Origin: Anaerolineaceae bacterium
GTDB taxonomy: Bacteria > Chloroflexota > Anaerolineae > Anaerolineales > Anaerolineaceae
DNA length: 64,000 nt
Direction of reading: 5' to 3'
Assembly (NCBI GenBank): GCA_016841365.1
Contig: JAENZI010000007.1
Span: 1-64,000 of the forward strand
Shown piece by piece: positions 1 to 64,000 of this stretch. The notes beneath the pieces are model-generated. The model was given only the letters and a program-made list of their open reading frames with translations. It searched no databases and had not been told where the DNA came from. Position 1 is the first letter of the stretch; each line of letters begins with the position of its first letter. A program made the translations under genes and the position numbers.

Positions 1-40
1 CCCATCCCTAAGATTGTTTAGATATCTAATTGACATTCAT

Positions 41-155
41 TTCTTCTGTTGGCGCCGGTCATATTTCTGTTTGCGCCGGTCTCCTGACCGTGCGCTCCTA
101 CATCGCTGGTGAGGACACCAGCGAGAACAAGAAAGACACCAGCGATAACAAAATA
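41..155. repeat. two tandem pairs of 21-bp repeats with hairpins
   Basis: Two different 21-bp units are each present twice in tandem: positions 41-61 with 62-82 (17 of 21 identical, sharing GCGCCGGTC) and 114-134 with 135-155 (18 of 21 identical, sharing GACACCAGCGA). They overlap hairpins: GCGCCGGTC at 73-81 pairs with GACCG-T-GCGC at 86-95, and TCGCTGGTG at 103-111 pairs perfectly with CACCAGCGA at 116-124, or alternatively with the second copy at 137-145. This looks like a piece of an intergenic repeat family near the window edge. No gene is seen in 1-179. Confidence 0.6.
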
Positions 156-179
156 ACTCAAACCCGCTAACAGAGTATT

Positions 180-1352
180 TCAATCCCTTTCGGAATAAGA
201 TTTATCTCCATTCCAAATGGTTTTCCGGGCCAAAACATCTTCTTCCCAGGCTGTCAAAGTCGCCCTGTAAAGCGCACGCTCAAAAAATCCCCCATCGAGC
301 GAAAGCCCATCATAGCCCTTTTGAATTAGCACCGGCATCATCGGGTGAAGCTGCTGAGCATAATGCATCATAGAGGCTTCAGGGTGAAAACCGGGCCAGG
401 AGTAGCAGGTTACCGCTGTACGGCGGTGCGTCGTGGGCACACCAGGTACAATCGTCTTCTCCCAGTCCCGGTCCTCCGGTCTGAAGATAAATTTGTCCAG
501 GTTGCCCTTCGGGATGCCTTCAATTCCCCGCACCACGGGTGGGTTGGCATTGGGAATATAGGGGTCCACAGAGAGATCGACCAGGATGGCATGTTCGGGT
601 AAATACTGGATCCAATCATTCGGCACAACAGGTTGTGCGGGATTTCGGCGCTGGGTCGCATCGATCAGGATATCCGCTTCCGCAAACAGCTCGAGCATCT
701 TCTCCGGATGATCAGTCAGGTTACGTCCAACCGCTTTACAGATAGCACCCGGTCCACCCTTCTCAATATGCTTATTGTTTCGTTCGATATTACCAAGGTG
801 TACAACAGCGTCAACAGCATGTTTACCCACCATCCCCGTACCCATAAGCAGCGCCTTAATCGGTTCCCCATCCGGTCGGATCAGATCAGGCCAACGTTCT
901 TCCAAAATTCCAAAAGCAACCTCAAGGCCATTCCAGGCGACTGCCTTCATATCCTCCACCAGGCGCACATCATTATCGTTGACGATACTATCCAGAGAAA
1001 TGGTCTTCAGCCCTAATTCTTTGAACAACGGCACCCGCGTCGGCCGGGTGGGATAGTGCAGCATCGACATCAAAATTGTGCCGGGTTTCATCCGCCTGAA
1101 GTCTTCATCGGGTGACCGCAAGATCAACACCACATCCTGCTCAAAGGCATCCTGGCGAGAGCCAAAAGAAACCTTGATGTTCCCCTGGCGATAATTCGCC
1201 TTATCAAAACCAGAGCGAGAACCATACCCCTCCTCAATCATCACCTGCGCACCAAGCTCGGTCATATACTGAATAAAATCCGGCAGAAACACACGTCTTT
1301 CACCAGCTTCATGCTCCATGCGTGGAAATCCAATCGATTTAGGGAGTGTCAT
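180..1352 (-). CDS. alanine dehydrogenase/PNT-family oxidoreductase
   Basis: A 390-residue protein of the alanine dehydrogenase / pyridine nucleotide transhydrogenase N-terminal superfamily, which also holds saccharopine dehydrogenases. The N-terminus carries the family-like segment GERRV (residues 17-21). A dinucleotide-binding glycine motif, GTGMVG, lies at 171-176, after a helix-rich linker. The reaction is expected to be NAD(P)-dependent oxidative deamination of an amino or imino acid, but the substrate cannot be read from the sequence. I chose the ATG at 1352 because GAAAGGA lies 6 nt upstream; an in-frame TTG at 1373 and an ATG at 1367 give slightly longer alternatives without such a site. 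The gene stands alone with no clear operon partner. Family call good, substrate unknown. Confidence 0.8.
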   Translation of the reverse strand: MTLPKSIGFPRMEHEAGERRVFLPDFIQYMTELGAQVMIEEGYGSRSGFDKANYRQGNIKVSFGSRQDAFEQDVVLILRSPDEDFRRMKPGTILMSMLHYPTRPTRVPLFKELGLKTISLDSIVNDNDVRLVEDMKAVAWNGLEVAFGILEERWPDLIRPDGEPIKALLMGTGMVGKHAVDAVVHLGNIERNNKHIEKGGPGAICKAVGRNLTDHPEKMLELFAEADILIDATQRRNPAQPVVPNDWIQYLPEHAILVDLSVDPYIPNANPPVVRGIEGIPKGNLDKFIFRPEDRDWEKTIVPGVPTTHRRTAVTCYSWPGFHPEASMMHYAQQLHPMMPVLIQKGYDGLSLDGGFFERALYRATLTAWEEDVLARKTIWNGDKSYSERD

Positions 1353-1637
1353 CGTCAATCCTTTCATATTCAATTATCAATGCTTATGTTTCGGGCAAAT
1401 TTCTCCGCAGCCAATCTTCAGGCAACAGACATTGCAACCAGATGGTCAATGAAAGCCCTATAATCTATGAAACCTTTGCAGTAATCAAAACGACCAGATC
1501 ATCAAAAGGTCTTTTGTGCTCAAAAGTGAATTTACTTCGGCAAGATTTATTATACTGGATGATGCAAACATACACCTCTGTTTGAATCCTTCCTTGATAT
1601 ATAATTTATTGAAAAAAACTTGATGATTGAGGTCACG

Positions 1638-2228
1638 ATGAACACAGGAAAAATCATTATTTTCAATGGTGTTTCAAGCTCAGGGAAAACCACCCTGATC
1701 AGAGGTTTACAGGATGCACAATCGGAACCCTTTCTCGAAATGGGCTTGGATAAATTCATTTGGATGTTTCCGAAGCGCTATCTGGATCAGCCCTTATGGG
1801 ATCAACTCTTGGGCCAAGCCAATGCCGCCGGTCCCCTTGGAAATCAGATGGTCTATGGCATGCATCGAGCCATCCGCGCCGCAGCAGAATGCGGTTTGAA
1901 TATCCTGGCGGATCATGTTCTTCTAACTCGTGAATGGGTTCAGGATGCTGCCCAAACCTTTGCAGACATGGATGCGTATCTGGTCGGCGTAAAATGCGAT
2001 TTATCGATCCTTGAAGCAAGAGAAGAAAACCGACGCGACCGAACGCTGGGTCAGGCACGCCTGCAATACCCACTGGTACACGCCCACACAAGATACGATT
2101 TCGAAATTGATTCTGGTAAATTCAGCGCTCAGGAAAATATTCAACAATTATCCAAATTCCTGGATCAAGTCTCATCACCATGGGCATTCAAACATCTCAA
2201 AAACAGCACATTTCAACATGTTCCCTGA
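1638..2228 (+). CDS. chloramphenicol phosphotransferase-like P-loop kinase
   Basis: A 196-residue P-loop protein with Walker A GVSSSGKTT at residues 11-19, directly after a hydrophobic strand (KIIIFN). Overall length, the early P-loop and the following acidic/aromatic segment (LEMGLDKFIWMFP) match the chloramphenicol 3-O-phosphotransferase-like (CPT) family. Members are widespread in bacteria and most do not confer chloramphenicol resistance, so the natural substrate is open. The ATG at 1638 is preferred because GAGG sits 5 nt upstream; an upstream in-frame start near 1620 lacks such a site. It is a single gene between an oppositely oriented dehydrogenase and hutU, and its C-terminal tail after about residue 170 looks divergent. 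Confidence 0.72.
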   Translation: MNTGKIIIFNGVSSSGKTTLIRGLQDAQSEPFLEMGLDKFIWMFPKRYLDQPLWDQLLGQANAAGPLGNQMVYGMHRAIRAAAECGLNILADHVLLTREWVQDAAQTFADMDAYLVGVKCDLSILEAREENRRDRTLGQARLQYPLVHAHTRYDFEIDSGKFSAQENIQQLSKFLDQVSSPWAFKHLKNSTFQHVP

Positions 2229-2309
2229 GATCTTATTACGACATTGATCAATTCATCACTGCTAAATCAAAGATCAGACGGTATCCTTTTTCCAACCCCC
2301 AGAAGCGAC

Positions 2310-2315
2310 TATAAT
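2310..2315 (+). promoter_or_regulatory. candidate -10 element for hutU
   Basis: A perfect TATAAT lies 40 nt upstream of the hutU start codon. No good -35 hexamer is found at 16-18 nt upstream, where the sequence is a T-run after TATCC. The predicted transcription start would be near 2322, giving a leader of about 33 nt that contains the ribosome-binding site. Confidence 0.45.
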
Positions 2316-2354
2316 CAGAAGTGACAGATCAAAACCAATCAGAGGAGGAACCTT

Positions 2355-4013
2355 ATGTCAAAACCAAGACCTGTTCACGCTCCGAGAGGCACACAGCTCA
2401 CCTGTAAGTCCTGGTTGACCGAAGCCGCTTACCGCATGATCCAAAATAACCTCGACCCGGAAGTGGCAGAAAAGCCAGACGACCTGGTCGTTTATGGCGG
2501 CAGTGGCCGGGCTGCCCGCAGTTGGGAAGCCTTTGATGCCATCCTCGCCACCCTGAAAGAGCTTGAAGATGATGAGACCATGCTGGTTCAATCGGGAAAA
2601 CCCGTCGCCGTCTTTAAGACACATCCAGATGCTCCCAGGGTATTGATCGCCAATTCCAATCTCGTCCCCCACTGGGCTACCCAGGAACATTTTGATGACC
2701 TGTATGCCAAGGGCTTGATGATGTACGGGCAGATGACCGCCGGCTCGTGGATCTATATCGGCACCCAGGGCATCTTGCAGGGCACCTACGAAACCCTCGC
2801 CTCACTGGCTGAACTCAAGGGTTGGCCGTCGCTCAAAGGCAAGTTTGTCCTCACGGCAGGTTTGGGCGGGATGGGCGGTGCCCAGCCGCTGGCTATCACC
2901 ATGAACGAAGGTGTTGGGCTGATCGTGGAAGTGGACCCCGATCGTGCCAAACGCCGCCTGGAGATTGGCTATGTGGACGCTGTGGTGGACACCCTCGAAG
3001 AAGCTATGACGCTGGTCGAAGAAGCCGTGGATAACGAAACACCAAAATCCATCGGCTTGATCGGTAACGCCGCAGAGATCTACCCAGAACTTGTTATACG
3101 GGGCGTGGAGCCTGATGTGGTCACGGATCAGACTCCCGCACACGATCTGCACAATTACGTCCCTGCCGGGTTGTCAATGTCAGAAGCGGATGACCTCCGC
3201 GAGCAGGACCCTGAGGCTTATGCCAAACAGGCACAGGAATCCATCGCCAAACATGTTCAGGCGATGCTGGCTTTTCAAAAACAGGGCTCTGAAGTTTTTG
3301 ATTACGGCAACAACATTCGTCAACGGGCGTTTGACTATGGCGTGAAAGATGCCTTCAACTTCCCCGGGTTCGTGCCCGCCTACATCCGGCCCCTATTCTG
3401 TGAAGGCAAAGGCCCCTTCCGCTGGGTTGCGCTCTCAGGAGACCCTGAAGACATTTACGAAACAGACCGGGTGATCAAAGAGCTCTTCCCCGATGATGAA
3501 CATCTCCATCGCTGGCTGGATATGGCGCGAGAAAAAGTGCCCTTCCAGGGCTTACCCTCCCGCATCTGCTGGCTGGGTTATGGAGAACGCGCCAAAGCCG
3601 GGTTGGCTTTCAACAACCTGGTTGCAGAAGGACGCATCTCTGCACCGATCGTAATCGGCCGCGACCATCTGGATTCCGGTTCAGTCGCATCACCCAACCG
3701 CGAGACCGAATCCATGAAAGATGGCACAGACGCGGTCAGCGATTGGCCGATTCTGAATGCCATGCTGAATGCGGTCAACGGTGCCACCTGGGTTTCCTTC
3801 CATCATGGCGGCGGCGTGGGCATCGGCTTCAGCCAGCACGCCGGTCAGGTGATCGTTGCAGACGGTACACCCGAAGCCGCAAAACGCCTTGAACGCGTCC
3901 TGACCGTTGACCCCGGCCTTGGCGTTGTACGCCACGCGGATGCAGGTTACGAACAGGCAGAGCAAGCGATTAGAAAATACGGCATCCATATGCCAATGTT
4001 GAAAGACGACTGA
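2355..4013 (+). CDS. hutU: urocanate hydratase
   Basis: Urocanate hydratase (urocanase), the second enzyme of histidine degradation, converting urocanate to 4-imidazolone-5-propanoate in the cytoplasm with tightly bound NAD. The 552 residues match the usual 550-560. Visible hallmarks are the N-terminal [10 protein letters not shown] segment (48-57), the NAD-binding glycine run GLGGMGGAQ (169-177) and the conserved [10 protein letters not shown] segment, whose Cys405 lines up with the essential cysteine of the well-studied Pseudomonas enzyme (Cys410). AGAGGAGG lies just upstream of the ATG. The other hut genes (hutH, hutI, hutG) are not in this window, and the two genes immediately downstream are small membrane proteins of unknown role. 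Confidence 0.97.
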
Positions 4014-4015
4014 GT

Positions 4016-4372
4016 ATGACAGACCGCACCCGCCGTCTGATCTTTTTCTTCATTGCGATTGCTGCAGGCACAGCATTGGGCATCGCGCTTGGCTGGGGCG
4101 TTTTCCCTGCCAAAAGCGCGGATACCAGCCCGCGCACACTGCGCATTGACTTCAAAACGGATTACGTGTTGATGGTCGCAGAACTATATCAGATCGACGG
4201 TGATATCGCCCTGGCAGTGGAGCGTCTATCCTATATCGATGAGACAGATCCCGTCGGGCTGGTTAACCAGGCGGTGGATTATGCCCAGGAACATACCTAT
4301 GCGCCAGAAGACCTCCAATTAATGTTAACCCTCTTCTCGTCGGTCAATAGCCTTCTGGCGCAGTCAGGTTAA
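4016..4372 (+). CDS. small membrane-anchored protein, unknown function
   Basis: A 118-residue protein starting only 2 nt after the hutU stop, so very likely translated from the same message. It has a short basic N-terminus (TDRTRR), one transmembrane segment at about residues 8-30 and a soluble, probably extracytoplasmic helical part of about 85 residues rich in acidic residues. The pattern AELYQIDGDIALAVERL resembles the A-helix of a TPR-like repeat. Architecture and length match the next gene, and both carry a similar segment (VAELYQIDGDIALAVERL here, IAQVYAATGNLERAKLRL there), so they are probably paralogues. I recognise no named family. Confidence 0.75.
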   Translation: MTDRTRRLIFFFIAIAAGTALGIALGWGVFPAKSADTSPRTLRIDFKTDYVLMVAELYQIDGDIALAVERLSYIDETDPVGLVNQAVDYAQEHTYAPEDLQLMLTLFSSVNSLLAQSG

Positions 4373-4390
4373 TTCAGGGAACAGGCAATC

Positions 4391-4849
4391 ATGTCACAGG
4401 ATACACATCAAGCCCAAACTTCATCCAAACAAGCTCCGAAACGCAGCAACTGGTACTTGCTGACCGGATTATTGTTTGGTTTGATCTTAGGATTGATGTA
4501 TGCTTTGGTCATCAATCCTGCCACACAACACGATGCGATCCCGGCTAACCTGAAACAGGCAAACCAGGATGAATATCGCAGCATCATCGCCCAGGTTTAT
4601 GCTGCTACAGGGAATCTGGAACGGGCAAAACTCAGGCTCGAACTGCTTGAGGACCAGGATGCTGTGCATACTTTAGGCGTACAGGCGCAGCGTGCCCTGG
4701 CAAACGGTAACGCTGAAGAAGCGCGTGCACTGGCTTTGCTGGCGTATGTTCTCCAATCAGAAACAAACCCCGTGTTTTCACCTGCGTCCACACCGACAAT
4801 CCAATTCATCCCCACCCAAACCCTGCCCCTGCCCTCAGCCACACCCTGA
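4391..4849 (+). CDS. small membrane-anchored protein, paralogue of upstream gene
   Basis: A 152-residue protein with a polar N-terminus, one transmembrane segment at about 22-43 and a helical external part containing a TPR-like helix pair (YRSIIAQVYAATGNLERAKL, then the alanine-rich segment NGNAEEARALALLAY). It ends in a Thr/Pro-rich tail (TPTIQFIPTQ...). It shares topology and the A/I-x-x-Y...G-x-x-x-x-A motif with the preceding gene, 18 nt upstream. The AGGGAACAGGC upstream of the ATG supplies a plausible ribosome-binding site. No enzymatic motif is visible; an assembly or scaffold role at the membrane is only a guess. Confidence 0.72.
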   Translation: MSQDTHQAQTSSKQAPKRSNWYLLTGLLFGLILGLMYALVINPATQHDAIPANLKQANQDEYRSIIAQVYAATGNLERAKLRLELLEDQDAVHTLGVQAQRALANGNAEEARALALLAYVLQSETNPVFSPASTPTIQFIPTQTLPLPSATP

Positions 4850-4897
4850 GTTGGACGGCATTATCAAATTTTCAATCAATTATTTCTGGAGGCAAAC

Positions 4898-5395
4898 ATG
4901 AATGACGCTCAACTCAAGATAATTGACAATTTTACAGGCTCTTTAGGAGAATTAGACAATTTGTTGATTGGTATACCCCAGGAAGGGCTGGAATGGTCTG
5001 AAAAAGAAGGCGAATGGACTGTGCGCGAAGTACTGCATCACCTGGCCGAGGACTGCAATGTTTATGCGTTTATCATCGAGCGCGCCCTGGCAACACCGGA
5101 CTGCAAAGTGTTTTTTGGCGATTTCCCCGGCAATCAGCCCTGGGGCGAGCGGTTAGCATGGCACGAGCGCCCGGTAGATGCCTCTATTGCCCTGATGCGT
5201 GCCCATCGCGTCTTTTTGGCTGAGTTGGTGGGTCACTTTCCGGACCGGTGGGGGAACAAGGCCGATTTTTACGATAATGCTGGCAAAAAAGTAGCAGAGA
5301 GCACAGTGGAAGAGATGATCGTTATGCTGACAAAGCACATGCAAGAACATGTCAGCATGATCAAAAATATCCTCAAAGCAAATCAGCAAGCATAA
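4898..5395 (+). CDS. DinB-fold (DinB_2/YfiT-like) protein
   Basis: A 165-residue four-helix-bundle protein of the DinB/YfiT superfamily. The signature WTVREVLHHLAED near residues 40-52 places histidines at the usual first metal position, and the C-terminal HMQEHVSMIKNI supplies the two late histidines, giving the typical three-His metal site. Family members include metal-dependent thiol transferases, but most are uncharacterised. GGAGG lies 7 nt before the ATG. A second DinB-type gene occurs at 17405, with low similarity outside the His motifs. Confidence 0.82.
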   Translation: MNDAQLKIIDNFTGSLGELDNLLIGIPQEGLEWSEKEGEWTVREVLHHLAEDCNVYAFIIERALATPDCKVFFGDFPGNQPWGERLAWHERPVDASIALMRAHRVFLAELVGHFPDRWGNKADFYDNAGKKVAESTVEEMIVMLTKHMQEHVSMIKNILKANQQA

Positions 5396-5497
5396 CCCAG
5401 CGATTATCAATTAAATCTACATCCACATTTCCTGCAACCCTCATCCTCAGTGGGAAAATCCCATTCAATTCGCAATCAGGTATGATATTAATATCAT

Positions 5498-5519
5498 CCG
5501 CTAAAAGGTTAGCGGTTTT
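5498..5519 (+). terminator. intrinsic terminator after DinB gene
   Basis: CCGCTAA (5498-5504) pairs perfectly with TTAGCGG (5509-5515) across an AAGG loop and is followed by TTTT. It lies about 100 nt downstream of the DinB stop and before the sugar-dehydrogenase gene. The T-tract is short, so efficiency is uncertain. Confidence 0.5.
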
Positions 5520-5561
5520 GATAAACAATAGAAAACAGAACGACAAAGAAAAGGAATAAAA

Positions 5562-7037
5562 ATGAAAAAGAAAATAATATTTCCCATGCTGTTAAGCATC
5601 TTAATATTGACTGCCTGTCAACCGGCATCCACGCCCACTGCACCGACTGCCGCACCGCCACTGCAAACAACCGAAGCACCCGCTGATGAGACTGCAGAAG
5701 CTATCACCCCCAGCGAAGATACAACCGAAACCCCAACAGAAATCAACACCACACCTATACAAGACCTGCCGCCCTTTGAGCCGGTCGTCGCCCTGGAGCA
5801 GATCGCAAGCGGATTGACTGCACCCGTGGACCTGGACGCACCGGACGACGGCAGTGGAAGGCTGTTTGTCACTGACCAGGTCGGGATGATCTTCGTCATC
5901 GACGAAAATGACCAGCGGCTTGAGACCCCTCTGTTGGATGTCCGCGATAGGATGGTCAGCCTGAATGGGAATTATGATGAACGGGGACTGCTCGGGTTAG
6001 CCATCCACCCAGATTTTGCACAAAATGACCGGCTGTTTGTTTACTACAGCGCCCCGTTGCGCCAGGGCGGAACGAGCGGTTTTAATCACACCAGCATTCT
6101 ATCTGAATTCACCATTTCCCAATCAGACCCAAATATTGCCGACCCGGCCTCCGAGCGAATCATCCTGCAGATTGACCAGCCGCAGGGGAATCACAATGCA
6201 GGGGCGATTGCCTTCGGACCTGACGGATACTTGTATATCCCGTTGGGTGATGGCGGTGGCGGGGATGACATCGGCACTGGCCATGCTGAAGATTGGTATG
6301 CAGTCAATGCTGGCGGTAACGGTCAGGACAATGAAAACAACATGCACGGGAGTGTATTGAGGATCGATATCGACAATGGTGATCCTTACAATGTCCCGGC
6401 AGACAACCCAGCCATCAGCGCCAACTTCCCTGAGATTTGGGCATACGGGTTCCGCAATCCCTACCGCATGGCTTTCGATATAGGCGGCGAACAAGAACTG
6501 TTCCTCGGTGATGCCGGGCAGGACCTGTGGGAAGAGGTCAATATTGTCAGGGCTGGGGGTAACTATGGCTGGAACGTGCGTGAAGGTACGCATTGTTTCA
6601 GCACGGCTGACCCCGCTAACCCAAACGCCATCAGCGACTGTCCCATGGAAGACGACAACGGAAACCCGTTGATCGACCCCATTCTTGAATTTCCTAATTC
6701 GCGGCACCCGGATGGCGGCTTAGGTGCAACGATCATCGGCGGTGTGGTTTACCGCGGCACAGCATTGCCAGCTTGGGACGGGCGCTACATCTTTGGCCAG
6801 TGGAGCATCGGCGGCGGCAGACCTCAGGGCAGTTTGTTTGCTGCGTCAACATCTGAACAAGATCTGTGGAGTTTTGAATCGGTTGAAATCTCAAACCGGG
6901 AGGATGGTGAACTGGGTGAGTTTTTGCTGGGCTTTGGTCAGGATCAACAGGGCGAGGTTTATGCACTCACCTCTCTTTCCACCGGACCAAGCGGCAACAC
7001 CGGCAGTGTTTACCGTATCATTCCCCCCACCGAGTAA
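5562..7037 (+). CDS. PQQ-dependent sugar dehydrogenase-like lipoprotein
   Basis: A 491-residue lipoprotein of the glucose/sorbosone (aldose sugar) dehydrogenase family, a six-bladed beta-propeller that in characterised members oxidises sugars with pyrroloquinoline quinone. Residues 1-18 form a signal peptide ending in the lipobox LTAC (Cys19), followed by a Thr/Pro/Glu-rich linker to about residue 70. The enzyme domain shows DERGLLGLAIHP, the conserved NHNAGAIAFGPDGYLYIPLGDGG region (given here as positions 211-233 approximately) and the GFRNPYRMAFD motif. The start is supported by AAGGA 6-7 nt upstream. It is a single-gene unit, predicted to act on the outer face of the membrane; whether PQQ is made or acquired cannot be seen here. 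Confidence 0.88.
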   Translation: MKKKIIFPMLLSILILTACQPASTPTAPTAAPPLQTTEAPADETAEAITPSEDTTETPTEINTTPIQDLPPFEPVVALEQIASGLTAPVDLDAPDDGSGRLFVTDQVGMIFVIDENDQRLETPLLDVRDRMVSLNGNYDERGLLGLAIHPDFAQNDRLFVYYSAPLRQGGTSGFNHTSILSEFTISQSDPNIADPASERIILQIDQPQGNHNAGAIAFGPDGYLYIPLGDGGGGDDIGTGHAEDWYAVNAGGNGQDNENNMHGSVLRIDIDNGDPYNVPADNPAISANFPEIWAYGFRNPYRMAFDIGGEQELFLGDAGQDLWEEVNIVRAGGNYGWNVREGTHCFSTADPANPNAISDCPMEDDNGNPLIDPILEFPNSRHPDGGLGATIIGGVVYRGTALPAWDGRYIFGQWSIGGGRPQGSLFAASTSEQDLWSFESVEISNREDGELGEFLLGFGQDQQGEVYALTSLSTGPSGNTGSVYRIIPPTE

Positions 7038-7058
7038 AATCAATATCTCAACAAAAAA

Positions 7059-7080
7059 GAGGCACCCTTGTGGGTGCCTC
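7059..7080 (-). terminator. intrinsic terminator of osmC
   Basis: GAGGCACCC and GGGTGCCTC form a perfect 9-bp stem with a TTGT loop. On the minus strand it is followed by TTTTTTG, making it the terminator of the osmC-like gene 35 nt upstream. It may also stop plus-strand readthrough from the dehydrogenase. Confidence 0.85.
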
Positions 7081-7114
7081 AATGCTTTAATCTATTGTTC
7101 AGTCGAAATCGAGA

Positions 7115-7543
7115 TTATTTAAGCAAATGTGCTTCTAAATGAACTTCGACCGCAGCCAATGCTTTAGATACAGGGCAGTTCTTCTTCGCGCCTGAGGCGA
7201 ACTCAGAAAACTCATCCATTGAGATATCCTGCACTTTGGCTTTCGTGATCAACTTGATCCCGGTGATCTCAAATCCGGCATCACCTTTTTCCATAGAAAC
7301 CTTCGCTTCTGTGCGAATCTCATCCACAGTATAGCCTGCCTTGCTCAAATCTGCACTGAGCGCCATGGAATAACATCCGGCGTGGGCTGCCCCGATCAAC
7401 TCTTCGGGGTTGGTGCCTTTGCCCTCTTCAAAACGGGAGGTAAAGGAATATTGTCCGCTGAAAGCACCGCTCCCAAGCGACACTTCACCTTTACCGCTTT
7501 TGAGATCGCCTTGCCAAACTGCACTTGCTGTTCTTTTAATCAT
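7115..7543 (-). CDS. osmC: OsmC-family peroxiredoxin
   Basis: A 142-residue OsmC protein, a cytoplasmic thiol peroxidase that reduces organic hydroperoxides. The two catalytic cysteines are in place: Cys57 in AAHAGCYSM and Cys123 in KKNCPVSKAL. The opening ASAVWQGDLKSGKGEVSLGS and the FEEGKGTNPEELIGAAHAG stretch are typical of the OsmC rather than the Ohr branch. AAAGGAG precedes the ATG. It has its own terminator and is monocistronic, downstream of the ATPase gene on the same strand but separated by 127 nt. Confidence 0.93.
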   Translation of the reverse strand: MIKRTASAVWQGDLKSGKGEVSLGSGAFSGQYSFTSRFEEGKGTNPEELIGAAHAGCYSMALSADLSKAGYTVDEIRTEAKVSMEKGDAGFEITGIKLITKAKVQDISMDEFSEFASGAKKNCPVSKALAAVEVHLEAHLLK

Positions 7544-7670
7544 GTTTCACTCCTTTAATTATTTTTATATTTTTCATTCATCATTATCAGTGTAGTCGAT
7601 GATTATAAGATAAATATTAGACAATTTCTGTCCAGTTCGGATCTCAAGGCAATTCCCGGTTGTGATTCGA

Positions 7671-10145
7671 TCACGCCTCCCAGTCAAAGGCAGGTACGGT
7701 CACCCAGCTCTCACCATCCTCAAATACATAATAGGGCAGCCAGACCAGCCCAAATAGCTCGGTGAAGATGTTTTTCTTATAGGGCGAGATTGGTTCTTCT
7801 ACCATCCGGTCAATCACATCTTCCCAGCGAGCGCTGACCTCTTCCAACTCCTCTTTAAGGTCTTCTTCCATTTCTTTGATATCCTCTTCAACATCTTTAA
7901 CATCCTGCTCGCTGGCTTCAAGGTCCGTTTTGGCTTTGCTGGTCATACGGCGCTTGGTCAGTGATGTACTGAGAGAGCGACTGCGTCCCATGAAGATACC
8001 AAGCACATTTTCCACACCTTTGCCAACCTCTTCCATCCGGCGGTGGCTCAGCTCCTGCTTATCTTTCTCGAAATCATCCATTTCTTTGCGGAGCTTATCT
8101 TCCAGCGCATCCAATTTCTTCTCATAAGCCTCTTCGACTGCGTTGAGTTCTTCTTCCTTTTTCTGCTCTGCGGCTTCTTCGCACATTTTCTTAAATTCCT
8201 CGTCCGTCACATCCGGCCCGGCCACCACCTCCAGGCTATCATTCTTGCGGACGGTGAGCGCCTGTGTGCGGTAGATCCAATCCTCAAAATCGGATTTTAA
8301 ATCGTTGACATAACTGCTGTCATCAATCGCGAGATTGTCCAGTGATTCAAATGTGGCGTTGCGTGGGGCTGAAGAAGTCAATTTCCGGAGGTCAATCGGT
8401 TTGGTGGTGAAATCCTCCCAGCGCACCAAACCCTTACGCCGCAGTTCATCGATCCGTACGGTGTAAACCTGTTCCGTGCTCAGGTCATATTTGCGCTCAA
8501 TAAATGCCACCCTGGCCTGCCCGGCTAGGGTTGGCTGATATAAAATATAAGGCTCTGTCACGCCGCCAGCCAGAGATTTGCCGGCTTTTTTCAGTGCTTC
8601 AGAGGGTGCTAACCCAGCAGGGTAATAATACACGTTCGTCCCGCCCGAGATCGCCGGCGGCACATCCTGCCCCAGGAACGGCTTCCGTTCAACCTGCTCT
8701 TGCGCAGCCGCCCTTTGAGCAGCCTTCTCAGCGCCGTGGGTCTTCGCATCTACCAGCGCGTTCAATTCGGGGATTTGCGCCCGGGTCAGCGGGCCAGGTA
8801 GGTAATTCATCGCCCAGCGCGTATGAAAGACTTCGGGGGCATCCTCGTGCACGTTGTGCAGCAAGAACACCCGCTTATCGATCAATGAGATCATTCGGTC
8901 AAAGGCGCCCCGGTCCACGCCGGGTGCCGCGCCTTCCAGACCATCCAACAGCCGTGCCTTATCTTGTTCCGTCTGCAGTTTGCCGATCATCCATGTGCCG
9001 GTGTTGGAAAGCGCCTTATAATCCACATCCACCGGGTTTTGGGTGGAAAGCAACAGCCCCACACCAAAGGCGCGTGCCTGCTTAAGCATGCGCAAGATGA
9101 TTTCCTTACTGGGCGGGTTTGAAACCGGCGGTAAGTAGCCGACAATTTCATCAAAATAGATCAGTGCCCGCAGGCTGCCCGACCCTTTCTGAGTCCGCAT
9201 CCAGGTTTCAATCGAGGAATACAGCAGAGTGATGAAGAACATCCGCTCCTGGTCGTTGAGATGCGCCAGGTAAAACACACTGTGGCGCGGCTTACCGGAA
9301 GGCGTAAACAGGAGCGCACCAATATCCAGCGGTTGGCCTTCCATCCAGGCTTCGAATGAGGGCGCTGCCAAGAAGCTATTCAACAGCATGGCCAACTCAA
9401 ATCGCTCCTTTTCTGGATAAAACTGATCCAGCGACAAAACGCCTAATTTATCAAAAGGCGGGGATTGCACATGTGCAATCAGAGTACCCAATTCAAGGTC
9501 TTTACCGGCACGCCAGGCTTCTTCAAAGATGTTTGAAAGCAATATATGCTCTTTCGCACGCACAGGATCAATATCCTTAAAGCCAATCAAACCCAAAAGC
9601 GCTGTGACAGTGCTCGAGATCTTATCACGCAAAATTTCTTTATTGCCCTCCCAGGTGATTTCGGGCGCTGACAATGACGCCAAAATGCTGACCGGCAAAC
9701 CCGCATCGGAACCGGGCGTATAAACCGCGTATTCAACCGAGTCTCGCAATGCTTCCAATTCCGGCTTGCCAAACCCATAAGATGCCAGCCCGTTTTTCCA
9801 CAGCGACGCGGCTTTTTCTGCCGCCTCATCTACACTGATGCCCTCACGCCGAGCAGCGCCCTTATCAACCCAGGGTTTGAAATCGGCAGGCAATAAATCG
9901 GGGAAGTGCAGCAGCAGGTTGGTCAGGTCGCCTTTGGGGTCAACCACGATCGCCGGGATGCCCTGCAGCGCGGCCTCTTCAAGCATGATCACGCCCAAAC
10001 CGGTCTTGCCCGACCCGGTCATACCGGTGATAAATCCATGGGTCGTCAGATCATCCGGATCGTAAAAAACCCTATCCTCGCCCATTTCACTTGCTTTTAG
10101 ATCATACATGTTTCCAAGATAAAATTTGTCGGTTTTGCCAGACAT
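7671..10145 (-). CDS. HerA-like/DUF853-type P-loop ATPase with coiled coil
   Basis: An 824-residue ATPase of the HerA/FtsK superfamily. It opens with a short beta-rich segment and Walker A GMTGSGKT at 41-48, followed by IPAIVVDPKGDLTN, a hallmark of DUF87/DUF853-type bacterial ATPases. The Walker B-like RALIYFDEIVGYLPP and the sensor-like LLLSTQNPVDVDYKALSNTG follow in the usual order. After about residue 640 comes a long charged coiled coil (roughly 655-780, for example EEAYEKKLDALEDKLRKE), then a compact C-terminal domain. The start has AGGAGG 5 nt upstream. HerA enzymes translocate DNA; this subgroup has no proven role. No NurA nuclease gene is adjacent. Confidence 0.85.
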   Translation of the reverse strand: MSGKTDKFYLGNMYDLKASEMGEDRVFYDPDDLTTHGFITGMTGSGKTGLGVIMLEEAALQGIPAIVVDPKGDLTNLLLHFPDLLPADFKPWVDKGAARREGISVDEAAEKAASLWKNGLASYGFGKPELEALRDSVEYAVYTPGSDAGLPVSILASLSAPEITWEGNKEILRDKISSTVTALLGLIGFKDIDPVRAKEHILLSNIFEEAWRAGKDLELGTLIAHVQSPPFDKLGVLSLDQFYPEKERFELAMLLNSFLAAPSFEAWMEGQPLDIGALLFTPSGKPRHSVFYLAHLNDQERMFFITLLYSSIETWMRTQKGSGSLRALIYFDEIVGYLPPVSNPPSKEIILRMLKQARAFGVGLLLSTQNPVDVDYKALSNTGTWMIGKLQTEQDKARLLDGLEGAAPGVDRGAFDRMISLIDKRVFLLHNVHEDAPEVFHTRWAMNYLPGPLTRAQIPELNALVDAKTHGAEKAAQRAAAQEQVERKPFLGQDVPPAISGGTNVYYYPAGLAPSEALKKAGKSLAGGVTEPYILYQPTLAGQARVAFIERKYDLSTEQVYTVRIDELRRKGLVRWEDFTTKPIDLRKLTSSAPRNATFESLDNLAIDDSSYVNDLKSDFEDWIYRTQALTVRKNDSLEVVAGPDVTDEEFKKMCEEAAEQKKEEELNAVEEAYEKKLDALEDKLRKEMDDFEKDKQELSHRRMEEVGKGVENVLGIFMGRSRSLSTSLTKRRMTSKAKTDLEASEQDVKDVEEDIKEMEEDLKEELEEVSARWEDVIDRMVEEPISPYKKNIFTELFGLVWLPYYVFEDGESWVTVPAFDWEA

Positions 10146-10294
10146 TGCACCTCCTGTTGGTCATTCGTTTTTATTAGTATACAGCATTCCGAATTTTTTC
10201 AGGAGAAAATTAAATGGTAAGAATGGGTTTTCAGTCATTTATATGACATGGCGGTAAAAGCAATAAACCGTTTTCGAACAATATTTAAACAAAA

Positions 10295-10322
10295 ATGGCT
10301 GCAAACCGAGATTTGCAGCCAT
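10295..10322 (-). terminator. intrinsic terminator of glgP-DUF2179 operon
   Basis: ATGGCTGCAAA and TTTGCAGCCAT form an 11-bp stem; on the minus strand it is followed by TTTTGTTT. It lies 18 nt past the stop codon of the DUF2179 gene and closes the glgP operon. Confidence 0.85.
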
Positions 10323-10340
10323 GACCTTGTTCTTTGTTTT

Positions 10341-10868
10341 TTACTGACGCCACACACCGCTGCGCCGCGGGGTGACCTCTTCAGCAGTGATGAAGGCTTC
10401 AGGGTCAATACTGAGCACCAAATTCTCTACTTCATCCGCCTCTTTCCGCCTAACCCTACAATCCACGAGCATAAAATTGCTCTCACGCCCCCTGGCCGGA
10501 ATTTCTGTCACACCATAACCTTCGCGCCTCAGGGCGTCAGCAATCTCGGTGCTGCGACCTTTGCTGATGATGTTGAAATGAGTAAAGCCGATCGCCAGGC
10601 GCTTCTCAATCGCCATGCCGACCACATTACCCGTCGCAAAACCAGCAGCGTAACCAATGATGTTCAGGGGGTTGCCGATATTGGTCAACACTGACCCCAT
10701 CACCACCACAAAAATGATCGATTCAACAAAACCCAATATCCACGAGATCGTGCTTTTCCCCCGCATGGTGAACATAAAACGCAGGGTATCCAGGGCAATA
10801 TTGACCATTCTCGCAAAGAATATCCCAAAGGCGACCAACCAGGCCGTTGGTGAAAGAAAAACCTCCAT
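10341..10868 (-). CDS. DUF2179/UPF0316 membrane protein
   Basis: A 175-residue protein of the UPF0316 family (DUF5698 membrane part plus DUF2179). Three hydrophobic segments occupy about residues 5-105, with the conserved ARMVNIALDTLRFMFTMRG segment near 20-38. The C-terminal soluble domain (about 110-165) has the DUF2179 pattern in which GYGVTEIPARG is followed by LVDCRVRRKEADEV. The function is unknown; DUF2179 domains resemble small regulatory ligand-binding modules. It starts 5 nt after the glgP stop, so the two are co-transcribed and perhaps translationally coupled. Confidence 0.87.
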   Translation of the reverse strand: MEVFLSPTAWLVAFGIFFARMVNIALDTLRFMFTMRGKSTISWILGFVESIIFVVVMGSVLTNIGNPLNIIGYAAGFATGNVVGMAIEKRLAIGFTHFNIISKGRSTEIADALRREGYGVTEIPARGRESNFMLVDCRVRRKEADEVENLVLSIDPEAFITAEEVTPRRSGVWRQ

Positions 10869-10873
10869 CAGAA

Positions 10874-13063
10874 TTACTCAGCCTTTCCGTTGCCGTTACG
10901 TTCTTCAAAACCGTTCAAAATGGCAGGGTGATAAAGCCGGGTCATATATTCTTTGACCATCCGGCGTGTGCTAAATTGCCCGCCAAGCGTGCGGATGTTT
11001 TCTTTCATCCTGGCAATCCAGTCAGCCGGGAGGTTATCTGCCGAACGCTGTTCATAATACAGCGGGACAATTTCGTTCTCCAGTGTTTCATAAAAGCTAA
11101 GAGCGTCCGCTTTATCCTGCTCTTTGGGGTCAGCGGATTCAGAGACATCATCGCCGATCGGCCAGCCATTATGCCCGTTGTAACCTTCACGCCACCATCC
11201 ATCCAAAACAGAGAAGTTGAGCACGCCATTCAGCGCGGCTTTCATCCCCGATGTGCCGGAGGCTTCACGCGGGCGGCGGGGAGTATTCAACCAAACATCC
11301 ACACCCTGCACCAGGTAACGGGCGATGTTCATATCATAATCTTCCAAAAAGGCTAATCTGCCGCCAAACCTGGCATCTTTCACCGCGCGATAGACTTCCT
11401 GGATCATTAGCTTTCCGGGTTCATCAGCGGGGTGCGCTTTGCCAGCAAAGATGAACTGAACCGGGCGACGGGCATCCGTCACAATCTTCAAAAGACGGTC
11501 ATAATCCTGCAAGATCAGGTTCGCACGTTTATAGGTTGCAAACCGGCGGGCAAACCCAATTGTTAAGGCATATGGATCCAGCAAAACACCGCTGGCAATC
11601 GTCTGAACCGGGTGCACCCCGTCATTCTTCCACTGCTGTCTGCCACGGTTGATGATGTACGCTACCAGTTTTCGTTTCAGGTGCCGGCGCACACGCCAGA
11701 TTTCGTCATCCGGGATATTCTCGATCTGCGCCCAAAACTCCGGATCGTCCAATCGGTCAGACCAATCTGCGCCCATATAGCGCGAGAACAAAATACCCAT
11801 GCGCCGCGCAAGCCAGGTTTCGGTGTGGATGCCGTTGGTAATGTGGCTAATCGGCACTTCTTCATCTTTCTTGTCTGGCCATAAGAAGGACCACATCTCA
11901 CGGGCAACCTGCCCATGAAGCTCTGATACACCATTGCGGAATTCTGAAAGTTTCAGCGCCAGAATCGGCATGCTGAATGCATCCCCACCCCAGGATTGCT
12001 TGACCTTGGCAATGTTGATGAAATCATCCCGTGAAAGGCCTAAATCAGACCAAACATTGACAAAATACTTGTCGATCAACCATAAAGGAAATTCATCATT
12101 GCCGGCAGGTACCGGTGTATGGGTTGTAAAGATATTGGTTTCTTTGATCTTATGGGTGGCTTCTTCAAAGCTCAAACCCTTTTTAACATATTCCAGTGCG
12201 CGTTCCAATGAGAGAAACGCGGAATGGCCTTCGTTCATATGCCAGGCAGTTGGCTCATAGCCCAATGCCCGTAATGCCTTTACGCCGCCCATACCCAGCA
12301 AGATCTCTTGCGAAATCCGCAGCTCGAGGTCGCTGATATACAGACGATCGGTTAACTGCCGGTCATTGGGGGCATTTTCAGGAAGATTGGTATGCAGCAA
12401 GAACAGTTTGACCCGGCCGATGTTTAATTCATAAACGCGGGCATATACCTTGCGCCCAGGCAGGTCAATGGCAATTTTTACTGGCTCATCATTTTCATCG
12501 AGCAGGCGAATTAAGGGCAGCGAATCAAAATCGATCGGCACATTATGGGCTTCCTGCCAGCCATCTTCACTGATGCGCTGAGAGAAGTAGCCGTAGGTAT
12601 AGACAAAACCAACCCCCACGAGCGGGATCCCGAGGTCACTCGATTCCTTCAAATGATCGCCGGATAATATGCCCAAACCGCCAGCATAAACCATCAACGA
12701 TTCGTGCAAACCGAACTCAAAGGAGAGATAAGCCATTAATTCTTTAGATAATTCGGGGTAAGTCTGTGAAAACCAGGTATCTTTCTCGTTCATATAGCGA
12801 TCAAATTCGCGCATGACCTGGTCATACTTATCCAAAAAATAACGGTCATGAATGACCGCATTTAAGCGAGAACGCTCCGCATCGCGCAAGAAGGCGACCG
12901 GGTTGTGGTAAGTTTGCTCCCACAGCAAATCATCGATCTCCCTGAACAACCGCTGCGCTTCTGGATGCCAGACCCACCACAGGTTATAAGCCAACTCTTC
13001 CAGCCTTTTAATGCGGCGGGGCAGGCTGAATGTCAGGGGTTTCTCTCGTTTGATATCTTTCAT
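10874..13063 (-). CDS. glgP: alpha-glucan (glycogen) phosphorylase
   Basis: A GT35 alpha-glucan phosphorylase of 729 residues, releasing glucose-1-phosphate from glycogen or maltodextrins. The length and the opening LEELAYNLWWVWHPEA mark the shorter bacterial/archaeal type rather than the 800-residue E. coli type. The PLP-binding lysine sits in GTSGMKAALNG, and HMNEGHSAFLSLE is the conserved segment near the active site. The ATG at 13063 is chosen because GAGG lies 8 nt upstream; 17 extra in-frame codons to 13114 have no support. It heads an operon with the DUF2179 protein. Together with GlpX and the GH94 enzymes it points to phosphorolytic sugar metabolism. Confidence 0.95.
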   Translation of the reverse strand: MKDIKREKPLTFSLPRRIKRLEELAYNLWWVWHPEAQRLFREIDDLLWEQTYHNPVAFLRDAERSRLNAVIHDRYFLDKYDQVMREFDRYMNEKDTWFSQTYPELSKELMAYLSFEFGLHESLMVYAGGLGILSGDHLKESSDLGIPLVGVGFVYTYGYFSQRISEDGWQEAHNVPIDFDSLPLIRLLDENDEPVKIAIDLPGRKVYARVYELNIGRVKLFLLHTNLPENAPNDRQLTDRLYISDLELRISQEILLGMGGVKALRALGYEPTAWHMNEGHSAFLSLERALEYVKKGLSFEEATHKIKETNIFTTHTPVPAGNDEFPLWLIDKYFVNVWSDLGLSRDDFINIAKVKQSWGGDAFSMPILALKLSEFRNGVSELHGQVAREMWSFLWPDKKDEEVPISHITNGIHTETWLARRMGILFSRYMGADWSDRLDDPEFWAQIENIPDDEIWRVRRHLKRKLVAYIINRGRQQWKNDGVHPVQTIASGVLLDPYALTIGFARRFATYKRANLILQDYDRLLKIVTDARRPVQFIFAGKAHPADEPGKLMIQEVYRAVKDARFGGRLAFLEDYDMNIARYLVQGVDVWLNTPRRPREASGTSGMKAALNGVLNFSVLDGWWREGYNGHNGWPIGDDVSESADPKEQDKADALSFYETLENEIVPLYYEQRSADNLPADWIARMKENIRTLGGQFSTRRMVKEYMTRLYHPAILNGFEERNGNGKAE

Positions 13064-13136
13064 AATTTCTACCTCTTTTAAATGGAATACCTGCCGGAGA
13101 TGAAGATGAGTCAATCCCGCAGGATGCTTAAATCAC

Positions 13137-13226
13137 AAAAAAGTTCTGATTTCTTCTCAAAAATGCTCGTTTGCACAACCGTTAATCATACCACAAAGGA
13201 TTTTTGAGAAAAGTCATCAGAAGAAC
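13137..13226 (-). terminator. large hairpin plus T-tract between isochorismatase and glgP
   Basis: Arms 13143-13164 and 13200-13226 form an imperfect stem: 11 perfect pairs next to the loop (TTCTCAAAAAT with ATTTTTGAGAA), an internal loop, then about 8 more pairs. On the minus strand the stem is followed by six T residues (13137-13142). It may terminate the isochorismatase-type gene or act as an attenuator ahead of glgP. Confidence 0.5.
13185..13193 (-). promoter_or_regulatory. candidate extended -10 promoter for glgP
   Basis: On the minus strand TGGTATGAT is an extended -10 element, located in the loop of the hairpin at 13143-13226. The transcription start would fall near 13178, leaving a leader of about 115 nt before glgP. 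No convincing -35 is present. Confidence 0.35.
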
Positions 13227-13303
13227 CTTAACAGGGCTTAACAATCAACCGCTGAACGGCAATAAGCCAGAAAGCTGATACAATTTGTGGTTTCAACCGG
13301 CGA

Positions 13304-14008
13304 TCACGCGCTTATTTCTTTCACAACTTCAACACCATTCAAGGCCATATGATATAAAAAAGTCGCATGTAATAGGTCACCATGATGGGGCATGGCTGGC
13401 AGAGCCTCTGCATCCTCAACGGATAAATCCCAGGTTTGAGTGCAATTCTCGGGCACGATCACGCGCATGTCTTGGTGATAGGCATTTGCCCTGAAGCGCA
13501 GATAGGTCGCTAGATGATACAGGCACAGGTCTGTCACATCCCCCACAGCCATGATGGTGTTAAGATGTTTGCGTGCATCCAGCCATGCGTCAAAGCCATT
13601 GTTCAACGCCGGGTGAATTGAATCCTTATAAACCGTTTCCATCTGATCGTAGAACGGCAGTGCTTTGATCATATCGATCGCCTCTGCCTCCCAGGTTCCT
13701 TTGACCGCATGCTGCCCGTAAGCGTCAAACTCTATCGAATCCTGTGTGTGACCTTCCTGCACGAGCAAAATATCACGCATGCCGCGCTTCCAGGCAGCCT
13801 TCATCAAGCGGGTGATCGGCTCGTCAATCGCTGCGACGCGCGGACTGGCTAAAGGACCTTCGTACAGAAAACCATTGATCACATCCGCAGTAATAATGGC
13901 AGAATTTTCTGGTTCAAGGATGGCTTCATCAAGACTGATAATCGGTAAGTTACCTACAAAGTCATCAAGGTAATCCAAAAATGGTCGGGTGTTTTCAGCT
14001 AAAGTCAT
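13304..14008 (-). CDS. isochorismatase-family cysteine hydrolase
   Basis: A 234-residue cysteine hydrolase of the isochorismatase/nicotinamidase superfamily. The catalytic triad is visible: Asp42 in IITADVINGF, Lys128 in VYKDSIHPA, and Cys162 in VGDVTDLCLYHLATYLR. Family members hydrolyse nicotinamide, isochorismate, ureidoacrylate or similar amides and vinyl ethers; the substrate here is not predictable, although a nicotinamidase-like role would fit the NAD synthesis genes elsewhere in the window. The start at 14008 is favoured by GGAGG 5 nt upstream, which overlaps a spurious upstream in-frame ATG at 14020. Confidence 0.87.
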   Translation of the reverse strand: MTLAENTRPFLDYLDDFVGNLPIISLDEAILEPENSAIITADVINGFLYEGPLASPRVAAIDEPITRLMKAAWKRGMRDILLVQEGHTQDSIEFDAYGQHAVKGTWEAEAIDMIKALPFYDQMETVYKDSIHPALNNGFDAWLDARKHLNTIMAVGDVTDLCLYHLATYLRFRANAYHQDMRVIVPENCTQTWDLSVEDAEALPAMPHHGDLLHATFLYHMALNGVEVVKEISA

Positions 14009-14133
14009 CAGCACCTCCATAGGCTCAAATTCAATCTTCTCATTTAAGCATAGAGTCTGAATCTCAGAATCCTATTAATCCAACCAGGATTGTAAGTGGT
14101 AATTTTTGCTAATATAAGACGGCAGGCAGAGCG

Positions 14134-15129
14134 TCAATAGGCAATTTCGCTGAGCTCGGTCAATGTGCCCAGGTGATGGTGCGCCACAATTTCGCGCACC
14201 GTGCGGGTAAGGCCGCGTGCCACCAGGCTATGCGTATGAGCAAAACCTTCAGAGTAACTGACGCCATCCAGAAGCGGCCCATCCGAAATACCGGTTGCCA
14301 CGAAGAAAGTATCCTGGGAAGACACCATATCATCCAGTGTCAACACTCTCGAACAGTCATACCCGGCCTCCTGTGCACAGCGGCGGTCGTCTTCGTCGCG
14401 GGGCCACAGCTTTCCCTGAAAACCACCCCGCATCGCTCTCAAACCGCAGGCAGCCAGAACGGCTTCCGGCGTGCCGCCCACGCCCAGCAGAACATCAATG
14501 CCTGTGCCGGGCCAGGCAGCCATTAATGCACCAGCCACATCGCCAGCAGGGATCAACCTGATGCGGGCGCCGCACTCACGCACCTCGCGGATCAACTCGC
14601 TATGCCGCGGACGATCCAGGATCACTGCGGTCAGGTCGCCCACATCCATCCCCTTCGCATGTGCAATTTTCTCCAAATTATCCCTCACCGGTGCATTGAT
14701 GTCGATCACGTCTGCAGCCTCAGGTCCAACGGCAATTTTGGACATATAGAATAGCGGCCCGGGATCAAACATCGTCCCCCGGGGTGATGCTGCCACGGTG
14801 GCAATGGCATTCGGCATGCCTTTGGCGACCAATGTCGTACCCTCTACCGGATCAACCGCGATATCGAGAACAGGCGGTTCTCCATTCCCCACCAGCTCCC
14901 CGTTATACAGCATCGGCGCTTCATCTTTTTCACCTTCACCGATGACGATCTTGCCATCCATTTCAATCGTATTCATCAGCAGGCGCATTGCATCCACAGC
15001 CGCCTTATCGGCCGCGTTCTTTTGTCCGCGTCCAAAAAATCGGCCTGCCGCCAGGGCAGCGGCCTCAGTCACCCGCACAAGTTCCAATGCCAGGTTACGT
15101 GTCGGCTTTTGGGTTCTCTCTTTGATCAT
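14134..15129 (-). CDS. glpX: class II fructose-1,6-bisphosphatase
   Basis: A 331-residue GlpX-type fructose-1,6-bisphosphatase (gluconeogenesis; some homologues also act on sedoheptulose-1,7-bisphosphate). Metal-binding and active-site segments are present: IGEGEKDEAPMLYNGE near residues 62-77 and DIAVDPVEGTTL near 88-99, followed by the glycine-rich VLLGVGGTPEAVLAACGLRA. The start at 15129 has AAAGGA at a good distance; the longer form from 15162 adds 11 unsupported residues. It is a single gene, divergent from the HAD phosphatase gene at 15274. Confidence 0.95.
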   Translation of the reverse strand: MIKERTQKPTRNLALELVRVTEAAALAAGRFFGRGQKNAADKAAVDAMRLLMNTIEMDGKIVIGEGEKDEAPMLYNGELVGNGEPPVLDIAVDPVEGTTLVAKGMPNAIATVAASPRGTMFDPGPLFYMSKIAVGPEAADVIDINAPVRDNLEKIAHAKGMDVGDLTAVILDRPRHSELIREVRECGARIRLIPAGDVAGALMAAWPGTGIDVLLGVGGTPEAVLAACGLRAMRGGFQGKLWPRDEDDRRCAQEAGYDCSRVLTLDDMVSSQDTFFVATGISDGPLLDGVSYSEGFAHTHSLVARGLTRTVREIVAHHHLGTLTELSEIAY

Positions 15130-15273
15130 CGCCTGTCCTTTCAACACATTGATTTTGGTCACTCATCCCTGTTATTGGCTGCCATCGCATATCTTGCGCC
15201 AAACACATGGTCAATTGGTGTAAGTGATTACAAGTATAATTTTAATTCAGAGTCTTAAGTGAGGTGAATTTGT

Positions 15274-15969
15274 ATGTTAACCATGATCGCATTTGATGCA
15301 GACGATACCCTGTGGCACAACGAAGTTCATTATCAAGACGCACAAGAAGCATTCAAGCGAATCGTCTCGCCCTGGGCGGATGGGAAAACCGCAGACCAAG
15401 CCCTGCACGAAACCGAAATGCAGAATTTGCGCTTATATGGCTACGGGATCAAAGCCTTTGTCCTATCTATGATCGAATGCGCCATTCAGCTCTCTGAAAG
15501 TGAGGTCGGAGGGTACGCCATCCAACAGATACTTTCCATCGGTCAAAATATGCTGAAGGCAGAATTGGTGCTCCAACCATATGTCAAGGAAACCCTTAAG
15601 AGCCTGTCCAAATCTTTCCGCATGATGGTGATCACTAAAGGCGACGTACTTGACCAAACCCAGAAAGTTGAACGTTCTGGCCTGGCAGAATATTTCTCGC
15701 TGGTCGAGGTCGTCAGCGACAAAACAACCGAATCCTATCAAAAGATTTTTACCAAGTACCGTCTTGACCCCCAAACCTTCTTGATGATCGGCAATTCGCT
15801 CCGTTCAGATGTTTTACCGGTGCTTGAACTGGGTGCGAGAGCGGTTCATATCCCGGCAGACACCACCTGGGTACACGAAATGGTCCCCGATTTTGAGGGG
15901 TCCCACCCAAATTATTACAAAATCGACAGCATGGCAGAATTGCCTGCACTGATTACTGAACTGGTCTGA
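15274..15969 (+). CDS. HAD-superfamily hydrolase
   Basis: A 231-residue haloacid dehalogenase-type phosphatase. Motif I is IAFDADDTLWHNE (nucleophile Asp8 and acid/base Asp10), with a helical cap domain to about residue 100, motif II/III as MVITKGDVLDQTQKV, and motif IV as FLMIGNSLRSDVLP. The substrate is unknown. The GAGGTG upstream of the ATG supports the start. It leads a plus-strand run with a nuclease, a DinB protein and a DUF3795 protein. Confidence 0.88.
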   Translation: MLTMIAFDADDTLWHNEVHYQDAQEAFKRIVSPWADGKTADQALHETEMQNLRLYGYGIKAFVLSMIECAIQLSESEVGGYAIQQILSIGQNMLKAELVLQPYVKETLKSLSKSFRMMVITKGDVLDQTQKVERSGLAEYFSLVEVVSDKTTESYQKIFTKYRLDPQTFLMIGNSLRSDVLPVLELGARAVHIPADTTWVHEMVPDFEGSHPNYYKIDSMAELPALITELV

Positions 15970-15992
15970 AGTAAAACGAAGGAAACATCACA

Positions 15993-17405
15993 ATGCTTTC
16001 GAAGACTGATTTTCTGCTCTACCTTGAAGCACCAATGCACCTCTGGGCAAAATCACATGGTCAGCTAAATGATGAGCCCCTCAGTCCCTATACGCAATTC
16101 ATGATTGAACAGGGCCAACAGGTCGAAAGCCTTGCCAAGGAATATCTTCAATCACTGGTGTTGAAGCAGAATCCACAGGCACAATTGACATGGCAGCGCA
16201 CCTTTAGCGATGATAAGTTTCTTGCCCGTACCGATGCCCTGATCTATGACCCCGCTGTGGATGCCTACGATCTATATGAGATAAAATCCTCAACATCGGT
16301 TAAAAAAGATCATGAATTCGATCTTGCCTTTCAAGCCTTACTGCTCAAAAGCCAGATTAACCTGCGGTGGGTTTACCTGGTACATATCAACAAAGAATAT
16401 CAGCAGCATGACTTCTTCGAACCCCTTGAATTTTTCACGATTGAAGATCTCACAGAAAAGGTCGCCGACCGTTATGAAGAGTCAGCGCTGGCGCGAGATA
16501 CGGCCTATCGCGTTACGCAAATGCCTTCACCACTGCCTGAATTTGCCTGCACAAAGCCAAAATCCTGCCCATGCCCTGCTTTATGCCATCCCGTTTTACC
16601 TGAAAATTCTATCTATAACCTGCCTTATATCGGCAAAAAAGCGCTGACTCTACGCGAGATGGGTGTTACGGCGATTGAAGATATCCCGGACGACTTTGAT
16701 TTGAACATCAAACAACAAAAACATCTACAATCCGTTCAAACCGGCCAACCGGTCATCGATGCGGATGCCATTCGCCAGGCGCTTGGCAATTTAGAATATC
16801 CCCTTTACTTCCTAGATTACGAAACTTTCAACCCTGCAGTGCCACTCTTCCCAGGATACCGCCCCTACGAACATATTGTGTTCCAATATTCCTTACATGA
16901 GCTTGCACAAATTGGGGCTGACCCACAGCATTATGAATACTTGATCACAGACAGAAACGATCCGGCACCCAGGCTGGTTCAGCACCTATTGAGCAACCTC
17001 AAATCGCGTGGCAGTGTTGTGGTTTGGAATCAATCCTTCGAAGCCGGTCGTAACATCAGTTTAGCTGAACATTGCCCGGCTTACCGCGAACAGCTATTGG
17101 AGATCAATGCCCGCCTGTTCGACCTGATGCTCATCTTTAGGGATGGGCATTACGTGCACCCCGCCTTCCACGGAAGCGCATCCCTCAAGGCGGTGCTGCC
17201 TGTTTTGTGTCCGGAACTAACCTATGAAGATATGGCAATCAGCGTAGGCGAAGAAGCCATGCTGACTTATTACCGATTCCAAACAGGTGAGATTCAGGCA
17301 GAAAATCAAACAAAGGTTGAGGCGGATATGAAGGCTTACTGCAAACTGGATACCTACGGTATGGTTGCCATTTTGAATAAATTGCGCAGTGAAAGCGAGT
17401 TTTGA
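15993..17405 (+). CDS. DUF2779 protein with PD-(D/E)XK and DEDD-like nuclease parts
   Basis: A 470-residue DUF2779-family protein. The N-terminal part resembles RecB/Cas4 nucleases: Asp81 in ARTDALIYD and Glu96-x-Lys98 in YEIKSST fit the PD-(D/E)XK pattern. A cysteine cluster follows at 186, 192, 194 and 198 (CX5CX1CX3C), reminiscent of Fe-S clusters in Cas4/AddB-type nucleases. A short helix-hairpin-helix-like segment (about 207-235) leads into the DUF2779 domain with LDYETF (Asp275, Glu277), a DEDD-exonuclease-like start. The function is probably DNA processing, but this is not proven for the family. The stop overlaps the next start (TGATG). Confidence 0.82.
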   Translation: MLSKTDFLLYLEAPMHLWAKSHGQLNDEPLSPYTQFMIEQGQQVESLAKEYLQSLVLKQNPQAQLTWQRTFSDDKFLARTDALIYDPAVDAYDLYEIKSSTSVKKDHEFDLAFQALLLKSQINLRWVYLVHINKEYQQHDFFEPLEFFTIEDLTEKVADRYEESALARDTAYRVTQMPSPLPEFACTKPKSCPCPALCHPVLPENSIYNLPYIGKKALTLREMGVTAIEDIPDDFDLNIKQQKHLQSVQTGQPVIDADAIRQALGNLEYPLYFLDYETFNPAVPLFPGYRPYEHIVFQYSLHELAQIGADPQHYEYLITDRNDPAPRLVQHLLSNLKSRGSVVVWNQSFEAGRNISLAEHCPAYREQLLEINARLFDLMLIFRDGHYVHPAFHGSASLKAVLPVLCPELTYEDMAISVGEEAMLTYYRFQTGEIQAENQTKVEADMKAYCKLDTYGMVAILNKLRSESEF

Positions 17406-17917
17406 TGATCACACTTGAAAATGCTATTTCTCAATTACACCGTCAAGGCCAGGCAATTACATTTCTGGTGGAAGGTCTGGGTCAGGATCGGGCTCGATGG
17501 AAACCGGACTCTGAATCTTGGAGCATTCTGGAGGTCCTCAATCACCTGGTAGATGAAGAAGTACTGGATTTCAGGCTTCATCTTGCACATATTTTACAAA
17601 CACCCGAACAACCCTGGCCGGTGATTGACCCCCAAGCCTGGGTGACAGAAAAAGCCTACAATCAACGTGATTTAGAAGAATCCCTGGCTGAATTCAAATC
17701 TGAAAGGCAAAAATCCATTGCGTGGTTGATGACCCTTGACCAGCCTGATTGGGATGCCGTTGTTGAAATGCGCTGGGGGAAGCTCACCGCAGGTGACATG
17801 CTCGCATCTTGGCTGGCACACGACCTGCTGCATTTGCGCCAATGCATCGAATTGCGTTACCAACTGACTGCCAAAGCTGTTCAACCTTATCGTGTGGAAT
17901 ATGCCGGTGAGTGGTAA
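17405..17917 (+). CDS. DinB-fold protein
   Basis: A 170-residue DinB-superfamily helical bundle. The motif SWSILEVLNHLVDEE (about 39-53) holds the first metal-ligand histidine, and LAHDLLHLRQCIELR near the C-terminus holds the other two. It overlaps the nuclease stop codon by one base (TGATG), which implies translational coupling. The ATG at 17405 is preferred over an upstream TTG. The biochemical role is unknown; divalent metal binding is expected. Confidence 0.85.
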   Translation: MITLENAISQLHRQGQAITFLVEGLGQDRARWKPDSESWSILEVLNHLVDEEVLDFRLHLAHILQTPEQPWPVIDPQAWVTEKAYNQRDLEESLAEFKSERQKSIAWLMTLDQPDWDAVVEMRWGKLTAGDMLASWLAHDLLHLRQCIELRYQLTAKAVQPYRVEYAGEW

Positions 17918-17929
17918 AAGGAGATTGAT

Positions 17930-18334
17930 ATGCAACCTGTGATCAGTTTATGCGGCATGCGCTGCGACCTGTGTTTGGCCTATCAACCGAACATCGCTGC
18001 CCACCCAGAAAACCGCCAAATTTTGAGTGACGGGTGGCACACCTATTTCGGTTTCAGAATTCCGCCGGAACAGATTGAGTGCAACGGGTGTTTCCCAAAT
18101 GGAGAAATGACGCTTGACAGCACTTGCCAGGTTCGCCCATGCGTCACCGAACGACAATTGGATAACTGCGCAAGTTGTGAGGCGTATATCTGCGACAAGC
18201 TTGACCAAATCCTGGTGTCCTTTGATGAGATGCAGGCGAAATTCGATACCCCCATCCCTGAACAAGACCGGCAGAACTTCATCTTCCCCTACGAGAATAA
18301 AGACCGATTAGCTGCACTGCGTAAAACAAAATAA
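17930..18334 (+). CDS. DUF3795 cysteine-rich protein
   Basis: A 134-residue DUF3795 protein. The N-terminal CGMRCDLCLAY (Cys8, 12, 15) and later pairs such as ECNGC and CASCEAYICDK make it strongly cysteine-rich, consistent with zinc or Fe-S binding. The function is unknown. AAGGAG lies 6 nt upstream of the start. It is the last gene of the plus-strand run and is followed by a terminator. Confidence 0.85.
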   Translation: MQPVISLCGMRCDLCLAYQPNIAAHPENRQILSDGWHTYFGFRIPPEQIECNGCFPNGEMTLDSTCQVRPCVTERQLDNCASCEAYICDKLDQILVSFDEMQAKFDTPIPEQDRQNFIFPYENKDRLAALRKTK

Positions 18335-18335
18335 A

Positions 18336-18359
18336 AACCCGCAGTGCACTCTGCGGGTT
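18336..18359. terminator. bidirectional terminator between DUF3795 and mgtC-like gene
   Basis: AACCCGCAG and CTGCGGGTT form a 9-bp stem with a 6-nt loop between convergent genes. On the minus strand it is followed by TTTATTTTG, a good tract for the mgtC-like gene; on the plus strand only TTC follows. Confidence 0.75.
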
Positions 18360-18382
18360 CATTCCGTTAATCTTGAACTACT

Positions 18383-19051
18383 CTATTCGACTTTAAGATT
18401 GCGCACGCCATCCACATCCGAAAGCACTTCAATTAACTCTTCCAGCGCCTGATCGCGTGAGACACGGGCAACCACCTGGATGCGCAAACGCTTATTCTTG
18501 ACATGCTTTTGGATGTTAAAACTAAGCAGCGAATCTGACATTTCCTGCACAATGTGCCGTATGGATTTGACGAGCCCCTTTTTATAATCCGCTTCAATTG
18601 AAATATAGCGGGAGATCGATGTGCGCACAAAGCGATTTTCAAGGATGTTCAACAGCGTCAGCACGATCAGCATCAACGCCGTGGTGATCACCCCTACCAG
18701 GTAATACCCTGCGCCGACAGCCATACCAACGATTGCCATCGTCCATAATGATGTAGCTGTCGTCAACCCTTTGACGTTAAACCCATAGCGTAAAATCGCG
18801 CCGGCGCCCAAAAAACCGATACCAGAGATGACTTGCGCAGCCAAACGGGCAGGGTCCGCCGGGGTTCCCGGCCGGGCATAAAGAAAGCCTAAATTGACCG
18901 ACAGCACCATCGCTAAGGTAGCGCCAATCACCAAAATCATGTGCGTGCGAAGACCTGCTGGCTGGTCCTGGCGTTCTCTCTCAAAACCAACTACAGCACC
19001 TAAAGCCGCACCGACCAATACTCTTAAAATGATCTGGACTTCTGAAATCAT
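18383..19051 (-). CDS. MgtC/SapB-family membrane protein
   Basis: A 222-residue MgtC/SapB-type inner-membrane protein. The family signature is clear: ALGAVVGFERERQDQPAGLRTHMILVIGATL near 15-45 and GIGFLGAGAILRYG near 76-89, with four or five transmembrane segments up to about residue 145. The C-terminal ~75 residues form an ACT-like cytoplasmic domain (QVVARVSRDQALEELIEVL). MgtC proteins modulate ATP synthase or Mg and phosphate homeostasis in pathogens; the role in free-living bacteria is unclear. It is monocistronic. No Mg-sensing leader structure was recognised. Confidence 0.9.
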   Translation of the reverse strand: MISEVQIILRVLVGAALGAVVGFERERQDQPAGLRTHMILVIGATLAMVLSVNLGFLYARPGTPADPARLAAQVISGIGFLGAGAILRYGFNVKGLTTATSLWTMAIVGMAVGAGYYLVGVITTALMLIVLTLLNILENRFVRTSISRYISIEADYKKGLVKSIRHIVQEMSDSLLSFNIQKHVKNKRLRIQVVARVSRDQALEELIEVLSDVDGVRNLKVE

Positions 19052-19266
19052 AGGTTGCTTCTCTCCTGTTAATTAACCGGCATTCACATTTTCGTTGAAA
19101 ATGGTGACATCCTGGTGAGGGTTGCCGGCGAGCCTTATTTTAGATAGTCGAAGACCTGTATATAAGATATTGAACCGAAACCATCTTTTGGCTCATGATG
19201 GAATCATGATTTTATCATAAATATCATCTAAATAGCAGGCACCTGCTTGAGCGATGATTCAGGCCC

Positions 19267-19755
19267 TTATTTCTTCAGCTCGGGAGCGCTGATCGTAAAC
19301 TCAGTAAAGGGATTGATGAAATCTGAATGGGCAGCCACTTTGCGGATATCATCTTCTTCACGAACCTCAAACTGGAAAGTGAGTGAAGGTATGATCTCCC
19401 CCGAGATGGAGACCACGTATAAACCCGGGTCATATTCTGCCTCTAACGATAATGGGAAAACGGTCTTTTGCGAAGCAATTTCCGGCAGGTTTGATAAGAT
19501 CATTGAATTGCGGATTTTCCCACGCGCATCGGTAACAACCGCCCGGATTTGAACATCCTCCACTGCATCCTGGGATTGCATTGCCTCATTCGTAATGCCG
19601 ATTTCGAGAAACACTTTCCCTTCTTCGAACATGGAAATATTCGGTGAAAAAGCCAAATCGGGTGTTTGTTCGGTTGGAGTTGGTTCAATCTGTTCGCATG
19701 CTGCCAGAAGTACCACACTAAAAATTAGCAAGAGTAACACTGTCATTCTTTTCAT
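19267..19755 (-). CDS. lipoprotein of unknown function
   Basis: A 162-residue predicted lipoprotein: signal peptide with lipobox LAAC (Cys20), a short Thr/Pro/Glu linker, and a beta-rich domain of about 120 residues with no motif I recognise. The content (GKVFLEIGITNEA...VVSISGEI) suggests an immunoglobulin-like beta-sandwich. It stands alone with about 150-215 nt of non-coding sequence on either side. Confidence 0.75.
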   Translation of the reverse strand: MKRMTVLLLLIFSVVLLAACEQIEPTPTEQTPDLAFSPNISMFEEGKVFLEIGITNEAMQSQDAVEDVQIRAVVTDARGKIRNSMILSNLPEIASQKTVFPLSLEAEYDPGLYVVSISGEIIPSLTFQFEVREEDDIRKVAAHSDFINPFTEFTISAPELKK

Positions 19756-19907
19756 ATTGTTTCCTTTTTGTTCTTTTGTTAATATTTAAGCATACCGCAA
19801 ACCGCAAGATATAGGCTGCATCCAAAAAATAGGGATAAATTAATGATAATCTCGATGGAAATTTAATCTAAATGGCCAAACCCAAAAAATGAGTAATAAA
19901 GTAAACC

Positions 19908-20333
19908 CTAATCTGCTTTGATTTCCAGCAGCATTTTCAAGCCGACAAAGTCGGTATGGTCCTCAAGCCTGACCCAAAGCCAGCGTCCATTTGGAAGACT
20001 GGAAGGCTGATTCAATACTTCCCGGATGCGTGCATTAAAATAATTGACCTTTTCAAGCGCTCGTGTTTCTTCATCTTCGTTGAGAATCAGTAAAGCCGAA
20101 AAAGCTCCTCTTTCAGGGAAAAGCAAACACAACTGTTGTGCTTCTTTCCGATAACGGTATGCCCAACCATGCTGTGGATTATAGTAAATCAATTCAGGTT
20201 CGTAACCCGGATAATTTTCAGCAAGGTGACGGCTCACCTCATCCCAAATCGGCAGCACTTCCTTCCCGATTTTCTTTCTGACCGTGTCATTATCAGGTTG
20301 TTGATCGCGCTCAAGCAGCCGTTCATAAGCCAT
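19908..20333 (-). CDS. DUF3788-like protein
   Basis: A 141-residue cytoplasmic protein resembling DUF3788: the WAYRYRKEAQQLCLLFPERGAF segment (around 62-83) and C-terminal GRWLWVRLEDHTDF are in the right order. Its function is unknown. The ATG at 20333 is preferred because AAGGA lies 7 nt upstream; the longer form from 20348 adds five residues. Confidence 0.65.
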   Translation of the reverse strand: MAYERLLERDQQPDNDTVRKKIGKEVLPIWDEVSRHLAENYPGYEPELIYYNPQHGWAYRYRKEAQQLCLLFPERGAFSALLILNEDEETRALEKVNYFNARIREVLNQPSSLPNGRWLWVRLEDHTDFVGLKMLLEIKAD

Positions 20334-20458
20334 GGGTATTTCCTTCAAAATTCTGACTTAACCATCATTTTCCATAATCCATTTATTTCGATTGTGGAAA
20401 ACAACCTAATCCTACCTCAGGGTTTGGTAATAATAAACCATGCAAATTGGCTTCAAAA

Positions 20459-21235
20459 TCACGAACGCAGCAACCACCAGACATCATCACCCGTAAAGCC
20501 GCATTTTCGGTAAAGTTGCGCCGGTTTCGAGCGGTTGTTGACTTCACCCGAAACGGTGGTGAACGCCGCTTTACCATCTACTCTTGCAAGCAATTCCCTC
20601 ACGATTGCAGTACCCAGGCCTCTCTTGTGATAGCTGGGGAGCACCTGCACCCATTCCAGCGAGGCTTCGGGAACCTGCTGGTCTAACTCGGCGATCCCTA
20701 ATCCGACTGGTTTGTTTTGCGCCTGGTCGTAAATCCACACCCACAATTCCGGGTCATAAACCGGATGGCGAAGCCATTGCTCTACAATCGCCTGGTCCAC
20801 TTTGATATTTCGGTAACAGGAGCGGATCAATGACACCACGGCAGGCAGGTCGACTTGCGGGGCAACGGTCTTAAACACAAACCCCTCAGGGCAGTCCACC
20901 GGCTGTGGTTCGCCTGAATGCTTCAAACGGAAATAGGCTTGCCGGTTAGAAAAAGAACGCTTCTCAAACAATGGCAAACACTGCTCATGAACCAGCGCAA
21001 ACGGCACATGTCCAATTTGGTCCTGCTCGAGTAGATTGCTCCCAGTGCTGGCGCACCAATACGCCATTAAGCCTGATTCTTTCCACAAACCAAACGCCAA
21101 CAATTCCCCATCTTGATCTCTGTTTAGCAGGAGTTCAGCGTCTTCCAGATCGGCTGCCGTCTTCCAATAAGCATTAGGCAGCATTCGGCAAGGATTTTTT
21201 CGATAAATATCCAATAATTGTTGTGATTTATCCAT
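20459..21235 (-). CDS. GNAT-family N-acetyltransferase
   Basis: A 258-residue protein with a C-terminal GNAT domain. The acetyl-CoA-binding motif A is WVQVLPSYHKRGLGTAIV, followed by SGEVNNRSKPAQLYRKCGF, typical of motif B. The N-terminal 115 residues form a second, degenerate half, possibly another GNAT-like fold. The acceptor substrate is unknown. There is no ribosome-binding site; a TAATAT element at 21241-21246 (minus strand) would place the transcription start almost on the ATG, so a leaderless message is possible. Confidence 0.82.
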   Translation of the reverse strand: MDKSQQLLDIYRKNPCRMLPNAYWKTAADLEDAELLLNRDQDGELLAFGLWKESGLMAYWCASTGSNLLEQDQIGHVPFALVHEQCLPLFEKRSFSNRQAYFRLKHSGEPQPVDCPEGFVFKTVAPQVDLPAVVSLIRSCYRNIKVDQAIVEQWLRHPVYDPELWVWIYDQAQNKPVGLGIAELDQQVPEASLEWVQVLPSYHKRGLGTAIVRELLARVDGKAAFTTVSGEVNNRSKPAQLYRKCGFTGDDVWWLLRS

Positions 21236-21331
21236 AACTCATATTAAAAAGATCAACATGGACGATGAAAATTAAATCAAACATGCTTTATTGTGAAAAA
21301 TTAGTGTGTCAGCGATATACGGAGGGCAGGA

Positions 21332-21988
21332 TTAATCTTGATTTGCGTCTGGCAGTAAGTTTTCTTGCAGGGCTTTTGCTACTGCTTCCGTCCGGCTTGA
21401 GACCTGCAATTTGTTTAAAATGCTGCTGACATGAAATTTGACTGTGGATTTAGACACATATAATTGCTCAGCGATTTCCGGGTTGGTTAACCCATTAACC
21501 AGCAATCCCAATACTTCCTTCTCGCGTTCGGTCAGGTCAATCCCGGGTTTATAAGGCTTACGGCTGGCCTGGATCAAAACCTGGGCTGCTTCAGGTGCCA
21601 ATGTGGGTTTGCCGGCTTTAGCCTGCCGGATGGCTGCCGCCAAATCTTCCGCATCAACATCTTTGAGCAGATATCCGATCGCACCAGCCTTCAGCACCCC
21701 CTGAACCAATGCTTCATCTTTGAAACTGGTTAAGGCGATCACTTTTGTATTCGGGCAGACTCCCAAAACAGCTTGCGTGGCTTCGGCGCCGTTCATTTTT
21801 GGCATCACCAGGTCCATCAAGATCACATCAGGCTGGTATTCATGACAGAGTGTAACAGCTTTCTCACCGCTGTCTGCTTCTGCAACCAGTTGCAAATCAT
21901 CATATGCCATCAGAAATGCGCTGAGACCGCTGCGCACGACTTTATGGTCATCTACAATCATCACTCGAATAGGTTCCTTCTCGCCCAT
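21332..21988 (-). CDS. LuxR/NarL-type response regulator
   Basis: A 218-residue response regulator. The receiver domain has acidic pair Asp13-Asp14 (VDDHKVVRSG), phosphoacceptor Asp59 (VILMDLVMPKMNG) and the switch lysine in GYLLKDVD. The C-terminal LuxR helix-turn-helix (about 150-205) reads LTEREKEVLGLLVNGLTNPE and includes the recognition helix KSTVKFHVSSILNKL. The ATG at 21988 has AAGGA 8 nt upstream, whereas the in-frame TTG at 21994 would sit too close. It follows the sensor kinase gene by 51 nt and is surely its partner. Confidence 0.95.
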   Translation of the reverse strand: MGEKEPIRVMIVDDHKVVRSGLSAFLMAYDDLQLVAEADSGEKAVTLCHEYQPDVILMDLVMPKMNGAEATQAVLGVCPNTKVIALTSFKDEALVQGVLKAGAIGYLLKDVDAEDLAAAIRQAKAGKPTLAPEAAQVLIQASRKPYKPGIDLTEREKEVLGLLVNGLTNPEIAEQLYVSKSTVKFHVSSILNKLQVSSRTEAVAKALQENLLPDANQD

Positions 21989-22039
21989 CGCCAATTCCTT
22001 TTGCTCAATAAGGATGCTTCGTTCTTATTTTATCGTATT

Positions 22040-25000
22040 TCACCCAGTTCGCCACACCAGGCGCAAGGTCGTTCCCTCACCCACCTGGCTGATCACGGTC
22101 AGGTCTGCACTAATACTCTCAGCGCGTTCCTGCATGAAGCGCAACCCAAAATGCCCGCCCGATCCAACTTGCTGGTCGAACCCGCGCCCATCATCGCTAA
22201 TCGTGAGGGAGAGCGCTTCTGGTGTACTGCTAAACCGCAGCCATACATGGCTTGCGTCTGCATGTTTAAAAATATTATTTAACCCTTCCTGGGCAATGCG
22301 ATAAAATACATGCTTGACCCCGCCAGGTATCTCGCATTCTGCATCTGTGTCCATTTGGAATGTCACCGGCACGCCTGTTCGCCCGGTAAAAGCATCCGTG
22401 AGATGCTTGAACAACTGTACTGGGTCGGCATCATCAAGGGCAGATGGGCGTAATTCCATCAACAGGGTACGCATCTCGCCCAGCGCGCCGCGCGTCAATT
22501 GGCGTAATTCGCCCAAACGGCTTTTGCCCTGCTCAGGGTCCTTTTCCCAAATTTTAGGCAGTACCTCAGCAATCAGGCTGGTTGAAAAAAGCGTTTGTGA
22601 GACTGCATCATGCAGGTCTCGCGCCAGGCGGTTCCGTTCTGCACTGACAGCCGATTCTTCCGCCTTTGCCCGCAACTGCTGATTGGCGATCGCCAGCGAC
22701 GCTTGGTCTGCCAGAGAATGTGCCAGGCTGATCTCTTCAGGCGTAAAGGTGCGATCCTCACCATAATACAGTCCCAATCCGCCATAGACCACATCTTCAA
22801 CAACCAGCGGCGTACATAACAACGTCCGGTATTCTCCGCTGACCATTTCCCACTTTGTATCAGACTTCATTGTATCCGGATCAAGACGCGAAAGGATCAG
22901 CAAGCGATTGAGAAAGGTGCTTTCCAGCAGGCAGCGAGCACTGGAAGACCCCGAGTCATTTAAATCAAGGGTATAGGTTTCCTCATCCGGGTAGCACGCC
23001 CGAACCTCCACAAGGTCTCCCACCCGCTCAAAGATGACCGCCTTACTGGCAACCGTTAAGCCGATTGATTGTTTTACAATGAAATCAAGGCTTTTTTCAA
23101 GGGGTTGATTGGTATTGAGCAACCTGACAACCTCGTTCAAACCGGAAGCGATTTGCCGGCGGCGTTCAATTTCTTCTGTCCGCTCAAAAACATCGAGCAC
23201 CAGGCTCTGCCGCTGTTGTTCAATACGATGCACCCGCCATCGGTAGCCAACTACAACACTCGCCGCAAGTAAAATACCGAGTAAGCCAACAAACCACCAT
23301 GTCCCCCAAAATGGCGGTTGTATCTCTATAGTCAGGCAGACTTGCTGATTATTCCAAACACCGTCGCTATTCGCGCCGATGACTTGAAAAGTATATTCTC
23401 CCCAGGCGAGGTTCGGATAATCGGCATGGCGTTTACCATCAGCATAAACAAAATCCTCATCCAACCCCATCATCCTATAAGCATATTGATTTTGCTCAGG
23501 ATCGGTGTAGTCCAATGCAGCAAACTCAAATGACAGAAAATTTTGATCATGCGTCAACGATAGCACCGCCGAACAATCACTGATATCTGCCGCCAACACC
23601 TGGTTAAACAATGTTACTTCTGTGATAACCAGGGGTGGAACATGCTGATTGCTTCTAATTTCCTGTGGATAAAAGGTGTTAAACCCATAGACGCCACCAA
23701 AGAATAAGGCGTCATTCTGACTTTTCGTAAAAGCATTGCGGTTAAAAGTATTACCCTGAAGACCGTCCTTCACGCCGTATGTAGTGACTGTCCCCTCTTC
23801 CGGCACATAACGGGCAAGTCCATTCCCGGTGCTCAACCATAAACCGCCAAGATCATCCTCTAAAATGCCAAAAACCCGGTTCGATGGCAGCCCATTCTGG
23901 GTGGTGATGTAGATAAATTCGCCGGTTTCAGGGTCATAGCGATTCAGTCCCCCGCCTGCTGTGCCCAGCCAAAAAGCACCCGAGTCGTCCTCATAAATAT
24001 GGGTGATGCTGTTATGACTGGGGCCTTTGTCAGTGCCATCTGCAGACAAGATCGTAAAAGTGCTGGTTTCAGGGTCAAATTTGACTAAACCATGATTTTC
24101 AGTACCCAACCAAACCACTTCATCTTGAATATAAATATCCGTGATCACATCCTCACCCAACCCGGATGGTGCGCTTAGATTCAGATCATAACGGACGATC
24201 ACATCGCGATCCTGATCAAGTCGCAGCAACTCCCCGGTGGATTGGCTCACCCACAGCGCCCCTGAAGGATCGTGGCTGACGGCAGTTATTCGCGAGCGGA
24301 TCTCACCCTCCCAAACCGCAGGAAGGGCAGACAAGAACCCATTAATCACCGGATCATAATATTCAAGCCCGCCATCCTGGGTGCTGACATAGAGCGTACC
24401 TTCTGGACTGATGTGAAGCAAAATGACCTCGTTATCATCCAGGCTGTAACCATCACCGGGAATATGCTGATAATGGACAAACGAACCTGTCGCCAAATCC
24501 ATCCTGTCCAATCCCGACGTGCCCGTGCCAATCCACAGACTCTGCGAATAGGTATCGTAAGCCAGCGCTGTAATATTGTCACCACCAGGCGAGTTGATAT
24601 TCCCGGGTTCATTTTGATAAAAGCCAAAGACTCTTGTGGCCGGGTTCGCCTTATTGACCCCACCGCCGTCGGTGCCAAACCACATCAAACCGCCCCGATC
24701 CTGGAAAATGACCCGCACCCCATCATGGGTGAGGCTGTCGGGGTCATAGGTTTGATGGGAGAAACAGATCACGCTCAGGGAATCTTTGTCAAAATCCGTC
24801 ACCAGGTTTACACCCTGGTTTTCAAAGCCGATCCACAGCGCACCGTCACGATCCAAGAAAACCACTTCAATCTGATTGCTGCTAATTGAATTGCTATTTT
24901 CTTCATCATGTCGATAAATGTGATAGGTATGGTCGACCTGAATAAAATGGATCAATCCATCCAGGGTGCCCAGCCACAACCCATTCTCAGCGTCATCGGT

Positions 25001-25774
25001 GATGGACATGATTGTGCCTAAATCTGATCCCAAATTTGTAAGAAAGCGTGTGAACTGTGTTTTATCCCTGCTCATCCGATTCAGCCCGACGTCGGTCCCA
25101 ACCCAAATCGTGCCATCTGAATCTTCATACAGGTCGAGGATCGTATTGCTGCTCAAACTTCTTGGGTCATCGGCATCATGCTGAAAATGATAAAATCCCT
25201 GGCTATCCGGGTCAAACAGGCTCAAGCCCTGGCGCGTCCCCACCCATAAATTGCCCCGCGAATCAACCAATAGGGATGTCACATGGTTATCCAGCAATGA
25301 AGCGAGGTCCGAGGGATCATGCTGATACGCCTTAAATGTCTTACTGTTGCGATCAAAACGGTTTAGCCCGCCAAAGTGAGTGCCTACCCAAAGCGTTCCA
25401 TCAGCAGTTTCGGCTAAAGCCGAGATCTGCGCATCGGAAAGCGTATCCGGTCGGTTAGGATCTGCTTTATAAACAACAAAATCGTATCCGTCGTAACGGT
25501 TCAACCCTTCCTGTGTGCCGAACCACAGATAGCCCAACGAATCCTGATAGATCGCCAGAACGCCGTTATCTGAGAGGCCCTGCTGCACACCTAAATGCTC
25601 AAAGCGCAGATAGCCAGAGCCTTCACCAACAGACGGCCACCCCTCCTGCAAATTATCGCGGCTATTCAACCCGGCAGGGCTGTTTGCCATGACCGGTTTG
25701 GCGAAACCACATATCAGCCCCGCCATAACCAAAACTGGCAATAAAATATGTTTCAAGCGTGACATCCAGACCAT
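22040..25774 (-). CDS. propeller sensor histidine kinase (Reg_prop, Y_Y_Y, GAF, HisKA_3)
   Basis: A 1244-residue membrane sensor kinase. A signal peptide (about 1-30) exports a sensor region made of some 13-14 two-component-regulator propeller repeats, each ending like LWVGT..GLNRFD, enough for two seven-bladed propellers. A Y_Y_Y domain (about 720-815) and one transmembrane helix (about 823-843) follow. The cytoplasmic part has a GAF domain (about 880-1035), a HisKA_3 dimerisation domain with phosphoacceptor His1055 in ARDLHDAVSQTLF, and an HATPase with DDGRGFD. The sensor layout resembles the hybrid two-component regulators of Bacteroides glycan loci, but here it feeds a separate LuxR regulator. 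The ligand is unknown. Confidence 0.94.
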   Translation of the reverse strand: MVWMSRLKHILLPVLVMAGLICGFAKPVMANSPAGLNSRDNLQEGWPSVGEGSGYLRFEHLGVQQGLSDNGVLAIYQDSLGYLWFGTQEGLNRYDGYDFVVYKADPNRPDTLSDAQISALAETADGTLWVGTHFGGLNRFDRNSKTFKAYQHDPSDLASLLDNHVTSLLVDSRGNLWVGTRQGLSLFDPDSQGFYHFQHDADDPRSLSSNTILDLYEDSDGTIWVGTDVGLNRMSRDKTQFTRFLTNLGSDLGTIMSITDDAENGLWLGTLDGLIHFIQVDHTYHIYRHDEENSNSISSNQIEVVFLDRDGALWIGFENQGVNLVTDFDKDSLSVICFSHQTYDPDSLTHDGVRVIFQDRGGLMWFGTDGGGVNKANPATRVFGFYQNEPGNINSPGGDNITALAYDTYSQSLWIGTGTSGLDRMDLATGSFVHYQHIPGDGYSLDDNEVILLHISPEGTLYVSTQDGGLEYYDPVINGFLSALPAVWEGEIRSRITAVSHDPSGALWVSQSTGELLRLDQDRDVIVRYDLNLSAPSGLGEDVITDIYIQDEVVWLGTENHGLVKFDPETSTFTILSADGTDKGPSHNSITHIYEDDSGAFWLGTAGGGLNRYDPETGEFIYITTQNGLPSNRVFGILEDDLGGLWLSTGNGLARYVPEEGTVTTYGVKDGLQGNTFNRNAFTKSQNDALFFGGVYGFNTFYPQEIRSNQHVPPLVITEVTLFNQVLAADISDCSAVLSLTHDQNFLSFEFAALDYTDPEQNQYAYRMMGLDEDFVYADGKRHADYPNLAWGEYTFQVIGANSDGVWNNQQVCLTIEIQPPFWGTWWFVGLLGILLAASVVVGYRWRVHRIEQQRQSLVLDVFERTEEIERRRQIASGLNEVVRLLNTNQPLEKSLDFIVKQSIGLTVASKAVIFERVGDLVEVRACYPDEETYTLDLNDSGSSSARCLLESTFLNRLLILSRLDPDTMKSDTKWEMVSGEYRTLLCTPLVVEDVVYGGLGLYYGEDRTFTPEEISLAHSLADQASLAIANQQLRAKAEESAVSAERNRLARDLHDAVSQTLFSTSLIAEVLPKIWEKDPEQGKSRLGELRQLTRGALGEMRTLLMELRPSALDDADPVQLFKHLTDAFTGRTGVPVTFQMDTDAECEIPGGVKHVFYRIAQEGLNNIFKHADASHVWLRFSSTPEALSLTISDDGRGFDQQVGSGGHFGLRFMQERAESISADLTVISQVGEGTTLRLVWRTG

Positions 25775-25853
25775 CCCAGATTACTTCAGAGCATTGCTTC
25801 AATTCTAATATAAAAGGAAGTGATCCCCAATTATTTCAAGCGTGACCGAGGTT

Positions 25854-25894
25854 AAAAAGATCGAACCGGAAGTGCACGATCTTCCGGTTCGATC
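25854..25894 (-). terminator. strong intrinsic terminator of small membrane gene
   Basis: GATCGAACCGGAAG (25859-25872) and CTTCCGGTTCGATC (25881-25894) form a perfect 14-bp stem with an 8-nt loop, followed on the minus strand by TTTTTAA. It lies 62 nt past the stop of the 62-aa gene and upstream of the kinase gene, isolating the two units. Confidence 0.85.
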
Positions 25895-25956
25895 AGAGGA
25901 GAAAATATGCGTTAAGGTTAAGCTATGCAAACTTTACCTTTTTGTTTAAACAGAAT

Positions 25957-26145
25957 TCAGTCATTCCCGCTGCCGATAGAAAAGCCCATCCCCGTCCCCA
26001 AGCCCAACAGGGCATAATAGAGACTTTGTCCGCTGAGTGAATACAACAACATCACCAACGGTACCATGAGCAGTGTTCCTATCAATGCACCGAATATTGC
26101 TTTTTTGTATTTATTTAAATTGCGGTTTTCAAAATTCTTTTGCAT
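25957..26145 (-). CDS. small two-helix membrane protein
   Basis: A 62-residue protein with a polar, basic N-terminus (NLNKYKK) and two hydrophobic segments at about 16-36 and 40-58, separated by SGQS. The second is glycine-rich (LLGLGTGMGFSIGSG), a glycine-zipper-like feature. The ribosome-binding site is weak. A strong intrinsic terminator follows, supporting a genuine transcription unit. No family is recognised. Confidence 0.58.
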   Translation of the reverse strand: MQKNFENRNLNKYKKAIFGALIGTLLMVPLVMLLYSLSGQSLYYALLGLGTGMGFSIGSGND

Positions 26146-26370
26146 ATCATCATTCGGTGTGATTTGGCAGCTAAATTCATTATTCTGTTAATCTGGTGAA
26201 ATTATCGTTGAGAACGCCCTGCGTGCCATCAGTCAGACGGGGTGTTCTGCACCTGGCCATCTGGCCAGGTATGACAAGTTATAGAATTAAAAGGGGGGAA
26301 AGGAAGAAAATAAAATTTTTGTTTTAAGAAATACGAATCATTGAACAGAGAAATTCCGTAGGTGCAGGGT

Positions 26371-26964
26371 TTACTTCTTGCGTTGAAACCTTGCCCAGGT
26401 TGCAGGCCGTCCGCCGCTGCTCTCCGGGCGTTTTTCACCGCTGTCTTCGCGCCACACCAGCGACATGATCTCTCCAAATCCAGCAAGATCTTCATCTGTG
26501 ATCCCATGATCGTGATCCGGTTCTGTTTTACGATGGGCATAGATCATGTAGGTGCCCCCGTGCTTCAACCTTTTAGTTAGCTTTTTACGGTAAATGTGCC
26601 TTTCAGCCTGCGTCAGACCGTGGAAACAGCCCATATCCAGAACAAAATCAAAAGGTGCCTCAAAATGATAATCTCCTGTGACGGTGCCATTGATCACCCG
26701 CCCAACATAACCCGCCTCCCTCAATTTGCGCCGTGACCGCCAAACTGAAAGCCAGGCCAGGTCAATCCCCGCCACATCCCAGCCGTATTCGGCCATCGTC
26801 AACAGGTTTGTTCCCGTACCGCACCCCAGATCCAACGCCCTGCCTGGTTGTGAGGCCGCAAGAAAATCAAACAACTCTAGCGGCGTGATACCCGTATCCC
26901 AGGGCGGTTTACCCAAATAGAAAAGGTTAAATCTCAGCCATCGGCGAACTTTTTCTAACATCAT
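26371..26964 (-). CDS. class I SAM-dependent methyltransferase
   Basis: A 197-residue class I methyltransferase. Motif I is ALDLGCGTGTNLL (SAM-binding), followed by the acidic loop WDVAGIDLAWLSVWRSR, and motif II as FDFVLDMGCFHGL. The layout resembles TehB/thiopurine-type small-molecule methyltransferases, but the substrate is not evident. It begins 5 nt after the stop of the upstream lipoprotein gene and is co-transcribed with it. The following 225 nt hold a perfect 8-bp stem (26251-26270, ATCT loop) without a T-tract. Confidence 0.87.
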   Translation of the reverse strand: MMLEKVRRWLRFNLFYLGKPPWDTGITPLELFDFLAASQPGRALDLGCGTGTNLLTMAEYGWDVAGIDLAWLSVWRSRRKLREAGYVGRVINGTVTGDYHFEAPFDFVLDMGCFHGLTQAERHIYRKKLTKRLKHGGTYMIYAHRKTEPDHDHGITDEDLAGFGEIMSLVWREDSGEKRPESSGGRPATWARFQRKK

Positions 26965-26969
26965 CTGGC

Positions 26970-27716
26970 CTACTGGAGCGAAAATCCCTCAAGCTCAGAA
27001 CGATAGCCATAAACAGGATCAAAACTGATGTATTCGCGATAGACAAATCCTACACCCTCACAAAAAGTCCCTTCATAAACAATGGTATCCACTTCAGTAT
27101 CAATGTTGTAAAAAGTGTACATCTCTCCAGTGATGGTCAACTCCTGCTGATACGGCTCAGATGCCGTTCGGGATCCATTCCGTCCGGGTTCATCCAGAGC
27201 GCGTAATTCTGGATTCGGATACCAGACATCTCCGCTTTCAGGGAAGGGGATGATCAACTCCAGCCATGCATCATCAAGATCGATATTCTCAAGCGACTCT
27301 ACCCGGTAGATCTTGGAACCATCCACCAGGTAATGAAAAATGCCAGTTTCCGGTATGCTAATAAAATCCTGCGGCGGATCGCCTTCAAGCAACTCGTTAG
27401 TCCGCTCTAACACTGCGACGTAAAACCCATCCATCATCTGAACGTCCACCACGGTTTCGACCACCCGCCAGATCACTTCTCTTTCCTGATCATAGCCTAA
27501 GAATGTATAAATCCATGTACTGCCCAGCCTTAACGGGTAAATCTGCAGTGTAGCCTCTGTTTCAGCAGATAAGGGTTCACTCAATGTTGGTATGGCACCA
27601 GGTTCCGCTGCTTCTGGCAGCCCACCAACCGGTGTCGGCGTACGGCTGATCGCATTGCAGGCGCTCATGAAAGTGAGTATCAAGAATATCCATGTGAATT
27701 CCGCTAATTTTTTCAT
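26970..27716 (-). CDS. lipoprotein of unknown function
   Basis: A 248-residue lipoprotein with signal peptide and lipobox MSAC (Cys20), a Pro/Glu-rich linker to about residue 50 and a beta-rich domain. The domain start, YPLRLGSTWIYTFLGYDQ, recalls a widespread type of secreted domain in which a G-x-x-W-x-Y motif opens the fold. No catalytic motif is seen. The ATG at 27716 has AAGGA 7 nt upstream; the 32 extra in-frame codons to 27812 have no signal-peptide character and are rejected. Confidence 0.8.
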   Translation of the reverse strand: MKKLAEFTWIFLILTFMSACNAISRTPTPVGGLPEAAEPGAIPTLSEPLSAETEATLQIYPLRLGSTWIYTFLGYDQEREVIWRVVETVVDVQMMDGFYVAVLERTNELLEGDPPQDFISIPETGIFHYLVDGSKIYRVESLENIDLDDAWLELIIPFPESGDVWYPNPELRALDEPGRNGSRTASEPYQQELTITGEMYTFYNIDTEVDTIVYEGTFCEGVGFVYREYISFDPVYGYRSELEGFSLQ

Positions 27717-27829
27717 AATCCGTTCCTTGAAGGTTGAATTAAGTATACCCAGAACGCCAGATTGGCGTTCGAGAGGAATGATCAGGTGGGGATCTCTGGA
27801 TGATGACACCATACGGCTATGACTGGTTT

Positions 27830-27857
27830 TTGAGAATTTATCTAATAAAGGTAAAAT
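27830..27857 (+). promoter_or_regulatory. candidate sigma70-type promoter of aldo/keto reductase
   Basis: TTGAGA (27830-27835) and TAAAAT (27852-27857) are separated by 16 nt. The predicted start is near 27864, about 30 nt before the aldo/keto reductase ATG. Confidence 0.5.
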
Positions 27858-27893
27858 TAGATTGTGTGATTAACGAACGATGAAAGGAATCAA

Positions 27894-28730
27894 ATGAAGA
27901 AAACACGCCAATCAACGATAAAACTAAACGACGGCGTTGAAATCCCGTATCTGGGTTTGGGCACATGGCAAGCGCGCGGCAAAGAATGTGTGCAAGCCGT
28001 ACAATTTGCGCTGAACCACGGCTATTCGATGATCGACACCGCACAGGGCTATCACAACGAACGCCAGGTCGGTGAAGGATGGAAAGCCAGCGGTCACAAC
28101 CGGGAGGATATCTTTATCACCACCAAGATCGATAATTCAAACCAGGGCTATAAAAGCACACAGCGATCCTTAGAAAAAAGCCTCAAGGACCTGCAAACCG
28201 AGTATGCTGACCTGACTCTGATCCACTGGCCCGATATCAGGGATTTCTCCCGTTCAGTCGAGACCTGGCAGGCACTGATCGACCTGAAAGAAAAAGGCCT
28301 CACTCGCAGCATTGGTGTTAGCAACTTTACCATTCATTTGCTCAATGACCTGCTGAGTGAGATCAATGTCATGCCCTCCGTTAACCAGGTGGAATTTCAC
28401 ACCTTCCTTTACCAGAAGGAACTTTTGGAATACTGCCGTGAGAAGAACATTCAAATTGAAGCCTACAGCCCAATTGCCAGGGCGAAGTTTTTCGATAATG
28501 AAACCATCCAAAGCGTGGCAGGCAAACACGAAAAAACTCCCGCGCAGGTGATGTTAGCCTGGTGCGTGAATCATGACCTGGTTGTAATCCCCAAGTCCAC
28601 CAATCAGGGGCGGATCCAGGAAAATGCAGATATTTTCTTTGAATTGGATGATGAAGACATGCAGGCGCTGGATCAGGTTGGGCCAGAGACACGCCTGGTT
28701 AATGGCGCCTGGGCGCCGCCGACCTGGTAA
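27894..28730 (+). CDS. aldo/keto reductase
   Basis: A 278-residue aldo/keto reductase, a cytoplasmic NADPH-dependent TIM barrel that reduces aldehydes or ketones. The complete catalytic tetrad is present: Asp48, Tyr53, Lys78 and His111 (in LIHWP). The cofactor-binding segment VVIPKSTNQGRIQEN is near the C-terminus. It most resembles the 2,5-diketo-D-gluconate reductase-like branch. AAAGGA precedes the ATG. It is monocistronic, with a promoter and a terminator visible. Confidence 0.94.
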   Translation: MKKTRQSTIKLNDGVEIPYLGLGTWQARGKECVQAVQFALNHGYSMIDTAQGYHNERQVGEGWKASGHNREDIFITTKIDNSNQGYKSTQRSLEKSLKDLQTEYADLTLIHWPDIRDFSRSVETWQALIDLKEKGLTRSIGVSNFTIHLLNDLLSEINVMPSVNQVEFHTFLYQKELLEYCREKNIQIEAYSPIARAKFFDNETIQSVAGKHEKTPAQVMLAWCVNHDLVVIPKSTNQGRIQENADIFFELDDEDMQALDQVGPETRLVNGAWAPPTW

Positions 28731-28758
28731 TTAAACCAACAGATAAACCAAACCAGAC

Positions 28759-28786
28759 AAAAACAGGCCGTGATTTTCACGGCCTG
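28759..28786. terminator. bidirectional terminator
   Basis: CAGGCCGTGA and TCACGGCCTG form a 10-bp stem with a TTT loop between the convergent aldo/keto reductase and SWIM genes. The minus strand has TTTTT directly after the stem; on the plus strand TTTT occurs 5 nt beyond it. Confidence 0.82.
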
Positions 28787-28818
28787 GTGCGTTTTAAAGT
28801 GATCGGAACAAAACGACG

Positions 28819-29061
28819 TCAGTCGACCCGGGCAATTTTAACCATGCCTTCAAGGATCGTCTCCAGCGCCATCGTATGACTGCAGCGACCGCGGGTCTGG
28901 AAGAAGTCGCAGTTGCAATGCCAGATACCCTCGTTATAAGTGACAGTATGGTCATTGTTCTCACCTTCAAAGGTGACTTCAAACTGCTTGAATTCTATCC
29001 GATCCCGCTCCTCAGCATATCGTTTGGCTTTTTCAATTTTGCCGATCAATCCGTAGTCCAT
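28819..29061 (-). CDS. stand-alone SWIM zinc-finger protein
   Basis: An 80-residue protein that is little more than a SWIM zinc finger. The ligands are Cys49, Cys51, Cys60 and His62 (CNC...RCSH), in a CxCx8CxH arrangement, preceded by about 45 residues with a beta-hairpin (FKQFEVTFEGENNDHTVTYN). SWIM domains bind DNA or partner proteins and normally occur in larger proteins such as SWI2/SNF2 ATPases, MuDR transposases or Shu complex proteins. Here no partner domain is fused, and the neighbouring genes do not point to a function. Confidence 0.82.
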   Translation of the reverse strand: MDYGLIGKIEKAKRYAEERDRIEFKQFEVTFEGENNDHTVTYNEGIWHCNCDFFQTRGRCSHTMALETILEGMVKIARVD

Positions 29062-29092
29062 GTCGCACTTTTCCTTTCTATAGGGGAGATAT

Positions 29093-29127
29093 AAAAAAGA
29101 GCACGCGCGGGGCCTTCCCGGCGTGCT
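29093..29127 (-). terminator. intrinsic terminator of GNAT gene
   Basis: AGCACGC (29100-29106) and GCGTGCT (29121-29127) form the outer stem with extra G/C pairing inside. On the minus strand it is followed by CTTTTTT. It lies 93 nt after the acetyltransferase stop and 32 nt before the SWIM gene. Confidence 0.72.
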
Positions 29128-29219
29128 AAAGATTCCAAATTTTTCGTCTCAATCGTCCCATTTACACCTTTTTTCAGAACGCTTTATTAACTTGAGTATA
29201 AACCCGCTCAACAGTAAAG

Positions 29220-29702
29220 TCAACGTCTCTTTTCAAACACCAGGGCAGCCTCACCGCCTGTGTAGTATCTTTCCCAGCGGTCTACCAACTGATACCCCGC
29301 CGTCTGGTATAACCCGATCGCAGCATGGTTTGACTCGCGCACGCTCAATCGGATGGCAGGCATTCCCAGTGCATCCTCACACCGTTCAAGCAATGCCAGC
29401 GCAATCCCTTTCCGCCTGAAATCTGGCAAAACAGCCAATGTCGTCACCCACCCCCGCTGATTGGCTGGCTTTTTTTCTCCGCCGATAAACCCGATCATGT
29501 GCTCCCCAATCACCGCCTTCAAACGCACATACCCGGGCAGAGTCAGGATGCCAATCAGGTCCCAAAACGGCCAATGGTCATTCGGCGTAAAGCATGCCTT
29601 TTCAAGGGTGTTCAACTGCGCATAATCCCGCCAATTCGCAATTTGAATGGACCAATTAGAGCCGGATTGCTTCGGGGTGATAGAATGATTCCTTTCTTGC
29701 AT
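29220..29702 (-). CDS. GNAT-family acetyltransferase (RimI-like)
   Basis: A 160-residue GNAT protein. Motif A is LAVLPDFRRKGIALALLERC (acetyl-CoA binding, R-x-x-G-x-A), followed by SVRESNHAAIGLYQTAGY, the RimI-type motif B with the Tyr near the active site. The likely function is acetylation of a protein N-terminus or small amine; the substrate is unknown. The ATG at 29702 is used; a TTG at 29717 is an alternative, and neither has an ideal ribosome-binding site. Confidence 0.87.
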   Translation of the reverse strand: MQERNHSITPKQSGSNWSIQIANWRDYAQLNTLEKACFTPNDHWPFWDLIGILTLPGYVRLKAVIGEHMIGFIGGEKKPANQRGWVTTLAVLPDFRRKGIALALLERCEDALGMPAIRLSVRESNHAAIGLYQTAGYQLVDRWERYYTGGEAALVFEKRR

Positions 29703-29857
29703 ACCTTCCCTGACCAATGATCTAACCTGATATAAATGGGTTTGATGTCTCCATTATACCTGCCCATCCTCCAGAATTTTCAGCAGACCTGCAGTGATAA
29801 GATAAAAGCAAGTAAAATAATAGAAAGTTCACGAAAGGACTCGACAGCAGGCTGACC

Positions 29858-30712
29858 ATGAAAATTAAAATCGCTCTGGCACAATTCAACACCAGGCTTG
29901 GCGACGTTAAAGCCAATCTAGAAAAACATATGGAACGGATTGATGCAGCCCGCAAGCAGGGCGCAGATCTGATCATCTTCCCCGAACTTTCGCTGACGGG
30001 GTATGCCCTGCAAGATCTGGCAGTGACCTCGGCACTCCGGCCGCATCAGGAAGACCCGGTCTACAATGAACTTTTGCACGCCAGCAAGGATATCGACCTG
30101 ATGGTGGGGTTTGTGCACGAAGACCGCCGCCACCGGTTCTATATTGCCTCCGCTTATCTTTCAGGCGGAAAAACGCTTCACATTCATGATAAAGTCTACC
30201 TGCCCACCTACGGCATGTTTGATGAGAGCCGCTTTTTCGCCTGGGGAGATTCGGTGAAGGCATTTGACACCCGCTTTGGCAGGGTGGGCATGCTGATCTG
30301 CGAGGATTTCTGGCACGCGTCCCTCCCCTACCTGCTGTGGCTGGATGGCGCAGACATCCTGCTGTTTGCCTCAGCATCACCGGGGCGCGGCTTGCATGAA
30401 AGCCCGCGCCTGAGCAGCTCGGAGTGGGTGGAGCACACCAACCGGGCATACGCCGGCTTGTTTACCGTATTTGTCGCCCACACCAACCGTGTGGGATATG
30501 AGGATGGACTCAATTTTTGGGGCGGCTCAACCATATTTGACCCCGATGGCAACCTGGTCGTGCGGGCACCGGATTTTGAAACCTCACTGTGCATCGGCGA
30601 AATTGACCTGAACCAGCTTTACCGCACCCGCACCCGGCTGCCCATTCTGCGGGATGAGCGCACAACCCTGGTGCAAAATGAACTGGAAAGGATTTTAAAT
30701 ATCCATGATTGA
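29858..30712 (+). CDS. nitrilase-family amidase, probable glutaminase half of NAD synthetase
   Basis: A 284-residue carbon-nitrogen hydrolase with the Glu-Lys-Cys triad: Glu43 (IIFPELSLTGY), Lys112 (HDKVYLPTYGMFDE) and Cys148 (GMLICEDFWH). The segments QDLAV and LPTYGMFDE are typical of the glutaminase domain of glutamine-dependent NAD synthetases. The gene overlaps nadE by 8 nt. The simplest reading is that this protein hydrolyses glutamine and delivers ammonia to the separate NadE protein, as a split version of the fused bacterial enzyme. Confidence 0.88.
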   Translation: MKIKIALAQFNTRLGDVKANLEKHMERIDAARKQGADLIIFPELSLTGYALQDLAVTSALRPHQEDPVYNELLHASKDIDLMVGFVHEDRRHRFYIASAYLSGGKTLHIHDKVYLPTYGMFDESRFFAWGDSVKAFDTRFGRVGMLICEDFWHASLPYLLWLDGADILLFASASPGRGLHESPRLSSSEWVEHTNRAYAGLFTVFVAHTNRVGYEDGLNFWGGSTIFDPDGNLVVRAPDFETSLCIGEIDLNQLYRTRTRLPILRDERTTLVQNELERILNIHD

Positions 30713-31526
30713 CCTAAAAATCAACACCACCCTGGCTGAAAAAATCCTGACCGGTTTCATCAAAACAGAGCTGAATAGGGTTGGCTTCAACAAGACATTG
30801 ATGGGTCTTTCAGGCGGGCTCGATTCTGCCGTCAGCCTGTATCTCTCCGCCAAAGCCCTCGGCCCTGAGAACGTTCTAGCAGTGCGCATGCCGTACAAAA
30901 CCTCACCTCAAGAAACCTTGGATGATGCACAACTGATGATCGACGATCTGGGTGTCCAATCCATGACGGTTGAGATCACTGATATGGTTGACCCATTGAT
31001 ACATTATTACGACGATATGGACAAACGCCGCGCCGGCAATATCATGGCGCGCATGCGGATGATCGTGCTTTACGATCAATCCGTGCCATTTAACGGGCTG
31101 GTAATGGGCACCAGCAACAAAAGCGAGATGCTTTTAGGCTACTCAACCGTTTTCGGCGATTCCGCCGCTGCACTGCAGCCCATCGGCGACCTGTACAAAA
31201 CCCAGGTGCGCCAGCTTGCCCGGGCAATTGGCGTCCCCGAGAAGATCATCCAAAAAGCGCCCTCAGCGGACCTGTGGGCAGGGCAGACGGACGAAGGCGA
31301 ACTGGGTTTCACCTACGAGGCAGTCGACAAGCTGCTTTACCTGCTGGTTGACCAGCGCTATCCCCCGGAATCTTGCGTGGAAGAGGGGTTTGACCCCGAC
31401 TTCATCGAAAAAGTGATGCGCCGGATGCGCCAGAACCACTTCAAACGCATCATGCCGCCCATCGCCAAACTCTCACAGCGTACCATCGGGTATGACTTCT
31501 TATACCTGCGCGATTGGGGCACATGA
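30705..31526 (+). CDS. nadE: NAD+ synthase
   Basis: A 273-residue NAD synthetase that amidates nicotinic acid adenine dinucleotide to NAD. The PP-loop SGGLDSA is at 36-42, and the conserved MGTSNKSEMLLGYSTVFGD segment follows. Length equals that of ammonia-dependent, single-domain NadE, but the overlapping upstream gene encodes a nitrilase-type amidase, so ammonia is probably supplied from glutamine. No autonomous ribosome-binding site is obvious because the start lies within the upstream reading frame. Confidence 0.95.
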   Translation: MIDLKINTTLAEKILTGFIKTELNRVGFNKTLMGLSGGLDSAVSLYLSAKALGPENVLAVRMPYKTSPQETLDDAQLMIDDLGVQSMTVEITDMVDPLIHYYDDMDKRRAGNIMARMRMIVLYDQSVPFNGLVMGTSNKSEMLLGYSTVFGDSAAALQPIGDLYKTQVRQLARAIGVPEKIIQKAPSADLWAGQTDEGELGFTYEAVDKLLYLLVDQRYPPESCVEEGFDPDFIEKVMRRMRQNHFKRIMPPIAKLSQRTIGYDFLYLRDWGT

Positions 31527-31601
31527 AACGGTGGGATGCCTCCGAGATGTGCCTCCTCTATACCTAAAGGTGTTCCTCATTAGGCTAAGGAAAATCTGGT
31601 T

Positions 31602-31632
31602 TGTCACTGCGAGCAAAGCGTGGCAGTCTCGC
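31602..31632. repeat. remnant of TCATTGCGAG-type intergenic repeat
   Basis: The stretch GTCACTGCGAGCAAAGCG followed by TGGCAGTCTCG resembles the widespread bacterial intergenic repeat whose usual form is TCATTGCGAGC...GCAATCTC. The two halves (ACTGCGAG and a GCAGTCTC-type half) suit a short inverted-repeat element. Only one diverged copy is seen in this window. Confidence 0.45.
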
Positions 31633-31707
31633 GGAAAGCATTTGTTTTGTAATTGAGTAGGGTTATAGATCAATATTCGAATGGCTCATAAATTCCAAAA
31701 TCGTAGA

Positions 31708-31730
31708 GTGCGGTCCGAATTTGACCGCAC
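31708..31730. repeat. hairpin GTGCGGTC/GACCGCAC
   Basis: An 8-bp perfect stem with a 7-nt loop (CGAATTT) in the 289-nt gap between nadE and rnhB. It is followed on the plus strand by a T-rich stretch (GTTTGTTGTT), so it might terminate nadE from about 180 nt away, or be a repeat copy. Confidence 0.45.
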
Positions 31731-31815
31731 CGTTTGTTGTTAATTAGTCCTCATTAAATTTATCAGACAGATTTCAACCATTTTAGACTAACATGGCGTG
31801 GGAACCCACACGCGC

Positions 31816-32496
31816 CTACGCTCCCGGCGGGAAGAGGGAAAAATAATCTCTTACTGGCGCAAAGGTGCAGCGGTGCTGGTCGCAAGGTCCAAGTTCGCCG
31901 ATTGCCTTGCGATGCCTCTCAGTCGCATAACCCTTATTTTGCGCAAAACCATATCCCGGGAATTCTCCATCCATCTGCACCAGCAGGGCATCCCGTGCGG
32001 TTTTCGCCAGCACAGAAGCCGCTGCAATTGAGAGCGACCTTGCATCCCCCTTGACCAGCGGCGTCTGTTCGATTTTGATATCCGGCAAGGTAATAAAATC
32101 CACCAGCAAATGTTCTACAACGCAGTTCAACTTCTCAACGGCGCGTGCGGCAGCCAGGCAAGTCGCCGGCAGAATGCCGATCCGGTCAATCTCGTGTGCA
32201 TCGGCAAACCCCACCCCCCATGCGACCGCCACCGCTTTAATTGTTTTCGCCCACACCTCACGCGCCTGGGGCGTCATCTCCTTCGAGTCTCGCACACCTG
32301 CTAAACGATCTTCCAGGTCATCAACGTCGGACGGCAAAATCACCGCGCCTGCCGCCACTGGCCCAGCCAGTGCACCGCGCCCAGCCTCATCCACACCTGC
32401 GATAAGGCACAAGCCCTGCCCCCACAATTCACGCTCAAATATCAAATTTGGATGTTCAGGTATTAGAGATCTGTCGAACTTCCATTTAGGGCTCAT
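31816..32496 (-). CDS. rnhB: ribonuclease HII
   Basis: A 226-residue RNase HII, removing RNA from RNA-DNA hybrids including single misinserted ribonucleotides. The catalytic acidic pair Asp36-Glu37 is in AGVDEAGRGALAGP; RDSKEMTPQARE, the later aspartate in HLLVDF and GDARSLSIAAASVLAK complete the family pattern. It overlaps the upstream glycosyltransferase gene by 11 nt. Immediately after the stop, CGTGTGGG/CCCACG forms a hairpin without a T-tract. Confidence 0.96.
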   Translation of the reverse strand: MSPKWKFDRSLIPEHPNLIFERELWGQGLCLIAGVDEAGRGALAGPVAAGAVILPSDVDDLEDRLAGVRDSKEMTPQAREVWAKTIKAVAVAWGVGFADAHEIDRIGILPATCLAAARAVEKLNCVVEHLLVDFITLPDIKIEQTPLVKGDARSLSIAAASVLAKTARDALLVQMDGEFPGYGFAQNKGYATERHRKAIGELGPCDQHRCTFAPVRDYFSLFPPGA

Positions 32497-33211
32497 ACTT
32501 CCCCTGCAGTGCCCGCCAGCGAATGGTCAATAGGTCAAACCCCATCCGCAAAGAATCCTGCACCAAGCGCACCCGGCTGTCGGGGTCAAAATACCAGTCA
32601 ATCGGCACTTCTCTAATCTGGTATCCCATCCTGCGGGCAATGAACAACACCTCCGCATCGAAGGACATTCCGTCCAGTGTTTGCAAGGGGAATACCGCTT
32701 CGGCAACCTCCGCGCTGAAACACTTAAACCCACACTGGGTATCCTGCAATCCGGGCAAGACCAGCCAGCGCACCATAGCGTTGAAGATCCGCCCGACAAA
32801 ATGGCGGTAGGCTGGCTCGTTGTAACGTTTTGCCCCTGCGACCTCCCGCGAGCCGATGGCGACATCAACTTCCTCCATTGCCGGGGGTAAAAAGCGGTTG
32901 ACCTGCTCAATCGGCATGGAGAGGTCAGCATCGCACAAGAAGCGGTAATCCCCATCGGCCTCCAGCATGCCGCGCTTGATGGCCAGCCCCTTGCCGCGCG
33001 CCTCTTCATGATAAACGCGCAAATTGGGCATGCGCTCCACAAAAGATTGGGCTATCTGCAGAGTCTCATCGCTGCTGCCGTTTTCAATAACCAGCACTTC
33101 AGCACCATAATCCTGCTTTTTGAGGAATGCGTCAATTTTTTCAAGCGTTGGGGGCAGACGTTCGGCTTCATTATGCGCCGGGATGATGATTGACAGAAAG
33201 GGATTCGACAA
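32486..33211 (-). CDS. GT2 glycosyltransferase, dolichyl-phosphate glucosyltransferase-like
   Basis: A family-2 glycosyltransferase of about 241 residues. It begins LSIIIPAHNEAERLPPTLEK, has the nucleotide-sugar aspartates in FLCDADLSMP, and continues with VAIGSREVAGAKRYNEP and LQDTQCGFKCFSAEVA, all typical of the dolichyl-phosphate beta-glucosyltransferase-like group. It probably transfers a sugar to a polyprenyl phosphate at the inner membrane, but no transmembrane segment is visible. The TTG at 33211 is preferred because the N-terminus then matches the family and GGTGA lies nearby; the frame stays open to a TTG at 33274. Confidence 0.87.
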   Translation of the reverse strand: MSNPFLSIIIPAHNEAERLPPTLEKIDAFLKKQDYGAEVLVIENGSSDETLQIAQSFVERMPNLRVYHEEARGKGLAIKRGMLEADGDYRFLCDADLSMPIEQVNRFLPPAMEEVDVAIGSREVAGAKRYNEPAYRHFVGRIFNAMVRWLVLPGLQDTQCGFKCFSAEVAEAVFPLQTLDGMSFDAEVLFIARRMGYQIREVPIDWYFDPDSRVRLVQDSLRMGFDLLTIRWRALQGKYEP

Positions 33212-33304
33212 AATTTCACCCGTTCGTTGATGAACCAGATAATGACTAAAAAATGGCAAGGAGAACGATGGCAAAGCCCCGTTCGCCTTCCCATTCTTTT
33301 GTAG

Positions 33305-33378
33305 TCGGGGTGGGCGGACTTGAACCGCCGACCTCCGCGTCCCAAACGCGGCGCGCTAGCCGTCTGCGCTACACCCCG
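33305..33378 (-). tRNA. tRNA-Pro (anticodon TGG)
   Basis: On the minus strand the cloverleaf is complete. The acceptor stem is CGGGGTG/CACCCCG, the D arm GCGC..GCGC, the anticodon stem CCGCG/CGCGG with loop TTTGGGA (anticodon TGG, reading CCA), and the T arm GGCGG-TTCAAGT-CCGCC. G37 after the anticodon is usual for tRNA-Pro. The 3' CCA is not encoded. A near-consensus promoter lies just upstream. Confidence 0.96.
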
Positions 33379-33387
33379 GCAGATAAG

Positions 33388-33417
33388 AGTATAATCCGAA
33401 GTATGCCCAAACGTCAA
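33388..33417 (-). promoter_or_regulatory. promoter of tRNA-Pro
   Basis: On the minus strand TTGACG (33417-33412) and TATACT (33393-33388) are separated by 18 nt, 10 nt before the tRNA 5' end. It overlaps the start codon of the divergent esterase gene. Confidence 0.68.
33390..33395 (+). promoter_or_regulatory. -10 element of esterase gene, leaderless candidate
   Basis: A perfect plus-strand TATAAT ends 7 nt before the esterase ATG at 33403, so transcription should begin at or next to the start codon. It shares bases with the minus-strand TATACT of the tRNA promoter. No -35 match lies at the usual distance, where the sequence is the tRNA 5' end. Confidence 0.5.
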
Positions 33418-34335
33418 GATGCTCATGATCCACCGCGATCCGTCCATCGCTGGCTGCTTTTTCTACTGTTGAGCGCCGTCTGGCTGGGCGGCTGTCAGCC
33501 TAAAACACCTGCTCCATCCACCTCATCCCCTACAGAGACTGAACTGCCTGCGCAGACCGACCAAGTGATCACTTCAACCCCAACGACACCGGCTACAACA
33601 ACCCCCAGCCCCGTCATTTCACCCACACCTGACTGCTTTGCACAGGGTGGCAGCCTTGAAACAGGGTCGTTTTATTCCGAGTTACTTGATGATAATTTCC
33701 ACTTTCTGATCTACCTGCCGCCGTGTTATCAACCCAAAGCGGATGGGGGTTACCCGACCCTCTACCTCCTGCATGGGCTTTTTTCATCCTATGAACAATG
33801 GGCGCAATTAGGTCTGGTCCAGCAAATGGATTCGATGATCGAAATGGGGGATCTCCCGCCCTTTATCGTCATCCTGCCTGATGAAGCTGTGACAGAGGCA
33901 CCTCAAACTTCCGTCTTCCCCGACGCGCTCACAGAAGAATTGATCCCCTGGGTGGATGCCCATTATGCCACACAGCCCAATAAAGCCGCTCGCGCCATTG
34001 GCGGCATCTCACGAGGCGCAGCCTGGGCGGTTCACATCGGCTTTGACCATCCGGATTTATTTCACAGCATTGGCGCACACAGCCTGCCCCTGTTTCAGGC
34101 GGATGCCGCCAACATCACCCGCTGGTTGAGGCAGACGCCGGGTGAAGAACTACCCCGTGTTTTGATTGACATCGGCCGCGAAGACCAGGAATGGAAATCC
34201 GCACAGGAATTTGCAGACCTGCTAAACGCAAATTTCATCCCGCACGAGTGGTATTTGTTTACGGGGGGGCACACCACCATGTATTGGTCGAGCCATTTAG
34301 AATTCTACTTACGCTGGTATGCCAGGGATTGGTAA
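33403..34335 (+). CDS. esterase-family (PF00756-type) lipoprotein
   Basis: A 310-residue secreted lipoprotein: basic N-terminus, hydrophobic helix and lipobox LGGC (Cys31), a Ser/Thr/Pro linker to about residue 75, then an alpha/beta hydrolase of the esterase D / putative esterase family. The nucleophile serine is in GGISRGAAWA (GxSxG), the acid is probably in DIGREDQEW, and the histidine in GGHTTMYW. YPTLYLLHGLFSSYEQW is the typical oxyanion region. The start at 33403 is chosen because anything longer reads through the tRNA gene. No ribosome-binding site precedes it, and a TATAAT 7 nt upstream suggests a leaderless message. Confidence 0.88.
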   Translation: MPKRQDAHDPPRSVHRWLLFLLLSAVWLGGCQPKTPAPSTSSPTETELPAQTDQVITSTPTTPATTTPSPVISPTPDCFAQGGSLETGSFYSELLDDNFHFLIYLPPCYQPKADGGYPTLYLLHGLFSSYEQWAQLGLVQQMDSMIEMGDLPPFIVILPDEAVTEAPQTSVFPDALTEELIPWVDAHYATQPNKAARAIGGISRGAAWAVHIGFDHPDLFHSIGAHSLPLFQADAANITRWLRQTPGEELPRVLIDIGREDQEWKSAQEFADLLNANFIPHEWYLFTGGHTTMYWSSHLEFYLRWYARDW

Positions 34336-34399
34336 GCAGATGGGATTAAATATGCAGTAAAATAAAGTCAGTCCTAACCTCATCATGAAGGGAGAAAGC

Positions 34400-34813
34400 A
34401 TGTTTCAACAAATCACAATCGTAGGATATTTAGGGAATGACCCGGAAATGCGTTTCACCCCCGGCGGTCAGGCTGTCACCAGTTTCTCGGTCGCCGCATC
34501 CCGCTCTTATACCAACAACTCCGGGCAAAAAGTTGACGAAACCGCGTGGTTCCGTATATCAGTATGGGGTGCACAAGCAGAAGCATGTAATCAGTACCTG
34601 AAAAAGGGCAGACCCGTGCTGGTGGTTGGACGCTTGCGCCCAGACCCCCAATCGGGCGGACCGCGTGTCTTCACTCGCAATGATGGCTCACCCGGTGCTT
34701 CCTATGAAGTCAATGCACTCAATGTGAAATTCCTGCCCTCTGGCGGCGCCAGCGGCGGAAATTATGAGCAAGACATGGGTGACGAGCCAGGAGACGACGA
34801 CATCCCATTCTAA
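34400..34813 (+). CDS. ssb: single-stranded DNA-binding protein
   Basis: A 137-residue SSB with an N-terminal OB fold (QITIVGYLGNDPEMRFTPGG, then VASRSYTNNSGQKVDETAW) and a glycine-rich linker. The acidic tip DDDIPF at the C-terminus binds partner proteins in replication and repair. The start at 34400 has GGGAG 6 nt upstream; a longer in-frame form from 34385 is less likely. It is the first gene of an operon with a DUF3467 protein (12 nt gap) and a translin-like protein (4-nt overlap). Confidence 0.96.
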   Translation: MFQQITIVGYLGNDPEMRFTPGGQAVTSFSVAASRSYTNNSGQKVDETAWFRISVWGAQAEACNQYLKKGRPVLVVGRLRPDPQSGGPRVFTRNDGSPGASYEVNALNVKFLPSGGASGGNYEQDMGDEPGDDDIPF

Positions 34814-34825
34814 ACTGGAGATTGT

Positions 34826-35137
34826 ATGCCAACCCAACCGATACCGAATTTTGAAATTCCGGATGATCTGGAAGCGCAATATGTCAACTTCGTCCGGATA
34901 TCTCACACCGCGTCTGAGTTCGTATTAGATTATTCGCTCTTGCTGCCTGGTGTAACAAAACCCATGGTCGATTCCCGGTTGATCATGTCGCCCATTGCTA
35001 TAAAGCTATTTGTTAAGGCGATGACGGAAAACATCAACCGTTACGAACAAAAATTTGGCGAGATCAAATTGCCGGGTAAACATTCGCTGGCGGACGAACT
35101 ATTCAAACCCACCGATCAAGAGGGAGAAGCGGAATGA
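34826..35137 (+). CDS. DUF3467 protein
   Basis: A 103-residue DUF3467 protein. The family pattern is clear: QYVNFVRISHTASEFVLDYS near 19-38, SRLIMSPIAIKLFVKAMTEN near 50-69, then YEQKFGEIKLP. The function is unknown; the family is common in bacteria and archaea. It lies between ssb and the translin-like gene and its stop overlaps the next start (ATGA), implying translational coupling. Confidence 0.88.
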   Translation: MPTQPIPNFEIPDDLEAQYVNFVRISHTASEFVLDYSLLLPGVTKPMVDSRLIMSPIAIKLFVKAMTENINRYEQKFGEIKLPGKHSLADELFKPTDQEGEAE

Positions 35138-35793
35138 ACCATAACCTCGAAGACCTCTCAGACCAAATCAGAGAGGCGTTTGAGCGTCAAAATAAGGTGC
35201 GCGATGAAGCGCTTGCGCAAAGCCGAAACCTGACGCGCCATGCCGCCAGGGCGATCCGTGCCATTCACAGAGAAGACTCCAGCCAGGCGCACGAGCATCT
35301 GAGTGAAGCGGATAAACTGGCGAGAGAACTGCGGGAAGGACTTGCTGAATTCCCGGATCTGTATTTTTCGGGCTACGCACAAGACGCACTCAAAGAATAT
35401 TGCGAAGCGCACCTGACCGTTGCCACCATTCTCAACGAGGATTGGCCGACACCGGATGAACTCCAGGTGGAATATGCGGCTTATCTAAACGGCATGTCAG
35501 AGGTTGTGGGTGAACTGCGCAGACGCATCATGGACATCATGCGTGAAGGCCACTCGCAAGAGGTGGAACGTCTGCTGGAGGTCATGGAAGACATTTATAC
35601 CCAATTAGTCACCATGGACTTCCCGGATGCCCTCACCTATGGCTTGCGCCGCCGGACCGACATCGCCCGCAGCATCATTGAACGTACACAGGCGGATGTG
35701 ACCGTCAGCTATCGCCAGCAGCAGCTTGAAGAACGGATTAATGACCTGTCTGCACAGCTTGAGGAAATCAAACTTCCGTCAGACGAAGCCTGA
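35134..35793 (+). CDS. translin-family-like helical protein
   Basis: A 219-residue all-helical protein resembling the archaeal/bacterial branch of the translin family. The features are the early RQNKVRDEALAQSRNLTRHAARAIRAIHR-like helix (about 18-46), the AKxLxREL-like helix that follows, and the late GLRRRTDIARSIIERTQADVT segment, which matches the conserved C-terminal translin helix. Eukaryotic translin binds single-stranded nucleic acid and, with TRAX, degrades RNA; the prokaryotic versions are largely uncharacterised. Its coupling to ssb and DUF3467 suggests a nucleic-acid role. The C-terminal ~25 residues form a short coiled coil. Confidence 0.72.
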   Translation: MNHNLEDLSDQIREAFERQNKVRDEALAQSRNLTRHAARAIRAIHREDSSQAHEHLSEADKLARELREGLAEFPDLYFSGYAQDALKEYCEAHLTVATILNEDWPTPDELQVEYAAYLNGMSEVVGELRRRIMDIMREGHSQEVERLLEVMEDIYTQLVTMDFPDALTYGLRRRTDIARSIIERTQADVTVSYRQQQLEERINDLSAQLEEIKLPSDEA

Positions 35794-35901
35794 GAAATTT
35801 ATTTGCAGAATGATCCTTTTTTAATCTATTAGTGGTATAAACCTCGTGGTATGATTCGCCTTTCATGTTGAAACATGTTAGACTCCATACCGGAGTAAAT
35901 A

Positions 35902-37116
35902 ATGCAAGAAAAGACTAATCCTTGGCAGCGGCCGGAAGAAGAACCGGTCGTTACCGATCCTCAAATTGAAGAAACAGCACAATCACCCAAACCTGCCATC
36001 CAATTGTTCTGGGAACGTTTGCGCGGCTGGGGCCTGGGTGATGCTAGTATGCGGTTTGCCACCGCTCTGACCACACTTGTGCTGGTATTCCTGATCGTGT
36101 GGGTGATGAACAGCGTCTTTCTGCAAACCCCAAACCCCAGTGTGGAAAGCGCCGGCATTGCCAATGCGCAAACCATGCTGACCCCCACCGCCACGCTCCC
36201 GCCGCCTGTATTCACTGCCGCGGAAGGAGACACAGAAGGCTTTCATCGCATTGCAAACCTGAACACCACGCTGCCGATACGGCAGGCGCGCTATCAGGTG
36301 ATCGAATACACAGTCGAATCTGGCGACTCAATCTTTTCGATCGCCGATAAATTCAACCTTAAACCCGAAACGATCCTGTGGGGCAACCGCTACACGCTTG
36401 GTGACGACCCTCACTTCATTGTGCCCGGGCAAACCCTGAACATCTTGCCGGTGGATGGCGTTTACCATATGTGGAGCGCGGGTGAAGGCCTGAACGGCGT
36501 CGCCTCTTATTACGCCGTGACCCCTGAAGATATCATCAACTGGCCCGGTAACAACTTGGATCCCGACACGATTGGCGACTATGCTAACCCCAACATCCCG
36601 CCTGAAACCATGCTGGTTGTCCCGGGCGGCAGGGGCAGTTACACCGATTGGCGCACGCCGCGCATCAGCCGGGATGAACCTGCCACCGCCAAGCACCTTG
36701 GCCCTGGCGCCTGCACCGGCAGTTTCGATGGCATCACCGGCACACTGACCTTCATCTGGCCCAGCACAGAACGTTATCTTTCTGGTTACGATTACAGCCC
36801 TGAAACCAATCACTTTGCGATCGATATCGCCGGCAGGCTCGGCAACCCCATTTATGCTGCTGACCATGGTGTGGTTGTTTATGCCGGCTGGAACGATTAT
36901 GGCTACGGCGAAATGATCGTCATCGATCACGGCTTCGGCTGGCAGACGCTATATGCCCACCTCAGCCAGATCAACGTGAGCTGCGGACAGGAAGTCTATC
37001 AGGGTGACACCATCGGCTTGATGGGCAGCACAGGTAAATCCACCGGACCCCACCTGCACTTTGAGATGCGCAGTGATGAATACGGCCGGGTCAACCCGTG
37101 GGATTTCCTCAAGTAA
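35902..37116 (+). CDS. LysM / M23 peptidase, membrane-anchored
   Basis: A 404-residue cell-wall hydrolase-type protein. It has a cytoplasmic tail of about 50 residues, a transmembrane helix at about 53-71 and a Thr/Pro-rich linker. A LysM domain follows at about 130-178 (YTVESGDSIFSIADKFNL...VPGQTLNI), with a second, weaker LysM-like stretch next. The M23 metallopeptidase domain (about 280-400) shows zinc ligands in HFAIDIA (HxxxD) and HLHFE. It is expected to cleave peptide cross-links of the envelope or, if inactive, to regulate amidases. GGAG precedes the ATG, and a strong terminator follows. Confidence 0.93.
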   Translation: MQEKTNPWQRPEEEPVVTDPQIEETAQSPKPAIQLFWERLRGWGLGDASMRFATALTTLVLVFLIVWVMNSVFLQTPNPSVESAGIANAQTMLTPTATLPPPVFTAAEGDTEGFHRIANLNTTLPIRQARYQVIEYTVESGDSIFSIADKFNLKPETILWGNRYTLGDDPHFIVPGQTLNILPVDGVYHMWSAGEGLNGVASYYAVTPEDIINWPGNNLDPDTIGDYANPNIPPETMLVVPGGRGSYTDWRTPRISRDEPATAKHLGPGACTGSFDGITGTLTFIWPSTERYLSGYDYSPETNHFAIDIAGRLGNPIYAADHGVVVYAGWNDYGYGEMIVIDHGFGWQTLYAHLSQINVSCGQEVYQGDTIGLMGSTGKSTGPHLHFEMRSDEYGRVNPWDFLK

Positions 37117-37142
37117 GTCCGGACAAATTATGACAACAAACG

Positions 37143-37172
37143 AACACCTGTGGCAAAACCACAGGTGTTTTT
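37143..37172 (+). terminator. terminator of M23 peptidase gene
   Basis: AACACCTGTGG and CCACAGGTGTT form an 11-bp perfect stem with a CAAAA loop, followed by TTT (five T including stem bases). It sits between convergent genes, so it may also stop the GH94 transcript from the other strand. Confidence 0.87.
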
Positions 37173-37213
37173 GATTCGGTTTGTGAAATGTATGCTGTAA
37201 AGTCTACAATCAC

Positions 37214-39631
37214 TTAACCAAGAATAACTTCAACTTTGTGCGTTGATCCTTCTGCATAAACCGGCAGCAGATTGCCGTTTATTGACTCGCCATCCACCGC
37301 AATAGAAACCACACCTTGATGAATGCCTGACGGATTTGATACCTCAATCTGGTAAGTTGCGCCTCTGAAGCGCCTTACGGCTGTAAAACCCGGCCACTCC
37401 GCAGGGATGCAGGGGTCGATGCGCAGTCCATTAATTTCTGGGCGGATGCCCAGGATGTACTTTAACCCCGCCTGGTAGGTCCACGAGGCTGTACCTGTCA
37501 GCCAGGAATTACGCGCCAACCCAAACTGGGGGTGTTCATCGCCCAAAATATTCTGTGGATAAACATAGGGTTCGCACTCAAACAAATCGATGACATCATT
37601 CTTGTTGGCCGGGTTGATCTGCCGGTAGTACTGATAAGCCCGGTCGCCACGCCCCAGCATGGTTTCAGCGATCATCACCCAGGGGTTGGCGTGTAAAAAA
37701 ATCCCGCCATTCTCCTTTGCCCCCGGCGGATAAGTGGTAACACCGCCTTTTTCAGGGTCGTAACCATCATAACCCGGCGTGCTCAGTTTGATCCCGTTAG
37801 GTGTGTTCAAGCGCTGAAAAACAGCATCCAGTGCTTTTTGGGCGCGTTTCTCTGAGGCAAATCCAGAAAGGACTGCCCAGGACTGCGCGTTGGTGTAGAT
37901 TTTCCCCTGCTGATTTTGGTGCGATCCGATTGGCTTCCCGTGATGGTCGAAATAACGAAGATACCAATCCCCATCCCAGGCTTGATCATTAACAATCTGC
38001 TTCATTTGCTGATACCAGGATTGATACTTCTTCAACGCCTTCTTTTTCCCAAGAACTTCACATAACCCCATCATTTCCCTGAGCGCCCAACCGTAGAGGT
38101 GCGCCGTGAAAAGCGATTCTGCACCGCTCGGAAGGTTTACCGTGTCATTCCAATCCGCAAACCCCAGCAATGGCAGTCCATGCTGTCCAATTTGATCGTG
38201 TGTGAATCGCAGGCCTCGCTTGAGATGCTTCCAAACACTGCCCGATTCCAGCGGCGTTTCATCCTTTCCCTTATCATAGAAAGGGATATCCTGCTTAATA
38301 AAATCAAAATCACCAGTTTCTTTGAGATATTCTGCAACCGCAAGTACCGCCCACAGGTGGTCATCACTGTAAAATTTCGGACGGTCTTCTTCCTCAACTG
38401 AATCACCAAAATTGGCGATCATCGTCAGGGGATTGAACTGGTGCATCGCCGAACCATCCCACTTTTGCACCTGCAGCAATTTGACCAGCAGATTTTTGGC
38501 TTGCTTTGGCGCGCCCAGCAAGGCACCCATCACATCCTGCGAACTATCACGAAAACCCATCCCCCGGGCACCAAACCCAAGTTGATAAAGCGACAAGTAG
38601 CGGGACCAATTCAGGGTGATATGGCACTGATGCGGGTTGTGAATATTCAGCATGCTGTTCATGCTCGCATCCGGCGTATTCACCTGTGCTGCGCCCAATA
38701 TTCCGTCCCAATAAGCGCGTAATGCCACAAAAGCCTTTTCAACTTCTGCAGTCTTGCGAAATTGATGTATGTTTGGGAGCGCCGCCGCCACGCTCTCAGC
38801 CCGCCCAAGCAGAATGATCACCTTACGGCTTTCCGCTGGCTGGAGCGAGCCCAGATGCAGCATCAGAGCGCCAATATTATTCCCCCGCAGTGCCAAATTG
38901 TTACACAATTCCGGAGATTGTAGCCCATTCGGCGACATCCATGTCCCATAGCCATGATCGCCCAAAAACACCTCCCGGTCCGTCTCATAGGATGAGACCG
39001 GGAAATTCGCTGTAAAGGTATTGCGCCAGGCATCTTTATGCATGAACGGTGCCTGGCTGAGCACTTTCATACCGCCCGGTTCCTCGTCAACCCAGGATTG
39101 CATTGTCTGGGGCACCCAATCAGCGTTAGTTAACTGCTTGAGGGCATCTGGGTGGGTATATTCCACCACGGGCACCAGGTCAATCTCTTTTGACTCCTCA
39201 CTGAGGTTGGTCACCTTCACCTGCTGCACCACCTGGGTTTCACCCAACGGGATGAATACCCTCACCTCTGTACGGACCTCGTATATTTCTGACAAAAAGG
39301 TGGAATACCCCAACCCCACCCGGCATTCAAACTGATCATACGGCACCAGGGTAGGCACAAAAAAGGGTGAAAATACCTGGTAACTGCCCGCCCCATCCGG
39401 GGTGCGAAGGTAGAGTGTCGTCCCTCGAAAGCCAGAGGGCGGACCCTGCGTGAGATATTTGGTGATGCGGTTCAGCGCTGGGTCCTGCTGGCAGATCAAC
39501 ATGCCGCCGGTCTGGTCCACAAAGCCCCCAAATGCCAATGAACCAAGGTAATTGATCCATTTGACGGGTGTTTTGGGATTGGTAATCACATACTCTTTAT
39601 TTTCGTCATCAAAATATCCATAAGTAGACAT
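37214..39631 (-). CDS. GH94 glycoside phosphorylase (substrate unresolved)
   Basis: An 805-residue GH94 inverting phosphorylase, converting a beta-glucoside plus phosphate to sugar-1-phosphate. It opens with STYGYFDDENKEYVITNP, shared by cellobiose and chitobiose phosphorylases; the catalytic aspartate is in LLGFADWNDTVNLP. The GFADWNDT context differs from the GRADWNDC of the neighbouring cellobiose-phosphorylase-like paralogue, so a different disaccharide or oligosaccharide is likely. The start at 39631 is set by GGGA 8 nt upstream. It is the last gene of the transport and degradation run. Confidence 0.9.
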   Translation of the reverse strand: MSTYGYFDDENKEYVITNPKTPVKWINYLGSLAFGGFVDQTGGMLICQQDPALNRITKYLTQGPPSGFRGTTLYLRTPDGAGSYQVFSPFFVPTLVPYDQFECRVGLGYSTFLSEIYEVRTEVRVFIPLGETQVVQQVKVTNLSEESKEIDLVPVVEYTHPDALKQLTNADWVPQTMQSWVDEEPGGMKVLSQAPFMHKDAWRNTFTANFPVSSYETDREVFLGDHGYGTWMSPNGLQSPELCNNLALRGNNIGALMLHLGSLQPAESRKVIILLGRAESVAAALPNIHQFRKTAEVEKAFVALRAYWDGILGAAQVNTPDASMNSMLNIHNPHQCHITLNWSRYLSLYQLGFGARGMGFRDSSQDVMGALLGAPKQAKNLLVKLLQVQKWDGSAMHQFNPLTMIANFGDSVEEEDRPKFYSDDHLWAVLAVAEYLKETGDFDFIKQDIPFYDKGKDETPLESGSVWKHLKRGLRFTHDQIGQHGLPLLGFADWNDTVNLPSGAESLFTAHLYGWALREMMGLCEVLGKKKALKKYQSWYQQMKQIVNDQAWDGDWYLRYFDHHGKPIGSHQNQQGKIYTNAQSWAVLSGFASEKRAQKALDAVFQRLNTPNGIKLSTPGYDGYDPEKGGVTTYPPGAKENGGIFLHANPWVMIAETMLGRGDRAYQYYRQINPANKNDVIDLFECEPYVYPQNILGDEHPQFGLARNSWLTGTASWTYQAGLKYILGIRPEINGLRIDPCIPAEWPGFTAVRRFRGATYQIEVSNPSGIHQGVVSIAVDGESINGNLLPVYAEGSTHKVEVILG

Positions 39632-39715
39632 GGCTTTTCCCTTATTAACCAACACATATCAAGATGCGCGGATGCACCTGGTGAAATTGAAAATATTGAA
39701 TGATGTTCGCTTTGG

Positions 39716-42157
39716 TCATGCGCCGATGGTTGCCAAAACCTTCACGCGTGTTTTATCACTGGGCGGGATGAGGGTGCCTTCTACCGTTTCGCCATCCACT
39801 ACGAGGGCAATATTATCGCCTCCGCCTTTGCGCACAACCTCGATCTCATAGGTCGTGCCCCTAAACTTGCGCACGGCGCTGAAGCCTTCCCAATCTGATG
39901 GGAGCACGGGTTCAACCCGCAAGCCGCCATAGTCCGGTCGTATGCCGAGGATGTGCTGCGTGATGGCAACGTAGTTCCAGGCAGCAGTGCCGGTCAGCCA
40001 CGAGTTTTTCGCCTCACCGAAATGATCCGCATCCTTGCCTGCAATCATCTGGGCGTAAACATACGGTTCACACCGGTGCAATTCGCTGAGCGCCTCACGC
40101 TTCGAGGGGTTAATCCGCAAATAGTAATCCAAAGCCTGATCGCCATGCCCAAGAACGGTTTCTGCAATCATGATCCAGGGATTGGTATGGCAAAAGACAC
40201 TGGCGTTTTCTTTATATCCCGGCGGGTAAGAAGAAATTTCACCGAGATGCAAGTAATACTCACGATAAGCCGGCTGCAAAAGAACAACCCCGTGTTCAGT
40301 TGCCAGGTGCTGTTCGACGGATTGCAGCGCTTCCTCCGCCAAGCCTGTTTTGATCCCGATGCCTGCCATACAGCACAAGCCCTGCGGTTCAATAAAAATC
40401 CTTCCCTCCCGGTTGCTTTTCGAACCCACCGGATTGCCGTAATGGTCATAAGCCCTCAAGAACCATTCGCCGTCCCAACCAAAGCGCCGCGTGGTGGCTG
40501 CCATGCCCTCTGCCAGCCCCCTGAGCCTTTTGGCTTCATCGGTCATGCCCAAATGCTGGGTGATATCTGCCAGTTCTTTGGCTGCCATGGTGAACAAGGC
40601 TGCAATCACCACTGACTCTGCAATCTTTCCATCCCGGTTGGTGGTCGTCTGGAAGGATTCGCCGGGTTTATCCGAGAATGTGTTCAGGTTCAGGCAGTCA
40701 TTCCAATCCGCCCGTCCAATCAATGGCAGCCCATGCGGACCGATGTTATCCAATGTGTATTGCACCGCGCGTTCAAGGTGCGCCAGAAGGCTCGCTTCTG
40801 AGCCAGGTTTGTTTTCATAAGGCACGCGCTCTTCCAAAATTGACCAGTCTGCCGTTTCCTTCAGATAGGCTGCGGTGCTCAGGATCAGCCAGGCAGGGTC
40901 ATCATTGAAATTGCTCCCCACCGCGTCATTGCCGCGTTTGGTAAGCGGCTGGTACTGATGATAGGCGCCCCCATTCTCAAGTTGGGTTGCCGCAAGGTCT
41001 AAAATACGTTGCCGTGCCCGTTCCGGCACCATCTGCACAAACCCCAGTAAATCCTGGTTCGAATCTCTGAACCCCATTCCCCGCCCAATCCCGGATTCAA
41101 AATATGAAGCAGACCGGGACAGGTTGAAGGTGACCATGCATTGATAAGCGTTCCAGATGTTCACCATCCGGTCTACATGTTTATTGGGAGATTTCACTTG
41201 CATCACACCCAATAGCCCATCCCAAGCCTCTTGCAGAGCAGTAAAGGCATCATCCACCTGGTTCACATTGAGATATTTTTCGATCACAGGGAGTACGGTC
41301 TGCTTGTTGATCGTTTGCGAACCATGGGGAGAGAATTTTGCGTCCGCTGGGTTTTCATGATAGCCAAGCAAAAAAACGATCCGCCGCTTTTCATTCGGGG
41401 CTAACGAGACCTTCAAATGCTGGACACCCACAGGTGACCAGCCCACCCGCAACGAGTTGGATGTCTTCCCAATCTCCACCGCTGCCGGATTCTCCCAACC
41501 CCGATAGGGCTCCAAAAAGGCTTCACGCTGGGTTTCAAACCCCTGTATGGGTTCAGAGCAGGCAAAAAATGCAAAATGATTTCGGCGTTCGCGGTATTCC
41601 GTCTTGTGAAATATGACTGAACTTTCCACCTCAAGCTCACCAATGTTCAGGTTTCGCTGGAAGTTGGTCGCATCATCATGCGCTTCCCACAAGCAAAACT
41701 CTACACAAGAGAAGACAGAAATCTCCCGATTGAGGTCAGTTTCGTTTTCGATGGTCAGATCCCAAATTTCAAGCGTTTCTCCTGGGGGGACAAAATAGCG
41801 GATATCCGCCCGAATACCCTGATAGGCTGAACCAATGACGCTATATCCCATGCCATGACGGCAAACATAGTCCTCCGCCGGATGGCGTGTCGGCATCCAT
41901 GTCGGTGACCAGTAACTGCCGCTTTGGTCATCCCGCAGGTAAATGTAACGCCCCCCCATATCGGGGGGGACGTTGTTGTAGCGGTGGCGGATCAACCGCC
42001 GCAACCGGGCGTCCTGGAAAAAAGAGTAACCGCCAGCCGTGTTCGAGATCAGCCCAAAATAATCCTGCATACCTAAATAGTTGATCCAGGGCAAAGGTGT
42101 GTCAGGTCGGGTGATCACATATTCACGGTTATTATCATCAAAATACCCAAATTGCAT
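39716..42157 (-). CDS. cellobiose phosphorylase (GH94)
   Basis: An 813-residue GH94 enzyme very like characterised clostridial cellobiose phosphorylases: MQFGYFDDNNREYVITRPDT at the start, the catalytic Asp in GRADWNDCLNLN, followed by the SFQTTTNRDGKIAESV segment of that subgroup. It would split cellobiose into glucose-1-phosphate and glucose in the cytoplasm, saving one ATP relative to hydrolysis. It lies 84 nt upstream of the second GH94 gene and 48 nt downstream of the GH3 gene. The nearest purine-rich site (GGAGG) is about 12 nt before the ATG, longer than ideal. Confidence 0.92.
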   Translation of the reverse strand: MQFGYFDDNNREYVITRPDTPLPWINYLGMQDYFGLISNTAGGYSFFQDARLRRLIRHRYNNVPPDMGGRYIYLRDDQSGSYWSPTWMPTRHPAEDYVCRHGMGYSVIGSAYQGIRADIRYFVPPGETLEIWDLTIENETDLNREISVFSCVEFCLWEAHDDATNFQRNLNIGELEVESSVIFHKTEYRERRNHFAFFACSEPIQGFETQREAFLEPYRGWENPAAVEIGKTSNSLRVGWSPVGVQHLKVSLAPNEKRRIVFLLGYHENPADAKFSPHGSQTINKQTVLPVIEKYLNVNQVDDAFTALQEAWDGLLGVMQVKSPNKHVDRMVNIWNAYQCMVTFNLSRSASYFESGIGRGMGFRDSNQDLLGFVQMVPERARQRILDLAATQLENGGAYHQYQPLTKRGNDAVGSNFNDDPAWLILSTAAYLKETADWSILEERVPYENKPGSEASLLAHLERAVQYTLDNIGPHGLPLIGRADWNDCLNLNTFSDKPGESFQTTTNRDGKIAESVVIAALFTMAAKELADITQHLGMTDEAKRLRGLAEGMAATTRRFGWDGEWFLRAYDHYGNPVGSKSNREGRIFIEPQGLCCMAGIGIKTGLAEEALQSVEQHLATEHGVVLLQPAYREYYLHLGEISSYPPGYKENASVFCHTNPWIMIAETVLGHGDQALDYYLRINPSKREALSELHRCEPYVYAQMIAGKDADHFGEAKNSWLTGTAAWNYVAITQHILGIRPDYGGLRVEPVLPSDWEGFSAVRKFRGTTYEIEVVRKGGGDNIALVVDGETVEGTLIPPSDKTRVKVLATIGA

Positions 42158-42205
42158 ATTCGCTCAGGCCTCCAACCACATTGAATTTTCGATGTTCAGC
42201 CTATT

Positions 42206-44473
42206 CTATCCTTGTTTGTGTACCTGCTCTAACATCTCATCCACAATCTGATCCACAGGCTTGGGAAAGGCAGATTGATTCCACATCATCACGCTGGCCA
42301 ACGGCATATCGCCGATCATGGCGAGCACATCCAACCCAATGCCCTCCTCGCCACCGCCCATCGTTTCGGCAAATTGTGCCTGGATTTGATCGAACAAGGG
42401 CTTGATCACAGCTGCACCACGCGGATCTAACAGCCATTCCTTAATGGTTGATTCACGGTCAAGCAGGCTCGGCAATTTAAGGGTGGATGTCATGGTTGTG
42501 GTGAGAACATGGCGGATATCTTGCGAGGAGGCACCGATCAAGATGTCAAAATCGCCGTCTTCCGTGATCCATGTGTGATGTTCCGGATGGAAGAAGGCAA
42601 AGGCGCGGAATCCCAGCGGAATTGTCACCGTTTTAGTTTCACCGGGTGCCAGATCAACTTTGGCAAACCCCTTTAATTCTTTGTATGGGCGGGTAAGCGT
42701 GGCTTGATGGTCATGTACATAAACCTGCACGACCTCTTTGCCAGCGACTTTGCCCGTATTGGTGACATCCACCGATACCACCAAACCATCGATATCGTCA
42801 AACTTACCTGCTACCTTGGGATTGCTGTATTCAAAACTGGTATAACTCAGACCGTAACCAAAGGGGAACTGCACCGGCATGTTCTTGGCTTCGTAGTAGC
42901 GATAGCCAACAAAAAAGCCTTCGCCATAGCGGACCTTACCCGCTTCTCCCGGGTAGTTGATGTGTGCAGGTGTATCCTCAAGGGCTAACGGGAATGTCTC
43001 GGCCAATTTACCGCTGGGGTTCACCTTGCCAAACAAAACATCGGCTATTGCACCAGCCCCTGCCTGCCCCATCATCCAGGCTTGCAAGACAGCGCTGACC
43101 TGATCAAGCCAGGGCTGCATGGTGATAGCAGAACCGCTATTCAGGATGACCACCGTCTTTGCCTGCACCTTGGCCACCGCCTGGATCAGGTTGATCTGCT
43201 GCTGGGTTAAGTCCAGATCCGGGCGGTCATAGCCTTCCGATTCTTTCGAGGATGGCAAAGCGATGAACAACAAGGCTACCTCTGCATCTTCAGCAACCTT
43301 CACTGCCTCATCGATCAGTTCCTGGTTCAGCATGTCTTGATCGGTATAGCCCTGTGCAAACACAAGCTCTGCACCGCCAGCGAGTTTCTGTAGTTCATCA
43401 AGCGGATTGTCGAGCTTAATGGGGTTGATGTGCGAACTCCCGCCACCCTGGAAATAGGGCTCATTGGCGGAGTGACCGATCACGGCAATCTGTTTCTGAT
43501 CTTTGAGTGGCAGCAAGCCATCATTTTTGAGCAGCACAATCCCCTCACTGGCAATCTCGTGCGCCAGCTTGTGGTGGGCATCCGGGTCAAATGTCTCATT
43601 GCCAGAGACCTCCTGCGATTTGAAGATAATCTCCAACAGCCGGCGGACAGTTTCGTCTAAAACCTTAACATCGCATTCGCCTGTCTCAACCGCCTGAATC
43701 AAGGCTTTGAGCCGTAGCGGTTGCGGCCCGGGCATTTCAAGATCAAGACCGCCTCTTAGCGCCTTCACCCGGTCATGGACAGCACCCCAGTCAGAAACCA
43801 CGAACCCCTCAAACCCCCACTCCTCCTTCAGAATTTCAACCAGTAATTCGTGATGTTCTGAACAATAGTCGCCATTGAGTTTGTTATAAGCGCACATCAC
43901 CGTCCACGGTTTAGCTTTTTTGACGGCAATCTCAAACGAGCGCAAGTAAATCTCGCGCAGTGTGCGTTCATCCACCTCCGCACTGATCGAAAAACGTTGA
44001 TATTCCTGATTATTAGCCACAAAGTGCTTGAGCGAGGCACCGACGCCCTTCCCCTGCAGCCCTTCGATCAGACTGGCTGCCATTTCGCCAGACAGAACGG
44101 GGTCTTCTGAATAATATTCAAAATTGCGGCCGCAAAGCGGTGTACGCTTAATGTTCGCACCTGGCCCAAGAACCACATCCACATTGAGCGCGTGTGCCTC
44201 TTCAGCTAAGGCGTCACCCATCTTTTTAATGAGTGCCGTATTCCAGGTCGATGCCTGGCAAGATGCCGTCGGGAAACAGGTGGCAGGCACGCTCTTTTGG
44301 GTAATTTCTTGCTCATTTTCTACTTTGCGTAATCCGTGCGGACCGTCAGAAACCCAAATGGATGGAATGCCAAGCCTTTCAACCTCAACCGTCGTCCAGG
44401 CACTGGCACCGATACACAAAGCTGCTTTTTCCTCGAGTGTCATTTGTTCAATCAAGTTATCAATTCTGTTCAT
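42206..44473 (-). CDS. GH3 beta-glucosidase
   Basis: A 755-residue family-3 glycoside hydrolase. The N-terminal TIM-like domain (about 1-280) ends with the nucleophile region GFVVSDWGAVHDR (Asp of SDW), and KHFVANNQEYQR is the conserved substrate-binding segment. The alpha/beta sandwich (about 310-520) and a C-terminal fibronectin-III-like domain (about 560-650) follow; there is no PA14 insert. With no signal peptide, it should act inside the cell on imported beta-gluco-oligosaccharides. GAGG lies just before the start. Confidence 0.94.
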   Translation of the reverse strand: MNRIDNLIEQMTLEEKAALCIGASAWTTVEVERLGIPSIWVSDGPHGLRKVENEQEITQKSVPATCFPTASCQASTWNTALIKKMGDALAEEAHALNVDVVLGPGANIKRTPLCGRNFEYYSEDPVLSGEMAASLIEGLQGKGVGASLKHFVANNQEYQRFSISAEVDERTLREIYLRSFEIAVKKAKPWTVMCAYNKLNGDYCSEHHELLVEILKEEWGFEGFVVSDWGAVHDRVKALRGGLDLEMPGPQPLRLKALIQAVETGECDVKVLDETVRRLLEIIFKSQEVSGNETFDPDAHHKLAHEIASEGIVLLKNDGLLPLKDQKQIAVIGHSANEPYFQGGGSSHINPIKLDNPLDELQKLAGGAELVFAQGYTDQDMLNQELIDEAVKVAEDAEVALLFIALPSSKESEGYDRPDLDLTQQQINLIQAVAKVQAKTVVILNSGSAITMQPWLDQVSAVLQAWMMGQAGAGAIADVLFGKVNPSGKLAETFPLALEDTPAHINYPGEAGKVRYGEGFFVGYRYYEAKNMPVQFPFGYGLSYTSFEYSNPKVAGKFDDIDGLVVSVDVTNTGKVAGKEVVQVYVHDHQATLTRPYKELKGFAKVDLAPGETKTVTIPLGFRAFAFFHPEHHTWITEDGDFDILIGASSQDIRHVLTTTMTSTLKLPSLLDRESTIKEWLLDPRGAAVIKPLFDQIQAQFAETMGGGEEGIGLDVLAMIGDMPLASVMMWNQSAFPKPVDQIVDEMLEQVHKQG

Positions 44474-44614
44474 TTTTTCCTCATGTTTAATAGATATGTT
44501 GTTTTACGGGCAATACCTTCTTGCCAATTAAGGCAGGGGGAAAATCCCCAATTGTGTTCACGAAATCTGTATGTTATTTACCCAATAAATAAGTGCTAAT
44601 CGAGATACCTCAAT

Positions 44615-45427
44615 TTACACCGTCGAAAGATCCCATTCCTCATAAATCTTTGGCACATCACTGATCAGACGCTTCGTGTAAGGTTCTTTCGGGTGCAGGA
44701 TGACCTCGTCCGGCGTCCCGCTTTCAACAAACAGACCCTTCTCCATGATATACACCTTATCGGAAACATAATACGCCAATCCAACATCATGAGTAATAAA
44801 GATCACGGTCATGCCGATCTTATCCCGAAGCTCCATCAGCATATCGAGGATGGTTGCACGGGAGCAGGCGTCAATCATTGATGTGATCTCATCGGCGATC
44901 AGAATTTTTGGGTCAAGCAAAAAGATGCGCGCAATCATCAAACGCTGCATCTGTCCACCTGAAAGCTCAAAGGGATACTTATTGGTCAATTCTTCAAATT
45001 TCAGGTTGACAAAGCTGCAGGCCTCGGTCATCATCTTCACTTTTTCCTTGTGAGGTAGATTCCCGCCGCCGCGCATCCGAATGCAGTCCATCAAAACGCT
45101 ATCGATCTTGTGAAAAATATTGTAGGCCGAGTAAGGGTCCTGGAAGATAGCCTGAATATTCTTCCAATATTCCAGTTTTTTCTTATAGGTGCTGATATCG
45201 CGCAATTGCCCCTGGAAGTAAATTTCACCACCAGTTGGAGCAATCAACCCCAGGATCATCTTGGCAAAAGTCGTCTTCCCGCTGCCCGATTCCCCGACGA
45301 TCGTGATCACTTCACCTTCTTTAAGTTCTATGTCCACGCCAGCTACCGCGAGCGTTTTCTGGCGTCCAAAGCCAAATTCTTTGGTTAACCCGACTGCTTT
45401 AAGTAAAGGTTCCTGTTTATTGGGCAT
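44615..45427 (-). CDS. oligopeptide/oligosaccharide ABC transporter ATPase (OppF-type)
   Basis: A 270-residue ABC ATPase of the OppF/DppF branch: Walker [12 protein letters not shown]-loop [11 protein letters not shown], signature LSGGQMQR, Walker [10 protein letters not shown] and the switch histidine in FITHD. Note ITS where most ATPases have PTS after the Walker B glutamate. It overlaps the OppD-type gene by 11 nt and is the last transporter gene before the GH3 gene (141 nt away). It powers import together with the OppD-type ATPase. Confidence 0.93.
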
Positions 45428-46427
45428 CTTTATAAAACTCCCTCAACTCTTCTTCCGAGAAAATACAGCGGTATTCACGGCCATCCCCCACCTCAGTCAT
45501 GCCGACTTTGATCACTTTACACTGCGGCACGGCATATTTACAACGCTCGGCAAATCGGCATCCATCCGGTGGGTTTTTCAAGTTAGGCGGTACGCCAGGG
45601 ATGGCGGTCAATTTGACATCCCGTAAGCCCTCTTCTGGCACGATGATCGCGCCCATCAGACCCTTAGCATACGGATGCAGGGGGTCAAACACCGCTTCTT
45701 CGGCATTGGCTTTTTCAACAATCTGCCCAGCATACATGACCATAATGTCATCCGTCACGTTATAAAGCAGCGGCAGCTCGTGGGTAATGAAGATCATGGA
45801 TTTGATGATCTCCGTTTCCATCAGGTCGCGCAGCATCTTGATCACTTTCTTCTGTGAAGTCACATCCAATGCAGAGGAAGGTTCATCTGCGATCAACACT
45901 TTCGGTCCAAGAATCACGGACGTTGCAATCACCGTACGCTGCTTCATCCCACCCGAAAGCTCGACCGGGTACTTCTCCAAGACACTGGCGGGCAGACCAA
46001 GCCGTTCAAAGCGCGTGCGCGCCAGATCGTAAATTTCTTCCTTGGTGGCGTCCGGGTGATGCGCGTGCACCACATCCTCGATAAACCGGATGATCTTCTG
46101 GGTGGGGTTGAGGGCATTCATGGCCGCCTGGGGGATATAAGCGATCTCCTTCCCCAGAATCGATTTACGCACATCATCGGGTTTCATCCCCGAAATGTTC
46201 TGCCCATCAATGATAATTTCGCCGCTGGTATAGTACAGAGGCGGGAAATAATAGCCCATCAGGCTCAACGCCAGAGTCGACTTCCCGCAACCCGACTCTC
46301 CCGCAATTCCCAACGATTTTCCTTCTTCAACGGTCAGTGAAACATGATCCACCGCGTAAACATTTTCCTTGAAACGGGTGATGTACTTTGTCGTTAATTC
46401 TTTTACTTCTAAGATTTTCTTTGCCAT
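45417..46427 (-). CDS. oligopeptide/oligosaccharide ABC transporter ATPase (OppD-type)
   Basis: A 336-residue OppD/DppD-type ABC ATPase: Walker [11 protein letters not shown], signature LSGGMKQR, Walker [13 protein letters not shown], switch histidine in IFITHELP. The C-terminal oligopeptide-transporter extension contains the cysteine cluster [16 protein letters not shown], which in this family binds an Fe-S cluster or metal. It starts 9 nt after the permease stop. Confidence 0.94.
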
Positions 46428-46436
46428 AGAATTTGC

Positions 46437-47687
46437 CTACTCTCTCAACGCAGGATTGAACACCTGGTCAAGCCCTGTATTCATCAAGTTCATTGAAAAT
46501 GAAACCAAAGCGATTACAACGATCACAGGAAAGTATGCCCACCATTTTCCCATAATATGCGCGGAATAGATCATCGCCCAATTCATCATCAAGCCCAGTG
46601 TGGGCACATCTGTTGTCTTGGGTCCTAAGCCCAAAATTGACAACCCCGCTTCCGCCAGGATGCCGGATGAGATTTGGAGAATAAACGCCATCACCACATA
46701 GGAAGCGATGTATGGCAAGATATCATGTACGATGATATGTCCGACAGAGTGTCCGGAGAGTTTAGAAAGATTGACATGATCACGATGCCGTAGTGAGATC
46801 ACCTGGGCGCGCACAGCACGAGTAGTCCACACCCATGAAGTGAACCCGATCACCACAGCAACGGTCACAGCGCCGCGCTGCTCTTGCCCAATGCTGTAAG
46901 AGATTAATATCAGCAGCACAATGCTGGGGATGACAGTGAAAAGATTGGTAAAGAACATGATGATGTCATCCACCCATCCGCCAATGTAACCAGCAAGCAA
47001 GCCCAAAGTCAGGCCGATCATTGTGGCGATTGAGCCTGCGATGAAACCGATCTTGAGCGAGGTGCCGGTGGCGGAAACGAGTTCTGTGAGCATATCCCGG
47101 CCAAAGTTATCCGTACCCAGCGGCAATACCCGTACATTAGCCACCTGCCCCACATTGAGATAATTGGTTTGTTCAATGATGCCGGTTGATTCCAGCTCGC
47201 CCGTTTCCTGGTTTTCTGCTGCGAGCACAATCCCTTCAGTCGATAGAAGGCCGGCTAACGACGTGTTTAATCTGCCAAAATATTTTTGACGGGCAGAAGT
47301 CATCCCCGGGAAGCGGATCGAGCGATCGTAATTATTCTCCCATAGCTCAATTAGCTTTTCAGTATCATAAATGTCTATTTCTTCTTCAGGGATGCCAAAA
47401 GATAATAGCCATTCCTGCATATCCAACCGTTCCTGATCGCCCAGTTTACTGGCAATACGTTTCTCAGCAGCATCATCGAGATTCAGGGTGTACTGTTTAG
47501 AATTGACCCCATCATAAACATTGACGTAAATACCGGGTTCAAAAAAGGTTCCCTTCCCAATGATCTCCAAAGGTTCTGCTGTGACAAACAGCGGATAAAA
47601 GATCACAACCAGCAGGATGAACATAAAAATAGAAAAGCCGACTAAGAATTTTGGAGAGTGAAAAATTTCTCTTATGGTGTGTTTCAT
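46437..47687 (-). CDS. ABC transporter permease (OppC-type) with periplasmic insertion
   Basis: A 416-residue OppC/DppC-type permease. Typical members have about 300 residues; the excess is a stretch of about 130 residues (roughly 50-185) between the first transmembrane helix and the conserved [17 protein letters not shown] entry segment. The transport core (about 210-400) shows the EAA-type loop [29 protein letters not shown] lies in front of the ATG. It forms the inner-membrane channel with the OppB-type permease. Confidence 0.93.
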
Positions 47688-47701
47688 GATTATTCCTCCC
47701 C

Positions 47702-48706
47702 TTAATCCGTTTGAGCCGCTTTAATACGGGGATCGATAAAGCCGTATAAAATTTCAATTAAGAATGTGGCTGACAGCACCATCAGGGCGATAATTAAGGT
47801 GACAGCCGAAATAAGCGGGTAATCCTGCCCCATCACCGCGGTTAAGATCGTGGAACCTAACCCTGGATAGCTGAAAATCACCTCAGCCACCAATGCGCCG
47901 CCAATCATGGTCCCAATCGACAAAGCCAGGCCGGTAATTTGGGGGAGCATGGCGTTTCTGAAAACATACTTGATTGTGGTGCGGTCTTTGATTCCTAAAA
48001 ATCGGCTGTATTTAACATAGTCCGCATTCAGCTCATAGATCGCCATGGAGCGCATACCGATTGCCTGGCCGCCGATTGCGATCAAGACAATCGACCAGAA
48101 CGGCAGTTGATAGTGAACGATCACCGACCAAATAAAGCCCCAGCTCAGGTTGGGGATCATATCAAATCCATATCCGCCCGAAGTTGGGAACCACGCCAGT
48201 TTAACCCCAAAGATCACCAGCAGAACAACTGCCATCCCAAAGGCGGGCAAATTGCTGATGAAGATACTGACGGGCATAATGACTTTATCAAATCCTTTTT
48301 TGAGATAGGCAGCTAACGCCCCCAATGTGTTCCCGATCAACCAGCCAAGAATGATCGCGGGGAACTGAAGTGCCACCGTCCACCAAATGGATGATTTTAA
48401 TATATCGGCTACAGGCCGAGGATATTGGCTGAAGGAGAGACCGAAATCTCCTTTAAGGATATTTTGTATGTATATGATAAATTGTTCGTGGATGGGTTTG
48501 TTCGTGCCGAAGAGTTCTGCGTATTGCTGGTAAACCTTTTGGATACCTGCTTGACTTGCCATCCCCTGAACCGTCCTTTGGGTGATGATTGCTACAGGGT
48601 CACCTGGCATTAAGCGGGGCAAAACAAAGTTCAAAACAAATGCGGCTACCAAAGTAATTAAGAACCAGACCAACTTACCACTAAAGTATTTGACGTAGCC
48701 TTTCAA
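47702..48706 (-). CDS. ABC transporter permease (OppB-type)
   Basis: A 334-residue OppB/DppB-type permease with about six transmembrane helices: the first near residues 10-28, the MPGDPVAII motif after it, and the EAA-type loop [20 protein letters not shown] in the second half. The initiation codon is TTG at 48706; AGGAGGTG at the proper distance makes this convincing. It lies 14 nt upstream of the OppC-type gene and 88 nt downstream of the binding-protein gene, with an attenuating terminator in that gap. Confidence 0.93.
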
Positions 48707-48738
48707 TCAGACACCTCCTCCTCTTGATCAGCGTTATT

Positions 48739-48776
48739 AAAAACCGCCATGTCCTCAGCAAGCTGGGACATGGCGG
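48739..48776 (-). terminator. intra-operon terminator/attenuator after binding protein gene
   Basis: CCGCCATGTCC and GGACATGGCGG form a perfect 11-bp stem, followed on the minus strand by TTTTTAAT. It lies in the 88-nt gap between the binding-protein and OppB-type genes, so it probably lets the binding protein be made in excess over the membrane parts. Confidence 0.8.
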
Positions 48777-48794
48777 CTAAGATTGGATTACGGT

Positions 48795-50747
48795 TTACGG
48801 ATTGACAAGCTCGAGCTCATACAGACCTGCAATGCTGAATCCATCAAGCAGGTTCATCGGCGGGATGTTCCGTCCATCTTCCGCTGAAGGATAATTCGTC
48901 CAAATTGTCTCGTTGACTGTGTAGAATTGGTCTGGGCGATACATCAGGGTGAATGAAGGAATATCGGTCAGGTAGATCTCGGTGGCTTCTGTGTAGAGTT
49001 CAACCAAACGATCCTGGTCGGTCACAGAGGGGATCTCATTAACGATCTCATCGATGCGGGGGTTAATATAGCCACCCCAGTTACCGTTCCAGTTGCCCTG
49101 GGTTTCAGCAAATTGGCCATACATCAACTGGCGGACACGACCCCAAGGTTGGGTTGGGCCAGCGCCGTCACTCCACACCATGAAGATGTCATATTCTTGC
49201 TGATCACCATTGACGAACACGGTCTGATACACACCCCATTCAGGATAAAGGGTTGTGATCTCGATGCCGATCTTTTCGCCAGCAGCGGCCACGATTTCCA
49301 TTGCCGCCTGCCAGTCAGACCAGCCATTGGGGCAGACTGCGTTGTAGGAAAGTTTCTGTCCATCCAGTTCGCGCCATCCGTCACCATCGGTGTCCACAAT
49401 GCCAGCTTCATCCAAAATGGCATTTGCGCCTTCAATATCATTGCCAACCCATTGCAGATCGGCAACAGCTTCCTGATCGTAGAGCGCCTGCTCACCAGCG
49501 GTGGGGTTCATCACGGATCGCGGCACCTGGTCAAAGGTTGGCGACTGGTTGGTCATGGCATTGGCGATGATAGTGTCATAGTCCACGGCATAGGCAATGG
49601 CTTTGCGTACTGCGATGTTATCCAAGCCGAAGGATTCAAGATTGAAATAGGCGGTCGGGAGGCTGGCTGTCAGGCCATAGGGTGCCTCTTCCATCCAGGT
49701 CGAAATCGGAAGGTTATCCACCAACCACAGATCCTGAACATTGGCATTGAATTGCTGGCTGACATCCACTTCACCCGCTTTCAGAGCGAGGAAGCCTGCA
49801 TTGTTGTCTGCGTAAATAGTGTGCGCCAGATACTTCGGCACAGGCAAGGCACCCCACATGGAAGCATCCTGGCCCCAATAGTTATCGTCACGAATGTAAA
49901 CGACCTTTTGATCGTCATCATAGAACTTCGTGTAAGGTCCTGATGATACGAAATCTAAAGCGGGGTCTTCCTTCAAAGCGGTTGCATCATTACCGGCGCG
50001 CGCTTCCAGGATTTCGGTCCAGGCTTTTTGCACAACATATTCACTGCTTACATAGGCTTTCAGGAGCAGGGGGTTAATCGCATTGCCATCTTCATCCAGT
50101 TTAGCTTTAACAACAACGGTTTTGTCATCCATGGCTTCCACGTTGTCAATATAATCCCCATAACCAACGCCTGCGGTGGTCTCATATTTTACATGGGTCG
50201 CCCAGGTGTAAGCCACATCTTCGGCGGTCACCGGTGTGCCATCGCTCCACATCGCGGCATCCTTAAGCGTGAAGGTGATCTCGGTCATGTCATCATTCCA
50301 TGTCCAGGGACCATCCGCCAGCAATGGAATCTGCTCGCCGTTGATCATGTTATACATATAGGGTGTCTCAAAGATCGGAACACGTGCGTTACTGCCTGCG
50401 GCAATACCCATGGCATTGTTGTTGGCTGAGGAATAGGGATTCCAGCCCACAACTGCACTCCACTGCAGACCAGCGATATACACGGTTTCTTCACGTGGAA
50501 GTGAAGCAGCCACTTCAGCCGGGTCAAGGTCAGGGCCTGCGGCTGCCGCTTCTTCTGTTTCCTCAGCAACCTCTTCTTCGACCTCTTCTGCAACTTCTTC
50601 TTCGACCTCTTCCACAGCTTCTTCTACTTCTTCAGCAACTTCTTCAACGGCTTCCTGAACAGCTTCTTGTGTTTCAGGTTGGCAAGCCGCCAGGAACATG
50701 CTGAGGATGAGCACCAGGCTCAAAATTAACAAAATTCTTTTTTTCAT
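48795..50747 (-). CDS. family 5 solute-binding lipoprotein
   Basis: A 650-residue ABC solute-binding protein of family 5 (SBP_bac_5, as in OppA/DppA and the cellobiose-binding CbtA-type proteins of hyperthermophiles). Signal peptide with lipobox LAAC (Cys22), then an extreme Glu/Val/Ala-rich stretch (about 23-71), then the binding domain with [16 protein letters not shown] and the [10 protein letters not shown] motif. The ATG at 50747 has AAAGGAG 7 nt upstream. It is the first gene of the transport run, with a LacI-type operator at its promoter. Association with GH3 and GH94 genes suggests a beta-gluco-oligosaccharide ligand rather than peptides. Confidence 0.94.
50535..50681 (-). repeat. Glu-rich low-complexity linker coding repeat
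   Basis: The DNA encoding residues 23-71 of the binding protein is built from imperfect repeats of GAAGAAGTTGAAGAA-like units (seen as CTTCTTCGACCTCTTCT on the plus strand). It encodes [10 protein letters not shown] repeats between the lipid anchor and the binding domain, with net charge near -30. Confidence 0.8.
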
Positions 50748-50973
50748 CACTTTTCTCCTTTAAGATGATTGGTTTTGACCATCTGCTGAAATATCCTTAC
50801 GAATATCTCAGGGTTAAAAAAAGGAACAGCTTAACGAACAGGGTTTATTGATCCCTAAACACCTCCTTTTATTTGAAGCAGATTCTGAATTATGAACAAT
50901 GGTGAATATTTGCGGATGTTTGGACAGGATAAATCATGGTTTTTGGTATCGCTCCCAATTTTGGAAACGTCAG

Positions 50974-50987
50974 TTTGTGTACTCACC
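50974..50987 (+). promoter_or_regulatory. 14-bp element shared with lacI leader (copy 1)
   Basis: TTTGTGTACTCACC, an exact match to 52276-52289; both copies are followed by an A-rich stretch and TAACCA. It contains an imperfect dyad (GTG-TACT-CAC). This copy lies in the leader of the binding-protein transcript, where it is read as the reverse complement. Confidence 0.5.
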
Positions 50988-51088
50988 CAAAAATAACCAA
51001 CTTCATCCATTGAAATGTCATCTCTCCGCTAAAGAACCGGGCCTTTTTAACATAAAACTGACTCAAATCAAGGCGATAGAACAGAAAG

Positions 51089-51108
51089 AATTGGGAACGG
51101 TTCCAATT
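51089..51108. promoter_or_regulatory. LacI-type operator
   Basis: AATTGGGAACGGTTCCAATT is a 20-bp dyad with 8 of 10 matching pairs and a CG at its exact centre, the classic design of LacI/GalR-family operators. It begins 3 nt downstream of the -10 element and covers the predicted start site, so a bound repressor would block initiation. The LacI-family protein encoded at 52382-53389 is the obvious candidate. Confidence 0.75.
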
Positions 51109-51110
51109 CC

Positions 51111-51139
51111 ATATTACACTAACCCACACAATTTGTCAA
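51111..51139 (-). promoter_or_regulatory. sigma70-type promoter of binding protein/opp operon
   Basis: On the minus strand TTGACA (51139-51134) and TAATAT (51116-51111) are separated by exactly 17 nt. The predicted start is near 51104, inside the LacI-type operator, about 355 nt before the binding-protein ATG. Confidence 0.75.
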
Positions 51140-51228
51140 CAAGATTTGAACAAATGGTTAACGATGTTAACAATAATGCGGGTTTATCCATTAAGACAAA
51201 ACGACGATGATTGACAATTAGAATAGGT

Positions 51229-52119
51229 TCAGGCTTGCTTCGGCGTTTTGAGATTCACCATGACAATTCCAATTGCAGCAATCAGCAGGCCGATCAGATC
51301 CATTAAGCCCAACCGCTCACCCAAAAATGCCCAGGAGAGGAATGCAATTTGGATCAGCATGGTGTTATTGATTACACTTGATTCCACGGCAGTCAAATCC
51401 TGCAGCGTGCGATTCCATAATGTGAAGGCAAAGGCGGTGTTGACAACGGACAACCATGCCACAACCAGCATCGATTTAAGACTCAACTGAGGAAGTCCCT
51501 CAACTGCCAGCCCTGCACCCAGCAATAAAACAGACCCGATTCCCATGCTGATCACAGTGACAACCGCCGGTGAGATTCTGCGCTCCCGGTTAACAGATCG
51601 GCCTAAAATCGCGGCTATCGCATTGGCGAAGATTGTCACCCCGGCAAACACGTAGCCTAAAAACCTTGTAGACCCACCCTGAAACGGAAAGAAATATAAC
51701 AGAACGCCAACAAGGAAAATGCCAATGCCAGTCCAATGGCGGGATGAAGGAACTTCTTGTAGAAACACAATTCCCGACAACGCTGTCAGAACCGTGGTGA
51801 AATTAAGCAATAAGCTGAAAGGTGTTGCATCCAGATAGCTCAGGGTGAGGAATTGTCCGCCCTGGGTCAGAAAATAGTAAACTACCCCCAATACAGCCAG
51901 ACCGAGCCAATCAGCGCCACTCAAAGACGAAAATTGAGCCCGATGCTTGATGAAAATCATTGGCAAGAGCATTAGGGTCGCCGAAAAATAGCGCAAGCCT
52001 GCAAAAGTCAGGGGTGGGATTTCATCCAAAGTCAATTTGATCAAAATCCATGATGTTGACCATAAAAAGGTAACAAAAAGTGCTTGAAAGACCGCCCATG
52101 CCCGCTTAGATATTCGCAT
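51229..52119 (-). CDS. EamA/DMT-family transporter
   Basis: A 296-residue drug/metabolite transporter with ten predicted transmembrane helices in two homologous EamA halves. The first half includes LWSTSWILIKLTLDEIPPLT and the second FANAIAAILGRSVNRERRIS. The substrate is unknown; members export amino acids, metabolites or nucleotides. AGGAG lies 8 nt before the ATG. It sits between the transport operon and the divergent lacI gene but has no evident link to sugar use. Confidence 0.92.
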   Translation of the reverse strand: MRISKRAWAVFQALFVTFLWSTSWILIKLTLDEIPPLTFAGLRYFSATLMLLPMIFIKHRAQFSSLSGADWLGLAVLGVVYYFLTQGGQFLTLSYLDATPFSLLLNFTTVLTALSGIVFLQEVPSSRHWTGIGIFLVGVLLYFFPFQGGSTRFLGYVFAGVTIFANAIAAILGRSVNRERRISPAVVTVISMGIGSVLLLGAGLAVEGLPQLSLKSMLVVAWLSVVNTAFAFTLWNRTLQDLTAVESSVINNTMLIQIAFLSWAFLGERLGLMDLIGLLIAAIGIVMVNLKTPKQA

Positions 52120-52227
52120 CCCAATCTCCTGTTCGCTGAAAATATCATAACATATGGCGCTGGATGAAAACCAAGAATTGCCGGGTTATTCTTCAATTCA
52201 ATTTTTATCAATTCGTGGAAAATACTT

Positions 52228-52256
52228 TTGACAACATAGTTGTTATCGTGTAAGAT
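52228..52256 (+). promoter_or_regulatory. sigma70-type promoter of lacI-family gene
   Basis: TTGACA (52228-52233) and TAAGAT (52251-52256) with a 17-nt spacer. The predicted start is near 52263, giving a leader of about 119 nt. A perfect dyad ACAAC-ATA-GTTGT (52231-52243) overlaps the -35 region. Confidence 0.72.
52231..52243. promoter_or_regulatory. dyad overlapping lacI -35 region
   Basis: ACAAC and GTTGT are perfect inverted arms with an ATA spacer, covering the end of the -35 hexamer and the first part of the spacer. The position suits a repressor site, but it lacks the central CG of the LacI-type site at 51089-51108, so the binding protein may be different. Confidence 0.45.
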
Positions 52257-52275
52257 AAAATTGATTAGCAAGAGC

Positions 52276-52289
52276 TTTGTGTACTCACC
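52276..52289 (+). promoter_or_regulatory. 14-bp element shared with opp leader (copy 2)
   Basis: TTTGTGTACTCACC, identical to 50974-50987, beginning about 13 nt after the predicted lacI transcription start. In RNA this copy is exactly complementary to the copy in the oppositely transcribed binding-protein leader. Confidence 0.5.
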
Positions 52290-52381
52290 AAACGAAAATT
52301 AACCAGCCCGATCAGAAATTTAGGTCATTTTTCCGCGTCGACCTGGAAAATGACCTGTTTTGTTGTGAGAACTTAAACAAT

Positions 52382-53389
52382 ATGACCACCATTAATGAAA
52401 TTGCACAAATTGCTGGTGTATCCCGCTCCACGGTTTCACGGGTGATCAACCACGACCCCAATGTCAGCAATCGAACCCGGGTCAAGGTGCAGGCGATCAT
52501 AGACGAGAAGGGTTACCAACCCAACCCGGTTGCCCGCAGTCTGATGACTGGGCGCTCGCGTGTGTTAGGCCTGGTGATCCCAACATCCTACAGCAGCCTT
52601 TATACAGACCCATTTTTCAGCATGGTCGCCCACGGGATCTCATCCACCTGCACTGTTAATAATTACACGCTCATGCTCTGGCTGCTTGAACCGGATTACG
52701 AAAAGCGCGCCAACAGCAATATCCTCAACAACCGCCTGATTGATGGGATCATTATTGCCTCCAACATGATTGATGACCCGCTGGTTGACGGCCTGATTCA
52801 AAGAAATGTTCCGATGGTACAGATCGGTCGCAACGATCACCCTGAGGTGAGCAGCGTGGACGCCGACAATGTGCATGGGTCGGCGATGGCTGTCAGGTAC
52901 CTGGTGAGGACGGGGAGAAAACGCCTAGCGACGATCACCGGCAACATGGACCTGTACAGCGGGTATGACCGCTTGATCGGGTTTAAACGGGGATTAGAGG
53001 AGAACCATCTACCAATTCTCGAAGAGCACATTGCTTACGGCGATTACACTGAGGAAGGGGGTTATGTCCAGACAAAAGCCCTTCTCTCTCGAACTGAGTT
53101 TGATGGGTTGTTTGTCGCCAGTGATATGATGTCCTTCGGCGCAATCCAGGCTATCCAGGAAGCGGGTTTGCGCGTCCCTGAAGATATTGCAGTGGTCAGT
53201 TTTGACGACCTCCCGGCGGCAGCCCGGCACAAACCTGCGCTGACCGCCATCCGTCAGCCCATACACCAGATGGGATCGATTGCCGCCCAAACCCTGATCG
53301 ATCAATTAGAAAGCAAAGACACTGCGACACCAAAACGAATCATCCTGCCTACCGAACTGGTCATCAGGGAAACAACTATCCAGCCTTAA
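52382..53389 (+). CDS. LacI-family transcriptional regulator
   Basis: A 335-residue LacI/GalR-type repressor. The helix-turn-helix is at about 3-24 (INEIAQIAGVSRSTVSRVIN), the hinge helix at about 46-60 (YQPNPVARSLMTGRS), and the periplasmic-binding-like sensor core follows (VLGLVIPTSYSS..., VVSFDDLPAA near the end). The ATG at 52382 is preferred because the HTH starts immediately; upstream in-frame codons to 52277 include the promoter leader. The likely target is the operator at 51089-51108 and the likely inducer a beta-gluco-oligosaccharide or its breakdown product. Confidence 0.94.
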   Translation: MTTINEIAQIAGVSRSTVSRVINHDPNVSNRTRVKVQAIIDEKGYQPNPVARSLMTGRSRVLGLVIPTSYSSLYTDPFFSMVAHGISSTCTVNNYTLMLWLLEPDYEKRANSNILNNRLIDGIIIASNMIDDPLVDGLIQRNVPMVQIGRNDHPEVSSVDADNVHGSAMAVRYLVRTGRKRLATITGNMDLYSGYDRLIGFKRGLEENHLPILEEHIAYGDYTEEGGYVQTKALLSRTEFDGLFVASDMMSFGAIQAIQEAGLRVPEDIAVVSFDDLPAAARHKPALTAIRQPIHQMGSIAAQTLIDQLESKDTATPKRIILPTELVIRETTIQP

Positions 53390-53432
53390 TCTTTGTTCAT
53401 CCATGCCGCGAATAGCAATCAGTATGGGGATA

Positions 53433-53441
53433 TGCTAAAAT
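53433..53441 (+). promoter_or_regulatory. extended -10 of amrB, leaderless candidate
   Basis: TGCTAAAAT is an extended -10 (TG-n-TAAAAT) ending 6 nt before the amrB ATG, so the predicted +1 coincides with the A of the start codon. There is no ribosome-binding site upstream. Confidence 0.5.
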
Positions 53442-53447
53442 TCTATT

Positions 53448-54293
53448 ATGATGATTGATAAAATTGTCAGACCCTCACCCATTGCTGGCACATGGTATAG
53501 TGCCAACCCACAACAACTCAAGCGCGCTGTAGATAGTTACATCAACGAAGCCGACCTGCCTAAACTACCTGGAGAGGTCATTGGCGTGGTTGCCCCGCAT
53601 GCAGGCTATCGTTATTCAGGCGCAGTTGCAGGGCATGCCTTCAAATCTGTCAAAGGCAAATCCTTTGACCTGGTCGTAGTCGTCTCACCTCTGCACCAAT
53701 ATCACCCGCACCCCATCCTGACCAGTGCCCACAGTGCGTATCGCACACCACTGGGGGATATCCCCATCGCAGAAGAACAGCTCGAGAAAATCGATAAGAC
53801 GTTACAAGAGAGGATCAGAGTCGGAATGACCCCGATCGCTAACGACCAGGAGCACTCACTGGAAATTGAACTACCTTTTTTGCAGTGCGCCCTGGCAAAC
53901 GACTTCAAATTGATCCCTATCATGCTCCGTGATCAAACCCGCCGAACTGCCCGGATACTTGGCAAAGCGCTGGCTGACTGCCTCAAAGACGAATCCGTCT
54001 TGCTGGTCGCCAGCAGTGACCTTTCACATTTTTACCCTGAAGCCGTTGCTAATCAACTCGACAATAAAGTGTTATCAACCCTGGCTGAATTCTCGCCTGA
54101 AGGTCTGTTCGACTTGAAGGACGCCGGGGAAGGCCACGCCTGCGGGTTGTCGGCTATTGCCACAGTGCTTTGGTGCACACAAGAAATCGGTGGGAACGGT
54201 GTCACACTCCTCAACTATGATACATCCGCCTCTTCCACCGGTGACTCATCGTCGGTGGTCGGTTATGGGGCGGCAGCGATCACCCGTTCATAA
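53448..54293 (+). CDS. amrB: AmmeMemoRadiSam protein B (MEMO1 family)
   Basis: A 281-residue MEMO-family protein. The hallmark segments are SPIAGTWYSANPQQL at about 10-24, GVVAPHAGYRYSGAVAGHAF at about 46-65, DQEHSLEIELPFLQ at about 133-146 and SSDLSHF in the second half. The conserved His and Asp residues in PHAGY, EHS and DLSHF form the metal or ligand pocket. Members of the AmmeMemoRadiSam group often occur with AMMECR1 and radical SAM genes, but neither is visible here. The gene starts 58 nt after lacI and lacks a ribosome-binding site; ATG at 53451 is an alternative start. Confidence 0.92.
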   Translation: MMIDKIVRPSPIAGTWYSANPQQLKRAVDSYINEADLPKLPGEVIGVVAPHAGYRYSGAVAGHAFKSVKGKSFDLVVVVSPLHQYHPHPILTSAHSAYRTPLGDIPIAEEQLEKIDKTLQERIRVGMTPIANDQEHSLEIELPFLQCALANDFKLIPIMLRDQTRRTARILGKALADCLKDESVLLVASSDLSHFYPEAVANQLDNKVLSTLAEFSPEGLFDLKDAGEGHACGLSAIATVLWCTQEIGGNGVTLLNYDTSASSTGDSSSVVGYGAAAITRS

Positions 54294-54314
54294 GCAGAAC
54301 AATCAATCAGCCAA

Positions 54315-55304
54315 ATGCACCCCTCACCCGCCCGACTTCTGCAAGCCATTATCATCCTCCTACTTTTATGGAGTACGGTTGCCTGCCAGGCCGCCGGAAC
54401 AGAAATTCCTATGCTCACGCCTACCTCCACCAGCACCTCCACGCCTACGGTCACCCACACACCCACAATCACGCCAACCGCAACGCTGGCGTTTACGATC
54501 ACGCCTCAGCCAACGATGACTCCATCGATCACCCTGACCCCTTACCCTACGCTCAGCGCGACCCCCTCGCCCAGCCCGGTACCGCTGCAGCCGGCTGTGT
54601 TGTTTCCTTTCAGAGATACCAACGACAGGGTTGTTGATTGGTCCTATTTTCACGTCACACAAATTGGTTTCAACCGGCTGAACGAGATCAACGATCTTTG
54701 GGCATTTGTCAGCTTTCAACTTTTGGATCGGGCAATCCACCAGCGAAATTTTGACTTCCTCGGAAAAACCATCACGGTCTATTATTTGAACGTTGCTCAC
54801 GAGTTTGACGGTGAGTTGCTGCCGATGCAATTGGTGTTAGGCGGGACAGCCGGAGAAAATGTTGCCATTGAAGATATCCCGGCTGGCGGGAACGCCTATG
54901 TGCAGGTGCGGGTTTTAGAAGCCTCAGACCTTTTTGCCCCTTACATCACCCACAGAGATGCCAACCGTGACTACGAATTGCGTGAAGAAACCTACCCGCT
55001 AATCTTCTTGAAAGACCTTCGGCAAATGCTGCCTACCCTGCCAGATGAACTGATCCTTTTAGCCGACCATCCCATCCTCTTCCCCCAGGATGACTGGCCG
55101 CAAATCAAACTGGATATGCAGCGGGTAGACCACCTGGCCGCCCGTTACCATCCATTTTTTGAGATCGATGATTACGGCAGACTGGCAAACCAAAGCGAGT
55201 TTGCCCTTGCTTTGCGCGACCATATCTTCAGGCAAACCACAATACCACTGGGTTTCTATGCCTACAGCAGCCAAACCCTGATCATCATCAAAGGGGGTCA
55301 ATAG
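54315..55304 (+). CDS. lipoprotein with Thr/Pro linker, unknown function
   Basis: A 329-residue lipoprotein: signal peptide with lipobox-like TVAC (Cys24), then a long Thr/Pro-rich linker (about 33-88, repeats such as TPTSTSTSTPT) and a C-terminal alpha/beta domain of about 235 residues without a recognised motif. Such linkers are common in secreted proteins of Chloroflexota. It lies 21 nt after amrB and probably shares its transcript. Confidence 0.78.
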   Translation: MHPSPARLLQAIIILLLLWSTVACQAAGTEIPMLTPTSTSTSTPTVTHTPTITPTATLAFTITPQPTMTPSITLTPYPTLSATPSPSPVPLQPAVLFPFRDTNDRVVDWSYFHVTQIGFNRLNEINDLWAFVSFQLLDRAIHQRNFDFLGKTITVYYLNVAHEFDGELLPMQLVLGGTAGENVAIEDIPAGGNAYVQVRVLEASDLFAPYITHRDANRDYELREETYPLIFLKDLRQMLPTLPDELILLADHPILFPQDDWPQIKLDMQRVDHLAARYHPFFEIDDYGRLANQSEFALALRDHIFRQTTIPLGFYAYSSQTLIIIKGGQ

Positions 55305-55318
55305 CGTTATTAAGCATA

Positions 55319-55363
55319 AACTGCCGGTTTCTTTGGTTAGAGAAACACGGCAGTTTTATTTAT
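55319..55363 (+). terminator. terminator of amrB-lipoprotein unit
   Basis: AACTGCCG-GTTTCT pairs with AGAAAC-A-CGGCAGTT (one bulge) over an 8-nt loop and is followed by TTATTTATT. It lies 14 nt past the lipoprotein stop and between convergent genes. Confidence 0.78.
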
Positions 55364-55384
55364 TCTCAAGGTTAAAGCCCGAGG

Positions 55385-57937
55385 TTAAGCCAGCGCCGCC
55401 AGCCAATTTTGGGCAATTTTCCGGTTGCGGTTCTCCAAAACCTGCATGGATTTGATCAGTTTATCTTTTACTTCATCCAGCGCCCATCCATTCTCACGGA
55501 TCGTATCCAAAACAGCCTGGCGCGTCTTATCTGTCAGGCGTGTCTGAGAGAGCATGTCCACCAGGCGCCATTCGCTGTAGGCTTTGCGGATCTCTTCGAT
55601 GGTCAGCGATTCTAACTTGGCTAAGGCTGCATCCATGATCTTTTTACCCAATTTAGGATCCTTACTTTCGACATACACCCGGTTGATCGGTTCAGTGCCA
55701 GAGGCCCTCACGCGCAATTGATAACGTTCATCGCCATCAGTGTCACGCAGCAGCATTTCAGCCACATCATAGCGGATGCCACCCAGAAAACCGAGTTCCA
55801 TCCCAGCGACCTCAGGATGACCTTCAGTATCAGGCAGATCTAAGTAATAATTAATAAAGGCTTCTTTTGCCTCTAATGGCGCATCCACATCCGTGCGGCC
55901 GGTGTTGGAAGTCTCATCATCTGGCGAACTGCCATAGGACTTCCACAGCCCCGCCATCTGTACGGTATCTTCCCATATCTCCGAGATAGTCGTCAGCGGA
56001 TTCTCTACTCGGGTGCCAAAATATGCCAGCATATCCATGATCAAAAGGTTCGCCCAGGGGCCATCTTTATCTGTAATGTGACCGCGTGTGGTCAGTCCCG
56101 ATGATTCCTCGCCGCCAATCAAGATCCTATCACGCCAATTATCTGGCAGCGGCTTTTCGGATTGGTAAGCGCGGTCTACACGGCGGATCTCTTCGATGTA
56201 CTTGATGCCCACCGGCACCAGGAATGCGTGCTCCAGGATGCGGTCTTCGCTTGTACCAATTTTTATGTGATAGAAAGGATGGCTGACATACGCGGGTAAT
56301 GCGCCCTCAGCAGGTTCATTCTCCTCGTTGTCGCGGATCATCCCGGCTAAAATCTCAATCAAAGGCGATCCGGTTTGTGTGGCAATCACCCGGCCTTTCA
56401 GGCCGCGCTCCACACCCAAATATCGAACCAGCATCGGTAAGATTTGGTTGGGGCGGAAAAAGACACCGCCCTTATCTACCACGCCAAACCGGTCCGCATC
56501 TGTATCCATCCCCAACCCAAGATGTGCGCCGGTTTCGGCTACCTTTTCCTTAAGCGGATTGATGAAAGGCTCTTCCGGGTTGGCATAATCCAACCCCGTC
56601 AGGTCTGGGTCACGCTGGGCATGAATGACCGTATAGCGCACCCCGGCTTCCCCCGCCAGACGGGTCATATACCCCCGCCCAGACCCATGAAATTCATCGA
56701 TCACCAGCATCTTATCGCTGAAAAATTCCCGGATCCGGTCGAAATCGATCGGAATGCGTGCATTCCCATTGCCGTTATCCTTGATCCAGCTCACATAATC
56801 ATCCAGGGGATCAAAACCTTGCAGCATACCTCTTTTTCGAGCCTCTTCAAGATCAGCCGTACGCGCATCGACATCCAGCAACTGCAACTCGTTGATGTGG
56901 AACGCGAGGAAATCCGTCACATTGGTGGGTGCGGGATAACCCAAACGGGGATTGAACTTGATGCCCTGCCATTCTGGCGGGTTATGGCTGGCTGTGCAGA
57001 TCAATAAACCAGCCACCTCATCCGGGGGCAGAAATTCAGTCAGGTAATAAACCAGCGCCGGTGTGGGTGTATCACGGTCTGCGAGCTCAACCTCGAAGCC
57101 ATTTGCCAGGCAAACCGAAGCCGTCCACTCAGATACAAGATCTGCATTGCGCCGGGTGTCATAACCGATCACAATTTTCCGGCCTGCTAAATCCTCATGT
57201 CCGACATAATCCGGCACGTCCACATCATTCAGAAAATCGCAAACAGCCTGAACGACCTGCTTGGCCCGGCGTTCCGTGAAGTCAGCCCCCCAGCGCGCCC
57301 GCACCCCAGAGGTGCCAAACCGCAAATATTTGCGATCATAGATCATACGCAGCAACCCCAGGCTATCGCCATCGCCGACCAACAAAGGTTCCATGGTGCG
57401 CAGCCTGAAATCATACAGCCGCTCATAGATGTTGGCAATTTGAACCACCCTGAAGGGCATCCAGCGGTTAGGATCTTTCTCATAATCCAGGCTGTCTAAC
57501 AGCGGGAGAATTTCATGATCGATTGCCTCGCGCAGGCTGTCGAAGACCGGGGCACCCAGGTAACGCTTGGCAAGGTGAATTGCCTTCTGGCGCAATGCGC
57601 CCGTGACAGTTAGATAAACCTGGTCAATTATTTCTCGGCGCGCCTTACCGTCGGCATCCTTGGGCTTGAACTGTTCATGTCGATACTGGGTGCCGGTAGC
57701 CGCCAGGGTTAATAACATGCTGAATGCGCGGGAAGAATCCACTGGGGCTTTTGCAATCAATGTATTGTCTGATATCAGCAACCGGTCCAACACCTTTAAA
57801 AAATCAGCCATGGCTGAGATCGCCGGGTCCCACTGGCTGGCATTTTGCGCGTTCACCAACTTGCGGTTGATCTGATTGAAAATAACACCTAATTGTGAGA
57901 TCTTTAACCCCTCAAAATTAATATTATCCATGTCCAT
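55385..57937 (-). CDS. phosphoglucomutase/phosphomannomutase with long N-terminal extension
   Basis: An 850-residue alpha-D-phosphohexomutase. The catalytic core starts near residue 203 (KYLRFGTSGVRARWG), has the phosphoserine loop ICTASHNPPEW (Ser317), the metal loop GMDTDADRFG and the sugar loop GGEESSG, and ends with RASGTEP in the phosphate-binding domain. Usual family members have 450-600 residues; the first ~200 residues are an all-helical extension without a known motif, and about 85 extra residues follow the core. The start has AGGAG 6 nt upstream. It lies next to glmM and may interconvert glucose-1- and glucose-6-phosphate produced by the phosphorylases. Confidence 0.9.
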   Translation of the reverse strand: MDMDNINFEGLKISQLGVIFNQINRKLVNAQNASQWDPAISAMADFLKVLDRLLISDNTLIAKAPVDSSRAFSMLLTLAATGTQYRHEQFKPKDADGKARREIIDQVYLTVTGALRQKAIHLAKRYLGAPVFDSLREAIDHEILPLLDSLDYEKDPNRWMPFRVVQIANIYERLYDFRLRTMEPLLVGDGDSLGLLRMIYDRKYLRFGTSGVRARWGADFTERRAKQVVQAVCDFLNDVDVPDYVGHEDLAGRKIVIGYDTRRNADLVSEWTASVCLANGFEVELADRDTPTPALVYYLTEFLPPDEVAGLLICTASHNPPEWQGIKFNPRLGYPAPTNVTDFLAFHINELQLLDVDARTADLEEARKRGMLQGFDPLDDYVSWIKDNGNGNARIPIDFDRIREFFSDKMLVIDEFHGSGRGYMTRLAGEAGVRYTVIHAQRDPDLTGLDYANPEEPFINPLKEKVAETGAHLGLGMDTDADRFGVVDKGGVFFRPNQILPMLVRYLGVERGLKGRVIATQTGSPLIEILAGMIRDNEENEPAEGALPAYVSHPFYHIKIGTSEDRILEHAFLVPVGIKYIEEIRRVDRAYQSEKPLPDNWRDRILIGGEESSGLTTRGHITDKDGPWANLLIMDMLAYFGTRVENPLTTISEIWEDTVQMAGLWKSYGSSPDDETSNTGRTDVDAPLEAKEAFINYYLDLPDTEGHPEVAGMELGFLGGIRYDVAEMLLRDTDGDERYQLRVRASGTEPINRVYVESKDPKLGKKIMDAALAKLESLTIEEIRKAYSEWRLVDMLSQTRLTDKTRQAVLDTIRENGWALDEVKDKLIKSMQVLENRNRKIAQNWLAALA

Positions 57938-58010
57938 GCATTACTCCTGAAATTATCTCCGCCTTTAAATTTAGTGACGCTAATCATACCTCATACGGGT
58001 ACCTCAATCA

Positions 58011-59483
58011 TCACACACGGGCAACCAGCCCGCCCCGGGTTACATTCAGCACCTCAAGAAAACTGCCTTCAGGTGTACCGGTTGCAGATTGAACCGCACT
58101 GCACAACGTGAAGGCTTTTTGTGCCAGTTCATCTTCGGTGTGGCGGTTATCAGCTTCCAGCATCAAACGTACTTTGGGTTCTGTGCCCGAATACCGCAGA
58201 TTGAGCCTGGTCAAGCCGGGTAGCGTGCGCTCCAATTCTTCGCGCAGTGCCGTCACCTGCTCAAGCTGATCAAGGTCTGTTTTCTGGGCGACCACAGCAG
58301 ATGCAATCACCTGCGGATATTTATGGATGCTGTCGGCAAGTTCTGCCAGGGTAGATTTGCCGCTGGACATAAAGGCGCGGATCAGATAGATTGCTGAGCG
58401 CAAGCCATCTCCGGTGGCATGCGTCTCATCCATCAAGATGATATGCCCCGACTGTTCCCCGCCCAGCCCGATTTGATTGGGTCGGTCAGTTTGATGCTTC
58501 AGACCGATCAGTTCAGACATGACATATTTATCGCCGACTGGTGTCTCGGTAAAATCAATTTTGCGGTCAGCAAAATATTTCACCAAAGCGCCGTTACGCA
58601 TGGTGGTGCTCACCACGGTATTGCCTAATAACCTGCCTTCAGAGACGAAATAATCAGCCAAAATTGCCAGCATGTGATCGCCGTCCACCAGGTTGCCCGC
58701 CTCATCCACAAAAATGACGCGGTCTGCGTCACCGTCAAATACAATCCCAAAATTTGCATCGAATTTTTCGATCAATGTATGCAGATCTTCGGGTTGCCGC
58801 CGCACATGCTCTGACCCTGCGTGCTCATTGATATTTTTCCCTGTGGGTGAAGCATGGATCACAACCACATCCGCGCCCAACCTCGAGAACACCTGTGGTG
58901 CATACCATGAAGCAGCGCCATTGGCACAATCCAACACCAGGCGCAATCCGTCCATCGAAAACCCGTTGTGTTCATCCACAAGGTTATTGACATATAATTC
59001 GCGCATATCCGAGCCGTCAATTCTGCGGCCATAATCCTTTGTTTCACTGTCCAGTTGGTCCATGGGCTCATTCAGCAGAGATTCGATTTCAAGTTCGACA
59101 TCTTCGCTCAACTTAAGCGCTTCTGCATTGAAAAATTTTATGCCGTTTTCCTCAACCGGGTTGTGGGATGCAGAGATCACCACACCAGCTTCAGCGTTGA
59201 TTTTGCGCACCATAAAAGCGACACCGGGGGTGGTCATCACACCCAAATCCACAACTGTGGCACCGCTGGCCAGCAAACCGGTGGTCAGCGCGCTTTGCAG
59301 CATTTCTCCCGATTGGCGCGTATCGCGTCCGATTACGAACGTCGGCTGATTGACGGTACGCGAGAGGACAATGCCTGCAGCAAAGCCAAGGTGGGTGACA
59401 AAATGGGGGACAAGGGGAAATTCCCCAACCTTACCACGGATGCCATCCGTCCCAAAATAATGACGCTTTAAATTCGTTGGCAT
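58011..59483 (-). CDS. glmM: phosphoglucosamine mutase
   Basis: A 490-residue phosphohexomutase of the GlmM type, making glucosamine-1-phosphate for cell-wall precursors. It shows YFGTDGIRGKVGEFPL near the start, the phosphoserine loop VISASHNPVEENGIKFF, the metal loop VFDGDADR, and the C-terminal LRYSGTEPKVRLMLE. It is about 40 residues longer than typical GlmM (445-450), mostly at the C-terminus. AGGAG lies 9 nt before the ATG. Substrate specificity between glucosamine and other hexoses is not certain from sequence. Confidence 0.9.
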   Translation of the reverse strand: MPTNLKRHYFGTDGIRGKVGEFPLVPHFVTHLGFAAGIVLSRTVNQPTFVIGRDTRQSGEMLQSALTTGLLASGATVVDLGVMTTPGVAFMVRKINAEAGVVISASHNPVEENGIKFFNAEALKLSEDVELEIESLLNEPMDQLDSETKDYGRRIDGSDMRELYVNNLVDEHNGFSMDGLRLVLDCANGAASWYAPQVFSRLGADVVVIHASPTGKNINEHAGSEHVRRQPEDLHTLIEKFDANFGIVFDGDADRVIFVDEAGNLVDGDHMLAILADYFVSEGRLLGNTVVSTTMRNGALVKYFADRKIDFTETPVGDKYVMSELIGLKHQTDRPNQIGLGGEQSGHIILMDETHATGDGLRSAIYLIRAFMSSGKSTLAELADSIHKYPQVIASAVVAQKTDLDQLEQVTALREELERTLPGLTRLNLRYSGTEPKVRLMLEADNRHTEDELAQKAFTLCSAVQSATGTPEGSFLEVLNVTRGGLVARV

Positions 59484-59522
59484 AAAAACTTGCTCCTGTC
59501 TTTCTTATGATCAAATAGATAG

Positions 59523-59564
59523 AAAAACGCTGCCCTTTATCGCGAAAACGCATCAGGTCAGCGT
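59523..59564 (-). terminator. terminator of EEP hydrolase gene
   Basis: On the minus strand ACGCTGACC pairs with GGGCAGCGT (one mismatch) around an inner ATGCG/CGCGAT helix, followed by TTTTCTATC. It starts 17 nt after the stop codon of the EEP gene. Confidence 0.58.
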
Positions 59565-59580
59565 ACTTTTTATAACGGCT

Positions 59581-60486
59581 CTATTTTATCTGCAAATTCG
59601 CCACAACCGGCAGGTGATCTGACGCTCTGCGGCTGAGATCGCCCGCCTCAATGCGGCATGAATAATCAACCAGCCGCGCGCGCGGATGAAAAAATATATG
59701 ATCGATGGGCTTATCCGACATTGGGTGCGTGGGCTCTTCGTTCTCAGGTACCAAGCGGACAAAATCGTTCTGCGATTCAAGCAGATGCGAGATGCAAAGT
59801 TCACCTGCCGGGGCATTGAAGTCACCTGCTAAAATCAGCGGTTTGTCTTGCAGCAGAATGTGTTCACGCACCAGGTCCAGCAGGCGTTCCACCTGTTGAT
59901 AGCGCATGGCCTTCGATTGCTCAATTTTGTTGGGCAGAGAAAGGGGGTCCCTTTCGCCTACCAGCGTTGAAAGATGCAGCGTAGCCACAAAGGGAAAGGG
60001 TGACTCCTTGAGACGGGCGATGACCGCATAACGCGGGTCCGTATCCCGGGTGCCCTGATACGATTGTGGGCGAAAAAGCGGGATGTTCCGTGGTGAACCG
60101 GGCCGGGCAGGATCGCCCAGCCTTGCAAAAGGAATGCGGGCGTGGATGGAATTCCCTTTAGCCCAGTTCCACCAATCACTAAAAACACCGGTGACCATCA
60201 CGTCTTTCTTCACCTGCATATGCGTTTCCATTGAGAGGGTCTGCCCAAAAAAGGCAAAGTCATAATTGCCAGTGTGGTTGACATAATCCATCAAGCTGTG
60301 GGTGACACCATCCGCATCGATATACTGCGAGGTTTCCTGAAGGCAGAGCACATCCGCATCCAGGCGCTTAATTAATATGCCCAGCGCATCCTGGCGAGAT
60401 TGCCAGGTGTCGTGCGGGAATTCCTCAAACGTTTTTTCCCCGCCGCTGATGTTCAGGGTTGCCACTCGTAAATCTAAACCACTCAC
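59581..60486 (-). CDS. endonuclease/exonuclease/phosphatase-family protein
   Basis: A 301-residue EEP-superfamily metal-dependent phosphoesterase. The motifs are VATLNISGG, the metal-binding LQET, LHLSTLVG, the catalytic GDFNAP and the C-terminal SDHLPV. Members hydrolyse DNA phosphodiesters, phospholipids or phosphoinositides; the substrate is unknown. There is no signal peptide, so it is probably cytoplasmic. The start codon is GTG at 60486, with a GGGAT site about 11 nt upstream. Confidence 0.88.
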   Translation of the reverse strand: MSGLDLRVATLNISGGEKTFEEFPHDTWQSRQDALGILIKRLDADVLCLQETSQYIDADGVTHSLMDYVNHTGNYDFAFFGQTLSMETHMQVKKDVMVTGVFSDWWNWAKGNSIHARIPFARLGDPARPGSPRNIPLFRPQSYQGTRDTDPRYAVIARLKESPFPFVATLHLSTLVGERDPLSLPNKIEQSKAMRYQQVERLLDLVREHILLQDKPLILAGDFNAPAGELCISHLLESQNDFVRLVPENEEPTHPMSDKPIDHIFFHPRARLVDYSCRIEAGDLSRRASDHLPVVANLQIK

Positions 60487-60674
60487 AATGATTGCATCCC
60501 TTTCTCGTAATTAGAAATCTTATTCTGGCTTGATCCAACTTCCAAACATCCTCATTATACCAAGATACACCCTTCAATCATGCCTGGCATATACTCCGAT
60601 GGGGCACAAAACAATTAAATTTGACCGACCTAAGTATTTTTTGGAGTCCCTGCGCGATCTGCGTACTCAGGATT

Positions 60675-61715
60675 TTAAAGCAAGCCGTTTGCCAACCGGG
60701 CGATCAACACATCTAATGCCGCATCCCCCGCCATTCCCCCGCTTTTGGCATCCAAATCGATTTGGAGCAATTGATGATAAATTGATTCAAGGGTAGGCAG
60801 CTCAAAACGTCGTGCCTGGGCGGCCACCTTACGGGCGACAAACTGATGCTGACCGAGCTGTTTTGCCACAGCCTGTTCGTCACCACCCGCATCAATGATT
60901 TCACGCGCCTGCAAGATCAAACGGAATTGACGGATGATCATGGAAAAAACCATCAGAAAGGGTTGATCTTCCAGCAAAAGGTGCAGTAGTTTGAGTGCCG
61001 TGTCGCCATCGCGCGAGCCAATCGCATCCACCATTTCGAAGATATCACTTTGCTGCTCCTGAATGCTCAATCTGCGGACATCGTCATCATCCACCGGACG
61101 TTCAAGGTTGACATAAGTCAGCAGTTTTTCAATCTCAACAGCCGCGCGTTGGGTGTTGCTGCCGAGATATTCGCCTAACAAAACCGCTGCGGAGGGAGTA
61201 AAACTGCCCCCTTTCTCTGTCGCCTTTCTTCGGATCCAATTGACCATTTCGTTACCGGATGGCAGGACACAATCGATAATCATCGCTTTGCTTCCGGCGA
61301 TTTCCGTCCATTGGATCAGCCAGTGTTTCTTCCCCAGTGTGACCCAATAACTCTCCCACGTCCCGCCCCGGTTGCGTTTCTTCTGTGTATCCGAAATAAC
61401 CAATACCAGCGCTGTGGTTTGCGGTAATGAATTGAATAAATCTGTCATCTGCTCAAGATTAGCGCCTTTGCTGAATTTATCGAGCAAACTAAGCGCGTCT
61501 TCAAGAACCACCAAACGTCTTTCCGTCAAGAAGGGCAGCGCCAATGCCGCCGATCTAAGGTCATTGAGATTGGCCGATTTCCCCTCCAGCCGGGTCATAT
61601 TCATCTCCGCCATATCAGGCTGACCTAAGGCTTGATAGAAATGATGGATGTGGGTTTCTACAGCCTCGCGGTCATCCCCGCGCAGGATATAGACAATCGG
61701 TTTTTGTTCAGTCAT
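60675..61715 (-). CDS. holA: DNA polymerase III subunit delta
   Basis: A 346-residue HolA, the clamp-loader delta subunit that opens the beta sliding clamp. Features include the N-terminal YILRGDDREAVETHI, the clamp-contact region LPFLTERRLVVLEDA, and the C-terminal collar domain with DIFEMVDAIGSRDGDTALKLL. The length is normal for the family. It starts 8 nt after the DUF6391 stop; no ribosome-binding site is obvious, so translational coupling is likely. Confidence 0.92.
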   Translation of the reverse strand: MTEQKPIVYILRGDDREAVETHIHHFYQALGQPDMAEMNMTRLEGKSANLNDLRSAALALPFLTERRLVVLEDALSLLDKFSKGANLEQMTDLFNSLPQTTALVLVISDTQKKRNRGGTWESYWVTLGKKHWLIQWTEIAGSKAMIIDCVLPSGNEMVNWIRRKATEKGGSFTPSAAVLLGEYLGSNTQRAAVEIEKLLTYVNLERPVDDDDVRRLSIQEQQSDIFEMVDAIGSRDGDTALKLLHLLLEDQPFLMVFSMIIRQFRLILQAREIIDAGGDEQAVAKQLGQHQFVARKVAAQARRFELPTLESIYHQLLQIDLDAKSGGMAGDAALDVLIARLANGLL

Positions 61716-61723
61716 AGGTAAAT

Positions 61724-62233
61724 TTATCCGCGGGTGACAACACGGTGCAGTCGGACGCCTGCTCTGACAGATGTCTCCACCCGGTCAAGCTCTAACCCGC
61801 CGGGATCTCCTGTGGTGGTGATCTGCTTCTGGACCATCGGACCCAACGGCCGGGTCAAGATCAGTGCAAGGGTTGCCAGTAAAATTGAGAGTGGAAGCCG
61901 TTCAAGCTTCTGCTTAAATTCCTTACCTGAGCCCAACATCCCCAGCCAGGCGGCCAATCCAGCCATCCCGCCAGAAATGGCAAAATTCGTCCCGCAATTC
62001 GGGTGCATGGCTAACTCGGCTTCGCCATTGCGCAATTTTTTGAGGGCTTCAATTGCTGCCTCTGCAACATCTTCAGAGGTCACATCGCCAATGATGGTAA
62101 ACCCAAAGGGTGATGATATGCCGCCCATGCTCACCTGTGGGTGCTTTTTACTGAGAATGTGTAATGTCGCATGTTCCAAGCCATGATTCCGGCGAGTGCG
62201 TGAAATCGGTCCATGATTAATTGAGTTGCTCAT
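61724..62233 (-). CDS. DUF6391-like membrane protein
   Basis: A 169-residue protein with the conserved N-terminal signature RRNHGLEHATLHILSKK and two hydrophobic helices in the middle (about 85-105 and 115-135), matching what I recall of DUF6391. The HxLEHATLH motif suggests a metal site, but the function is unknown. The ATG at 62233 is chosen because the signature then begins near residue 14. An alternative start at 62287 would be leaderless behind a TAAAAT. Confidence 0.68.
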   Translation of the reverse strand: MSNSINHGPISRTRRNHGLEHATLHILSKKHPQVSMGGISSPFGFTIIGDVTSEDVAEAAIEALKKLRNGEAELAMHPNCGTNFAISGGMAGLAAWLGMLGSGKEFKQKLERLPLSILLATLALILTRPLGPMVQKQITTTGDPGGLELDRVETSVRAGVRLHRVVTRG

Positions 62234-62342
62234 TAAGTTTCTACTTTCTCCCATACCAAACCAAATGACATGAACGGGGATTTTCATTCGTAAATTTTAA
62301 ATCATTATAACTTCAGGTGTTAAAGTTGCGGATTTTAAATTT

Positions 62343-63740
62343 TTATTCAACCAATGCCATTTGAAGCGCCTCGCGCAATGAGCGGGCTTCCTGGACTGCA
62401 ATCCCCCCGGGCCAGGGCTGTTTACGGTGCAGCCGGCGGGGAACAATCGCACTTTTAAAGCCCAAGCTGGCAGCCTCACGGAGGCGGGCATCCATCTGAC
62501 CCACCATACGCAGCTCACCCGACAGTCCCAACTCGCCAATCAATACGAGATCCGCCCGGACAGGTTGATCGCGCATTGAGGAAGTGATCGCTGCTGCCAC
62601 AGCCAGATCAGCAGCAGGTTCATCAATCCGCAGACCGCCGACCACATTCACAAAGATATCCTGCTCGGAAAGGCGAACGTTCATCCGACGGGACAGGACG
62701 GCGGCAATCAACAATAAGCGGTTGAAATCAATGCCGTTTGGCGTGCGACGCGGGTTGCCAAAGTTCGTATGACTGGTCAGCCCTTGAATTTCGACCAGCA
62801 GGGGGCGGGTACCCTCCATCGTCACGGCGATCGCTGACCCAGGTGCATTGATCATCCGTTCTGCCAAAAAGGCCTCCGAAGGGTTATTGATCTCGATCAT
62901 CCCCCGCTCCTGCATTTCAAACACGCCCACTTCCGAAGTTGCCCCAAATCGATTCTTGACTGATCGCAACAGGCGGTAAGCCTGGTATCGATCCCCTTCA
63001 AGGTATAAGACTGTGTCAACAATGTGCTCAAGCACGCGTGGCCCAGCAATTGTGCCCTGCTTGGTAACATGCCCGATCACAAATACGGCAATCCCGGAGG
63101 TCTTCGCCAATTCCCGCAAGCGGGAAGCGCATTCCCGCACCTGTGAAATTGATCCGGCACTCGATTCAAGTTCCGGCCGATAGACCGTTTGAATGGAATC
63201 CACCACCAAAATTCGGGGGTTAACAGATTGAATGTGCTCGAAGATCAAGTCCAGGTTGGTTTCAGTCACAAGGAATAATTCGTCGGGCAGCTCACCTGAT
63301 TTGCCGTCAATCCCCATCAGCAGGCGTGAGGCGCGCATCTTGATCTGGCGCTCCGATTCCTCGCCCGATACATACAACACACGGTTGCCATCCGCCATCT
63401 GCATCGTCATCTGCAGCATCAGTGTAGATTTGCCGATACCCGGGTCGCCGCCGATCAGGACGATCGAACCGGGCACAACGCCCCCGCCCAACACGCGTGA
63501 AAATTCGGTGATCGGCACAGCGATCCGTTCATCGCTATCCCCCTCGATTTCGCTAAGGCGTTTGGGAATCGAAAGACCGCCCAGGCCATGCATCCCTGCA
63601 TGACTTTGAGCGGTCTTGTTTGTTTCTACAATTTCTTCAACCATGCTGTCCCATGCACCGCATTGTGGACAGCGACCCAGGGCTTTCGGCGATGTTCGTC
63701 CGCATTCTTGGCAGACATAACGTGTCCTGGTTTTGGCCAT
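62343..63740 (-). CDS. radA: DNA repair protein RadA
   Basis: A 465-residue RadA (Sms), a DnaB-like branch-migration helicase in recombinational repair. It has an N-terminal zinc finger (Cys10, 13, 24, 27), Walker A GGDPGIGKSTL, the RadA-specific KNRFG motif in SVKNRFGATSEVG, and a C-terminal Lon-protease-like domain (GLRIDEPAADLAVAAAIT) without the catalytic pair. It starts 3 nt after the clp-type stop, so the two genes are co-transcribed, an arrangement also seen in Firmicutes (clpC-radA). Confidence 0.96.
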   Translation of the reverse strand: MAKTRTRYVCQECGRTSPKALGRCPQCGAWDSMVEEIVETNKTAQSHAGMHGLGGLSIPKRLSEIEGDSDERIAVPITEFSRVLGGGVVPGSIVLIGGDPGIGKSTLMLQMTMQMADGNRVLYVSGEESERQIKMRASRLLMGIDGKSGELPDELFLVTETNLDLIFEHIQSVNPRILVVDSIQTVYRPELESSAGSISQVRECASRLRELAKTSGIAVFVIGHVTKQGTIAGPRVLEHIVDTVLYLEGDRYQAYRLLRSVKNRFGATSEVGVFEMQERGMIEINNPSEAFLAERMINAPGSAIAVTMEGTRPLLVEIQGLTSHTNFGNPRRTPNGIDFNRLLLIAAVLSRRMNVRLSEQDIFVNVVGGLRIDEPAADLAVAAAITSSMRDQPVRADLVLIGELGLSGELRMVGQMDARLREAASLGFKSAIVPRRLHRKQPWPGGIAVQEARSLREALQMALVE

Positions 63741-63743
63741 AGT

Positions 63744-64000
63744 TTACATTCCTATTGCGGCTAAGTCGGGCTCTTCTTTCTGATCGCCCTGTTTATCGTG
63801 TTTCAGCACAATCTTCTTGACTTCAGCGCCGTCTTCCTCAACCGTTTCTACATCAACCAGGATCTGCTGACCCTCATCGAATTCTTTCGCCAGCAGGGCA
63901 TCTGAGAGCCGGTCTTCAATCTTTTGCTGGATCACCCTGCGGAGCGGCCTGGCGCCCATTTCAGGATTATAACCTTCTTCGGAAATTAATTCGAGGGCTT
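63744..64000 (-). CDS. ClpC/ClpB-type ATPase, C-terminal part (cut by window edge)
   Basis: The last 85 residues of a Clp/Hsp100 ATPase, running off the right end of the window. The reading frame begins ALELISEEGYNPEMGARPLR, the conserved start of the D2 small domain with the sensor-2 GAR motif, followed by RVIQQKIEDRLSDALL. The fragment is too short to separate ClpC from ClpB; linkage to radA favours ClpC. The visible C-terminal tail is acidic and short. Confidence 0.88.
   Translation of the reverse strand, partial: ALELISEEGYNPEMGARPLRRVIQQKIEDRLSDALLAKEFDEGQQILVDVETVEEDGAEVKKIVLKHDKQGDQKEEPDLAAIGM

Follow-up and report, generated by a model that had tools for sequence, protein, structure and literature searches.

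The ssb-DUF3467-translin locus

The locus described here raises the question of what a translin-family protein may do in a bacterium when its gene follows those for a single-stranded DNA-binding protein (SSB) and a DUF3467 protein. It has long been asked whether RNA or DNA is the main target of the translin family. Both RNA and DNA roles are still under discussion, according to an excerpt of PMC9246224. We analyzed a 64,000-nucleotide stretch (here called the window) of contig JAENZI010000007.1 (Anaerolineaceae bacterium, GCA_016841365.1), in which a first-pass annotation made from the sequence alone had proposed an operon of these three genes. Profile matches confirmed that the genes lie together, all on the plus strand, and the ATGA overlap through which the last two had been proposed to be translationally coupled was likewise found (Table 1). 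ssb and DUF3467 were separated by 12 bases. A promoter and terminator scan of positions 34300 to 36000 found no plus-strand site. Elsewhere in the window, the upstream esterase open reading frame, as listed, has its start overlapped by the tRNA-Pro gene; the esterase gene thus probably starts further in.

Table 1. Positions of the locus features and of other features in the window
Feature	Position	Strand	Description	Evidence
ssb paralogue	34400..34813	+	137 aa, OB fold, C-terminal tip DDDIPF	PF00436 9.6e-26, TIGR00621 2.3e-29
DUF3467 protein	34826..35137	+	103 aa	PF11950 3.2e-16, 59.6 bits vs cut-off 25
Translin-superfamily protein, TRAX/C3PO type	35134..35793	+	219 aa	PF01997 1.9e-7, 31.7 bits vs cut-off 25.9
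ATGA	35134..35137	+	DUF3467 stop overlapping translin start	Sequence
NAD synthesis genes	29858..31526		Two overlapping genes, carbon-nitrogen hydrolase and NAD synthase	
GH94 genes	37214..42157	-	Two in tandem, both 813 aa	
tRNA-Pro (tgg)	33304..33378	-		

The translin-family protein

Translin homology was borne out by sequence and predicted structure. In addition to the PF01997 match above the cut-off, the protein matched AfTRAX (E = 3.5e-27) and NEQ131 (3.4e-13) in phmmer, and a profile search recovered AfTRAX at 1e-34. The profile comparison with eukaryotic proteins, which had been suggested as a check, also gave matches, namely, to the TRAX chains of fly and human (E of about 1e-4). The predicted model (pLDDT 95.7) had an all-helical fold that superposed on AfC3PO with a TM score (target) of 0.90 and an rmsd of 1.6, and human, mouse, and fly translin/Trax chains were also among its fold matches.

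Catalytic type was assessed in an alignment of 250 Chloroflexota rows (249 loci and the window set; rows overlap in genomes, and L001 repeats the window). E88, E91, and E127 were invariant, and E123 was replaced by D once, with a gap at these columns in one row. We take these four residues to be the acidic catalytic residues of TRAX. Because they almost never vary, we argue that catalysis is under selection. Where the window protein has E123, AfTRAX has D in 3zc1 but A in 3zc0, which is titled as a duplex RNA complex. In human Trax, E197 is named as catalytic in an excerpt of PMC9246224, and by our own reading of the positions it would align with E127 of the window protein. The designation "translin-like" in the first-pass annotation was therefore correct as to superfamily and needed revision as to type: given the retained catalytic acids, the protein is, on sequence grounds, TRAX-like rather than translin-like.

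Among the nearest NCBIfam models, the best scored 247 bits, below its cut-off of 291 bits. These models carry the name "haloacid dehalogenase superfamily protein," a misleading label for this gene.

Gene order within Anaerolineales

A translin match was present in 91 of 101 genomes (the window genome and 100 relatives), including 60 of the 62 genomes of the high-quality subset, with one match each. We read 88 loci of the order (the window and 87 others; the matching genomes G003, G059, and G062 were left out). ssb lay upstream of translin, on the same strand and within 1.1 kb, in 86 of these loci, and the remaining two had only 312 and 619 bases ahead of the contig end. The arrangement is thus conserved well past this strain, and both the tight linkage to ssb and the nucleic-acid theme of the locus, as first proposed, were supported. 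All three genes were found in 70 loci, ssb and translin in 16, DUF3467 and translin in one, and translin with neither in one, the last two loci both being interrupted by contig ends.

Named loci gave a similar picture. Among the best 80 of a larger number, ssb and DUF3467 were both within 600 bases in 72, only ssb in 3, and only DUF3467 in 5; ssb was located at about 655 bases in two of these last five, and the other three start no more than 480 bases into the contig. The nearest named relatives by translin identity were L091 (Anaerolineaceae bacterium, 82%) and L092 (Brevefilum sp., 81%), which places the window in Anaerolineales, class Anaerolineae. The trio was also carried by Longilinea arvoryzae KOME-1 (L120).

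When the first three candidate translin starts were considered for each of 71 DUF3467/translin pairs, 62 pairs had one no more than 20 bases from the DUF3467 stop, with an overlap in 34 and an ATGA-type junction (-4) in 16. Insertions were seen in three loci: an extra gene separates DUF3467 from translin in L072 and L074 (a PD-(D/E)XK protein in the one that was scanned) and ssb from DUF3467 in L077. Translin and its linked SSB were both undetected in G016 and G079, for which one missing contig would account, and we give this joint absence no weight. In G092, ssb-DUF3467-nadK-recN was retained with no translin match.

The SSB paralogue

Two SSBs are encoded in the window genome, one in the operon and the other next to the gene for ribosomal protein S6. 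In a phylogeny of 57 SSB sequences, 35 operon SSBs and 3 SSBs from ssb-DUF3467 loci shared one side of a branch (length, 1.05; support, 100/100), with the rpsF-type SSBs and a third SSB type on the opposite side; the bootstrap of this tree was not fully settled, many of its inner forks were open, and several further detected SSBs were not placed in it. An S6-like or S18-like neighbor was found for 9 of the 13 rpsF-type rows by a pattern check and for more by eye. The operon SSB and the rpsF-linked (housekeeping) SSB belong to the same family, and most of the latter also end in PF, as do the operon SSB tips in 84 of 86 loci; they differ in clade and in gene context. By this phylogeny, the operon SSB and its rpsF-linked counterpart are deep paralogues.

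In two genomes, G031 and G029, the translin-linked SSB was the sole SSB detected. Here rpsF is directly followed by a gene that we read as rpsR-like, with no ssb in between (L291:1174-1782 and L293:1174-1779, respectively). In these two lineages, the paralogue appears to have taken the place of the rpsF-linked SSB, and, given that no other SSB was found in them, it can probably meet the SSB needs of a cell alone.

The DUF3467 protein

The first-pass annotation had cast DUF3467 as a factor bridging SSB and translin, a proposal that the survey weakened. Since no DUF3467 was detected at 16 of the 86 ssb-translin loci, it is unlikely to be an essential bridge. As measured from the edges of profile matches, the end of ssb was at most about 75 bases from translin in 12 of these 16 loci and 158 to 355 bases from it in 4, a spacing in which a diverged DUF3467 could hide. 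Three well-assembled genomes with no DUF3467 between ssb and translin (G031, G034, and G058) had no DUF3467 match genome-wide.

Among the open-license PMC papers searched, one mentions DUF3467. An AlphaFold2 model (pLDDT 85.8; pTM 0.61) combined a long helix with three strands. No PDB entry matched DUF3467 by sequence. Foldseek placed MoSub1 first and also listed PURA and PC4 chains, interspersed with unrelated proteins (E values of 0.14 and worse), whereas COMM domains ranked best in VIA-align, followed by PUR and PC4 (Z scores of 4.7 and lower). With all Z scores below 5 and no Foldseek E value below 0.14, we do not claim a PC4, PUR, or COMM fold. The matches are alike in type (strands and a helix), and several bind ssDNA; the predicted fold is compatible with nucleic-acid binding, and we take it no further.

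Elsewhere in Chloroflexota, 20 DUF3467 regions lay beside radC, a CT398-type zinc-ribbon gene, ribonucleotide reductase, or unrelated genes, which is suggestive only. In L261, L263, and L266, from another family of the phylum, DUF3467 is located directly ahead of a radC-like gene (Pfam RadC for L263 only). In L255, L258, and L259, it is followed by a gene of the CT398 type (coiled coil and zinc ribbon; Pfam for L258 only), after which an RNase H gene comes next in L258.

Genes downstream of the operon in relatives

Longer flanks were available for 57 loci of the order, some of them interrupted by contig ends, and one member per gene cluster was scanned. The flanks contained nadK (36 loci), a recN-like gene (34), a gene for a B-box-like zinc-finger membrane protein (29), a Cas4-like gene (c5; 27), and a small gene (c7; 20). 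The scanned nadK member was a clear NAD kinase. That of recN had AAA_23 above the cut-off and SMC_N below it, while another member, in L272, passed; the B-box match was slightly below its cut-off. The c5 member scanned (L185, from outside the class) matched PF01930 (6.2e-9) and an NCBIfam cas4 model over residues 59 to 178 of 180 (61.5 bits; cut-off, 65), and c7 matched this cas4 model weakly over residues 4 to 46 (E = 0.038). One invariant Cys residue was found in c7, and an invariant or near-invariant PD...ExK motif and three C-terminal Cys residues were found in c5. We assume that these Cys residues bind an Fe-S cluster of the kind known from Cas4. From our reading of hydrophobic stretches, the two-gene nuclease is apparently membrane anchored. 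The two genes co-occurred in 17 of the 57 order loci compared with 1 of 80 others. The two-gene Cas4-like nuclease can be seen at L043:4623-4862 and the next gene, and also in L032 and L180, with the N-terminal Cys gene first and the PD-(D/E)XK core gene second. In the window itself, nadK, recN, and Cas4-like genes do not adjoin the operon, the next gene encodes a LysM-M23 peptidase, and PF01930 had no match in the genome.

Such neighbors (SSB, RecN-like, and Cas4-like proteins) are DNA factors, and structures of NeC3PO with ssDNA as well as ssRNA exist according to their titles. The translin protein could thus serve chiefly to bind nucleic acids as an oligomer, working together with SSB on ssDNA during recombination or repair, its RNase activity being secondary; the near-complete conservation of the catalytic acids argues instead for selected catalysis, and we regard this reading as rather improbable.

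Anti-phage defense was also considered, because PADLOC Cas4 models match the Cas4-like gene found in one relative and translin itself resembles JetA weakly and in part (2.1e-4). However, ssb and DUF3467 had no PADLOC match, no relative was found in phage or plasmid records or in viral contigs, and translin is present in 60 of the 62 high-quality genomes of the order sample, at one match per genome. On these grounds we rejected a role of the operon as part of a defense system as very improbable.

Distribution beyond the order

With our own alignment as the query, translin was found in 167 of 301 genomes sampled across the phylum (24 within the order, 13 elsewhere in the class, and 130 from beyond the class); PF01997, which detected 37 of the 301, was too weak to serve as the survey profile. 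Ten of the 13 loci from other orders of the class were read. ssb adjoins translin in L174, DUF3467 does so in L175, L176, and L179, and neither gene was present in the other six. ssb and DUF3467 also occur as a pair in L251 and L252, so that each pair of genes recurs without the third in other orders of the class. Judged by coordinates, ssb is near translin in G294, and in G368 and G248 ssb and DUF3467 are together on a contig separate from that of translin. Beyond the class, none of the 70 translin loci read had ssb or DUF3467 in its flanks (mostly about 4 kb upstream; <1 kb in four). The ssb-translin link is thus a clade-specific recruitment, and translin works without it elsewhere, which makes an obligate SSB-translin complex unlikely for the family as a whole. 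DUF3467 was detected in 52 of the 301 genomes, and translin was present in 45 of these 52 compared with 122 of the 249 genomes without DUF3467.

Outside the order, translin had other neighbors: of 80 loci, 11 had a ThiD2/thiamine-phosphate synthase gene and 14 a large gene that we read as encoding a membrane pyrophosphatase. These contexts would fit a general RNA-turnover RNase acting on tRNA fragments and other short RNAs, for which the ssb operon would provide co-expression only and no common substrate. Consistent with such a role, Neurospora C3PO appears to remove 5' pre-tRNA fragments (excerpt of PMC3834833), and archaeal TRAX is often located beside SepRS and endonuclease V (excerpt of PMC8762117). 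Left unexplained would be the presence of ssb upstream in all 86 loci with enough sequence and the separate recurrence of each gene pair in other orders of the class. We consider general RNA turnover a serious possibility, albeit a doubtful one.

A possible role in RNA clearance

Given that the linked genes encode DNA factors and that the enzyme is of an RNase type, the reading we favor, tentatively and as somewhat short of probable, is that a second SSB, DUF3467, and a TRAX-type C3PO-like RNase clear RNA at structures containing ssDNA. The translin gene would encode an RNase of the C3PO kind, probably homo-oligomeric, that degrades RNA where DNA is single stranded, i.e., at R-loops or where RNA is left at repair or recombination intermediates. 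SSB would coat the exposed strand and may recruit partners via its acidic tip, and DUF3467 would be an accessory factor, perhaps one that binds nucleic acids. Archaeal Trax degrades RNA by itself (excerpt of PMC9051087), and R-loops accumulate at two loci in fission-yeast tsn1 and tfx1 mutants (excerpt of PMC9246224).

Several observations count against RNA clearance at such structures. These are the lack of ssb and DUF3467 at all 70 loci beyond the class and at 6 of 10 in its other orders, the ssb-DUF3467 pair of G092 with no translin match, and the window operon, which has no adjoining nadK, recN, or Cas4-like gene; gene order, moreover, is no demonstration of contact. In addition, an excerpt of PMC9246224 argues that the role of Tsn1 in stress tolerance is RNase independent, with stress sensitivity not tracking the R-loop level. 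A more elaborate form of the RNA-clearance reading, which we consider unlikely, is a pathway at R-loops or broken forks in which the acidic tip of the dedicated SSB recruits the C3PO-like RNase with help from DUF3467, joined in relatives by RecN and a membrane-anchored Cas4-like nuclease whose cluster cysteines are split over two genes.

Comparison with known systems

Bacterial members of the translin superfamily are already in print, as the title of Gupta et al. 2012 (J Mol Evol 75:155) places the superfamily in eubacteria, and so is the archaeal TRAX context with SepRS and endonuclease V (excerpts of PMC5424206 and PMC8762117). Among open-license PMC papers, our search returned none joining translin, single-stranded DNA-binding protein, and operon. 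Translin and TRAX are best known from archaea and eukaryotes, and the operon offers a simple setting for testing the function of the family: a single gene of the catalytic type is tied to SSB across a bacterial order and to repair genes in many relatives. It also gives DUF3467 a conserved gene context.

Among the closest known counterparts of the window protein is archaeal C3PO, represented by AfTRAX (3zc0 and 3zc1) and NEQ131 (5jr9, 5jrc, and 5jre), with which it has in common the superfamily, the fold, a lone TRAX-like protein, and the catalytic acids. It differs in being bacterial and linked to ssb and in having E123 where AfTRAX has D. With eukaryotic translin/Trax (C3PO) it shares the fold. 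Eukaryotic translin is without most of the catalytic residues (excerpt of PMC9246224), whereas the window locus has one gene, and that gene is of the catalytic type.
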